NCBI RefSeq assembly: GCF_020906515.1
Contig: NC_085854.1
Location: forward strand, 992,001-1,056,000
Origin: Vanrija pseudolonga
Taxonomy: Eukaryota; Basidiomycota; Tremellomycetes; Trichosporonales; Trichosporonaceae
Reading direction: 5' to 3'
Length of the DNA: 64,000 bases
The translations under genes were made by a program, and so were the position numbers. Below the pieces are notes generated by a model that ran no database searches, was not told the DNA's origin, and saw nothing but the letters and a program-made list of their open reading frames with translations. This document shows, one piece after another, positions 1 to 64,000 of this stretch (position 1 is the stretch's first letter; every line of letters starts with the position of its first letter).

Positions 1-120
1 CCGACGTTGAGCAACACGCCTGCGCCGTCTACCCCCAACTTCAGCTTTGGCGCGCCTGCTGGCGACGCCTCGGCTGACAGCACGGCCGTGCGGCCACTCC
101 GTTCCCTGCGTCGCCGCTAG
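1..120 (+). CDS. C-terminal end of an FG nucleoporin-like protein (partial)
   Basis: Frame 1 is open from the window edge to TAG at 118-120 and encodes 39 residues. It contains the FG-type motif NFSFGAPAG in a Ser/Thr/Pro/Ala-rich context and ends in a basic tail, RPLRSLRRR. FSFG repeats in a low-complexity background are typical of nuclear pore proteins of the FG class, which line the transport channel and bind karyopherins. Only the tail is visible, so the identity of the nucleoporin cannot be settled and no symbol is given. A disordered protein of another kind with one chance FSFG motif is the main alternative. Confidence 0.5.
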   Translation, partial: PTLSNTPAPSTPNFSFGAPAGDASADSTAVRPLRSLRRR

Positions 121-773
121 TATGATGAATGAATGGTATCACGAGTATGACGAGTTGTTGAGTAGTAGCATCTTCCCCCTTCACCCCTCTATCCCCCATA
201 CCAACGCTACCAAACACGTTCTCCGGCGTAGCCGAGGGGACGGTTTGCGGCCCCGGCCGAAGCGGAGAGCAAATGGCCTAGCAGCCGGGCACTATAAAGG
301 ACTTGCACAACCGAGCCATGTTGTGTCGAGTAGTATGATGTGCGGATATGTGTGCGGGGGAGTGTGTGGGGGTGTGTGGCCGAGTCGGAGAGTCATCAAG
401 AATGGGAAATGAGCGAGTGGACGATAGGCGGGGCGAGCAATCAAATACGGTTTTCTAAATGGGCGAAATGGGCGCTAAATGGGAAAGAGTTGGCAGCGAA
501 ATGGGAAAGACTGTGCCGCGAAATGGGAAAAGGCAGCCACCGGATGTCTCCGTGCTCGTAACGAGCAAACCTCGTTTGAGAAAGATAACTCGGTTACAAA
601 GTGACAGGCCGAGCACTTTCCATCCACTTCTGCGCGATAACCACTGCAGCACTGACGCGACTTCGGCGACTCGGCGCGGCGGCGTGTATTTATTGACTCG
701 CGGCTCACCACCTGGCAGCACGACCCAACCCCCACGCACCACTACCACCCACCACCACCACCCCACCAGCACA
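121..773. other. Intergenic: 3' flank of the nucleoporin-like gene and promoter of the AlaX gene
   Basis: No gene is supported here. A TATA-like stretch (ACTATAAAGG, about 291-300) and a cluster of AAATGGG words (401-530, listed separately) lie upstream of the start codon at 774. The last 50 bases before that ATG are rich in CCACC and CACC runs, as in a 5' leader. Confidence 0.5.
401..530. promoter_or_regulatory. Cluster of AAATGGG words upstream of the AlaX gene
   Basis: AAATGGG occurs at 457, 466, 477, 499 and 521, with a related AATGGGAAATG at about 401. Three copies continue as AAATGGGAAA, and two are preceded by GCG. Five copies in about 70 bp exceed chance expectation in GC-rich DNA. 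Lying 250-370 bp upstream of the start at 774, they may be binding sites of one factor or a decayed short tandem repeat. The factor is not recognised. Confidence 0.35.
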
Positions 774-2518
774 ATGACCTACGACCTGCCCCCCGCACTA
801 CCCGCAACGGCCACGCCGGCAGACTACAGCAGGATCCACTTCGACCCGTCCGAAGTCCCAGCCAAGCGCATCGTCGGGCTCCTGGCCTGTCAGCGTGCGT
901 AAAGCCATCCAGCCTCGTACCCTCCCCCCCTTGCCCCGCTCACACGCCCAGGCGACCCCCTGCTCCGCAGCCTGACCTCGCGCGTGGTCGTTACCCGCCC
1001 GGCGTGCGACGCTCCCCTCGCCCAAAAGGGCCGCGATCGCAAGAAGAAGGGCAGCAGCGAGGCGTCGTCCGCGGCCACCTCTGCCGCGCCGAGCGGCGCC
1101 GCCACGCCGACCGGCAAGCTGTGGGAGGTGGAGCTCGAGGACACGGTCATCTTTCCCGAGGGCGGCGGGCAGCCGTGGGACACTGGCGTGCTGCGGGTGC
1201 ACGACGCGAATGGGGGCGAGCACGAGTTTGCCGTCGAGGCATGTATCCGCCGCGGCCTGGACGCCGTGCACCGCGTGCGTGTGCCCGACGGCTCCGCGAT
1301 CGACTTTGCGCAGCTCGCAGGGGCGGCCGCAACGGCAGAGGTGCACTGGGACCGAAGGCTAGACCACATGGTGACGCACACCGCGCAGCATCTGTTGTCT
1401 GCCGTGCTCGACGCGAAAGGCCTCCCGACGCTCTCCTGGGGAATGGGGCAGTACCCGTCCATCGACGCGCCGTACGTCGAGCTCCCGCGCGGCCTGACGT
1501 GGGCCGAGGCGCAGGCGGCCGAGGAAGAGTGCAACGCGCATATCCGTGCCGGGCTCAAGGTGTGGATCGACGTCACGATGCAGGGTGTGGCGGAGACGGA
1601 CGAGGAGAGGAAGGCAGAGGTCGAGCGCGAGTTTAGGGCTATCCCGAAGGATTATACTGGAGTGAGTCGCGAGCAAGCGGGCGCGCGCGAGCGCGTAGCG
1701 CGTGGCGAGCGGGCGAGGCGGAAGCCGGGGTTGGGCAGAGCGGACGCCGCCGCCTGTCCGGCTGTGACCCTCGTAGCCCTCGCTGCCTTCGGCAGCTCGA
1801 GCAGCGCTAACAACTCCAGGGCGTCATCCGCCACTGCAACATCACCGGGGTGGACCGCAACGCATGCTGCGGCACACAGTGCCCGGACCTGACGCACATC
1901 TCGTTCCTGCACGTGCTCCCGCCGTCGTCTCCGCACGCGGCCACGACGCCGTCGAGCACGACGCCGACGCGCCTGTACTTTGTCGCGGGCACGCGCGCGA
2001 TCGGGCACCTCCAGCATGCGAGCCGCGAGCTCTCGCGCGCGGGCCAGGCAGTCAACGTCGGCCGGAACGACCTGTTCGAGCGCATCTCCAAGATCGAGGC
2101 CAACCGCTTCGAGCAGGCCGAGGCGGGCAAGGCGATGAAGGGCGAGCTCGCGCGCATGGTCGGCGACGCGGCCGCGGCGCAGACGCAGCCAGTGGTGCAT
2201 GTCCACCGCAGCGAGAAGGCGACGCACGACTTCGACTTCTTGGGCAGCGTCGCTGCGTCGTTTGTTGACGCGCGGCCAAGCGACACGATCGTGCTCACGA
2301 GCGCGGTGAGCCCGCCCGCCCTCCTCCTCGTCCAGAGCAAGGACAACGACCGCGCCAAGGCCGCCTTCGACGCGCTCAAGGCCGCCCTCGCGGGCGACGA
2401 CAAGGCGCGCGTCAAGGGCGGCGGCGCGCGCGGACGGTACATGGCCAAGGTGGAGGGCAAGTGGGGCAAGGCGGAGGCTGAGGCCGTTGCGCGGGTGTTG
2501 GAGGAGCTCAAGGCGTAA
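774..2518 (+). CDS. AlaX/AARSD1-type alanyl-tRNA editing protein
   Basis: Three exons, 774-894, 952-1661 and 1820-2518, give 509 aa. The introns are 57 and 158 nt. The N-terminus reads LACQRDPLL, matching the CQRDSY start of animal AARSD1. It is followed by the editing-domain core FPEGGGQPWD and the zinc-binding helix HTAQHLLSA. After the second intron come GVIRHCNITGVD and the Cys-rich NACCGTQC. The HxxxH plus C-rich pair is the metal site that hydrolyses mischarged Ser-tRNA(Ala), so the protein is a stand-alone trans-editing factor of translation quality control. The C-terminal third resembles the DHHA1 tail of AlaRS. Splice sites were chosen to keep the frame and the family alignment. Cytosolic location is inferred, since no leader peptide is visible. 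Confidence 0.9.
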
Positions 2519-3306
2519 TATGCATGCTGTGGCTGGGTCTTGAGGCTGCGCCACTGGCGCTGTGAACATGAGTGTTGAGTGAGGCGCTCGCTCGACGCGA
2601 CTCACCGCCACGTGCCACACGTGTCGGTCGCGCGACTGAATCGACTGACTGACTCAAAGTGGCAGTCAACCCACGAGCGCGTCCACGTCTGCCGCCCGCA
2701 CCCCTTCCCCTTGCAGTCACCCGTGTCTGCGCCGTCGCGCCGTGTCGCCTCGCCTCGCCTCGCCACAGGCACACCTCACCCCCACAGCACGATATCAGCA
2801 CGTTATCTCGCGATAGCCGGCATATCAATGTCGTGCTGGCTGCCTGCCATCGGCCGCCGCATTTCCCATCGCAATCAGCGTCGACTCGGCCTCCACGTCG
2901 CCGTTGCACAGACCCACCCCCGCGCGCTCGTCACTGGTTAGTACTACTTGGAACGTGCTCGAGCCAGACCGCTGCTTCGCGGCCTGGCCAAATCGTGGCG
3001 GTTGAAGCCATTCATAACACCAAATGAAGGCCGGCTCTATTCAAGATCTATTGGCGCCGAGTAGAGGGTGGCCGGGTATTGCGTGGGCACTATGCCTCGC
3101 CGACGACGCTGGTCGTCGGCTCACGGGGTGGTGTGGGTAATATATGACGATTTACGTTGGGAATGTGTGCTATGCGGGGTGGTATAGTATGGTAGAGGGC
3201 GGTGTCGTGCGAGGTGGAACTCGCGCGTGGGGCCTAATGGCGTCCCAAATGGATGAGGTGAGAGAGAGGTAACCGGAACAGACGCGTCAAGTAGCCGTCA
3301 AGCTGC
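2519..3306. other. Intergenic between convergent AlaX and SAM synthetase genes
   Basis: About 790 bp holding the 3' ends of two convergent genes. I see no supported gene, tRNA or repeat. AT-rich stretches such as GTAATATATGACGATTTACG (about 3137-3156) may serve as 3'-end signals. Confidence 0.5.
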
Positions 3307-4793
3307 TTAGAACTTGAGGGTCTTGGGCTTCTCCCAGGTGTAGTCGGGGTTGCCGAAGTGGCCGTAGGCGGCAGTCTGGCGGTAGATGGGCTTCTGGAGG
3401 TCGAGCTCCTTGACAATGACACCGGGGCGGAGGTCCCAGTTGTTGCGGATGATCTCGACGAGCTCGAGGTCCGACTTCTTGCCGGTGCCGTAGGTGTCGA
3501 CGTAGATCGACAGGGGCTCAGCAACACCAATGGCGTACGAGAGCTGGACGAGGGCACGGCGGGCGAGGCCGGCGGCGACGAGCGACTTGGCGATCCAGCG
3601 GGCAGTGTAGGCAGCCGAGCGGTCGACCTTGGAGAAGTCCTTGCCCGAGAAGGCACCACCACCGTGGGCACCCCAGCCACCGTAGGTGTCGACAATGATC
3701 TTACGGCCAGTAAGACCAGCGTCACCCTGGGGGCCACCGATAACGAAACGGCCCGAGGGCTGGATGTGGTAGACAACCTTGTCGTCAAGGAGGTTCTTGG
3801 GGATGACCTTCTGGATGATCTTCTCCTGGATCTCCTTGCGGAGCTCCTCAGTGGTGATCTCCTCGGCGTGCTGGGTCGAGATGACGACAGTGTCGACACG
3901 GAGGGGAACAACAGCTCCGTCGGCGTCCTTCTTGTACTCGACAGTGACCTGGGTCTTCGAGTCGGGGCGGAGCCAGCCGAGCGAGCCGTCGCGACGGGCG
4001 TCGGCGAGGGCCTTGTTCAGCTTGTGGGCAAGGACAATGGTGAGGGGCATGTACTCGGGGGTCTCGTCGGTAGCGTAGCCGAACCTTTGTGGGCCGTCAG
4101 TCTCGTCCGCGACAGCTCAACGGCACGCGATTGCGTGATTCCTACTTACATGATACCCTGGTCACCGGCACCGTGGGACTCGAGCGAACCGTGGTCGAGA
4201 CCCTGGGCAATGTCGGGCGACTGCTGCTCAATGGCAACGAGGACGTTGCAGGTCTTGTAGTCGAAGCCCTTGTCCGAGTGGTCGTAGCCGATCTTCTTGA
4301 TCGTGTCACGGATGACCTTCTGGTAGTCGAGCTTGGCGGTGGTGGTGATCTCACCGAAGACCATGATCATACCGGTCTTGGAGGCGGTCTCACAAGCGAC
4401 CTTGGAGTTGGGGTCCTGCACGCGGCGGTCAGCAAACTATCCCTCTCGTGTGGGCAGCATCGTCACCGCGACTCACCTCGGCAAGGCAGGCATCGAGGAT
4501 GGCGTCCGAGACCTGGTCACAGATCTTGTCGGGGTGGCCCTCACCGACCGACTCGGAGGTGAAGAGGAAGCTGGGTGGGGTGTGAGTGACCTGTACGCTG
4601 GGGAAAGGGGAGGAAAGACGAGGGGGCCCAGGCTAGCGACGTGTCGTGTCTAGCGCCTAGGCGGTGGGGGGAGGGGCGAACGTGCGCAAATCGCCGTTGG
4701 GGGCGATGGTGCTGAGGGCGAGATGGGGAGCGATACTCACTGGCCAGGAGCGAGGACGTGGGCGGGTCCGTTGCCGTTGATAACGCCGGTCAT
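3307..4793 (-). CDS. SAM1: S-adenosylmethionine synthetase
   Basis: Four exons on the minus strand, 4741-4793, 4477-4570, 4150-4415 and 3307-4084, give 396 aa, the usual length for eukaryotic MAT enzymes. The protein makes S-adenosylmethionine from methionine and ATP in the cytosol. Family signatures are complete: [17 protein letters not shown] near the N-terminus, the hexapeptide-like HGAGDQG, and the glycine-rich [15 protein letters not shown]. The start MTGVINGNG is the only in-frame ATG in the first exon. The first intron is 170 nt and the others are 65 and 61 nt. Codons are strongly C-ending, as expected for a highly expressed gene. The 5' leader is CT-rich on the coding strand. Confidence 0.97.
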
Positions 4794-5788
4794 TGTGCTT
4801 GTTGTTGAGGGTTTTGGTGGGGTTTTTGTGAGAAAGAGAAAGAGAATAGGAAAGAGAGGAGGAGGAGAGAAATGTTACGATGGAGGGCGTTTTGAATCTT
4901 TGGCGGCGGTGGGTGGGTGGGTGGCCCTGGGGGGGGAGGGAAGGGGGGGACTAGAAGGGGGGGGAGCTTTGGCCGGCCGGCCGGGGCAAAAAGCGGTCGA
5001 TGTGTGCCCCCGTACCTGCGCGTCTAGCTCGCTGGCCACTGCCATGCATTGTCGCTGGCTGGCTGGCTGGCTGGGCACTGGGCGCGCAGTCGGAGTGTCT
5101 GTCTCCTCTCCCCACACGTCGCCACGCACCCACGCCCGCCGCCGCGCGCGCGCCCGGCCCACACCACCCAACTTTTGTTCAAAACGCGTCACGCCATCGT
5201 CCGACGCAGAGTGAAGACGGAATCAAAAAATTCCACATGCCCCCTGAAAACGCATGGTGTTTACCCTGGATGGTGTGCTGCGTCGAGAGAGAGAAATCAT
5301 GACCAGTCGAGTCGTCCTACAATGGAATGGACCGACAGCCCAGAGAATCCGAGCTTGACTGCAACTGGCAGAGTGGAGCGAGTGAGGCAGAGCTTGCTGA
5401 GGGCTTGGGGCGGTGGGCATAGCGCATGACGCCGCCCACTGCGACATCCCTGTCCTCGGCACATGGATGCCACGTACATCCATCATGAGCCGACAAAGCC
5501 CGACCGTTCATTGTGCCGAAATCTTGTACTCGGCATTCGGCTGCTCCAACGTACCCGACAGACAGACAATTCGGAGTGGATACTCAGTCTCGCGCTCAAG
5601 TACCAAGGGTGTAAGTACCTTCAGTGGGGGTAACTCGATACAACGACGCAATGTACCGACCGCTATCGCAGGAGCACGTCCATGAGCAAGTGCTTCGCAG
5701 CTTGCTTCGGTCACTCAAGCTTCTTAACCTTTGGCTTCTCCTTCTCTTGCAAATCCCCACCACCTCAGAACCAAGCACTCATGATATC
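4794..5788. other. Intergenic: SAM synthetase promoter and 3' flank of the polymerase X gene
   Basis: About 1 kb with no supported gene. It holds a CT-rich leader (coding strand), a C/G homopolymer-rich stretch (about 4920-4985) and a short TGGC microsatellite (about 5054-5074). Scattered short open frames lack splice support and homology. Confidence 0.5.
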
Positions 5789-7467
5789 TCACGCCGCGGC
5801 CAAGGAGAGGACGTGGCGCGGAAGAATGTGCGAGTAGGTCGAGTACGAGCGCTGAGCCGGCTGGAATTGGCGTCAGTAAGCGAAGTGGCGTCCGGGAGGC
5901 TTCTCACCTCAAGATAAGGAAGACCGAGCTGGCTGTCAGCTTCATCAGGCAGAATGATAGCTCACAGCTTGGAAAATGTCCTCCTCAGACTTGGCCGGGA
6001 TCTCACTGCCTGTTGCAAACGAATCTGAGGTGGGTTAGTGAGGCAGTGAATCCAATGAAGCTCACGGTTCGTCTGAGGCGCGTCAGCCCTTTGCCCCCTT
6101 AACTCACTCACCTTGCTGTCCACTTTGCGGCCCATACCGTACTCATTCAGAGTCAGACCCCTGACCTTCAGCAGCGTCAACTCCACTGACTCACTTGCGC
6201 TTCGCGATGGTGCGCATGATCTTCATGGGGCCATCGTCCCCCGTGTTCGAAAGCAGCGTGTATGGGAGGCTGTCGCTCGGGTAGAGGCGGATATCCATCT
6301 GGCGCCATGGGGCGCCGCGACCACCCGGACGCGTCAAAGCAATGATTCGCTTGCGGTCGCCGCGGTGACGGCCCGACACTCCACCGATACCTGAGAGGAT
6401 CTTCGCCTGGTCAAGGATCTTGCTGTCGACGAGCGACGCGACCACCTTGTCCATGAGGCCGTGGGTCGTGGCCCCATTGGCCTTGAAGTCACTGGGGATG
6501 TGAGCAGGTCGTACGTGGCTATGGCACCTACGAGTGCCAGATGACAACGTCAATGTCGGACGAGACGACCTCGCCGCGACGATACGAGCCCATGATCTCA
6601 AATGACACTGGGGTGAGCTGGCTTGCATCGAGGCCGCTTCAACTCACGGCCCTTGTCGGCATGTGCCAGCGCACCACCAAGACGCTGCTCAAACTCGACG
6701 ATCTCCTGCCGAGGAATGGGCTTCTCGAGATCGTCCAGGTGCTCAATACCCAGCTCCCTGTCAGTGATTACACGGCTCAACTACCCACCTTCATGGAGGC
6801 GGTTATCGACTTGCCGTCCACCTCGGACGCCTCCGCCAGTTCACTGAGCGAGCGAATGCCCGCCGCAGCGCTTCCATCAGCAGTGCTGGACGTCTCACTC
6901 ACAATTTCTTGGCATACTCCCGCCCGATGCCGTGCACACGGCAGAAGAGAATCGCCGCGCGCTGCTCCTCGGTGGCCGCAGCCAGCTGCTTGCAGTACCC
7001 TAGGTCACCAAGCTCGCGGATAGCAATCCATGCGAGTCCGTTCTGCGCAGGTGAGCACAGTCAGTCTTGTCCCACCTACCTCATCGGAGAGAACGTTCTC
7101 AATTTCACTGATAGTGAGAGCAGGCTTGACCTCGCAGTCCGGTGCGAGAGACATAAGGGCCCTGTGAGCAGCGCAGTACAGTGGCGCGCCTGGGTCAGAG
7201 CGTCGGCGGCAAGGGGACCTACCCTTCATATTCGCCAGGTAGTGCTTGTTCTCGAGGTCACGGAGCGAGTCGAAGAGGAGCTTGGTGGGGATTGTGCGCG
7301 CCGAGTAGGCTGGTGGGTTAGCAGGATTGCTTCAAGAACCCACCGTCACCCCAGTCACGGCGCAGGTTGGTCGCGTAGTCGGCGCGACGGCTCGCAGTGA
7401 GGAAGGAGGTAGAGAAGGCCCGCACTGAAGCCGGGCCTACCCCGAGAAGCCCAATCTTTGTGAGCAT
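5789..7467 (-). CDS. Family-X DNA polymerase (Pol beta-like) with likely mitochondrial leader
   Basis: Thirteen exons can be joined in frame to 409 aa: 7344-7467, 7223-7309, 7080-7189, 6903-7042, 6789-6870, 6648-6753, 6532-6607, 6195-6491, 6112-6160, 6066-6072, 5966-6024, 5908-5928, 5789-5860. All twelve introns are 32-47 nt. Catalytic features of a gap-filling repair polymerase are present: the helix-hairpin-helix CRVHGIGREYAKKF, the palm GSYRRGEVVSSDIDVV with two metal-binding Asp, and the third Asp in WRQMDIRLYPSD, followed by SNTGD and LTLNEYGMG. The C-terminus EEDIFQALGLPYLEP matches the thumb. The N-terminus MLTKIGLLGVGPASVRAFST, followed by Arg-rich residues without acids, looks like a mitochondrial targeting peptide. 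There is no BRCT domain. A base-excision-repair role in mitochondria is inferred. The 33-nt intron at 7190-7222 has no stop and could be retained. The 7-nt exon is the weakest part. Confidence 0.85.
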
Positions 7468-8087
7468 GCTGCTGTGTTGAGTGGGAGATAGGAGGATATA
7501 TGGCGAACATTGTGTCTGTGAACAGTTAAGTAGATGTTCAGTGAGCGCTCGCACCCAGACGCCGACACGAACAGGCCCCGAGGGCGGCGGGTGTGCGTGT
7601 ATGCGTGTGTCCACGCCGGTGCGAAGTGAGTGTTGTGGAAGCACCGTGGCGCCCGTCGCTGTGACATTGTCCCCGCGAATAATTGACCTTCTGTACTGGC
7701 CTTATTGAGCAAAACCTTGTAAAGAGGCGATGGAGAGGAGAATGGACAGAAGCAAGGCCCATGATAACCGATTCCCAGCCAAATAGCCCATGACCTCATA
7801 GATTGTGAAGCGTGCCTATGTTGACCCAAGTTAGGCACCTGAATCATTCCCAAGCCTAACTGGATTTGCCTCCGTTCCAATCGTCCGCCACCAGAGGAGC
7901 TCGACTTCTTGAACATCACTCGAACAACTACTGATTGAACAACAATCACCGTCAACCACACCCGCCACCCTCTCTCCGCGCGATACAGGTGACCTGCATC
8001 GACAAGGAGGCTACAGCGGACTGGGAATAGGTGGAAAAAGTGCTCCAGCGTCGCTCCTGCCTACACTCCGCGTGATCAAACGTCAAG
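7468..8087. promoter_or_regulatory. Divergent promoter region between polymerase X and CDC5
   Basis: About 620 bp between divergent start codons. No gene is supported. It must contain both promoters. I see no clear TATA box. The sequence between about 7690 and 7960 is less GC-rich than the flanks. Confidence 0.5.
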
Positions 8088-10754
<2,667 letters not shown>

Positions 10755-10817
10755 TAGTGTAGTTCTAGCTCTAGCATGATGCATGGCAGCAGTATAGATA
10801 CAGATGTGGATTGTCGT

Positions 10818-13865
<3,048 letters not shown>

Positions 13866-14426
13866 TGCGAGGATCGTTGTGGATGTAGAGATGAGAGAGT
13901 CGTCGTCGAGATGGCAGTCCGGAGCACTCTCAGTCTCATGACGTTTCGGATCTGTGAACCGAACTTTCTGGTGGCGAGGACGGAGTCAAAACGAGTTCGA
14001 GTGTGGCGGCACTCGATCGACCACGACTGACGCGACTGATCTTTCGAGGCTGGCTGGCTGGCCTGTTCATCGTCATGAGTGCATGGCATGGGCATAATCT
14101 ATGACTCGGGATACACCTGAGAACAAGGGACCTATTCTGCAACCTCTTCGGTTGAGCCGCTGTAGACTACGCTAACAATGCGAGACATAATAACCTTCCA
14201 AGTTGGGAGTAAAAAACATAAAAGTTCACAGGAGTCGATAATGATGGAGCAATGAGGGTCCAGGTATGTATGTCGGGGTACGAGTCCATTGGAGAAGGGA
14301 GACAGACAATGGGTGTGGTTGCGAATGTATCCGTGCGAGGGAAAGGTCGTGCGTGGGGTTCGTGTGCTGTATGGGGGGCGAGGGAATCGCCAAATGTGGT
14401 GCGCAAGAAATGCGCTGGGAGACCGT
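13866..14426. other. Intergenic: ECD promoter and 3' flank of the Hsl1/Gin4-type kinase
   Basis: About 560 bp with no supported gene. It contains a short TGGC repeat near 14050. The AT-richer part around 14160-14240 probably belongs to the kinase 3' untranslated region. Confidence 0.5.
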
Positions 14427-17400
14427 TTACCGGATGGTGCGAGGGAGAGCAACACCGTTCAGTTTCGGAGACGTGGGGTTGCTAATGCTGGAACGTTGAA
14501 TGGGAGGGGCTAATGACGAGCCGTGAGTGATGGAGGCGCGGTGCGAGAAGGTCGACGAGTACTTTGAACGGTCGGTCGGCGTCGAAGGGACCGACTCGGA
14601 CTGAAGTGTCTCCTGGAGTCGGTTGTACATGGCCTTGAAAGACGACTGGGCGCCCTTCTCGAGGCTGAGCGACACGCTCGTGTACACCTTGGATCCAGCA
14701 GCCGCGCGCGTGAACTCGACACGGAACTTGATGGCCTTGACAATCTCGCCATATAAGCCGCGCGAGTCGTCCATCCTGACCTTGAAGCCACGGACGCCGT
14801 TGATGTCAACAACGCTGACACGAGCATTCTGCGAGATGAGCGCACGACGGGTCTTGTCGCGAGCCTCGCTGATGTCAATGCTGTTGACACGGATCTCGAC
14901 TGGAGCAGGCTTGAAGGCAAACATGTTGGTGAACCAGCCAGTCCTGGGGCCGTTGATCGAACCCGATGATGAGGAGATCGAATAATCCACGGGCTCGGGG
15001 TGCACCTTTCTGCGCTTCTTGAGGATGTTGCCAAAGCCGTCGGCACCGATCTGGGCGCTGAAGCCCGAACCTCTCTTACTTCCCCAGCTAGCCATCCTGT
15101 CCTCGGGCAGATCGTCGGCCGAGCCGACCATGACGTACGAGTTGTCGCGAGCGAGCATAGACTCGACCTGCTCGTGTTGACGAACCGAAGCGCGCGGTGG
15201 TGGAGGCGCCGAACGCGACGGACGCGACGCGTTCTTGGGGGGAGGGGGAGGAGCTGAACGCCCTGCCTTGAGGGTCTGAGGAGGCACCGCAGGCAGGGGC
15301 ACCGTGGTAGTGGGTGGGCGACTGGGGTAGGTGGGGATGTCAAACGTCCCGTTGAAGCCAGGGCTGGGAGTGTAGAACGCCGGCGACTCGGACGCATGGG
15401 TGGAGCCGCGGGAAGGCGGGCGGTGGATAGCCTGGGAAGACTGCTGGCTCCATCGGCCAGACACTGGAGGCGGACCACTGTTACGAGATGGTGCTCGGGG
15501 GGCTGCTCCCAGACCTAGACCAGTAATAGGGGACTGAGGGATGGGCGATGGCGCGTAGATACGGGCGGTGGCATGTGGGTCCACCGAGACGGAGCACAGC
15601 GATGTAGCCTCAGTCTCGTCGTCGTCGGCATCAGCAAACTGGCCGAAGTCGTGCGAAACAGATCCGAGTTCGGCCGTTTCGGTGGTGGGGGAGGTCACTG
15701 GCGACTGCGCAGACATGTAAGCCATGTAGTTGAGGAACTCTGGGGTCTGCAGTGCCGAGTTTGAGTTTGCGGAGTTCGACGACACGGTTGAAAGGCGGAC
15801 GTTCTCGTTGACCTGGTTGGAGGAGCGGATGTTGATCTCGTTGACCTGGTTGGAGAGCTCGTAGAGCCAGTTATGCAGCTCGGGGCCTACCTGGGGCGGC
15901 GGCGGAAGGGGTGATCCTGGGTTCGTAGGCGAAAGCGGGCGTCTTGACGTGACCTGTGCAGGCAGGGCCGCGGCGCCGTCCTTGACAGGAGTAGCCTCCT
16001 GTAATGTGATGGCGGGTGCGGCTGATGAGCGACCAACGGGGGAACGAGGACCAGCTGGGTGCTGCCCCGTGAGGCGAGCGGGAGCCGCAAGCCTCGAGTG
16101 GTGATGGGTAACAGTGGCAGCACCGTCGCCGGCCGCCTTCTTCGGCGTCGGCGCCTGGGGGCGTGGCGGAGGGGTGGCGTTGCCATATGATTCGTTCTCG
16201 GCGAGCGGAGCGGGTTTGCGGCGGATCTGCTGCTGGGGCTGGGGCGAGGGGGTGATACGGGCACGCTCTGCCGAGACCTTGGCCGTTTGGTATTGCTGGT
16301 TGCGGCTCGACGGACGGTCGTGAGGGCGCGGGCGGTTCTCCGTGTCCGACGCGTCATCATCACTGTCCTCGTCGTCATCCATGTTGTAATTCTCCAGATG
16401 ACGGTTGCGGTACTTGACCAAGAGGTGGTAAATTGCCTTCTCCCACGTCTTCTCCGAGCTCATGAGCTCAGAGTAAATTTGACTGTCGGTGGCACCGTGC
16501 CACAGCGTCTTGAGGTTGGACAGAATGTCGGGGTCAATCTCTTGAGCAGACACGGGGCGGGCCATGTCGGCTAATGATGGTGGTGCTGGGAGCCGGCGTC
16601 CGCCAGTCAGACGAGGAAGACGCGACTGGAAGAAGGTGTGCGAGATAATCTCGGCCATCGTGATACGCTGTTCTGGGTCCTTCTCCAGCATGCGGAAGAG
16701 GAGGTCACGCGCTGGACCGACAATGTCGTCCGGCATGTCAAAGTGGCCAACCTTGACCTTCTGAAGAAGCGCCCGGATGTTGTCGTCGTCGAAGGGCAGC
16801 CGGCCGGTGAGAAGGGCAAAGAGGATGATGCCACACGACCAGATGTCACTCGCGGAACCATTGTACGCCTTGCCCGCGACAATCTCTGGAGACGCGTAGT
16901 GGGGACTTCCACATGACGTCTCGAGCATGCGCTCATCAGCCTGCCAAGCAGCCATGCCAAAGTCTGCGACCTTGATGTTCTTGTCCTTGTCGAGTAGCAG
17001 GTTTTCTGGCTTCAAGTCGCGATGGCAGATGTTGAACCGGTGGCAGTAGTCGACGGCGTAGATGATCTGCTGGAAGTAGTGCAGGGCCTCATCCGGAGGC
17101 AGACGTCCTCTTTTGACAAGGTAGTCGAACAACTCGCCTCCGGGGACGTACTCCATGATCAGGTAACTGGTGGCGGTGTCAGTTTTACGCGTCGTCGCGA
17201 TCTTCAGGGTTCATCTCGACAACGTACAGGTCGGTGTTGGTCTCCCACACGTCGTAGAGCGAGAGCACGTTAGGGTGGTCGATGAGCTTCATGATGACAA
17301 TCTCGCGCTCAATGCCGAGGAGGAGCCTGTCCGCGCGTGCACCGGCCTCGTTCATCGACAGTCGGGATGACATGATGAGGCCCTTGGGCACAATCTTGAC

Positions 17401-17757
17401 GGCAGCATACTGGCCCGTTAGGTGGTGCTTTGCAACCTTTACGCGACCTGTGTGATGGACGAGTAAGAGGAGGGGGACGAGCGTCAGTTACCATCACTGG
17501 GGTGAGATGGGGAGTGATGGACGATGCGCCATGATGGCCGTGCACCATACACACACACTCAAGTACCCACCTGATGATCCCTTGCCAATCGTGCGTCCCA
17601 TACGCCATTGACCGAGGATCTTCGCGTCGGGGTCGGTTTGACTACTACTCGTACCCGACGTGGCCGACATCCTGTTGCGGCTGTTTGCATCTCGGTTGCT
17701 GCTTGGGCCAGCTTCAGAGCGTCGTGATGCGGAAGGCCGTCTTTGAACGGCGGCCAT
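14427..17757 (-). CDS. Nim1/Hsl1/Gin4-family protein kinase with KA1-like C-terminus
   Basis: Three exons, 17571-17757, 17228-17447 and 14427-17166, give 1048 aa. The introns are 123 and 61 nt. The second donor is GTACGT at 17227, which restores NTDLYLIMEYVPGGELF. The catalytic domain (about residues 50-330) has the glycine loop IGKGSSGRVKV, lysine in AAVKIV (about K80), HRDLKPEN (about 184), DFGMA (about 204) and the T-loop TSCGSPHYASPE. This combination fits bud-neck checkpoint kinases of the Hsl1/Gin4/Kcc4 and Cdr1/Cdr2 group, which relieve Wee1/Swe1 inhibition and organise septins. A long Ser/Pro/Asn-rich linker with PPPPP runs follows. The last 200 residues, including IRVNSIDISEARDK, resemble the KA1 lipid-binding domain of these kinases. 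A Nif1/Dsf2-like gene, known in fission yeast as a Nim1 partner, lies in the same window at 59921. Confidence 0.92.
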
Positions 17758-19579
17758 GGTGACGGGCGGTGGGTGGGGAGGTGGGGAGAAGGAAGGGGGT
17801 GGTCGAGTCGGCGCGCGCGTCAAACTCTTGATGGGGTGGGTGAAAGGATGAGGATGTCGTTGGGCAACGTGTCGAGGCCCTCGGACAGATGCTGGGATGC
17901 AAGACAGGCCACTGTTACACGAGACGAATGGGTTGTTTGGTGTGTATTGAAGAGATCAAGCTAGCGCGCAATGTCCGGCGGAGCAAAGCAGCTTGGTAGT
18001 CGTAGGTCGTGCTCTCTCCGTGTGCTCGGCGGCGGCGGCGGCGGTAACTGCTGCGTGTGTCGAGAGTGGTGTGCAAATTGAGCAAGCAAGCAGGTGTAGG
18101 CTCGACTCGCACTTGCAGGTTCTGATGCTCGCTCGCACTGGTTGTTGAGGAAGGATGGGATAGGACAAGTTCGGAAAGGAGCAAGGCGAACACGAAGAGG
18201 GCTGGGTTGTGCAGGCGGGCTGGTTTGGTTGGTTGGGTTTGGCCGCCGTCAAGTCGCCTACATCCATCCCCAGTAGGACAGCCCAGGTAGCATCAGCAAG
18301 CAGCAACCAGCGGTCAGGAGGCAACTGGAAGCAAAGTGGGTGGGCTGGCCGTGTTACACCGCTGCTGGAGTGCTGCTGCTCCTGCTGCTGCCTTGCCTCC
18401 TGTCGTTGCCCACGGCAGTGTGTGTGCCCTGACACGACATCCCAACACACGGACGACGCGACTCACGGCCCCTGGCGCTACACCCAAAGTCAGGCGCGAG
18501 TGTCTGGTCGGCTGATTGGTGGGGGCACAAACGACGTCAGCTTTTGTTTGGAGACGCTGCAAGGGTCCTGGCAGCCTCGAGGGCAGAAAAGCGAAACCTA
18601 ACGGCATCGAGGCAGGGACGCACCACGACGCGCCACCGCCAATGGCCAAGGCATCACGCCCCAGGACGACCTATCCCCGGCAGAGTCATGCGCTCCAGGC
18701 TCTCGAGGAGGCCCTATGACCCTCTCGCAACGTCCCAACCCTCTGGGTGCCTTGCCTGCCCGCCCCCCCTTGCGCGTATCAGGGTCAAAAGCGACTGTCA
18801 ACCGCGAATGCTTTCTATATGCGTATTTGGGAAAAATCACAAGACCTTGTCTCGGTCGCTCCAGTGAACCTGCCTCCCTCCCCCCGCCGGCGCTCTCTTT
18901 TGCTTGGAGACGCGTTTCGAGGCTGAATCACGCACACTGTCACATCCATTCTGTACATGCAATGTAGGTTGCAAGGTCTGCCGTACAAGACGGCCATGCT
19001 CGTCCCCTTTTACGCAATGTAACTGAGTCTATGGGAACAGGTTAGACTGTTGCTAGATGGACAAGTCGAGACCGCCATGACTACGACGACGACAACCACT
19101 AGCTTGCTTGGCTTGAAGGCAGTTCCAAACACTCTATCCAGTCGCCACATGCACCCAAGCACACACGCACTCCTGGCCCCCCTTCCCCTCCTGCGGAAAC
19201 TTGACAGGCGAGGGGCGGAGTAAACAGCGCCTGGTGAACCAAAACCCAAACAGAATACCTTTGTGACCCTTTCATCTCCACAATTCTATGGCTTACCCCT
19301 AAATGATTTTGTTCCCAAGTTGCGGCCCGCTGCCGGAGGGATGCCGGGGCGGATGGGGGTGGGCCAGGTGGAGCGACCCGCAGCACCGCGCGGTGTTCAA
19401 ACACCAGGCGCCCGTCATCCGCCTAACCAAACTCCAACGGCGAGGCACAGGTGGGCTGGAGTGCGCGATCTGCGCCACCATCAAGTGTTGTGCTCTCTCT
19501 ATTGTTGTGTGACATTGGCGTAGCCCAACATGGCGACTGGGCGGTCGTTAGTGTGGCGTAAACATGCGTTGGAGCGAGG
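17758..19579. other. Long upstream region of the kinase gene
   Basis: About 1.8 kb with no supported gene. The first part upstream of 17757 is CT-rich on the coding strand, as in a leader. CTGCTG and GGCGGC runs occur near 18030 and 18365. Open frames here are short, overlap each other and lack homology. Confidence 0.5.
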
Positions 19580-20996
19580 CTAGTCAGCCACCGGGGTGTG
19601 CGAGGGAGAAAGCGGGGAGGCTGGAGCTTGATCGTGTGCTGCTCCATCTTGCGGAGCAGCAGCCTCGGCGTCGGTGTCGGCGCCGGCGGTGTGCACCGAC
19701 TTCTTAGCCACAGTCTGTGCATCGTCGTGGTCTGCGCCTCCGCCTCTCTTCTGGCCGTGCTGATGGCCTGGCTCCCCACGACTCGTCACCATGTATTCCA
19801 TGTGTTCCATCTGCCTTGGCCGCTCACCTCCGTGCCGTCAAGTCACCAAATCTCCCCCGACGGCACCTCGAAACCTTAGGACCCCAAAGCCAGGGCGTTG
19901 CCGGACGCAACACAACATCGCGACGCGTCCACCTCGGCGTCTCGACGTCACCCGCTGCTGCCGCCGCCGCCACCGGTACCGGTGCTCGCCAAAGAAGAGG
20001 ACCGAAGGTGCCTCCGGCCACCACAGCCCCTGGAACGAGCGCCAAGGCGTCCGGGCCCTGATCAAGCACCGAGCTCGTCTTTCCACTCGCGATGCAGATA
20101 TGCAGCGTAACACTTGCACGTGGCCGCCAGTACCAAGAATCCAAGGACACAGCGTCACAGGGGATGGAGGGCGGCCAAGAACAAAAGTTATCAGGCGCGA
20201 CCAAGCCATGCACTGCATCGTCGTCTGCGGCGTTGCCTGCGGGCCCCGGAACGCGTCCCGACACGCGATAGACGCAGAACGAGATCAAGGAGAATCTTCG
20301 GCGTGCCGCCGCAGTTTGTCCTGTAGGTATCAAGGTGGGCTGGTGCGAACGAGCGACCGAGGCGGCGGCGAGGGAAGTTCTGTCGCTGTATCCGGCTCGG
20401 GGGTCGCTTCGTTGCGGTCCGGCCAGTTGCCGCTCGACAACGCAGTGCGGTTGTACGGCTGCAGACGGGGACCGGCAAGACGGGGCTGCACCCTCGGCAA
20501 GCACGGCATTCAACGCGAATGAATCATGGCGTGCAGCAAGTATGACTCACGCGTGGTGCAGAGCATTCACGCCGTCTATTCACCGCTGAGCCGAGCGCCG
20601 CAGCTCCATTCACCGAGAAGAATCGGACCGCGCCGCCGCAGCGACTTCTGGCGGCGAGGATCATGGGAACGGTGGCAGGGTGCGTGCACCACCCCTGATA
20701 TGTGTACCCCATTCGCTTGCCTGGGTGCGATCAGTCAGCGAGCGCACGCCGCCCCTACGCATGCGCCATCATTCGCTAGCCTGGACAGCCACGATGCAGG
20801 ACACTGGAATAGGCGACCGCGATGGATCCGGGGGATATTGCATGCTTACTTTGACGAGCGTGACGCTAGAGTGAGCGACAGAGCGACGGAGTGAGTGACA
20901 GAGTTACAGTGGAGCGACGCCGGCGGGAATCGACGTGGCTGATTTTCATTGCGGATTTCTGTTCCACTTACCTTGATCGACGGCGAAGAGTGACAT
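19580..20996 (-). CDS. Possible multi-exon gene of unknown function (structure unresolved)
   Basis: The coding-like signal is on the minus strand. At 20996 an ATG opens MSLFAVDQ, followed at once by a strong donor GTAAGT. At 19580 a frame ends in a hydrophilic tail, AGADTDAEAAAPQDGAAHD...PSHTPVAD, with a codon pattern like neighbouring genes. Between them a 230-codon open frame (19824-20513) exists, but its third-position bias is weaker, and I could not join the pieces with credible splice sites. I do not recognise any domain. Both ends may belong to one gene, to two genes, or be chance. Confidence 0.22.
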
Positions 20997-21075
20997 CGTG
21001 ACAAAGTCCCTACAGGCTCAGTGTGACCGCCGCCGCCCCGCCTCCGCCGGGGGCGAGGGCGTGCTGGCGCTGCTT

Positions 21076-21600
21076 CTACTTCCTGGCGCCATGCGAACGA
21101 ACGGGTAAGCATTCCAGGACCTTGCCGGTGCGGTGGTCGGTCGAGGGCGAGTCGAATGCAATGGTGTCACCTGGCGAATGTGGCGAGGTACGGTACCAAT
21201 GTGGCGATCTGCCCAGTGAGTAACCTCCGAGCATGCTCATGTCGATCAGGCTGGTCTCGGCCTGTGACTCATTGTCGTGTCACTCTGGTAGACCAGACGT
21301 GTGTATGGAACACCTGTCCGCGCCGGTGGGTAGGGTGCAGTGGTGCGAGAGGCCCAAGCGGCGTTGGCGAGCAGCGTCGGTTGTATGTAAAGATGCGATT
21401 GACTTCTCACCTTTGTGCACTCACGCACCTCATCCGAGCAGTCTCCGACGAGCCGAGGAGAAGCGCGTAGACCACGAGCAATGTGGCACCGTTGTCAGTG
21501 CCACAGAAGCATTGCGCCCTCGGTGCCGATCCAGAGTGTGCCCACGCCGACGCCCATGTCGACACTCTCCTGCACAGCCAAAGGACGCCGTCGTCGGCCT
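21076..21600 (-). CDS. Possible small gene of unknown function, C-terminal exon best supported
   Basis: A frame ending in TAG at 21076-21078 reads GDTIAFDSPSTDHRTGKVLE and then a short basic tail, with good third-position GC bias. Upstream on the same strand, a segment near 21430-21480 encodes a hydrophobic run ATLLVVYALLLGSSETARMR ending at a GTGCGT donor. One reading is a small membrane protein with several exons, but intermediate exons are ambiguous and no start can be fixed. No family is recognised. Confidence 0.2.
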
Positions 21601-21660
21601 GATCTGACAAGTCCCTAATGAGACAACATCTTCTCTCAGCAACTACAACCTCACGACACG

Positions 21661-22078
21661 ATGCCGCCAGTCCGCCCACCCCCCTCGCCAAAGAGCAAGC
21701 CTTACAGCCCAAAGGCCAGCAGAACGCCGAAGCCCGGCCCCCGCCCCTCCCTCCGCGCGTCCGACTCGGCGCCGACCGACCTCGCACCGTCGGGGAAGCG
21801 CTGGACGGGGGAAGAGTACGTCGCGCTCTTCGACCACGTCGCGGTGCACGGCGCGGCCAAGTTTGAGGCCGCCGTCCCTGGCCGAACGAAGAACCAGTGC
21901 TATCAGGCGTTCAAGTGGGTCGCCCGGGCGGTTGGGGGGGAGCGGGGACGAAGGCTGACGAAGGACGTCCAGGTGCACTGTCGCGCCGATGTGCCGCGCC
22001 ATGCTGGCTGCCAAGGGGGAGGAGAAGGGCAAGGCGGCGGCCCAACCGGCCGGCAAGGTCGTCAAGGAGGAGGCGTAA
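21661..22078 (+). CDS. Small Myb/SANT-like protein, array copy 1
   Basis: Exons 21661-21914 and 21973-22078 (58-nt intron) give 119 aa. A Pro/Ser/Lys-rich N-terminus starts with MPPVRPPPSPK. The single Myb-like domain runs from WTGEEYVALFDHVAVHG to VPGRTKNQCYQAF. The spliced tail reads KCTVAPMCRAMLAAKGEEK and ends VVKEEA. A lone Myb/SANT repeat of about 50 residues normally binds DNA or histone tails. Here there is no other domain, so the role is unknown. The splice choice is supported by the same APxCRxxLAAK tail in copies 3, 4 and 5. The copy looks intact. Confidence 0.85.
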
Positions 22079-22464
22079 AGTGTAAGTGCCGGTGGTTAAC
22101 CCTCTGACGCGAGCCGTAGGGAGAGCCTCAGGCATACCACCCCACCAGCATCCGTTCTGCTCGTCATGTCTCTGTCCATCCTCGTCATACATTGTCACAC
22201 CACAGTCGCCTCGTCGACATCATCATACAGTGAGCTCCTCCTCTAGTGTTGACTAACGCTCAGATACCACCCCCGTGCTCCCCTCTGTCACGGCCGCATG
22301 GCTGAGGTCATGTCTTTCACAGCAGATCCGAGGCGCCTCGACGCCCTTGTGCCCATATCCCATGCGCATGCAAGTGTCCACGCCTCTGCGCGCCTGATGA
22401 GAAGGAATATCCCACGCTCAACTGGCAGGTCCGTGTCTCTCAACACCACACCCACGCACTCACA

Positions 22465-22806
22465 ATGCCGCCAACCCGCACCCCGCATCAGCACCCAGAC
22501 AAGAAGCCCTACCCCGCCGCGGCGGCCTCGGCCCCGCCCACCCACCAAGCCAAGTCCGAGCCCAAGGCCCGCGCGTGGACGGGCGACGAGTACGTCGCCC
22601 TCTTCACCTTCGTCGTGGAGCACGGGTGCAGCAAGACGTCCATCGGCGAGGCAGTGCCCGGGCGTACGGCGAACCAAAGCTATCTCGCGTTCAAGTGGGT
22701 CACTGTGTCGGCGCGGCGCTCGCTGACGCGGAGGAGGATCGTGCTGCCCAAGTGTCTTGCGGCGCCGTCGAAGGGCGGCGGGGAGAGGGTCAAGAGTGAG
22801 AAGTAG
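22465..22806 (+). CDS. Small Myb/SANT-like protein, array copy 2
   Basis: Exons 22465-22694 and 22734-22806 with a 39-nt intron (CTGAC branch, acceptor GCGGAG) give 100 aa. The domain reads WTGDEYVALFTFVVEHG and then VPGRTANQSYLAF. The tail differs from its neighbours: KRIVLPKCLAAPSKGGGERV, then KSEK. Because the intron length is a multiple of three and has no stop, an unspliced message would still encode a protein of 113 aa. The start MPPTRTPHQ follows the family leader CACTCACAATGCCGCC. Confidence 0.82.
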   Translation: MPPTRTPHQHPDKKPYPAAAASAPPTHQAKSEPKARAWTGDEYVALFTFVVEHGCSKTSIGEAVPGRTANQSYLAFKWVTVSARRSLTRRRIVLPKCLAAPSKGGGERVKSEK

Positions 22807-23045
22807 GGTGTCGCGGCGTCGTATGCCCTCTGCACGTCGGGGGTCGTGGTGGCGGTGATGACCTCTACATTGCAAGTCCCAGCGCCCTGCTCGTGCTCCT
22901 ATACCAATGCACACTTTCCAGACGCCCGTGAATCCTGTGCCCTGTATCAGCCCTCCAGAGCCAACAGCACAGGGGAACAATGACTCATGACTCCAAACCA
23001 ACTCTTGCCATCAGACTCTTCACGACCACCGCCACACTCACCACA

Positions 23046-23385
23046 ATGCCGCCGACCCGTCACCCCAGCTCCCCGTCTCTCGAGGTCGAGCCCTACGCGG
23101 CCCCCGCGGAGCCGTCACGCGCGAGCAAGACCCCCGCCACCACGGCAGGCAACAAGGACAAGCGCCCGTGGACGGCAGCCGAGTACCTCGCGCTCTTCGA
23201 GCACGTCACCAAGCACGGCGCGACGCGCTTCGAGGACGCGGTCCCCGGCCGTACCAGGAACCAGTGCTACAAGGCCTTCACGTGGGTGTCGATACAACAG
23301 AGGCTGGGCTGACGGGTGGGTGGGCAGGCAGACAGTTGGGCCTATTTGCCGCACGGCGCTCGCTGCGGCCAAGGGAGGCAAGTGA
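23046..23385 (+). CDS. Small Myb/SANT-like protein, array copy 3
   Basis: Exons 23046-23281 and 23328-23385 (46-nt intron) give 97 aa. The N-terminus MPPTRHPSSPSLEVEPYAAP is close to copy 4. The domain reads WTAAEYLALFEHVTKHG and VPGRTRNQCYKAF, and the tail TQTVGPICRTALAAAKGGK. Without splicing the frame stops within ten codons of the donor, so splicing is required for the shared tail. The chosen acceptor (GGTGGGCAG at 23327) keeps the CR-x-ALAA motif in frame. Confidence 0.84.
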
Positions 23386-23650
23386 GGAGGAGCAGGTCGA
23401 GAGCGAGTGGCGTCGTTGTTGTAGCTCTCCCCCTCTGCCGCCCGGCCTGGGCTTGTCGCGCCCCCGTGCGATCAGACCTCACCTCAGTGCTCATTTCAGT
23501 ACCCCAGTGCCGATGCACGTATCCAAAACCGACGAGACGCTGTACGCCCCGCACCCCCACACATCTTGACGTCTCGCGTAAGATGACACCATGTCAGCAT
23601 TTCTGAACCTCGTCGTTCTCCATCAACTGACAACCGCCACATTACTCACA

Positions 23651-24051
23651 ATGCCACCGACCCGTCCCCTCAGCTCCCCCTCGCTCGACATCAAGCCCTA
23701 CATCGTGCCGGAGGGCACCCGATCCCCGGCCCCAGAGAAGACGACCGACACGGCGGCGTCCAAGCGCGGCCGCGGCACCGCCTGGAGCGGACCCGAGTAC
23801 ATCGCGCTCTTCGACCACGCGATCAAGCACGGCGCAGGCACGTTCGACGGCGTCGTGCCCGGCCGCACCAAGAGCCAGTGCTACAAGACGATCATGTGCG
23901 TCCGAGTAAGCTCGAGGGTGGTCAGTCACTGACACACCATTGTAGGGCGACGGTGGCCCCCATGTGCCGCGCGGTGCTGGCTGCCAAGGGGGGTGAGAAG
24001 AAGAAGTGGTGCGTGTCGGTGTGTGTGGCGAGCCCAGCTGACACGATTTGA
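23651..24051 (+). CDS. Small Myb/SANT-like protein, array copy 4
   Basis: Exons 23651-23895 and 23946-24051 (50-nt intron) give 116 aa. The domain reads WSGPEYIALFDHAIKHG and VPGRTKSQCYKTI, and the tail MATVAPMCRAVLAAKGGEKK. An in-frame ATG at 23591 would add 20 residues; I prefer 23651 because MPPTRPLSSPSL matches copy 3. The last residues (after GGEKKK) have no counterpart in other copies. A second intron with donor GTGCGT at 24009 and acceptor at 24053 would rebuild a TGA directly after KKK, giving the tail length seen in the other copies (see findings). Confidence 0.8.
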
Positions 24052-24436
24052 AGACGGCTGGACGTCGCGCCGAGTGCCGCATCGACTATCGTGACCGAGA
24101 CCATTGCTCTACCTGCACCATGTCGCTGTATCCATCCCTGCACCCCCCTAGCCTACTGTACGGCGCAAGTAGTCACGGCCGGCGGCGACGGCTGATGCGA
24201 CAAGTGCCGCGTCGTGTCGTCAGACCTCGAGTCAGCGCCCCTCAGTACTTCATTATCGATGCACCCTCAAGTAACCGTGTGCAAAGCCGAGCCCTGTCGC
24301 CGTCTTCCACTTAGCTTCTAATGGCATCAGACGCTGCATCCCAGACCCGGCATCATCCTCTTCGGCCACAAAACCCACACCACCGCGGCTCACCACCCGC
24401 CTCCCCTCCCCTTCTCAACACACCCAGTCACGCACA

Positions 24437-24719
24437 ATGCCGCCCACCCGCCCGCACGACAAGCCCTCTGACCCCGCCCCCAGCGCCAAGCCCCGCGGGT
24501 GGACAAGCGACGAGTATCTCGCCCTCTTCGACCACGTCGCGCGCCACGGCCCAACGAGGCTCGAGGACGCGGTGCCGGGCCGGACCAAGAACCAGAGCTA
24601 CCAGGCGTTTGTGTGGGTCACGGGCTGCCTGGGGTGGGCTGACGTGCAGTAAGGTCGTCGCGCCGACTTGTCGCGCTGCGCTGGCTGCCAAGGGCGGCGG
24701 CAAGGTCAAGTCGGAGTAG
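24437..24719 (+). CDS. Small Myb/SANT-like protein, array copy 5
   Basis: Exons 24437-24612 and 24650-24719 (37-nt intron) give 81 aa, the shortest member. The linker between MPPTRPHDKP and the domain is reduced to about 18 residues. The domain reads WTSDEYLALFDHVARHG and VPGRTKNQSYQAF, and the tail VKVVAPTCRAALAAKGGGK then VKSE. Its unspliced frame stops at the intron end. Intact. Confidence 0.84.
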
Positions 24720-24979
24720 TAGGTGGTGCCACTTGCCACCACCACCGCTGGCGGCGCCACCTCCGTCCTGTCCCGCACCGCCGTCGATGGCACGTCCCGT
24801 CTTGAGATCGAGTCGATGGCCGTAGATGATGTTGTGCGTCATGTCGTCACACTCGACGCCCAGTAGTCGATGCACACAATCCACACGCCCCGTCCCTGCT
24901 GCGTCCATCTACCTCTCCTCATCAGTCTTCTCCTCTCTTCTCTTCACTGCTCAACAAACCACGACCAACGACCACAGCA

Positions 24980-25356
24980 ATGCCACCTAAGCGTCCCGTC
25001 CCCTCCTACGCCGTCGCCGACGACCTCGAACGCAAGCCCAACGAGGACGAGCTCGGCGCCACCTCCTCCCCACCGCCCACCAAGCGCCCCAAGGCCTCGC
25101 CCAAGCCCAAGTCGAGCTACGGCGGCGAGCAGAAGGGCGCATGGACCCCCGCCGAGCTCCTGCAGCTCTACCACCACGTCACGATGCACGGCAAGACGCG
25201 CTGGGAGAGCGCCGTGCCCGGCCGGAGCGCACAGCAGGCGCGCGAGACTTGGTGCGTGGGGGTTGGGGGCGGGGCGGGGCTGACGGTCGCAGGGGTAGGC
25301 GGCTGGATGGGATCCTCACCAAGGCTATCGCTGGGCTTGGGGGCAAGGCTGCATAG
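24980..25356 (+). CDS. Small Myb/SANT-like protein, array copy 6 (divergent)
   Basis: Exons 24980-25251 and 25293-25356 (41-nt intron) give 111 aa. The N-terminus is longer, with a basic stretch PTKRPKASPKPK that could be a nuclear localisation signal. The domain WTPAELLQLYHHVTMHG with TRWESAVPGRSAQQARETW keeps a Trp in helix 2 and a final Trp in helix 3, so it is closer to canonical Myb repeats than copies 1-5. The tail GRRLDGILTKAIAGLGGKAA lacks the APxCR motif. Confidence 0.82.
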
Positions 25357-25699
25357 GACTCGTAGGACGTAGCGGCAGTGCTGGTGGCTGGAGGCCGATG
25401 CATTGCTCTGCTCCGTACGAGTCGGTGGCGGCGAGTGGCACTCCGGCCGTGCGTGGCGCCGAATCTGCGCCACCATCCACGGCCGTCAGTCGCACATATC
25501 TGATGTGCTCGCACCAGACGGACAGGATGGCGCCGCAGACGGACGCAGGCTCGCCGTCGAGTTGTCGCCCGAGCCGAGCCCATCCACACACTGACGCCCT
25601 GCGGCCGACCCAGCACGCCCGCCCCCGACAATGTATCCACCCTCCCGCACCTCAGCACCCTTCTCACCCTCGCCCACTAACCACCACCTCACCACCACC

Positions 25700-26050
25700 A
25701 TGCCGCGCACCCCCTCGTTGGACGGCGAGATCAAGCCTTCTTCCAAGCCGTACGACCGCAAGCCCACACCCAAGATCCCCAAGGCCGAAGGCAAGCCCAA
25801 GCCCGAGCCCACGGCCGCGGCGCCCTCCGCGTGGACGCCCGCCGAGTGCCTCGCCCTCTTTGACCACGTCAAGCGCGTCGGCGAGCGCCAGTGGGAGGAC
25901 GCGGTGCCCGGCCGCAGTGGCCCGGTGTCGCGCAAGGCTTGGTGCGTACGTCGTCAGCTCGTCGCGCTGACGAGCAGGAAGAACCGCGTCGAGCCCTTCA
26001 TCCGCAAGGCGCTCGCGAGCAAGAACGGCGCCAGCACCGCCGACAAGTAG
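25700..26050 (+). CDS. Small Myb/SANT-like protein, array copy 7 (divergent)
   Basis: Exons 25700-25941 and 25978-26050 (36-nt intron) give 104 aa. An in-frame ATG at 25631 would add 23 residues; 25700 fits the family start (MPRTPSLDGEIKPSSKPY). The domain reads WTPAECLALFDHVKRVG, RQWEDAVPGRSGPVSRKAW, with the terminal Trp also present in copy 6. The tail KNRVEPFIRKALASKNGAS resembles that of copy 6. The stop is 122 bp from the end of the convergent ING gene. Confidence 0.82.
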   Translation: MPRTPSLDGEIKPSSKPYDRKPTPKIPKAEGKPKPEPTAAAPSAWTPAECLALFDHVKRVGERQWEDAVPGRSGPVSRKAWCVRRQLVALTSRKNRVEPFIRKALASKNGASTADK

Positions 26051-26172
26051 ACGTCTAGTGATGCATACAGTGTAATCGAACAGTACTTAATCGAACAGTC
26101 GAGCTCGTTGATGCGAGCGCCAAACAACAGTCCCCATGCCGGCCGGCGTGGCCAGCCAGCCTCGCAGCCAGC

Positions 26173-27886
26173 CTACTTGCGCTTCGGCTTGGCAGGCTTC
26201 TTCGCCTTGGGGTTGCGCTTGCGCCGCTCAAGACACTGCGGGCAGATCCAGTTGCCCTCTGGCGCCTTGTCGAGGTTGAGACACGCGACGTGGTACTGGG
26301 GGGTGTTAGCGGGTGCCTCGTCGCTAGAGTGCGCGCGACAGTCGCAAGCACGACCGTCGCGCACACTCGCTTGGCTCGTGTGCTTACCCATTCAATCTCG
26401 CACTCGTCATCGTCACACCCAATCATCTCGCCGTAGCTAAACTGCCGACACGTGCAGTACACCTTCGAGTCGACCTCTGCATCGCCCGCGCCGTTGTCGG
26501 TATCCGCGACCGTGGACTCGGCGTACGACGTCGCCGCGCTCTTCTTGGCTGACGCGGCGGCAGCACCGGGCCGCTTGGCGGGCGGCTCCTCGTCCTGGTC
26601 CTCGTCGTCCTCTTCGTCCTCCTCGTCTCCGCGCGCGCGCTTCGTGCCACGCCCACCAGCACGCGCACGCTTGTCCCCGCCAGACTGCTGTGCCGGTGTC
26701 GTGCCTCCGCTCTTGCCGGCCGAGCCCTCGCGCGAGCCCAGGTCGATGCCCAGCGCGCCGCCGGCCGCCGTCGAGTCGTTGGACGCAGACACCTGCATCG
26801 CCTTGCCGCCGCGCCGCGGCTCGTCGTCGCCCGACTCGTCCGAGTCCTCGTCCTTCTTCTGCGCGGCACGTGCCTTGGCCGCCGCGGCGGCGATCTGACG
26901 CGCCGTCCGTGCAACCGGCTCGCTTGGCTTGCCGTACACTGCAGTCGACGCGACCGACTCTGATGGCGACACTGCGCGGTTCGTCCTGCACTCATCAGCA
27001 CCGGCCACCACACGCGCACCACACCCAACCCACTTCTTCTTTCTCACTGGCGCCTTCTTCTTCTCGTCACGCCCGTTGACGCTCGACGCGTCGTCGTCGT
27101 CAACCCGCCCAACCTCCTTGCGGTTCTTGCGCTTCTTGGTCGGCGTCGCGCGATCGTCATGTCGGCCAGGGAACGGCGAGCCCGTCGCTCTTGTCTGGCC
27201 GCGTCTTGTTGCCGCCGCAACAGGCTGCTGGGGAAGCGTAAGCGCCGCGGTGTACGGCGAAGGCGGGTCCTTTTCCAGCAGCGTAGAGTGCTTGAGCAGG
27301 TTGGAGATATGACGCTGGTGAGCCATGATCTGGACATGTCAGCGGCGCATCCACCCTCCTGTAGCAACTTACACCATCACACGCGCCGCCAGCGACGCGG
27401 ATCTTGTCGTCGCCGCCGAGCTTGTATCTCGCGGCTTCCTCGGCAATCTCCTGCAGGAGCTGGAAGCGCTGCTCCGGCCCGACTCTGGGGCTCTGCACCC
27501 AGTCGATGAGCTGGTGGAGCTTGCGCTCGAGGTTGCAGAGAGTGGCTGGGGGAGTCAGCGATGGCGTTCGGCGGCGGATGGCGCGGTGTGGTCCTCCGGT
27601 GGATCAAGCTGGCTGGCTGACAGCGGCCTGCCAGCCAAGCCCCCTCCACCGCTCCGCCCCGCTTGATCCCACAAACAAACTCACAGTACAAAACAGCACC
27701 CAGCTCGTTCAAGTCGCTATGGACGCGGGTGAGCTCGGTCGGGATCTGGTCGATCGTGTCCATAAAGTCCTGGATGACGAGGATGTCGTTCTGCTCAGTG
27801 TGGGCCGACGCCGCGGCCGACACGACGGGCGGTAACGGCGGCGGCGTGGGGGACAGCGGCCGCGCGATCGCAGCCTTGGGTGGCAT
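26173..27886 (-). CDS. ING-family protein with C-terminal PHD finger
   Basis: Five exons, 27685-27886, 27373-27545, 27025-27329, 26388-26985 and 26173-26295, give 466 aa. The N-terminal ING helices (about 25-130) include FMDTIDQIPTEL and LNELGAV. The C-terminal PHD finger reads YCTCRQFSYGEMIGCDDDEC, then EIEWYHVACLNLDKAPEGNW and ICPQC, with a complete Cys4-His-Cys3 set. ING/Yng2/Pho23 proteins read H3K4 methylation and anchor histone acetyltransferase or deacetylase complexes in the nucleus. A long acidic and Lys/Arg-rich linker with KKRKNRKE separates the two domains, and the tail RKRNPKAKKPAKPKRK is a polybasic region as in ING1/2. Which complex it belongs to (NuA4, NuA3 or Rpd3) cannot be decided from the sequence. 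Introns are 139, 43, 39 and 92 nt. Confidence 0.92.
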
Positions 27887-28320
27887 GGCGGGGGTTGCGG
27901 TGTTGTCTGGAGTGTCGTGCTACGTTTCTGGTTGCGGAGTGTGCCAGGTGTCGCTCAAATGTGGGTTGGATGCAGTTTGTGTCAGCAAGAGAGACTTGCA
28001 GATGGTGGTTGTGTGGGGGGGCGGTCGCCCTTGTCAAGCAAGGCCGGTCGGCTCTAGTCTCGGACAAGACAAAAGGGGCGCATCGAATCACGTGACTCGA
28101 CGGATTGTGTTGCCACCTCGGCCTACTCCACATCCACTATCAGTGTCCATCAGCTGCTCAATCATCCCTCTTCTCCCTCTCTATCACCCACAGCCGCGCC
28201 CGGCGCGGCACAAGGAAATCAAAACCACGTGTCATCTAGACTACGTCTACAGGATATTATGGTACACGTCTACGGCATTACAACATGCACCAAGGAACCA
28301 CGTCGCGATGTCTCGCAGCC
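27887..28320. other. Intergenic: ING promoter and ATG4 3' flank
   Basis: About 430 bp without a supported gene. Confidence 0.5.
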
Positions 28321-31300
28321 TCAAGTCGGCGGCGAGTTGAGCTCGACCGTCGGCACAGGGAGCCGTTCAACGCGCTCAACAATTACCATGGCCGATCCCG
28401 GTGTAGACCCCAGCTCGTCAGTCGCGGCCAGACTCCGTACCTCGAGATCGTGGTCCAGATCGGCTGTATCGTGCTCGGCCTTGGCCGCCCCTGCTGGGGC
28501 AGGGATGTCGGTTGCTCGGGCCAAAGCGTTGATCGAGCTCGCTCGAGGTGGTAACTCGTGCGTGGCTGGGTCGAGGACAGATTGGGTGGGAAGCGGTGGT
28601 TGTGCCTTTGTGACATGGTCGTCGATATGACCCGGCTCATCGGACACTGGCACGCCGCGCTCAGGCTCTCGCCGGGCTGTGGCATCGTTGTGCAGCGGAT
28701 CCTTGGACAGGTCCTCTCCAAATTCGCCGATTTGTTGAGGGGTTGTGTGTCGCGAGCTTGACGCATTCAGCGTCGCCGAGCGAGAGGGCGTGTCGAACGT
28801 AAACGAGTCGAAGTCGTGGCTGTCATCAACCGTCGTGTTGGCAGAGTCTGCCGCAAGATCGTCAGGGAGTTGTGCGCGAGGCATAGCCGGGGAGAGAACA
28901 CCGGTCACTTCGTCATCCGAGTCGTCGTCGTTGTCCTCGGGCTCAGAGGCATCCGGCTCCGACACACTCTCGAGTCCTTCGTCCTCGCTCCAGACCGGAG
29001 GCTCGTCCTGAACAATGAAGATCTTTTGAGGGAGCTGGTAGGTTAGCAGCGGTTTAGGGACATGTAACCTACCTTGGAGACGCGATCGCATAGGTCGTCA
29101 AACTCGGCCTCCGAAGTACAGAGGAAGCCGAGAAGCATGCTCGGGTCGAGGCCAGAAAGCGGCAGCTTCTTGACGCGGTCGCAGTGGAAGGAGCGAAGGG
29201 AGGAGTCCGGGTAAGCATTGGCGTACCATGCCGTCTGGGGGTCCACAGGCAGAGGCGAGTGGGACGGTAATGACGAAGTGGAGCTCGCAAGAGAGCGGGG
29301 AGGATGCGATGGGCGGGCTGGGGACGGCGAGACTGGGAACCCTCGCTGGCTGTTGGCCCGTGTAGGTGTCGTAGGCGACGCTGGCGTGTCAGAATCCCTG
29401 CGGAGGGCACCTGGCCGGATCTTGAGCGAGTGGGGACCGGTGAAACGACGCGTCTTCTTTGGGGCAGGAGACGGCTCCACAGTGGGCGTCTCATCGACAT
29501 TGACGACGTCAACTGTTGGTGTTGTGGAGGCAGGGGCCGGCGTGTCGTCGATCGCAAAGTCGTCCGCCGTTTCCTCCTTGGGGACTGGTCTGGGAGCGGA
29601 GACAGGTCTTGTCGGTGGCGCCGGGTGGGCAGGAGGAGCTGGACGAGGTTGGTCCGATGTGGCCACTGAAACGGGAGGCACGTTGAGCGGGATGGCGTTT
29701 CGAGTGACATGGGGGTCGAGGTAGAAGAGCGAGTTGCCTTGGGACGCGACAAAGTAGTACGAGGATGACGGGCGCCCACCTGCGATGCCGACCGACTGGG
29801 GAAAAGTGAACAGGGCCTTGATCGAGTCATAGTAGATTGGGTTAACGCCGTCTACGCCGAGACGCAGGCCGATGAGAATCAGAACCGGCTTGCCGCCCCA
29901 TGACGTGCGGTGCATTGACGTGGGACGCTGTTTTGTCGTCGTCTCGCCTGGAGTCCATCCCTTGGAGGAAATGTGCGACGCGGCATACACATCCGACTTG
30001 TAGATTGTCCCGTCCACAGCCGTGGCCACGGACAGGCCACACATAGGGAACGAGTTGGCAAGCGTCTTGAGAGCACCAGCTGCTGTGCTTGGACCGAACC
30101 ACTCGCCGACTTCCTTGCCGAGCTCCTTACCGACCAGGGCCATGCGATGAACACTGAACGGGGCGACGGGCGAAGGGTCGTCCAAGAACCACGTCAAGAG
30201 GCGCACATAAGTGGCGTACGCTTCCAGTTCGGCGAGCTCGAGCGGGTTCTCTGGTGACAACGACGGTCTGTGGAATGGCACACGCCATCCCCTGCCAAGG
30301 TGCAGGTGGATTAGGGCGTTGGCCAGCATGCTCTGCCCTGTTCGGAGCATGCAGCCCCAACCGGCATCACTTGTCAGGCCGTCACCGCCCTTGACCCAGC
30401 TCCAAGGCGACGACCGAGGCGTCGTACTTGGAGCAATTGATGGCGGCGCGGTCGAGCCTTCTTTTGAGAAGGCTCCAAAGTAAGATTCGGGCGACAGTAG
30501 AAGAGCACCAGGTTGGTACGGGATAATCGGGGCATATTGTGACCGGTAGGTGCACCACACTCTTGACCTAAAGTCGTCGTAGACTGAAACGTTAGCGCTC
30601 GCCGCGCTCGCCATCACGCCATGGACTTACATTGTTCCGGCCATTTGAGCGGCTCCTTGCTTGACTTGCCATTCCGGCCGGGCACGGCCGTTGATGGCGG
30701 GGTCGATGGGGGGTTGTCAAACTGCGATACGAGGTTTGCACTGGAGGGCGAGAAGAAGTTGGCAAACGACTTGCTCGTTGGAGGTGAAGGATGAGTGCCG
30801 CTTCCTTCCTTGATCCTGGTCGTCCACGACGGCGGTGTACCGGTCGGATCTCCAGTGAAGAACGGGTTGTGGTCGTCCAAGCTTGGGGTCCAGCCGGGGT
30901 GAGCCACGCCCATGACCCACATGGTCTCCTCGCACTTGTCCGGCTGAGCGTCCGAGTCGAGGAGATACCTCACCCCTCCCACTGCCTTCTGGCGCGCAGC
31001 ATTGAGAAGCGATGCCGCGGCCGAGGAGGGGCCCTTACGAAGGGGAGAGGGCGGGTGCTGCGACACATCCTGCTGGACTGGGGAACCGCTGGGCTCCCCC
31101 GTTGGCAATAAGTTGGACCACCACGACGTCACGCGACCGGGCAGCGATGCCTCTTGTCTTGGATGCGTCGGGGGCGCGCTGCCGCCGTTGCGGCTCATCG
31201 AGGGCACCGACGTGCTGAGATGGTGGCTGCTCTCGCGAGAGCGGGGCTGCGGTTGAGGAACGTGCGCCGAATCGTCCTGGGATGAAGACGTGCGGCGGAG

Positions 31301-32134
31301 GGGGAAGGCTGGTGGGGGGTGCCACGATGAGGGCTGCTGACTCGACGAGTCCTGCGATCCGCGATGGGGAGGCGACCCTCTTCCGTTGCTGTTGGTCCGC
31401 GAGATGTTCCAGTGGTGCTTCGCCGACCTAGGGCCACTGTCACCCGAGGCCGTGGACGAGAAGGAAGACTGGCGGACGCCCGCGCCCGGCGGCATGCCCA
31501 GCGTGCTGCTCGATGTCTGCTGCTGCGTCTGTGCAGCTGAAGACGCCGATTGCTCGTCGTGGTGACCGTTTGCGCTCCTGCCAAAGAGACGAGAAGTCTT
31601 CTTCGCCAGCGCTCGGCCCTTGCTCATGCGCTTTTCCGTGCGGTCAATGGGTGCCGAGCCCGTATTGTCCGAGTCGCCCAGGGAGAGGGCATCGACCGAT
31701 CGCCCAAGAGTAGAGGCCTCGCGACCCACAGACACGCCCGCGTTCACATGGCCGTTACTCGACGTGCCTTCGAGGAGCCACTCGTCGTCCTCTTCCTCGT
31801 CGAGTGTGGGCGTAGGGGTGCTGCGCCCGCTACCGCGATTCTTGGTGGGGAGGAAGGCGCGAAACTTTCTTCCCTTTGGAGGGTGGCCCGAGGACGTCGT
31901 TGCGATGGGCTGCGACGTTGATGGCGGCTGCGGGTGCGCCAACTGGTCCCCAGGGCCGAGGGGAAGCTCGGTCGAGACGAGCTCGGGCGCCTGCACTGGC
32001 TGGTGACCCGTGGTGCCCATGATGGTCTGGTAAAGGTCAGCCAAGGAAGGAGCGGGCAACGTCAACAAATTGCCGGTTTGCCACCACGAGGCGATGGGAG
32101 GGGGCTGACCAAGTGCCTCCCCCGCGCCTTGCAT
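28321..32134 (-). CDS. ATG4: Autophagy cysteine protease ATG4, very long form
   Basis: Exons 30631-32134, 29073-30583 and 28321-29034 give 1242 aa; the introns are 47 and 38 nt. The peptidase C54 core begins after the first intron (WPEQFYDDFRSRVWCTYR). It carries the catalytic cysteine in SDAGWGCMLRTGQSMLANAL and the Asp-x-His pair in FYLDPH after GRPSSSYYFVASQGNS. ATG4 cleaves the C-terminus of Atg8 and later removes Atg8 from lipid during autophagy. About 500 Ser/Pro-rich residues precede the core, about 170 are inserted after the DPH motif, and about 240 acidic residues follow the last core motif; classical ATG4 is 400-500 aa. The start at 32134 (MQGAGEALG) is the first ATG. An upstream exon ending at the GTGAGT near 32146 cannot be excluded. 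Confidence 0.93.
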
Positions 32135-32793
32135 CAAGCTACTCACGAGGATGCTCTGGCAAGAGCTACACGCGACTGGTTGCTAGCAACCGGCTGCGCA
32201 GCCTAGGTTATCCACAACGGCGGCGGCGACAGTGTTGATGCGAAGATACACACCTGCCCCAGGTCCGAGCGGCGACGCGTCAAACAGGCTGGCTGGTTGT
32301 GGGTGTGTTGTGTTTCGGCGCCAGCGGCGGGCGGGGAGAACAAGGCACGGTAGGCAAAGCTGAAGGAGTAGCTTTGTGCAGTGCTGAGTGTGTTTAACAG
32401 GGGCCTTGAAGGAGTTGGAAGGATAATTAGACACGAGATTGGATTGAATGCTGCTGGTGAGATGGGCGCTGGGCTGGCTGGCTTGCTTGGTCGTTGGTTG
32501 TTGGCGGCGAGGACGATGACGCTGAGCGTGTGCGCGCGCGCGGTGGCGACGGCGGCAAGTCGTCGCTCACTCACAGTCAGGCGCGCGTGATTTACCAAAG
32601 GTGCATTCTGCGGGCCTAGATTCAGGGTGACTGGGTGGGAAGAAATACTCCCGCTATGGAGGTGCATGCCTAACTCGCGGTACGTCATGGCTGTCGTGCC
32701 TGAATGACAACTGATAAGTGGAGGGCGATGGTGATGGAGATTCTGTCCACCTCTGCTGCTGGCATCACCACTACAACAATAACAACAACAGCG
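32135..32793. promoter_or_regulatory. Divergent promoter region between ATG4 and the GH128 gene
   Basis: About 660 bp between divergent starts with no supported gene. It contains short AT-rich stretches and a CAACAA-rich leader just before the GH128 start. Confidence 0.5.
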
Positions 32794-33904
32794 ATGGGCA
32801 GACAGGGCAAGGTGAGCTGTTGAGATGAGACGGAATCCAGCTCACACGCAGGGAGGCATCAGCTGGCCGATCCAAGAGGAGACATCGGACCCCGTGGCAA
32901 AGTTCTTCCAGCCCGGCTCGGTGTGTCCCTCCGTTCCCTGCAGCACCACTGACACCAGAAACTCTCCTGGCACTACAACTGGAACAAGAACTGGGACGTG
33001 CTTCTACCGCACACGACGCCGGGGCTGTCCATCGACGCCGACTTTGTGCCCATGATGTGAGCTGTCCACTTCCAGCGCCGCTGACGCAAGCTTTGCACCG
33101 GCATACCTCGACAACGAGTTCAAGCTGCAGGACGGGTGGTCGCTGCTGCTGGGGTACAACGAGCCTGGTGGGTATGAGCGTTGCACAGTTCTGACGCAGA
33201 CCACATCGACCCCGAGGTCGCAGTCCCCACTACACCGGCGAACGCAGCCCGCGCGTGGGTCGAGCTCGCCAAGCTGCGGACCGATGGCAAGAAGCTCGTC
33301 TCGCCGGCTGTAGCGGGCAACATTGACTGGCTCAAGGTGGGTGGACTCGGTGCCGTCGTCTGACCCACCAGGAGTGGTTCAGCCTCATTCCAGAGGACAC
33401 GCGCCCCGACTACCTCGCGGTGCACGTTTACACGACGACGTTTGACGACTTCCGGCGCCAGGTCGAGAATTACCACGATACCTTCAACCTGCCCATCATC
33501 GTGACCGAGTTTGCCATGACGGTGGGTGCCACTCTGCGCGACGACTCTGACGAGGCAGAGCTTTGACCCAAACGTGCCGCCGCCTCAGAGCATGCAGCAG
33601 GTGCACGACTTTATGGGTAGGTGTCGGTCGGGGGAAAGGAACACTGACCATCCAGGTCAGACGACGGCGTGGCTCGACGAGACGGAGTGGATCGAGTGGG
33701 TTGAGTTGCATGTGGCGGCCGACTGACTGTAGACGTTTTGCGTGGTTTGGCGCTGTGCGCAACGCGTACAACCTGCACGGGGTGCACGAGTTCAATCGGC
33801 TCATGGACGCGGACGGCGATCTGACAGCACTGTGAGTGGAGCGCTCGTTGTTCCGGGCTCATGTCTTCAGCGGGCATCAGTACGTCCACGGCGGGCATGG
33901 TTGA
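32794..33904 (+). CDS. GH128-family glycoside hydrolase (putative beta-1,3-glucanase)
   Basis: Ten exons join to 259 aa with nine introns of about 32-40 nt, nearly all carrying CTGAC just before the acceptor. The fold is the small (beta/alpha) barrel of the Asl1-like glycosyl hydrolase group: GISWPIQEE, KLSWHYNWNKNWD, DFVPMMIF, LLLGYNEPD, DYLAVHVYTTTFDDF, LPIIVTEFAMT and FAWFGAVRNAYNLHG. The Glu in YNEPD and the Glu in VTEFA are the expected acid/base and nucleophile of this family, which cleaves beta-1,3-glucan. No signal peptide is visible in MGRQGKGGISWP, so the enzyme may be cytosolic, may leave by another route, or may have an unseen upstream exon. The protein is close to a minimal catalytic domain. 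Confidence 0.9.
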
Positions 33905-36900
33905 GGTGGAGATAGATGTACGACGCGTGCACTGGACCAGTCAGTACAACATCGGTCGGTACATGAGATTCGAAACACACGTACACTGCACAATAGCACA
34001 AGCCATGAGAACATGAGACAGGGGGATGTGCTTGCCCTCGTAACTCCAGGCTCGCTTCGTACAACAACAACTCCTCTGGCGCACGCACACCCAACGGCAA
34101 GAGAAGCTCCAAAACAAGACTGACAAGGATCTCGGAAACATTCCTCTCTCGCTTGCGCCAACCGAGCCGCATTGAGACGAGATGAACAAGTCAGGAGCAC
34201 CGCTGCCACCGCCACCACCACCACCACCACTGAGCACCACCCACCACCGCCGCCGGTCGGGGGCCGGTTGGTCAGTCAGTCGTCTCGTGCCCGGCGTCAC
34301 CGCCTCAACGCCGCCGCCACAGGAACTGGGGACAATTGTCTGAAACACCGGGGACTGTTTGATTCTGACTGTCATTCTTTTCGGGCTGCTGCAGCTGCTG
34401 CCGTGCCATTGATGGTGATGGTGGCCCGGGCTCGTGCAAGTGCCACGCCGCCGCACACGTCGCTTCCGTGCGCCAGCTGTGCGCCGGGCGCCAGCTGGCT
34501 GGCTGGCGACGTCACGACAACAGTGACCGCGGTATGGGAATGCTCCGCGACAAGCGGAAGGCATAAAGGGGGCATGAATGACGACGCCATGGAGATTTGT
34601 TCCAGCTCGGCTGGCGTCGGGCGGGCGGGCGGGTGGTGGTGGGGATGTAACGGCGCGCGGCGCAGCGCTGGGATCTTGCTTGGCCAGGACATGATCATGA
34701 TGATGGGGTTGTGCATTCAACATCACGCATGACCTTGCGGAGGCTCGCTGCGCAAAGAAGCATAGCCACAGGGCGAGGGGGGCGACAGCGTGAGTCTTGG
34801 CCATTCTGCGCTGCATTGCGTGGCGTCGTTTTATTAGGTCGGCGCAGACCACGACCTAATGACCGAATGGGTCGTGCGCGACGACACCTACGCCGCCGCG
34901 CAGGCTGTCGTCTGTTCTAGCCGCGCCGCCCCAGACAAGCCCCAGCCCCCGCCCAGCCAGGCAGCGAGCCAGCCCCGACAGCCCCAATTCATGACGACGT
35001 GGTCGTGTTCACTCACTACCTGTGCCTGCATACTTACCCCGTGGTAGGCGACTCGCGACGACACTGACCCTCATATGTATCCTTGAGTTCGGTGCGAGCT
35101 CGCTCTGCAGCAGTCGCCAAGCTCAGGGCGTACGTGGCGGCGCGGCGCGGTGCTCCGCTTCAGCGTCATGCGAATGCGGACCCGATACAACCCCAAAGCC
35201 ATGATGAAGCCACCGACGCCCCAGCGCCTGCGTGCGCCTGCGTCGGGCGCCAGTGCGAGGGGTCCGGCCAGGACAGAACATGACGCGGTGCATAATCGGA
35301 AACGAACGAGTGGCAGCAGGCTGGCTGGCTGGCTGGCGCCGAGCGCGCCCGCCCCGCCCCAGCCCCGCCTCGGCGCTATGGCCACACACCACCACTACGC
35401 CGCCGAGGCTCTGGCATTTGAAAAGCGCCGAGTGGGCAGCATGGTTGCTGGTCTGTCGGTCTCGCGCGGTCGCGCCAGGCCTCGCTCGGCTAGCTAGTTA
35501 GTGACACAGCGCTGTGGGGCGGCGAATGAGTGAATGCGTCAATGGGCTTTGTCTGTCATGGATCGATCGGGTCAATCAACCCCGGTGGCCGCTGCGTAGC
35601 ATAGCGTCGTGCGGCTCGCACTGCTGCCGCCGTCATCGCCGGCAAGTGTCTGTTCGCCGTGCTGCTGCTGCTTTTTTCGGCGAGATCTGAGCATGTGCTG
35701 CGGGCTGTGTTTGTGCAGGGGCAGCCAGCCGGGCTTTCCTTTGATCCTACCTATCCTTGAAGGGTGATTAAGTTAAGAATGGGCATGGTGGCATGCAACC
35801 GACCGAACACGAACGAACAAACGCCTAGGCACTCGGCTCGCGGCGTCTACATTCTGCGCCGGCACCAGTTAGACGCCAATGAGCGAGATGGCAGACGACC
35901 TTGAGTGTATATGTGTGCGTGTTTTTCCGAGACATGTCGACTACCAGATGGATTGGATTGGATTGGATTGCTTTGCTGCCATTGTGTCAAGGGACGGCAC
36001 GCAGCACGGTCGCCGGAGTGCAGTCCAGTCCAGTGCAGTTCCATGTATGGTGGCGCGTCAGTCGGTCAGTTCTGTGAGGCTTGGCGTAGGGACGGGTCAA
36101 TGCCGGCACTGACCCGATCACGGCGACCCATTCACGCCACTAGGACCGGCAGGAGCGTGCAGGAGTAGTGGCTGCTTAGGTTTGGTGGTGGTACACATTT
36201 GGCGTCGTTTCTTGTCAGGTTGTCAGGAATGCGCCGCCCCGGCGACGAGACGCTGACCTGCCAGGGGTTCAAGCACGAGCAAGGGCAGCCAGCCGGTGGC
36301 GCTCTGGCGCAATTCTAGTTTTGATCCAAACAAGCATGCACAAGTGGCGTCAAGGTCGTGGCGGCGGCGGCGGCATGGGGGGTGGGCAGGCTGGTGCGTT
36401 AGCTTGCTTGCTCGCTCCCGCCGCCCTGGAGCCAGCGAGGCTCAGAGAAATTTTTTCTGCACCATCATGTCCACCCCGCTATCAATCATGACGATTGATT
36501 GCCCGCCCAGCCTTTCCCAGCCTCGCCACCCCGCCACGCCAGTTGCCACTACGGCGCGACACGGCAACGGGCAGGCAGCGGCACCAGCAGCCAGCGGCAA
36601 TCAATAGCCAGATGATATTCATTTAGGTCCTTGTTTCGCATCATGTCGTTAGGCAACGACACAAATACGCGCTCCATGTGTGTGGGTGTGTGAGATCGGG
36701 GAGCGTAAAGACGTATTCATGGCGGCCATGGCTCGCTCCAGCCCAGCCCGTTCGTTCGTTTCGTTCCTAAACAACAAAGCTCGCGCGCGCGCGGAGGCGG
36801 AGGCGGAGGCTGATGCGGAAAGAAAAGGATACGGGGGCACATTCCGCGCACGGGAATAGAGGTTAGCGAGAAACCATGTTACTATCAGTGACGGCTGCTG

Positions 36901-39900
36901 CCATGTCCTGCAACAGCTCCCTCCTGCCTGATCGAGTCGTCGCCCCCGTCCGTGTCAAGGGAGGCGTTTCTCGCCTCCCTTCTCGGCAACGGGCTGCTAG
37001 TCGCGACTGCCTGGCTATACGCACGCCGGGGCCAGCATGGGCCAGCCCATCAGACCCCGAGATGAGATGATTCATACCGTGTACGGCAGCGGTGCTGGTG
37101 CCCCGGCTGGCTGCAGGTGCGGGTCTCGTGGGTCTCGCTCAGGCTCAGGATTCGGCTGGGGTTCTGGCCCGCCGTTATCCTGCGATCCCCTGCTAGATAT
37201 GAAACGGGCGAGGGGAGGGCGAGGGTCGCGATTTCGCCGGCTGGCTGGCGACTGGCGGCTGGCTGGGCGGCAGTCTGGATCTGCTCCGACTGCTGCGCGT
37301 GCATCCTACACAACGGCAACGTACCGGAAACGGCCAAATGCAATGTCTTGCAGCATCGGCACATGCATGTGGGAGGGAATGGATGCTACAGAGCGCTAGC
37401 TACCATGTACATGTGTACGTTTCAGGGGCGGGGGTGACAACAACACGGGACGGGGAGACTTCCGCGCAACACGCTCTGTTACATGGATACTGAACCCCCC
37501 GAATGTGCTAAAGCATGTGCATGTTGCTCGGCGGTGAGTTAGGAGTTAGGAGACTTTCTCAACAGGTGCCTAGAAGTGTCATGGCCGACCGGCCGGCTCC
37601 ACCAAGTCTCAAGCGACATGTGTCTATGTGATTGTGTTTTCTTTGTGTGCTCGTTGGTCGGCGGCTCGGCTAGCTGCCCTCGTAGCTCCATCGGTTCCAA
37701 AAGGGTGCATTCCACGCGCCCAGGTCAGCCCACGCCGCCGACAGCGGCGACTGCGTGCCAAAGTGTCCGCAGACCCCCAGATCAGATGCATCATTGCGTC
37801 GTCGGAGCCCTAGAAGAAGAACGAGGCGCTTGCTTGCCGGATGGAAGGCAGCAGGATTGCAGGATCTATGCAGGAGCACGAGCAGTAGCGTCGTCGCGGT
37901 GGCGGCGCAGTGCGCATTCGCCAAGCTTAGGGGTGCATGCACAGGATGATGTCTACTGCCGCCCGCCGCCGCCGCTCCATTGCTCGCTCACTGCCCACTG
38001 ACTGAATGCGGATACGAGGATGTGGCCCTCTTCTGCGGCTGCGGCGGCGGCGGCGGCGCAGGAGGAGGCGGAGGCGGCGGCGGCAGCAGAGGGGGGCCTG
38101 TTAGTTTGGAATAGTTGGTGGCCACCACAAAGGACAAGCAAGGGGCCACGACGACTTAGAGCAGGAAGCGACGACGACGACGACGACCACGACACTACGA
38201 TGGACGGGGCGCGGTGGTGGCGGATGCTGCGGCCAAGTACGAAACGAAGGAAACGGCGACGGGTGCGCGACGGGTGCCTCGGTATTCCTGTCGATCCTTG
38301 ATGTTGGTGGGCCAAGCCAGACAGACCAGACACGCCCGCCAGACACGGCAGACGGCAGACGCCCGCCTGACACCAAATAACATCATAATCGACCCGCACC
38401 AGAGACACAGAGAGTAAAGTGATACACGTACCTGTTGCGCCTCATCACGACCGACGGCTGACGACGCCTGCCTTCTCCTGCATTTGCATGTATGTACAAC
38501 ACTGACCTACCGACCGACGGGTGGCCCGTCGTCGCCGTGTGTGCATTGCCCCTTGATGTTGATGCTGCGACTTGCGAGGGGCAATTTCGGCACGACGGGG
38601 ACGGGGGTGGGTCAACATGGCTTGGTTGACGCACGGCACAACGGCACGCGGCCAGAGTGACGAGACGGGGCTTGCACCAAAAGTGTGAAGCGTCTACTCT
38701 AACTCGAGAGAAACAACGTCACTTAGGCACGCGCGTTTTGGGTGCCGAGAATGCATCTTGGTGCATGCCCATCTGATCAGTCCGGTGCCCACGGCATCCA
38801 GCGGTAAGTAGCGTTGGCGCGTTGGCGGGGGCGCGGCGGTCAGTTGGTGGCGGCGGCAGCAGCGACAACAACGGGCATCATGCCCATCTGCGTGCCGTGC
38901 ATGCCCACTCACACATCACACTTGGCTCGCAGCGGTTTGCTATCCGCATCCGCGCTTGCAGGTATGCTCTCTCGTAGTCGTCGCACGTCGTCGTCGACGG
39001 CGGCGGTGAGTGAGTGTACCTGCGTTGCGTGCCCCTTTGACCCGTCGTCCTTTGTCTTTCCTTTTTTTTCCTGCCCTCCCTTCCTGACCCGCTCGTTGGA
39101 CCCAAAAAAGGAGGATGTCACCGGGTTGCGGCCTAGCGTTTTGGACATGATGATGATGGCAAAAGATAGGCACGATGGCGATCAAAGTGCAACGAGATGG
39201 CTCAGGGTTTTGTCGCAAAAGCGAACGGGGAAGTACAAGGTCAGGGCAGGGGGAAGCAAGGGGGCGCACAAGGAGGCGCAACAGGGGAGGGGCGTAAAGG
39301 GCCAAGGCCCCAAGGACTAGAGATTCGTGGGTGCCAACCACCCAAGCAGCGCGGGCCGGGCAAAGGAAAGAGGGAAGGCGGTGGCAAGGCTTGGTTTCGC
39401 TGGCGTCAGCTGGTGTTCAGGGCCAGACATCCCCCTCGTCCACCATTCAGGGTCCAACAAGACACTACCGTGCTCGGTCCTTTGACTTTGCTCGTGTGTG
39501 GTTTCTCGGCCCTGAACGCCAAACGCCCGACCCTGAGGGAAGACTCACTTCGTCACTGTCCCAAATGACAGATTCAAAGTTGTCGTCGCTATGCCATCGT
39601 GTCACCCGCCGCCGCCGCCGCCGCTGATGAAGATGGATGGTACTGGTGCTCCTGCTGTGCTGTGTGCCCGCTCAGATACCCATTCCCAACGCAAACAGAG
39701 CAGCGCCCCCCGCCCCCCCGCCCCTTCCCTGTCGCCGCCGCCGCCGCTGCTGCCGTGCTTTCCCCCCTTCCCTCGACGGAAGCTTGTGCTTACCCACCTA
39801 ATTTTTTACGCACACACACGACCCACACACACACACATGTACCCCTGGTTGCGCTAATCCCCCTGTCGCAGACTTGGTCGAATGCCGACCGACCGACCGA

Positions 39901-42900
39901 CCGGATCGCGCCGCCGCCGCGAGCCAGCCAGCCAGACCCACGACTCCCACTCATCATCACCATCATCATCGCCTCCCGGCTACTGCACCCCGCGCGCCGC
40001 GCCTCGCCCGCACCCTCCCCTCCCTCAGCCGCGCCACCCCAACCCCCAACCCAGCCGCCGCCGCCGCGCAGCCCACCCCCCCTCGTTGCCGTAAGGGACA
40101 GATTGTGTGTGTATCCTCCTTTGATCAAAGTGGGCGCAGTTGGGGGCGGGGCTTAGCGGTTTCTTGTCTTAAGGGTATCGAGGGCAGAGTTTAACGATCC
40201 GAAATTGTGGATGCCGAACTCGTCGTCTGTCCCAGATGCGTTGGGGGCAGTAAAGACGAGGCGCGGATTGCCGCAAGGCTGGCTCGCGCAGCGGAAGCAG
40301 CCTTTCAGTAGCGGCAGAGGTGGCGGCGGCGGCAGGTGGGCAGCGGCGACAGCGGATGTTGCATGTAATCAAGCTCTAGTTTGTTGCAGGTCGCTCCTTG
40401 CCGCGCGCGGCTGTTGCGCTCTCTCCTCGATGTGCAGCACCACCTTGTCATGGTCACCGCTGTTGACCCGCGCCCGCAGCTGTGCTCTTGGTCTCGCTGC
40501 CGCATGCACACATGCACACAGGCATGCGCGCGCGCGCGCTGCGCTGGCTTGCCTTGCCCCTTTGCGTCTCGCACTCGCCTCGTCCTCTTCGGCCTGAGAA
40601 TACCACACAATCACACACGTCTGTTTCCCTTGGATCCAAGCCGGCATCTACAAAGTGGGCTTGGGCTTGTGGGCTTGTGGGTTTTGCCCAGCAAAGTGTC
40701 AAGCTTGGGTTAGGTCTATTGCCCCTGATCGTAGTCTGGCGAGATGCACACGCCTCCTTTTACATATTGCCCCGAACGAACGCTATCTCTGTCCGTCGGG
40801 ATGAGGGCAGGGGCCGAGGGAACGGGGGGGGGGGGGGGGCAAAAAGAGCATGACAGGGGCGAGTCTGTACGACCAAAGCAAGGTACCGAGCACCCAGTTG
40901 CCGTAGAGACAGTTACACAAACCCGCCCCGCCCGCCGCCGCCTCCGCCGCTGCGTTCAAGTGGCGGCGGCGGCGGCGGCAGAAGGGGGCAGATGCTACGA
41001 GGGTTACGACGAGGCGGCAGCCCGAGGCGCGGCCAGGACCAAAGAACCAGGACCATGCATGCCCTGATGGCGGGGAGCTGGCGCACGACAATCTCACCCC
41101 TCTCCATCATTGACACCACCCGATGGATCAAGTTGCGTTGCGTCCTTGCTACAATCAGGCGGCAGAGGCCACGGCAACAAGCAGCAGCAGCTTGATGCAG
41201 CAACAGCTCCTGGTGCTCATGGGAGCATAGCAAAGTGCCAAGGGCCAAACCTTTCCTGGACAAGAGGCTGCCATCGTCGTCTCCTACACTACTACTACTT
41301 GCTGCTGCAGCAAATCTTGTTGTAACAATCACCATCACCATCGCCGCAGCGCCCCCTCTCCTCCTCCCTCCCTCGTCGTCGTCCCCCCTTTGAGCCCTTT
41401 CCGCCGCCGCATTCAGTCGTCGGCAGTAGCTCAGTCTGGTGCGCAGGCCGCAACCTCTTAATACACACACCAACTCCTCTCTTGCATTCACCAACTCGGT
41501 CAACGACACGATACAGAACGAACGACGACCACGCGCTTGTTGCTCGCTTCGCCCCCCTCTCACTCTCTCACACACACACCGCCTCGCCGCCTCACTTGAG
41601 CACGAACCCGACAACGACCACCACGTTGCCTCCTTCGCGCTCAGTCCCACTCCTCCCACCTTCTTGATCACCTCGGGCCTGCGCGTGTCGGATCTGCGAA
41701 GGGAACCAACCCAACCCCGACAAGGACAATTCGAGTGCCCCGCCCGCCCCTCGGTCGCCGCTCAGTGTCACCCACCCGCCCCCGCCCCCTTCTCGCGCGT
41801 CTAATTTCCCCTTCTTGGAGACGACGCACGATCCGACCATTGTGTGTTGTGTGGTGCGCCCCCCCTTGGTCTTCCCCCTCGAGACTGCGACACGACCAGA
41901 TCGGCACCAGCGGCAGAGTAGCATCGTTGTCGGCCCCCGTGACGCCAACGCCCACACGCCCAGCCCAGCAGCCCCAGCTCGCCGACTTTACGCCCACCCA
42001 GGACCGCCTCTTTGAACGACGCCACCGCCGGTGCACTGTTCCTCGTTTGAGACAACAAGTGACTCTCGCCTGCGCCTCTGCCGTTGTCGTCTAGGTCGTC
42101 GTCTGGCGATCTGCCTTCCCTGGCGCACGCTCACGCGCACGCTCACACAATAAGTAGCACAAGTAGCCACCACCACCGGCCAACTACAACAACATTGCAG
42201 TCAGTGCGCCGCACTGTCCTTACCCCCAAATTGTAAGTCGCCCCCCGGTTTCGTAACTCTTTGGACGAGGTGTGCCCCGTTGTGTTACTGTTGCGGGTCG
42301 GTTCCTCGCCACGCGCAGTACAGGCAGTGCGTGCGTGCGTGGCGGCGGCAAGACAACAGTGGGCTATGGCTCTGCCTCGCCCGCAGCCTCGCCCTCACCT
42401 GCCTCCCCCCTTCCCTCCCCCCTTCCCTTTGCCGCGCGCACACCCCCCAAGACACCGACCGACCGACCGGCCGACCGACGGACGACGACGACGCCAGCGC
42501 CAGCGCCGAGCCACATTTGCGTTCCGAGCGCCTGTGTGCTGTGCGTCGTCGTTGTGCGCAAGGGTGGCGCTTGGCGCTCAAAGAGAGATTAGCACACAAA
42601 CGAGGCCGCAGGCACGATCAGCCATCCATCACGGAGCGCGCGCGCACCACCACCACCCACCACCACCACCACGACGCACGCCTCGCTCGTCCTCGTCGAG
42701 CGAGCGAGCGAGCAACATCCTCCTTGACCACCACCGCGATTCATAATTTCCCGTCTTCCACGCTCACACCCACAGTCCAGCCCCAACACACGCCACCACA
42801 CACACACACACACACATCAAAGCGCGTCGTGTTCTCGTCGCTCAACATCGTCGCTCTCCACTCTGCACACACACGCATCGATCTCAGGTCGCCACTCGCC

Positions 42901-43398
42901 CCTCCGTCGAGAAGTTGCAGGTTGAGTCATTGATTCCCCCTCGCGCCCACTCGGACAGCCTATAAAGTCGCAAGCCTCGGTCGCCCAACAGAACCCAGAC
43001 TTGTCAACACCCTCTTCCCCCAAGAGGTACCTTTGCGTTAGTCAACCCCCCAACCCCCACCCCACTCCACCAAACCACCTCCACCACGCGCCTCCGCCGC
43101 CACCACCACAGCCCTTGTTGTTGTTGTTTTTATTGACACCGACCTCAGCTCTTTCCCCAATCTCCCCCCCGCGCCAACGGTGGCAACCTCGTCTGTGGCG
43201 GCGCAGCTCGTCCACAGACCGGATCCCGTCGTCTTGCAGCCACTACAGCAACTGCCCCACTGGGGCCGAGTCGAGGGCCAGGTGGCCTTCAACCAACCGG
43301 TTCAGAAAGGCCACCACGCCCGCGGCCCCTACCGCTCTTCGTTGTCGCTTTCCCCACCAACTTCATCATCACCATCCTCCCTCTATCGCACGTCTCCC
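33905..43398. other. Long gene-poor interval upstream of the cyclin gene
   Basis: About 9.5 kb with no gene I can support on either strand. Open frames up to 303 codons exist but are Ala/Arg/Ser/His-rich, overlap others and lack domains. Contents include TGGC microsatellites (about 34497-34515, 35319-35337, 37225-37270), a GGATT repeat (about 35946-35970) and GGC-triplet runs (about 38035-38090, 40310-40350, 40955-40985). A G16 tract lies at about 40825-40840. From about 41400 the plus strand becomes pyrimidine- and CA-rich, ending with CA repeats near 42795, and has a donor-like GTAAGT near 42234; this part probably includes a long 5' leader of the cyclin. Confidence 0.5.
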
Positions 43399-45475
43399 AT
43401 GACCTGGGCGTCGACGTCGTATCAAGCGGCAGCGGGCTCCACGTCTTCGTTTGAGCCTCAGACGCCACCGCTTTCTGGCTGCGCAACAGGACCCATCATG
43501 GACGGTTACGCAAACGCATGGGACGTGAACGGCAATGCCGACTACGATCCCTCCTACGACATGCCGCCCATGCTCGAAGATCCCCTGATGGTCAAGGGTG
43601 CGGCAAACGAAGCCGCCCCACTCCACACTTACATGGCACCCCTGTCGCTCAACGCGGCCCCAAGTCTGCCTTCTCCACCACCATCCAAGCGAATCGACAT
43701 GCGACTCGCCCAGCCAGGGTCGGAAGAATCCAAACCCGGCTACCTCACCCCCTTGGCCTCCTACACGGGTATGTTGACGTGTTTCTCGTTGTGTATGTGT
43801 GTTCCTCACCGCTAACACGTCTCTTCCAGCCGAGACTTTCTGGTACTTTTGGTACGCGGTCATCTCGCCCATCGACATGGCTGGCCGCCGCGTGAGCAAC
43901 TTTCACTCGACGACAACAGCAGAGCCCTTCGACAGCGAAGGACGGCCACGACATGCGATCGACCCAGGCCAGCTCCAGCCGAATGTCGCATTCCGCCAAT
44001 TTGTGTTCTCGGTCTTACACAGCACACAGGTTTCATTCAGCGTGACAATCCTCGCCCTCATGTACACCTACAAGTACAAGAAGATTATGGCGCTCGGACA
44101 ACGTCTCCCCTACAAGCACGAGGTCAGCGAAGCCCAGGGCTTTGTGACGGGTTTGATGCTTGCAAACAAGTACCTTGACGATAACACGTACACCAACACG
44201 ACGTGGGCCCAGTTCCTGGGCATCCCTGTCAAGGACGTCAACGAGTACGAGCTCGACTGGCTTGACGCGCTCAAGTTCAACCTCTACGTGGGACCAGACG
44301 ACTTTGAGAACTGGCGGTCAATGCTCGATGCCCACGTTCGCTCGCGGGAGCGCGGCGATGCTCTCGCCGCCATGTCGGTCGCGGATCCCTTCTCGCCCGG
44401 AGTACGCGCCCGATCGGCCTCGCCGCCCCTGGGGTACTTTGACCACGCCAACGGCCAGGATGCTTCCCTCAGGAAGCGTAGCGCCAAGGATGCGTTCGCA
44501 GCCGATGTGCTTCACAACACGGGAATGTACGAGGCTGCGCGCCTCGGCGCTCGCAAGGCGTCCTTTGCTCCCCTGCCAGGATACCCCACTGCCAGCACCG
44601 CTCTTCCTACCCCCACGCCCTCGGTCTTGTCGCCTACCAACGTCGGTGGCCACGCCAGCGGCAGCAGCCTCGGACGATCGTCTTCGCTTAGCCGCCAGAT
44701 TGCCCGTCTTCCAAACGGCCGTCGGGATTCGTCAGGGCAAGACCAGATTGCCACGGCGACCATGGACCTCCGCCACGCGGCTGCAGCCAACACGCTCAGC
44801 AACTGGGTCTACCCTACGCCAGCTGCGACCGAGGCTCTCCAGTTTGACAAGGACGACCGTTGGCGCCAGGCCGCTGCCCGCCAGCACCGCCTCTACTTCC
44901 TGCAGGCGGCTGCGACGCCCCAATTCGGCCCCGACCCTCGCTACCACAAGGCGATCCCTCACTATGTCGACCCGTCGACCGGCTACGGATACACCGCCGC
45001 GGCGGTCGCGGCCGCGCAGTACGGTACCCAGGAGATCATGGACGTCGACCACCTTGCCAACGAGATCAACCTTGCGTCGCCCACCGACGTGGCCATGGCT
45101 CAGCAGCAGCAACAACAGCAGATGCTCATGGCGATGCAGCAGCAAGCCCAGCCTGCGGTCCCCTCGGCATACATCCCGATCGCGCAACCCGTTCTCCACC
45201 CCCATTTCCACAACCCTCAGCCTGCGCAGTTTGCCAACGCTGGACCTCCCGGCTACGCCTACGGGGCGCCGGCCTGGTTTCAGCCTCAGCAGCAACCACA
45301 GCCGCAGCCTCTCCAGCTACAGCAGCCCCAGCCGTGGGTTGCTACCCGTCACTGGCGCGCTGGTCATGCCTCTCGTTGGAGCACGAGCTCTGAGGAGGGC
45401 TACATGAACCTCCGCCCACCGCCCATTTGCAACTCTGTCAGCGAGTGGTCTTCTCCGCTCCACGCTGGCTACTAG
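43399..45475 (+). CDS. Pho85-type (Pcl/Clg1-like) cyclin
   Basis: Two exons, 43399-43768 and 43830-45475 (61-nt intron), give 671 aa. A cyclin box lies at roughly 175-300: FRQFVFSVLHSTQVSFSVTI, LALMYTYKYKKIMA, LMLANKYLDDNTYTNTTWAQ, VNEYELDWLDALKFNLYV. The KYLDDNTYTN motif is characteristic of the Pcl class that activates Pho85 and links nutrient state to cell-cycle entry and polarity. The C-terminal half is low complexity, with a Gln-rich stretch (AQQQQQQQQMLMAMQQQA) and a second PQQQPQPQPLQLQQPQP. The start is the first in-frame ATG (MTWASTSYQ); the frame stays open upstream to at least 43180 without ATG. The gene stands next to the longest empty interval of the window. Confidence 0.88.
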
Positions 45476-48354
45476 AGAGAGACCAGCGGGTCTGTCACCA
45501 CCACGCCTAATACGATCGACACTTGTCGTCGACCACGCCTCGTCCAACAACTGTTTTGGGCCACGCCACACAACCATCCAATGTTCTCGAGTCGCAGCAG
45601 GACTTCGGACTCGAAGCTTGATACTACAGACGCATCATCCGCCAGCAATTCAACCACTTAATCCATCCATGTCATGTCTGCATCGAACCGTCGACAGGTT
45701 TTCAGAGGTCTTTTACTGTATCTATAGAGTGGTACAAAGAAGTTGGGATGTACATTGTCCAATTGTGTGGGGTTGGTGGGGGTGCAAGGAAGTGATGCTG
45801 TCATTGGTTGTGGCACGTATGACGCGCGGCCACACACGCTTGCGTGGGTGCATTGGTGTGCATCGCCTCGACCACAGGGTGATGATGATGATGTTTGGTC
45901 TCGATTGACGCGCGCAGGGCGGGGGTCCCAGGAAGAGGAGCACGACGAGCGCACGCGTGCGCAGTGAGTGCGCAGCGTCAAAGTGCAGTGCCGTGCAGTC
46001 GTGGCGTGCGTCGTGGCAAGTCAGTCGTCGAGTCGACACGACGAGCCATCCAGCGTGGCGCGACCCGACGACCCCTTGTGCGTGAGACTTTGACTCTGGA
46101 GCGCACGTCGTGACGAAGGGGCAAGGTTCTGAACTCCTGCACTCTCTCGTCATGTGTGCGTCTGTCGTCGTGCAGGAGCAGATTAGGCGCAGGTGTGAAT
46201 CTACGCGTCGTGGTGGGCGGGCGAGGTTCGGTTTGCACCGCCGCCAGCCGCATAGTGCCTCGGCGCAGACAAGGGCATACACAGTCGTCGTTGTCGTCGC
46301 CGCTCGCCGACTCCGACGACAGCTACTACTACTCGGTCTGCTCGACCCCGCCCGCCCGCCCGCCTGCCCGCCCGCCTGCCCGCAGCAGCGAGGAACACAA
46401 CCCAACAGTAAATCAATCTATCGCCTCTCCCGCACGACACCCCGCCAGAGTCAAGTCCCCAGGCCGATGCCGTAAGCGCTGCGGGTGCGTATACTTTGGC
46501 CTCATCCGCCCGTGCCGTACGCTCTTTCGGTAGCAGGCACGACTTAGCGGCATGCTAGCTAGGTGTGCTGCTGGCGGGGCAGGGCGAGGTGCATGCGTGC
46601 GTGGCGTGTGTGTGACCATTTGCGCTTGCCTGGCCTCGCCGGCGTAACGCCGCCGCCCACCGTCGTGACAGGCCCGGCGTTAACCTCCGACCCAAGCGTC
46701 CCTGTTCCAGCGACGTTTCGGGGCCGCCGGTACCTTCATGAGGCACGTAGTGGCGTTGGCGTTGTTGGCAGCAGCGGCGGCGGCGACCACCAGCAGTCGG
46801 GTTCCAGTTCTCAAGCGGGCGGGGTTGCGTTGCCAAGCCGCAACCAACGCAACGCAACAAACGAGGCATGTCTCACTGTCCCGTGGCTTAATAGTCTGCC
46901 GGCATGATGGTAGTGGCGAGGTAACGGTGGCGTGGCGCGCACAGGCCTCGGTCGCTCGCTGATGCATAGTTGCTAGTTGTTGCATGGTGCGTGGACGGAT
47001 GCATGGATGTGGATCGGAGGGACCGCTCCGCCACTCGCTCCTAGCTACGACGAGCCCGGTGCCCGTCGCTTGGTGGCGACACTCCCGGTTACCACACCCC
47101 GGTACGTACGGCAGGGGGGCTGGGGGCGATTCTATTCCGATTCCAGCAGGCGCAATCAGTCGTAACGAACGAGCAGCGATCGTATCTGAGAACGAAGAGT
47201 CGGCATCGTCTTCTCAGAAGAACCAACTGCGGCGTTGCTGGGAGTAGCTAGAGGAGGACGTGGCGACCGTCCCATGCCTTCCATCCTTCCCACCACACAC
47301 AACCTTGTCGCTGCCTCTGCTCCCCGGTGACGACCAGCGCTCCCGAGCCCGCTGGTGTAATAATCGGGCGGGCGTACTGCCGTACGGTAGTCGGCAGCAC
47401 GGGTATCTGGACGACGAAGACCACGACGAGAAGAGCAGCTCGGTGGGAAGGAAGGAGGAGTACAGCCTTCTGAATGCCTCCAGCGATCCCAGCGGACACT
47501 GGTCACGAGGGAGGGGGACACTGTGACGAGGTAGCCGCACAGCCTGCGCGTGTGTCAGTCGACACGGCAGTAGGAGGGGGCCATGACAGTGGAGACGACG
47601 GCTGAGGGTTACAGAGTGGCGGCAAGCGTCACTACCGCCCGTGATCACGGCCGCGAGCACCACAGTGGCGCACGGGCTATTGGAAAGAAACTCGCGTTGA
47701 CATCGCCGACTGACAGGCGGCGTCGAGGAAGAGTGCGCCGGCAAGGCTGCAAAGGCATCGCGGAGACGCCGTGGGCGCGCGTCGACGGCGGGCGGTGTGG
47801 CTCCCACTGCTGACGGGTTCCCCGCCCACCGTCCATCTCGCACCAGGTGCACACGCTACCTTGCGTCGATTCCGTGTAGCCTATACGCGCGAATCTCGAG
47901 AAGGAAGCGCTCCACGAGGTAGCCGACAGGTTCGGAGAAGAGAAGCCTCGAGTAGTGGAGGGTGGCAGGTGGCGCCGGCGCCAGCGTTCCTCCTCCTTCC
48001 TCCTGGACCCCATCTCTCACACCCATGCAGCTGTTGCCCCTCCCATCGGAGCCCATATACACCTGACACAAGGAAATCTATGCGTACAACCAGCGATGGG
48101 CACGAGTCCATGCCTGCAGTCGCGACTGGACCGGGAAGGGGAAGCGCTCATGGCCAGCGAGGTCTTCCGCCCGACCGGACTCCACCAGAAACGCCCAATC
48201 GCACACGCACAACTAACCGGCTTCCAACGACAGCACCTACAGACACACTCGGGTCTCTCCACGACGCACCACAGCACGGCAACGAGCCACAGTGCCCACA
48301 ATGCGAAACGACAAAACCAAGAGAATGACCCAATCTTACAAGATCACATGATCA
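45476..48354. other. Intergenic between cyclin and tRNA, with an uncertain coding-like signal
   Basis: About 2.9 kb. No gene is supported well. On the minus strand two segments look coding by composition: one at about 47858-47945 (LFSEPVGYLVERFLLEIRAY, then an AG|GTAGCG donor) and one ending at 47248 (QIPVLPTTVRQYARPIITPA, then a Trp-rich tail). I could not connect them and recognise no family. Confidence 0.35.
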
Positions 48355-48440
48355 GGGCGTGTAGCTCAGTTGGTAGAGCGTTTCATTCGCATATTCTGCG
48401 AGACTTGAAAAGGTCTTTGGTTCGATTCCTAACTCGTCCA
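48355..48440 (+). tRNA. tRNA-Ala(CGC) with an intron
   Basis: The A box TAGCTCAGTTGG and B box GGTTCGATTCC are intact. The D stem GCTC/GAGC is perfect and the anticodon stem is TTTCA/TGAAA. The loop reads TT-CGC-A followed by an intron of about 13 nt whose TGCGA can pair with TCGCA around the anticodon, the usual bulge-helix-bulge arrangement. The acceptor stem has G3-U70 and discriminator A73, the alanine identity elements. Odd points are a U6-U67 mismatch in the acceptor stem and a U51-U63 mismatch in the T stem. An oligo-T terminator follows. It would decode GCG, a common codon in this GC-rich genome. Confidence 0.78.
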
Positions 48441-48449
48441 GTTCGATTC

Positions 48450-48454
48450 TTTTT
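48450..48454 (+). terminator. Oligo-T terminator of the tRNA gene
   Basis: TTTTT begins ten bases after the discriminator base, as expected for RNA polymerase III. Confidence 0.65.
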
Positions 48455-48861
48455 GGGTTTGGCGGCGACACATGCCACCATACATCCAAACCATTTGGCC
48501 GCGGCATCACACCTTTTTGTAGCGTGCATGCGCTATTCCTGCGCTGCAACGACTCGCACAGGGGTCAATTGGCAGCATGCGATGTAGATGGATGCTGTAC
48601 ACTGCATTTCTGGCTCGCTGGCGGCACAGACGGGCAAAGTGACGACGACAACGCCGCGCTCAGCCAGGCGTGTCTCCTGGTTGCAACGTGCAGGCGTCTG
48701 GATTGCGGCACCTCGCCGTTCCCTCCTCCAGATGCCGAGCACTGCTCGCGCGTCATTGACTCCCTAGTGCAGGACGAGGCAAGGCCAGCCGTCTCGCAGA
48801 TCAGAAGGGCCTCGTACCCAGCTCCAACCCACACTCCTTCGTACTGCAGAACATCTTGCAT
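48455..48861. other. Intergenic between tRNA and the BCL7-like gene
   Basis: About 400 bp. Nothing else is supported; it contains the 3' flank of the minus-strand gene ending at 48862. Confidence 0.5.
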
Positions 48862-50215
48862 CTAAGCTCCCTCCTCAGCCTCAGGCGCGGCAGGCGCATC
48901 CACCGCCGGCGCGGCCTCGGGCTCGACAGCCGCCGGTGTAGGGACCTTGGGCTCGGCCTCGGCGGACGGCGCCTCGGCGTCCGCGGGGGCGGGCACAGTC
49001 TCGGCAGCGACGGCCGCGGGCTCCTCCTTGGTCTCCTCGGCCGCATCCTTGGGCTCCTCGGTGGCCTCCGGCACAGCCTCCGCCTCCGCCGCCGGCGCGG
49101 CCTCCTCCTTCGGCGCTTCTGTCACCTCGGGCGCGGCAACCACTTCGGGGGCAGGGGCGGACTCCTCGACGACAGCGGCTGGAGCACTGGCGGGCTCCTC
49201 GACCACAGGGGCGGGGGCCTCAGCGGGCTCCTCGACGACGGGGGCGGGCACATCGGCAGGCTTCTCGGGCGAGGGCTCGGCAGCTGGTGTGGGCTCCTCA
49301 ATGACGGGGGCAGCGACCTCGGCGGCCTTCTCAGGCGACGGCTCGGCAGCCGGCGTGGGCTCGGCAGCGGGCGCTGGCTCTTCGACGACGGGCTTCTCCT
49401 CCGGCTCGGCAGGAGCAGCGGGCTCCTCGGCTGGTGTCGGGTCGACGGCGATGGGCTCGGCGACCGACTCGACGACTGGCTCCGCGACTGGCTCCTCGGC
49501 CGGCTCGGCGACCTTCTCAACCACCTCCTCGACGACCTCGTCGACCACCATGGGCTCGGACGCGTCGACCACCACCTCCTCGGCGACAACCTCGTCGACG
49601 ACGACATTCTCGGCGACAGGCGCAGGCGTCGCCGCATCGGCCTTGGGCTCGACCGGCGTGTCGGGCTTGATGTCGGGCGTGGGCACGTCGAGCACGGGCG
49701 TGTCGGCTGCGGGGGTCGCCAGCGCCGCGGGCGAGTCTAGCGTCGGCGTCTCGACTGCAAACAGGCGCGCGGCGGCGGGGGCGGGCGTCGCCGTCGCTGT
49801 CGGCGGCTCGGTCTCGTCCTCGTCCTTGTCGTCGTCCTCCTCTCCCTCTTCTCCCTCCTCGACGTCGTCGCCCTCCTCCTCGTCCTCTTCTCCGAAGGGA
49901 GTCGACACGGTCTAGCGTCAGCGCAGTTCGGGGTGAGGGAGCGTACCTCGTCAAGCTTGATCCACTTGCACACCTTAAACGTGCTCCCTTCTGGCAAACC
50001 GGCAGGCGCGACCCATCCCTTGCGCCATCGCTTGACACTGTGCGCGAGTTAGTGAGGAGCGAGTGAGGAGGGGAGATGCGACGGGACGCACGGAGCAAGC
50101 AGCTGGCGCTGGTACGCCTCGGATGCAGTGTTGGTCGTGAACCGGCCTTGGATTCGTCGCACGCCTGTGCTGTCAGCATGCAAGTGAGAGGATGGATGGA
50201 CGCACCGTGTGACAT
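48862..50215 (-). CDS. Protein with BCL7-like N-terminus and long acidic Pro/Ala/Glu tail
   Basis: Exons 50206-50215, 50092-50164, 49947-50037 and 48862-49911 give 407 aa. The first 58 residues, split over three small exons, read IQGRFTTNTASEAYQRQLLA and then PVKRWRKGWVAPAGLPEGST, FKVCKWIKLDET. The pattern KRW-x-KxWV followed by FKVCKWIKL resembles the conserved BCL7 head (VRKWEKKWV...LRIYKWVPV), which in animals is a SWI/SNF (BAF) subunit. The remaining 350 residues are almost only Glu, Pro, Ala, Val, Asp and Thr. They include two near-identical blocks around EEPTPAAEPSPEK and many EEPA units, so they are disordered. The BCL7 link rests on a short motif and is tentative. A nuclear chromatin role is inference. 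Confidence 0.75.
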
Positions 50216-51277
50216 TGTTGGTGGATGGATGGAGCAGAGACAAGTGTCAACATTCAGTTCCCGTTGATTGTTCCTACGCGTGGTGGGTGGTGGCTGTGGC
50301 CGGCGCTGCGGAGACGAGCGGCACCCAACCTCCACCGTGGTGTTTTCCCAATGTCTTGGCCCTTGGCCGCGAAAGGATGCATCCCGCATAGCGGAGCCTT
50401 GTGTACACGGTCCACCAGCATCACCGCCATGATCCATGCATTGCTGTCCAGCAGCCGCGCCGAGCTCTTGGACGAGCCTGCAGCTGTTTGCTCGTGTGGC
50501 CTCTCCCCCCTGCCTCTCACTCGCTCGATGTGGCAGTGGCAGCTGAGAGTGGCTCTTTCACCTGTACGCCCCTGCTCATGATCACCCGCGCGTCGCTTCC
50601 GTTTCAAACGACACTTTGATTGCATACACTTTGCATGCATCTCGGCGTCGGAACAGGCCCTCTGCCCCAACTGCGGCGTATTGCAAATGCCGTGTCATTG
50701 TCCTCGTCGCCGTGATTAGGCTCGCCTGCTTTTGGCAATTGGCGACGACGGGGCTGAGCGGACCCTTTTCGTCCGACTCTGCCTGCTGCTGCCCATTCCT
50801 CGCATCTTCCCCCCCGCCGTCGTCGTTGCAGTGCCACCACTCTGCTGCTGCACTCTCACTGTACGCTGCCACCCACCCACCCACCTACCCAGCCAAGCCC
50901 GGCCCAGCCCAGCCAGCCGCCGCCTCCTCGCCCACCACCACCATCCACCTCCCACCTCACCCAAAGATCCGTCAGCAACCCACTTGCATTCACTTTGCAT
51001 TTTCCACAATCACCCTCTCACATCCCATCCACACTCCTCGACAACCTCTGGCAACTCGTCGACAACCACCCGCCCACTGCCAGACACAGCCACGCATCCT
51101 CCGCGCTCCCGCTTAGCGCCGTCGTTGGCCCAAAAGCCCAGCTACTCTGCGATCCCGGTTCGTCGACTGTAGCTCGCCTCTCGACGACACACAGTCTTCC
51201 TCGTCTTCCTCCAACCACCACCAGTTGCATCCCACTCCACCCAAAAGCATCTCGGGCCCCCCTCGCCACCCGCCATC
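50216..51277. promoter_or_regulatory. Divergent promoter region between the BCL7-like gene and the 51278 gene
   Basis: About 1.06 kb with no supported gene. The final 400 bp before 51278 are rich in CCAC, CAAC and CCTC on the plus strand, as in long 5' leaders elsewhere in the window. Confidence 0.5.
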
Positions 51278-52894
51278 ATGTCCGAGCCATCCTCCGCCCG
51301 CCACTCACCTAGCAAGGACAAGAGCCCATCCGCTGCCGCTCCGGCCACTGCCGAGCCAGTGATCGACCCAGAGCTCGCCGACCTCCCCCCTCCCCCGCAC
51401 CACTCGAATGGCGCGGCCTCGTCGTCGGCCAATGCCGCCACTATCAATCGCGACACGCCCTACCCCCCTCGGCAGCCTGGCGACCCAATGGGCATCACCG
51501 AGTCTATCGCCAGCGCACCCAACCCCCACACTGCCGAGTTCTCACCACTGCCCTTCACTCAAGACAGCAGCATTGATGTCACTGCGCTCGATGACGCCGC
51601 GGACAATGCTCCCGGCTCACCCAATGCTCGTCTTCTCCGCGCCATTGCCCCTCCCAATGCTGCCCAGCCCAACCCAAACTGGCCACCTGTGAGTGTTAAT
51701 AGTCGTCCACGAATCGCCTGTTGTCACAAGACAACATGGCAGGTGGCACTGCCGCTTGTAACACAGCTGACAGCCACGTGCAGCCCCCTCCAAACGCTAG
51801 TGTCAACCTCTTCATTGGTAAGTGTTACTCTCGGTGCAACCTGCGACATAAGCGCAAAGACAAACATGGCTGTCGGTGTGACACCGATACATCTTCCTCC
51901 ATCGTCATACAAGAGCCCGTGCTAACGTTCCAGGCCGTGCACTGCTGTCCAACGGCAACGACAACTGGCCTTTGGTATGTCGATTTCGTGTCCTCACCGC
52001 AAGTACCTAGCTAACCCCGCATAGAAACCCAATGACATTGTCAACTGGATTAGGAAACACTACCCCGACGAGTGGGACGGAGATGAGGGACGCTGCTCGG
52101 CACACCGTGTCCGCACCTACTTGGCACGCAAGGGTGCCGACATGTACTACGAGAAGCTCAACCAGGGCTGCATCGCCGGATGGCGTATCCGGCAAAACCA
52201 CCTCTGGCGATTCGAGGGCGGCGGTTTCCAAGGTCGCGGCATGAAGCAAGAGGAAGCCATCGCCGCGCAGCAAAAGGAGAACGAGTTGATGGCAACAGCA
52301 GCACACAAGGCCGCCGCTGCTGCTGCACTCGCCCAAGGCCACCCTAATGTCAAGGTGTCCATGTCGGCTACTGGCCTCGACGGCCCTCCCAACAAGCGCC
52401 TCCGCAAGACGAACGGCCAGGCAAGGAGGAAGAGCGAGAAGAAGAAGCTCGACGAGGACGAGTACGGCTACTCGGCCGCCTATGCCCAGCAGTACGCGCA
52501 CCTGCCCACCGAGGGATCAGGAGCCGACGCCGGCTTTGACGCCTCGCTGGACGCCTCAACCTCGGCCGCCGCCGCTGCAGCTGCTGCCGCTGCTGCCGCC
52601 GTCGCGTCGGTCGAGGAGCAGGCCGCATCGATCGCCGCTGCCGAGGTCGCTCCTGTCCCCGAGGCCGTCGCCGAGGAAGCAGCACCAGCAGACCCCAGCC
52701 TCGACGACGCGAGCCTGGTGCAGCAGGCCATGGCTGCCGCCAACGCCGCTGCTGGCCAGATCGACGAGCTCGACATGGGACTGGATATCCCCGTCGAGAT
52801 GCAGATGCACACCGACACGCACGACCACGACGCCAACGACGGTTACCACCAGTACGGCCAGGTGTTTGGCGGATCGTACCAACAGGGCCAGTAA
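51278..52894 (+). CDS. Unrecognised nuclear-looking protein with one conserved-looking core
   Basis: Exons 51278-51688, 51784-51817, 51934-51974 and 52025-52894 give 451 aa; introns are 95, 116 and 50 nt. A disordered N-terminus with many SP sites leads to a folded-looking core at about 138-235: NASVNLFIGRALLSNGNDNW, KPNDIVNWIRKHYPDEW, GRCSAHRVRTYLARKGADMY, GCIAGWRIRQNHLWRFEGG. The core is rich in Trp, Arg and helices and spans three exon junctions, as conserved cores often do. It looks like a small winged-helix or other DNA-binding fold, but I do not recognise the family. A basic stretch RRKSEKKK (candidate nuclear signal), an alanine run of 11, and a His/Asp-rich tail follow. Confidence 0.85.
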
Positions 52895-53256
52895 AGCTAG
52901 CACAGTAGGACAGTTGAGGGAGTGTCGTGTTTGGGGACTGGCCACCAGCATTAGAGTGCAGTCATACGTGTCGAGTGTTAGAGTAGTCTCAGAGCCTGTA
53001 GATAGCCAAACCATGTCATTATCAAGTCGACTGGCATGCATATTCCAATAACTCAACCGGCGGCCTGTACAGCGGTGTCTCCACCGCACTGAAGCTCACT
53101 GCACTCGAGCACTCCATACATTCCGGAATAAAGAAACGACTAAGCAATGCTAGACACCGTACGAGTACCCTCCTGCACTTCGGACACCCGCCCCTTCTCA
53201 CATGCAATATCAGGTTACCAGGCTCTTCTTCTCAGGTCACTCTCCTTCCACACTCC
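52895..53256. other. Intergenic between the convergent 51278 gene and BEM1
   Basis: About 360 bp of 3' flanks. Nothing else is seen. Confidence 0.5.
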
Positions 53257-55906
53257 TTACTGCTCGGCATAGAGCACCATCTTCTGATCTTCGGTGTTGA
53301 TCCACTCGGACAACTCGCGGTCGTCGCGGATCGGTCGCTGTGGGGCGTTCTGTGCCTGCGACGCTGGGCCGCTTCCGCCAATGCGGTACTGCAGCACATT
53401 GATCTCGGGCCCAAGGCGCGCGCGGACCTTGTCTAGGAGGTCGGCAAACCCGACTGTTGGGTGAACGCGGAGAGCAATGAGATCGTCCGTCTTTCTGTCG
53501 TAGATCTTGATCTTGACAAACGAGGTGGACGGCTTGCCTGGAGGACGAGGAGCTGCCGCCGGCGCTGGCGCCGCGACCACCGATGCAGGCAACTGGGGTG
53601 GCGGAGGAGCAACAACCGGGGCAGCGATGGGCTGGGGAGGGATGTGGGCGGTGGCCGCGCCGAACGAGTTGCTGCCTGCCGTGTGTGATCCTGACGTGCT
53701 TGCCCAGCCTCCGTTTTGGTGATTGGAACTCGACTGCTGCTGGTTCGCAAGGACAGTCGCATTTGTGGACGCTGTCGTCGTGCTCGCATTGCGCGCGTGG
53801 TTGGAGCCCGTACCAGGCGCGTTTCCGAGACCGGGGAGGTACTCGTCTTGCAGAGGCGAGTTGTTTCTGACCCCCTGTGTCCATGGCTGTAGCGGTGCTG
53901 TTGGGTCATGCTGGTTGGCAACGTTCAAGTCGGAGCCTTGGCGCGCGCCGAACGGCAGGTGGTGGATAGCGGCAGCCGACGTTGACGACGATGGAGGGCC
54001 GCTCTCGAACGAAAGGTCGCCCAGTCTCTCCTGGAGCTCCTCGACGGCATCTGCTCTTGGGCTTTCCTCGCAGTAGTCTCCGTACTTGGCCGCGAAGAAG
54101 GTGCGGATGAGCTCGTGCCGCAGAATGTACCCGGCGCCATGGCCTCTCAAATCGAGCAGTGCGCGGACATAGGAGTCAAGCTCGTCGCGTCGGTACTCTG
54201 TCAGCTCGTCGTCAATGGGCTCGTCCACAGGGCCGGGCATGTAGGGTAAGATGCGCGGAGGCGGCGTCCGATCCTCCTCGCCTGGCAGCTGGCGACCGGC
54301 CTCTGTGGGGAACGTGTCGAGAAGCGTGATCTGGAAGTCGTAGAAGTCCTCGTACGTGCGGTAAAGAATGAGGGTGTAAGCCGTCTGCGTCTGGTCGTCC
54401 GGCACAAAGGTGCAGTGGAGACGGAACCAGTAATTACCCGACTCGTTGTGGAACGATGGGACACCAAGCTGAACGAGTTCACCCGCAGGGAGCATCTGAT
54501 CTTGTTCTGGCCGGTAGCCCGTCCGCGCCGTGTGGTTGGAGATGGGTGGTGATGGTTGCCTGCGCGTCGCACTCGAGGGCGAGCCGGACCGAGCGTTGGA
54601 CTGGTGGGAGGCTTCCGACGTCTGCGAATCGCCTTGAGCGAGGGCGGCTGCCTGGGCTGCAGCCGCGTACGGCGAGTTGGTAACATGCTGGTCTGGTGCA
54701 AGGTCCAATCTTCCTAGAGGGATTGCGGCGGCCTTGTACTCTGCTGTCGCCTTCTTCCACTCTTCAACCTGAGGAATGGTGGAAGGGAACACCTCGATGG
54801 GCTTGCCAGAGATGGGGTCGCGGATCTCGACGAATGCGACGGGGATGAGGCCTGGTCCGCCGAGTCTGCCTATGGGCTTGGCAACAAACCTGGGTACAGC
54901 AGTCAGACAAGGGGAAAGGTGGACGGAGAACAAGGGGGGCAACATACCACTCGTGATTGCTCTGCGCAATGACCACGATGGGTTCGCCAGCCTTGGCTTC
55001 GAGTTCGTCGGGGCGTTCTGCATGGAAGTCGTATTGAACAATGGCGTACAAGCTTTGAAGTGTCAGTTTCTTGGGGGACTTGGCCATGGCGCATGGAGAG
55101 TGTATGGATGGCGTCCAGGGGGATGTGAAGAGAGAAGTATGCGCGTAAAACTCACGGCTGCGTCTTCTTCTTTGTTGGCGAGTTTAAACCCATGGTCGGA
55201 GAACCCGGGCCTGCGTTTTGCGCAAACGGGGCTTGCGACTGCTGCTGCTGCTGCTGGCCGCCTGCCGAGCGAGACAATGACCTGGCACTGGCGCATTGTT
55301 AGTTTTGGGACCCTGCTCGACGCCATCGAGGTCTGTGCTCACTGATCCGATAAGGTGGCAACTGGAGACGTCGGTGAAGTCGAGCCGCCTCCTCCTCCCT
55401 CTCCACTTTGCGAGCCGCCGGCGCCAGGAGCATTCTGGCGACCTCCCTTGGCAAACTCTTCAAAGTCGCTCTTGGGCACTAAACCTCTTGAACCCGTAAT
55501 GGGATCTTCGTTGAAGAAACGATTGTCAGCACGCGATGCACGCGGCAACAACGGCGACGTCACGGGACTCACTTAAGGCTTCATACCATCCTTCGCGCTC
55601 GCCCGTCACATACCAAAAGTCGCCCTTCTGGTAGCTCAGCTCCTGTGGGTTTGTGCTCCTGTGCGAGTTGAGGGCCTTGATGACCTTTTGGGGCGGTGCG
55701 ACCTTTTCGGTAGGTCGAGCAATGGGGTTGATGAAGGCGCCCGACCCTCCAACGGGGTCGTCGGCGGCAATGTGGTTGTTGTTGGGATAGCCGGACCAAC
55801 CGCCTTGGCTGCCTTGTGGAGCGTGCTGAGCGCTCGGACCGGCGGTGCCATGGCCGTGGCCGTGATGATGGTGGCCGTTATTGAGTGAGCGGCGGAGTGA
55901 CTTCAT
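53257..55906 (-). CDS. BEM1: BEM1-type polarity scaffold (SH3-SH3-PX-PB1)
   Basis: Five exons, 55573-55906, 55343-55505, 55156-55281, 54948-55052 and 53257-54889, give 786 aa. The domain order is that of Bem1/Scd2. SH3-1 (about 70-130) reads PQKVIKALNSHR...KGDFWYVTGEREGWYEAL. SH3-2 (about 205-270) reads LYAIVQYDFHAERPDELEAK, with [20 protein letters not shown]. A PX domain (about 375-500) has LILYRTYEDFYDFQITLLD and LPYMPGPVDE. A C-terminal PB1 (about 690-786) starts SFVKIKIYDRKTDDLIALRV. Bem1 brings Cdc42, its exchange factor Cdc24 and PAK kinases together at sites of polarised growth; the PX domain binds phosphoinositides and the PB1 binds Cdc24. A Gln-rich run sits between the SH3 domains. 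The 5' neighbour across a 4-kb spacer is the Nif1/Dsf2-like gene. Confidence 0.96.
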
Positions 55907-58900
55907 GCCCCCGGCTCGGTTTTACGCGTTGGTTGAAAGAGTCTGGCGCGGCGGGTCTAGAGTAAAAGTGAGACGGGGTTGTTGTGTGTGTGACGCGCGC
56001 AGAGTTTGAGCCTGGCGCGACAGACGATTCCAACAGAACGTTGCAGGAGACGTAAATGGGTTGGCGCACGCGCAGCTGGGCGCGTGGGGGTGGCTGGGTG
56101 GGTGGATGGTGCTGTGCGCGCGGGCAAGAGAAGGATGGAAGGGTGGACAAGGGTTGTGCGAGGTGGTGTGTCCCTATGAGATCACACGGCGCGCGGCGGC
56201 GGCGTCGCGGGCGGCTGGCTGGCTGGCTGGCTGGCGGCGGAGGCGGGCGCGGACGGGGGGTTGGAGTGCAGGGCGTGTGGATGGATGCAAGTGTAGTGGA
56301 ATGAGGAGCAAGCACGCGCAGCGTGAGTGGGGTCGTAGTGTCGTCAAGCCGTGTGTGGATGGTGTAGATGGTGGTGTCGTGAGTCGTCGAGGAGGAGGAG
56401 GGAGGAGGGAGGGAGGTGGATGCAAATCAAAAGGGATTAGGACGGCTGCAGTGTTGTGTGCGTGCCGCGTGCCGTCAGTTGTGGTTGTGGGCCGGCCGTG
56501 TGACTGGGTGTGACTTGCTCTACTTTGCGGCAGTGGTCACAAAAGTCGTCAGCGCTCGTGCACGACGACCACGACAAAGGGTTCATCCAACCGCCGCAGC
56601 GCAGCGCAGCGGGTCGCACGGCGGCACCCAACCAAGGCAGCAAGGCGGCGGCGGCGGCGGCGGCGGGCGGAGGCTGCGCGGCGAGCCAGGCATTAGGGCC
56701 AAGGACAAATTTGACTCTGGCAGTGTGCGGGCCCTAAACAAAACACTGAGCAGCTGTCTGTCATGTTTGACTCTGCTCGTCCTCCTTGCTTGCTCCTTGC
56801 TCCTTGCTGCCGATGCTGCCGGTGCCCAGCTGGGCCTGGACCCAACCAACAACCCTCTCTCTCTCTCTCTTCCGCATGGTAATCATGTGGGTGCAGGGAG
56901 GCAGCTGGGTGCAGGCAGGCAGTGCAGCAGTCGCAGCTCGCAGCTCGTTGCAGCACCTCGTCAGCACCCGAACCAGTTGTAGCAGCGGCATCGGCCAAAA
57001 TCCCCGACTGCATACACCACAGTGACAAATACCTACCTACACACATACGCTGCACTGCCGTCAACACTGCCAGCTACGGCACAACCATATGCTTGATGGC
57101 GTGGCAGTCCCAGATATGTACGCCTCTTGTGTGGTACATACATATCTCTCAGCAACAACACCCACCACGTCCTTGGTCGTTAGAGTTTAACTGCAGAGTA
57201 TCCGTGCACCCAAACCCGTCCTGTATTGCAAGCCCACCGTCGCTGTTGCTGTCTACGTTGTTTACTGGTTCGGCGGTTGCGAAGTGGTGCAGTTTCTGGG
57301 CCTCTCGGCCAAACTCCTCTTCAGGCATGGTCTCCATGCCTCGCCTACGCTGCTGTGCGGGGCGGACCGGCAAGGCAACACGACACAAACAAGGGTAAAC
57401 AAACAGCTGCACCCACAAACCTGGTTACAAACCCCCCTCTGCAAGCTTACTGCATTTGGCTATCTGTAACATGGTGTCCTGAGATAGAAGGCGAAAGGGG
57501 GGGCCAGACTTCGAGTCCTTCTGCTGGTGGGCATCGAGGGCAGGTCGCAGCAGCAGCAAGGAGGAGGCAAGAGGAAAGAGAGAGGCAGAGGCAGAGGCAG
57601 GTGCTGCTTCGGCGACGGGGAGAGGCTACCTACTAGCACGAAGCGATATGATGAACGGTGACCGAAGGACGGTACGAAGCGGCGCACACCAGTGGGCCGT
57701 AGCGTTGCTCGTTGGCCTTGCCCTTGGCCTCACTGTTCCAGACTACCGTTCTTCCTTGACCCGTCGACCGCAGCTCTATTCCCGCGACGCCGACGCCCAC
57801 CATGATGGTGCCTTGTCTCTGCGCTATGCCATACCCCGAGCGACAGCGGCCGACAGTGGCTTGGACATGAGCTGCTGGTAACAGCAATGGGCAGCACACA
57901 TTTTGGGGGTTGTCTTGCGCCTCGTCGTCAGCGGCAGCGAGGGCCCCCTCGGAGGATTCACGGGGCGTCGCACGACGACCAACCCGCGCATAAGGTTGTA
58001 GGTCGAACCCAGTCCGAACCGTTGGCACCTGGTGTCTTTGTCGTCGCGTGATCTCGAGCGAGCGCAAGGCGACTCCCACGACAAGGTTTAGACCAGCCGG
58101 AGAGGAGAGAGCAGAGGCAGGTGCCGTCGTGCCCGGCAACCAAGGCCAGGTCGCTGAATCTCGCCCTCTCGTAATGGCCGGGCTTTTAACTCGGACAACA
58201 GGACAGAGGGGAGGCAGGTACAGAGGTCAACACAACAACACGTCGTGGGTCGTCGTCGGCCTTGTGCCAGCTTTGGCAAGTCGAGTCGTGTTTCAAATAC
58301 AAGTCCGTCAGGGTTGCGGCCTGCAGTTTCCAAAGATGGTGATTGTTGTTGTTGTCTGCGGCAGCGGCAGCGGCAGCGGAGGCAGCGGCAAGGCAAGGGT
58401 ATGATCGGGGTGTGAGGGTGTGCATCGAGCCCATTGTACAGCGACCATGACCAGCCAACCTGCACGAGCTGAAACGGGGTTCAAGGCGGGCCGCAAAGCT
58501 GGCTGGCGACTTGACAGTTGTACCAAAAGCAGCTAACGAGAGGGTCAAGTTGGCCGGCTCGGGGGAGGGGGGACAGATTTGCCACGGAAACAAGCATCAG
58601 TCACGGGGGGCGAGTGGTAGGTGTAGTGGAATCGGGGGTGCTAGTTGTGGCCGAGGATAGACAGGCCCGACGACGCCACGAGTCAGGACGCCGGCGCCGC
58701 GGCGCCAGGAGTCATCGAGTGTCCTGCAGCCAGCAGCCGCAGTCGCAAGCAGACGTGTCTGTCACCTGCTAGCTGTAGCCTGAGGCGATGATGAATGCAC
58801 AGAAAGGCAACGGCGAGTGGTGCAACAAGCTGGCGCTGGCGCCGGGAGGCGTACGCCATGGCAGAGCGCCTCCCCCAGGAGACAGGAGCAGCTGTGGCCG

Positions 58901-59920
58901 CAATAACAAAGGCCTCTGATCCGGGGGTCTGTCTGGGGTCTGGGTCGAGGCGTCGTCGTCGTCGTCCACGGTCCACGGACGTCGGCGGTCGGCATTCATG
59001 CAGAAGCTCAGAAGGACTACTGCAATCCACCACGAGGTGCACAGTGCAGTGGCATGCTCGGCCAAGCCAGGCCAAGGTGCACAGCACTGGAATCAAACCT
59101 GGCTTTAGGGTCGCATTCCATGGCCTCGTGCATTTTATTCCTTGTCACGCTCGCTGCTGCGCTGCTGCTGCATAACACAAACAAGACATACCGCATCTTG
59201 TGCTGCTTCAAACTTACACTTGTGCTCGCTCGACGCGTCGAACAACGAGCACGCACACATTACAACACCGCGCCCAGCCGGCCAGCCACACGCACCCGTG
59301 CTCGTCGATCCCCGGCTCACATCCCATCCCATAGGCGGCTGCGCGCGACCGGCTGCTGTTGCCGCCTCGCACTCGACTCCCCCTCACAGCATACACCGAG
59401 CGAGCGCTGGGAGCAGCAAGGCAGAAGAACACTGGCCGCGCGATCAACAGGCCCATCCAGCCGAAACTCAGGCACCTCGAGCCTTTGCCCGTGCTTTTGT
59501 CTCTGCTGTTGCAAGCATTGTCTCTGCTCGTACGCCACTTGCAAGGTTGCTTGCTACTTTTGCGCCAAGCCCGACCTACCTAAAATACGGTAAACGGTCA
59601 ACCCCCCCAGTCTGGCTGGCTGGCTGGCTGGTTAGAACTGGCGGCGAACGGCGGTGCACCAGCGCGACAAGCGACCATCAACCAGCGACCATCAACACTG
59701 CACCCACCCACAACATAACACACACACACACTCTATTCTCATTCCCCAGTCACACACCGAGCTCTCCTCCCCCACCCCGCACCCACCCACCCACCCCGTC
59801 ACATCTCGCGCGACCTCGACACATTACTACAACCCAACTACCTTCAACCTCTTGCAACAACACACAACACACACACACACCACGCCGCTGGTAGAGCCGA
59901 CCACGCTTACCCCCAGCACC
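55907..59920. promoter_or_regulatory. Four-kilobase divergent spacer between BEM1 and the Nif1/Dsf2-like gene
   Basis: No gene is supported. It contains TGGC microsatellites at 56212-56235 and 59612-59631 and a GGC-triplet run (about 56645-56670). The last 250 bp before 59921 are CA-, CCAC- and CACACA-rich and look like a leader. Short open frames occur but lack domains. Confidence 0.5.
56212..56235. repeat. TGGC tetranucleotide microsatellite (example of a recurrent type)
   Basis: GGCT units are repeated about six times. Shorter tracts of the same unit occur at about 5054-5074, 14046-14062, 34497-34515, 35319-35337, 37233-37270 and 59612-59631, all outside genes. Confidence 0.8.
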
Positions 59921-62416
59921 ATGGCGTCGGTTCAGGCCCGCAGGCCAACCATCACCGCCTTACCCGGCGCATCCGACTTTGCCGCCGCGGCCGCGTCCTC
60001 GGCGCACTCGCCCCTCGACCAGCTCGGCCTGGCCATGCGCCGCGGGAGCCCGACCGAGCAGCCCAATCCCGCCGCCGTCGCCGCTGTGCAGCGCTCGGCG
60101 CCGTCGCCGCCCGTCCCAACACTCGACTTGAACCTCTTCCGATCGCCGAGCATCTACTCGGTCGAGAGCAACCTCGACACGATAAGCCTGACGAGCGAGG
60201 AGCACCACGCCGCGTATGGTGACCAGACTATCGGCTATGGCTATGGTTTCACCAACGAGCCCGAGGAGCAGGGCACCGACGAGGACGACGACTACGGTTC
60301 GCCAGAGGAGGGCACCGAGATCAACTTTGGTGCTGACCCGACGTCGACGCCGTCTACACCCCGCGCCCGCCGTATGGCCTCGGACGAGGTCATGGGCGGG
60401 TCGCCTGTCCGCTCTGGCGCATCGACACCGACGTTCCGCGTCCACCGACCCAACCAGCAGTACGCTGGAGGCCCCGCACCGCCGCCTGTCCCCACTGTCC
60501 CGTTCAACGTGCGTTCGGCCGTCTCGGATGGTCCGTTTGCACTCCACCCAGTGCCTGTTAGGAACCAGCGGAGTGCCTCGTCTCTGGCATCCTCGAGCAC
60601 GACAACGACGGTCACGTTACAGGCAAGATCGAACACCGAGCCGGTTGTTGCCCGCGACGCACCGGTCACACGGGATGCGCCGGCACCGCACCAGCCCCAG
60701 ACGTCCACGGTGCCCGACTGGGCAAGCGTCCATGGCGAGCAGGGCTCGGACTGGGGAGACGACGAGGCCGAGTTCGAGTGGCTCGATAAGGGTCACCCTG
60801 AGGCAGTGAACGGTAACAGCAACGGGACCGTGCCCAGGAGGCTCGGCCTCAGTCCTAAGCGACTGTCACGGATACGTGCTGCTGTCCCCAACCTGACACC
60901 CAACCTCGTCCCACCCAGCTTTGCGACGGGCAGCGGAAGCGGCGGAAGCAGTGGGAGCAACAGCTCTGCGTCGAGCCCAGTGTCGCCCGGGCCGCCTGAT
61001 GGACCGCAGAGAGCGCGCACAAAGAAGAAGCGCCCAATCGTTATCCCCCGACGTGCGGCGCCCCCGCCCCCGACCGGGGCACCGAGCACGCTTCCGCCAA
61101 CAAGAAGCAGGTCGCCTCAGCCACTGCGGTCACCGCCGACGAGGGACGGCAACTCTGTGTTTGACTCTGCGCCCTCGGGAGAAGCACCGCCGCCGACGAG
61201 GGAACAATCTTCCCCTGAGTTGGAAACGAGGCCCGTGTTGCCGCCGGTTGTCATCATCAATGCGACGCCGGACCGCGTCGCCAGACGCCAGCCGCACCTC
61301 ATGGTGCCGCTCAAGGACGGCGACGGTGGCAACAGGCCAGGATTAAAACGCGTGCCGAGCCACCAGTCGGAGCACAGCATGCAGTCGTCGCTCGCCTACT
61401 CGTTCTACGACCTCGAGGATGGGAGCGCGGCTCCGTCAAGATCAGAATCCCCGAGCCGCATTCACGAGGCACAGCCGCGCGGGCGGTACGCAAAGATTCC
61501 GATCACCACGATTGACCCTGCTGGGGGCAGCCGTGTTCGTGTGACCGACACGACTACGACGACGTCGCGGTCACCAGTGACGCCCGTTACGCCGGGGATC
61601 AGCGCCAATGGCCACAGCCGGCTCAACCTGCAGTCGGCGTCGACGACATCGCTGTCGTCGATTTCTGCGGCAGGGCTCACACCTGACGAGCTCGTCGCCG
61701 CTGGGCTGGAGCAGCGCCGCGCTGGGCAACTGCCCAAAGCCGCGTACATGTTCATGAAGGCCGGTGAAGCCGGAGGCGCGACAGGGCAGATTTATTGGGG
61801 CCTTGCGTTGAGGCATGGGTGAGTGACATTGTCACGCGAGCGTGACGCGCAGATGCGCAGACGACGCGCAGACGGGCACAGCTGACACCATGCAGACAAG
61901 GCGTTGCGCGTGACGAGCGGCGCGGATTCACCGAGATCTTACAGGCGTGCGACCGGTCGCTGGCCGAGAGCCCGATCGACCTGCGCGCCGCGGCAGGCTC
62001 GATCCTCACGCCAGGGCAGGTGCAGTCAATGACGCCGGGGCTGTCACTGGGGCTGTACGAAGTCGCGTGCTGCTTCCTCGATGGCACGGGCGTGAAGAGG
62101 TCGCCTGACACGGCGCTCGAGTACCTGCGTATGGCTGGTAGCCTTGGCGACCTGAACGCTCAGGAGGGTGAGTTGTGGTCGTGTGGCGTGTGTTTGCTGG
62201 GAGTGTAGCTGACGCGTCAGAACTCGGCCTGCTGCTCGCCAAAGGAGGCCACGGCGTCAGAAAGGACATGAAAGAGTCGGCAAAGTGGTACCGCGCTGCG
62301 CTGGACCAGGGCCTCAACACGCCTGGCTTGGCCTGGGTCTGGAAGGTGGGTCGTGCGAGCAGTCGTCTGCTTCTTGGACGTGACGCTGACTTCTTTTGCA
62401 GGAGAAATACAACTAG
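59921..62416 (+). CDS. Sel1-repeat protein of the Nif1/Dsf2 type
   Basis: Four exons, 59921-61818, 61896-62167, 62221-62345 and 62402-62416, give 769 aa. About 580 disordered residues rich in Ser, Pro and Thr precede the repeats. The C-terminal 190 residues form Sel1-like helical repeats: AAGLEQRRAGQLPKAAYMFM, ATGQIYWGLALRHGQGVARD, LYEVACCFLDGTGVKRSPDT, KGGHGVRKDMKESAKWYRAA. The architecture matches budding yeast Dsf2 and fission yeast Nif1, an inhibitor of the Nim1 (Cdr1) kinase in the G2/M pathway. A Nim1/Hsl1-type kinase is encoded at 14427-17757. The last exon carries only EKYN and the stop. The start is the first ATG after a CA-rich leader. Confidence 0.87.
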
Positions 62417-62761
62417 ACGAGCGCGTCGCGCGCGTGGCCGCGTCTAGCCGGGTGCTGGGTGCTGGACAATGTCGAGGCGTTGTTGTAACACTATTATATA
62501 TACATGGGCTTGCGCAACACAACATGCACAACAACATATCTTTGGTACGAGTGCGTCGAGCAGGGGCGAGTGCCACAATGCCGAAACGCCGAGGCTGGAA
62601 GGGGTGGCAGTTCTGGATTTCAGCGTGGTGGCTCGAGGAGAGCGGTGGCAAAATTCAGGTTCCGCGTTCACGAAGTTGGCAGCTGGTGCTCGACGCCAGC
62701 AGCAACGACGAGCGAGCACTGACAAAAGAGTGGTTTGAGAGTCTTACACAACCACGACAAA
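62417..62761. other. Intergenic between the Nif1/Dsf2-like and eIF3g genes
   Basis: About 345 bp, 3' flank and promoter in tandem. TTATATATA at about 62493-62501 could be a 3'-end signal. No other feature is seen. Confidence 0.5.
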
Positions 62762-64000
62762 ATGGCTTCCACCACCGCGTACGTGTTGCGCGGAGCGGCA
62801 TAAGACAGAGCTAACCCGCGCGCAGAATCAAGTCCGACTGGGCTGAAGATGACAAGTGTGCGTAGAGCCGTGCGGCGGTGCTAGTCGAGATGACCTCGAC
62901 AAGTGCCCCGCTCGCGCACGCACGCTTCGCGCGCGCGAGCTTGCTGACGCAGTGTAGACGAGCTCCCGCCCACAACAGAGACCACCTCGCCCGACGGGAT
63001 CACGACGATCGTGAGCTGGAAGTTTGACGAGCACGACCAGAAGGTCAAGGTCACGCGGAGAGTGCGGCGCAAGGTGCAGACCACGCTCGTGTCGCACACT
63101 GTCGCGGAGAGGAAGCACTGGGCCAAGTGAGTGCGCGCGAGCCGGCCGAGCTGCCGCTGGCGGCGAGGCGGCGAGAGCGGCGGGGATGTGGGCTGGCATT
63201 GGGACGGCGCAGCAAAGACAAGGACGGGCAGGGCACGACGCGACGAGGACACGGCGTCGCTCGCCTCCTCGGCGAGTGGCAAACCCGCTTGTTTGCCTTT
63301 TTTCTCTGTTACCTTGGGGCAGTGGCAACTCGGAACCGAGTGGCGTGTCGGTTGGAGCTGCGCGATGTGCGTTGTGCGCTGCCGCCGCTGCTGCTGCTGC
63401 TGTTCTGCTGTCTCCGTGTCCCACTGCGCCGTCGTCCTTTATCACGCCCTCCCACCCACGCGCGCCATCTCGCTTCGCTCGATGGCTAACCCACCTCAGG
63501 TTCGGCGACGACAAGGGCAAGCCGTCCGGCCCCGACCGCCAGACGACCATCATCGGCGAGAACATCTTCTTCAAGGTCTCGGCCGTGAACAAGGCTGCTG
63601 CCGAGGCGGCTGCCGCTGCCGCCGCCGACGCCGCGGCCGCCGACAAGCAGCCGGCGGGCAAGGCCGTCGTCTGTCGTCTCTGCAAGGGCGGCCACTTCAC
63701 CGCCAAGTGCCCGTACCGCGAGCAGCTCGCCGAGCTGGACAGCGCCGCTGCGGCTCTGGACGACGAGGAGGCCGGCGCTGGGCCCGCAGTTGGCGGCCCG
63801 GCTCCCGGGGGCCTCGCGCGCGCGGGGCTCGGTGGACCAGGCGGCAAGTACGTTCCCCCCTCGCAGCGTGGCCTTGGCGGCGCAGGCGAGAGCATGTTCC
63901 GTTCTCGTGACGACCTGCCCACGCTGCGTGTCACGTCGCTGTCGTACGACGCCGAGGACGACGACCTGCGCTCGCTCTTCGAGCCCTTCGCCAAGACGGG
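62762..64000 (+). CDS. TIF35: Translation initiation factor eIF3 subunit G (partial, 3' end outside window)
   Basis: Exons 62762-62778, 62826-62857, 62958-63126 and 63500 to beyond the edge. The start MASTTAIKSDWAEDD is typical for eIF3g/Tif35. It is followed by ELPPTTETTSPDGITTIVSW, KVKVTRRVRRKVQTTLVSH, VAERKHWAKFGDDKG, the zinc knuckle CRLCKGGHFTAKC, GGKYVPPSQRG, and the beginning of the C-terminal RRM (TLRVTSLSYDAEDDDLRSLF). eIF3g is a core eIF3 subunit that binds eIF3i and promotes scanning. The third intron (63127-63499) is 373 nt, about ten times the usual length here. The coding frame runs off the window in the RRM. Confidence 0.95.

What the first reader, a model, noticed from the sequence alone, without database searches (positions are those of the whole stretch)
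21661..26050. Seven-gene tandem array of tiny single-domain Myb/SANT-like proteins
Seven intact, same-strand genes of 81-119 aa lie within 4.4 kb, each almost nothing but one Myb-like domain (W(T/S)xxE...LFxH...HG and VPGR(T/S)xxQ). Single-Myb proteins this small with no partner domain, amplified in tandem and kept open, suggest selection for dose or diversity. This could be chromatin or transposon control, mating or nutrient regulation, or conflict with another element. The presence of the array is seen directly; the role is inference.
Basis: partly seen in the sequence, partly recalled or inferred. Interest (0 to 1): 0.8.

Follow-up and report, generated by a model that had tools for sequence, protein, structure and literature searches.

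The report
Seven tandem mini-Myb genes in yeast
A yeast carries seven side-by-side genes for tiny proteins built around one shortened Myb domain, some copies conserved in relatives and some changing fast; what they bind and do is not known.

Summary
In detail: seven intact plus-strand genes (81-119 aa, two exons each) at 21661-26050, in what exact protein matches identify as Vanrija pseudolonga. The public annotation models m6 and m7 as I do but fuses m3-m5 into one gene. Relatives occur in V. albida, an unnamed close relative, Cryptotrichosporon argae (two adjacent genes) and three Kwoniella. The Myb gene lies beside or near the same ING chromatin gene in Vanrija and those three Kwoniella, so the locus looks old; eight other Kwoniella showed the ING gene but no Myb hit. 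The domain is an atypical Myb: about three residues are missing in helix 2 (W-x15-W), which AlphaFold reduces to one turn. m6 is well conserved, m7 in the one close relative seen; m1-m5 form a clade seen only in Vanrija and that relative, which carries an m2/m3 chimera. The domains are under purifying selection overall, unresolved for m1-m4 singly. Most likely: small nuclear DNA- or chromatin-binding proteins without effector domain, acting as competitors or adaptors, the m1-m5 set diversified by duplication and exchange between neighbours. Function is inference. New variant of a known kind.

The parts
21661..22078 (+). m1: exon 1 21661-21914, intron 21915-21972, exon 2 21973-22078; 119 aa, F-type Myb
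   Evidence: no public protein record seen
22465..22806 (+). m2: 22465-22694, intron 22695-22733, 22734-22806; 100 aa, two extra loop residues
   Evidence: only the unspliced window ORF P0003 was listed
23046..23385 (+). m3: 23046-23281, intron 23282-23327, 23328-23385; 97 aa
   Evidence: exon 1 is the start of the fused record P0014
23651..24051 (+). m4: 23651-23895, intron 23896-23945, 23946-24051; 116 aa; helix-3 core W replaced by I; end of exon 2 uncertain
   Evidence: middle part of P0014
24437..24719 (+). m5: 24437-24612, intron 24613-24649, 24650-24719; 81 aa
   Evidence: C-terminal part of P0014; fold
24980..25356 (+). m6: 24980-25251, intron 25252-25292, 25293-25356; 111 aa; W-type, orthologue in V. 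albida
   Evidence: identical to LOC62_06G008185; Pfam PF00249 25.1 bits over cut-off 24.4
25700..26050 (+). m7: 25700-25941, intron 25942-25977, 25978-26050; 104 aa; W-type, near-identical Myb domain in an unnamed close relative
   Evidence: (identical to LOC62_06G008186); fold
26173..27886 (-). Flanking ING-type PHD chromatin gene (463 aa, spliced by hand), the synteny anchor

Best explanation
The array is a tandem family of small proteins, each a short-helix-2 Myb domain plus a basic, proline-rich tail. SHOWN BY SEQUENCE: relatives exist in two Trichosporonales genera and in Kwoniella, beside or near an ING gene where this could be read; m6 is a conserved type, m7 is conserved in the one close relative seen; m1-m5 form a clade seen only in Vanrija and that relative, which carries an m2-like tail on an m3-like Myb domain. 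INFERRED: the locus is vertically inherited; copies arise and are reshuffled by unequal crossing-over or conversion between neighbours; the proteins are nuclear and bind DNA or chromatin through the basic domain and long helix 3; lacking any other domain, they act by occupying sites or partners (competitor or adaptor, as single-repeat R3-MYBs do in plants), with copy-specific helix-3 residues giving different targets.
Confidence: 0.5

Rival explanations
1. Functional core plus decaying duplicates: m6 and m7 do the work, m1-m5 are drifting tandem duplicates on the way to pseudogenes.
For: m4 has I at the helix-3 core position and m2 I at the second core position and a proline in its C-terminal segment; m4 fits a high omega; Lo_B is two residues shorter in the loop and reads MEGR for VPGR; public records do not show m1-m5 as separate genes.
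Against: Five of five have open frames and splice signals; m1-m5 domain omega 0.27-0.53 in 10 of 10 pairs; m5's branch rejects omega=1 (2dlnL 22.5); Lo_A's Myb is 92% identical to m3. Neutral substitution resampling would leave m1-m5 all open with chance about 0.004, 5e-4 and 8e-5 at resampled fractions 0.2, 0.3 and 0.4 (my products of the per-copy values, taken as independent).
Confidence: 0.27
2. Protein-interaction (SANT-like) rather than DNA-binding modules: subunits or adaptors of a chromatin complex, perhaps working with the neighbouring ING protein.
Against: Both parts are basic, unlike the acidic histone-binding SANT surface (recalled); linkage need not mean shared function, and in Kwoniella the genes are 7-27 tags apart.
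Confidence: 0.17
3. Remnant of a transposon or an arms race: the array came from, or defends against, a mobile element carrying a Myb/SANT-like protein.
For: Fast divergence and reshuffling of one clade.
Against: One internal locus on C6 (1.01 of 2.6 Mb) plus one C7 gene; linkage to ING in relatives; no transposase among 10 ORFs scanned; no Harbinger-type Myb model listed; no relative in viral contigs with one pattern; the longest direct-repeat families, D1-D4, lie in the genes themselves.
Confidence: 0.05

Closest known systems
Canonical Myb repeats (c-Myb R2, SNAPC4 repeats; Pfam PF00249)
   Same: W(T/S)xxE helix 1, VPGR(T/S) turn, Q and W/F in helix 3, a linker-like 'xxLxP' segment after it; profile matches and superposition.
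   Different: W-x15-W between core positions 2 and 3 in 16 of 16 W-type domains; the R of the turn lies 7 positions after core position 2, against 9-11 in the 8 of 12 printed own-genome controls that could be read (the other 4 match on the minus strand and were printed on the wrong strand); helix 2 one turn; F, I or L at core positions in the m1-m5 clade.
Plant single-repeat R3-MYB inhibitors (CPC, TRY, ETC, TCL)
   Same: Under 120 aa, little but one Myb repeat, seven members in Arabidopsis, tandem neighbours ETC2/TCL2 with chimeric transcripts (PMC3986520: abstract start, ten passages).
   Different: bHLH-binding signature [D/E]Lx2[R/K]x3Lx6Lx3R absent in 23 of 23; different repeat spacing; here the chimera is a gene in a relative, not a transcript.
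Small Myb-like proteins in Kwoniella and Cryptotrichosporon argae
   Same: MPR start, PY(D/S)R-type tail motif and short-helix-2 Myb domain.
   Different: One hit in each of three Kwoniella, two adjacent in C. argae; none falls in the m1-m5 clade.

Membership tests
Myb DNA-binding domain (PF00249) | Match to the curated model over its cut-off (24.4 bits) | tested here: inconclusive
   m6 25.1, C. argae P0007 24.5, fused records P0014 42.5 and P0015 31.9 over it; m7, P0005, P0006, P0008, P0010 below; seven unspliced window pieces all below, m4 with no hit
Myb DNA-binding domain (PF00249) | Homology to solved Myb domains | tested here: met
   Profile of the seven: c-Myb chains 5.7e-10, SNAPC4 4.9e-8 for whole chains; best single repeat shown 3.1e-4
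Myb DNA-binding domain (PF00249) | Three helices, W-x18/19-W-x18/19-W (spacing recalled; own-genome controls) | tested here: not met
   Second spacing x15 in 16 of 16 W-type domains; helix 2 of 3 residues in m7 and the m3 and m5 parts of P0014, none in its m4 part
Myb DNA-binding domain (PF00249) | Sequence-specific DNA binding | not testable with these tools
   needs EMSA or SELEX
Plant R3-MYB | bHLH-interaction signature | tested here: not met
   0 of 23 family proteins
Telobox (TRF/Teb) Myb | VDxKDKWR-like telobox in helix 3 (recalled) | tested here: not met
   0 of 25 domains with one loose pattern
Harbinger/trihelix Myb-SANT | Match to the corresponding Pfam models | tested here: inconclusive
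   None listed at E up to 10 or 1; distant members can be missed

The most novel reading that the evidence does not exclude
A lineage of Tremellomycete proteins has lost most of helix 2 of the Myb helix-turn-helix yet keeps a working recognition helix. In Vanrija this minimal two-helix module has been amplified into a recombining tandem set, with tails and Myb domains swapped between neighbours, that serves as a diversifying bank of DNA- or chromatin-targeting specificities.
Probability: 0.15. Interest if true: 0.75.

Novelty: new variant of a known kind. Interest (0 to 1): 0.42.

Why it matters
If the short-helix-2 Myb binds DNA, it shows how much of the helix-turn-helix a Myb fold can lose. 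The array would then be a compact natural experiment in how tandem duplication and exchange make new DNA-binding specificities, with a conserved reference copy (m6) beside fast-changing ones. It also shows a public annotation hiding a tandem family by fusing copies.

Full report
WHAT IS THERE. The window is part of contig C6 (2,608,619 bp) of a 24.87-Mb, nine-contig genome. Protein records identical to the window's m6 and m7 lie on a contig of the same length in Vanrija pseudolonga, order Trichosporonales. Seven plus-strand genes m1-m7 occupy 21661-26050, separated by 239-386 nt. Each has one 36-58-nt GT..AG intron, phase 2. Read against the alignment, it splits the codon of the third core W in m6 and m7 and the next codon in m1-m5. 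Products are 81-119 aa.

ANNOTATION. m6 and m7 are LOC62_06G008185 and 008186. LOC62_06G008184 is a 218-aa record stitched from m3, m4 and m5. No separate record for m1 or m2 appeared in the two profile searches. V. albida Q8F55_006519 likewise fuses two copies.

FAMILY. Two profile searches listed 13 and 14 proteins, 19 distinct. From these and the genome I made 25 domain rows: 7 window, 3 V. albida, 3 from a 13,938-bp contig of an unnamed close relative, 2 Cryptotrichosporon argae (consecutive locus tags), 3 Kwoniella, 5 unnamed, 2 repeats of the C7 paralogue. P0001, P0002, P0003 and P0014 were dropped as duplicates of the window. All 23 tails begin MP; 15 of 23 hold KPY and 19 of 23 some xPY, m5, m6, Va_m6 and J19 being without (my count).

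LOCUS. An ING-type PHD gene (26173-27886, minus) adjoins the array. The ING protein P0043 and the Myb proteins P0004, P0011 and P0017 come from contigs of identical length, 13,938 bp, in the unnamed relative. In three Kwoniella the ING and Myb genes are 13, 27 and 7 locus tags apart on contigs of equal length. The three are related, so this is not three independent events. Against this, one search listed ING records of eight more Kwoniella, of Cutaneotrichosporon, Cryptococcus and other Tremellales for which no Myb hit was seen; loss and low sensitivity cannot be told apart. V. albida and C. argae ING records were not listed.

COPIES. In the 58-column tree (6 of 22 inner branches strongly supported) m1-m5 group with Va_a, Va_b, Lo_A and Lo_B (96/98), m6 with Va_m6 (97/93), m7 with Lo_C (98/92). 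Myb identity: m6/Va_m6 93% against 62-65% for m2/Va_a and m3/Va_b, so m6 is the conserved type between these two species. Against the unnamed relative: m7 97%, m3 92%, m4 69%. Tails diverge even where the domain does not (m6 37%, m7 63%). The clade m1-m5 predates the V. albida split, since Va_a and Va_b are in it. Lo_A has an m2-like tail (81%, next 41%) on an m3-like Myb domain, as unequal crossing-over or conversion between neighbours would give; which species is recombinant is unknown. Counts in relatives are lower bounds.

SELECTION. NG86 over 56 domain codons: omega 0.27-0.53 in 10 of 10 m1-m5 pairs; 0.71-1.43 in the 11 pairs with m6 or m7, at dS 0.63-1.09. A codon model with F3x4 gives omega 0.044 and rejects 1 (2dlnL 128.7). 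By terminal branch, omega=1 is rejected for m5 (22.5), m6 (7.0) and m7 (5.65), not for m1 (0.2), m2 (2.15), m3 (0.59) or m4 (0.29); m4 prefers a higher omega than the rest (4.65). The array as a whole is constrained; m1-m4 singly are undecided.

HOW IT LIKELY WORKS. Both parts of each protein are basic and no other domain was found. I infer nuclear DNA or chromatin binding, action by occupancy or as an adaptor, and target differences between copies. The three helix-3 positions matching c-Myb R2 contacts (recalled) form seven different triplets, kept in m3/Va_b and m6/Va_m6; but neighbouring exposed positions vary as much, and some triplets recur in C. argae and Kwoniella, so this is only suggestive. 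Plant R3-MYBs are an analogue in way of working, not relatives: their bHLH signature is absent in 23 of 23.

VERDICT. A real, poorly annotated tandem family with an unusual Myb variant; not a new kind of system.

Noticed in passing
L028:4984-6079 (G000:C7, about 1466000-1467080, minus): A two-repeat paralogue of the family with a long charged N-terminus; its last exon joins in frame only if a 16-nt GT..AG stretch is taken out, so either an ultra-short intron or a broken end.
   Followed up: partly
window 23046-24719: The public record LOC62_06G008184 fuses three genes (m3, m4, m5); V. albida Q8F55_006519 fuses two copies.
   Followed up: yes
window 17800-21600: About 3.8 kb between a protein kinase gene and m1 in which I recognised no clear gene and no relic copy; its ORFs were not searched for homologues.
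   Followed up: partly
window 48355-48440: tRNA gene found by Rfam but not by ARAGORN run with bacterial settings, perhaps because of an intron.
   Followed up: no
window 8493-10754: CDC5/Cef1-type splicing-factor Myb gene in the same window, with ordinary Myb spacing.
   Followed up: no
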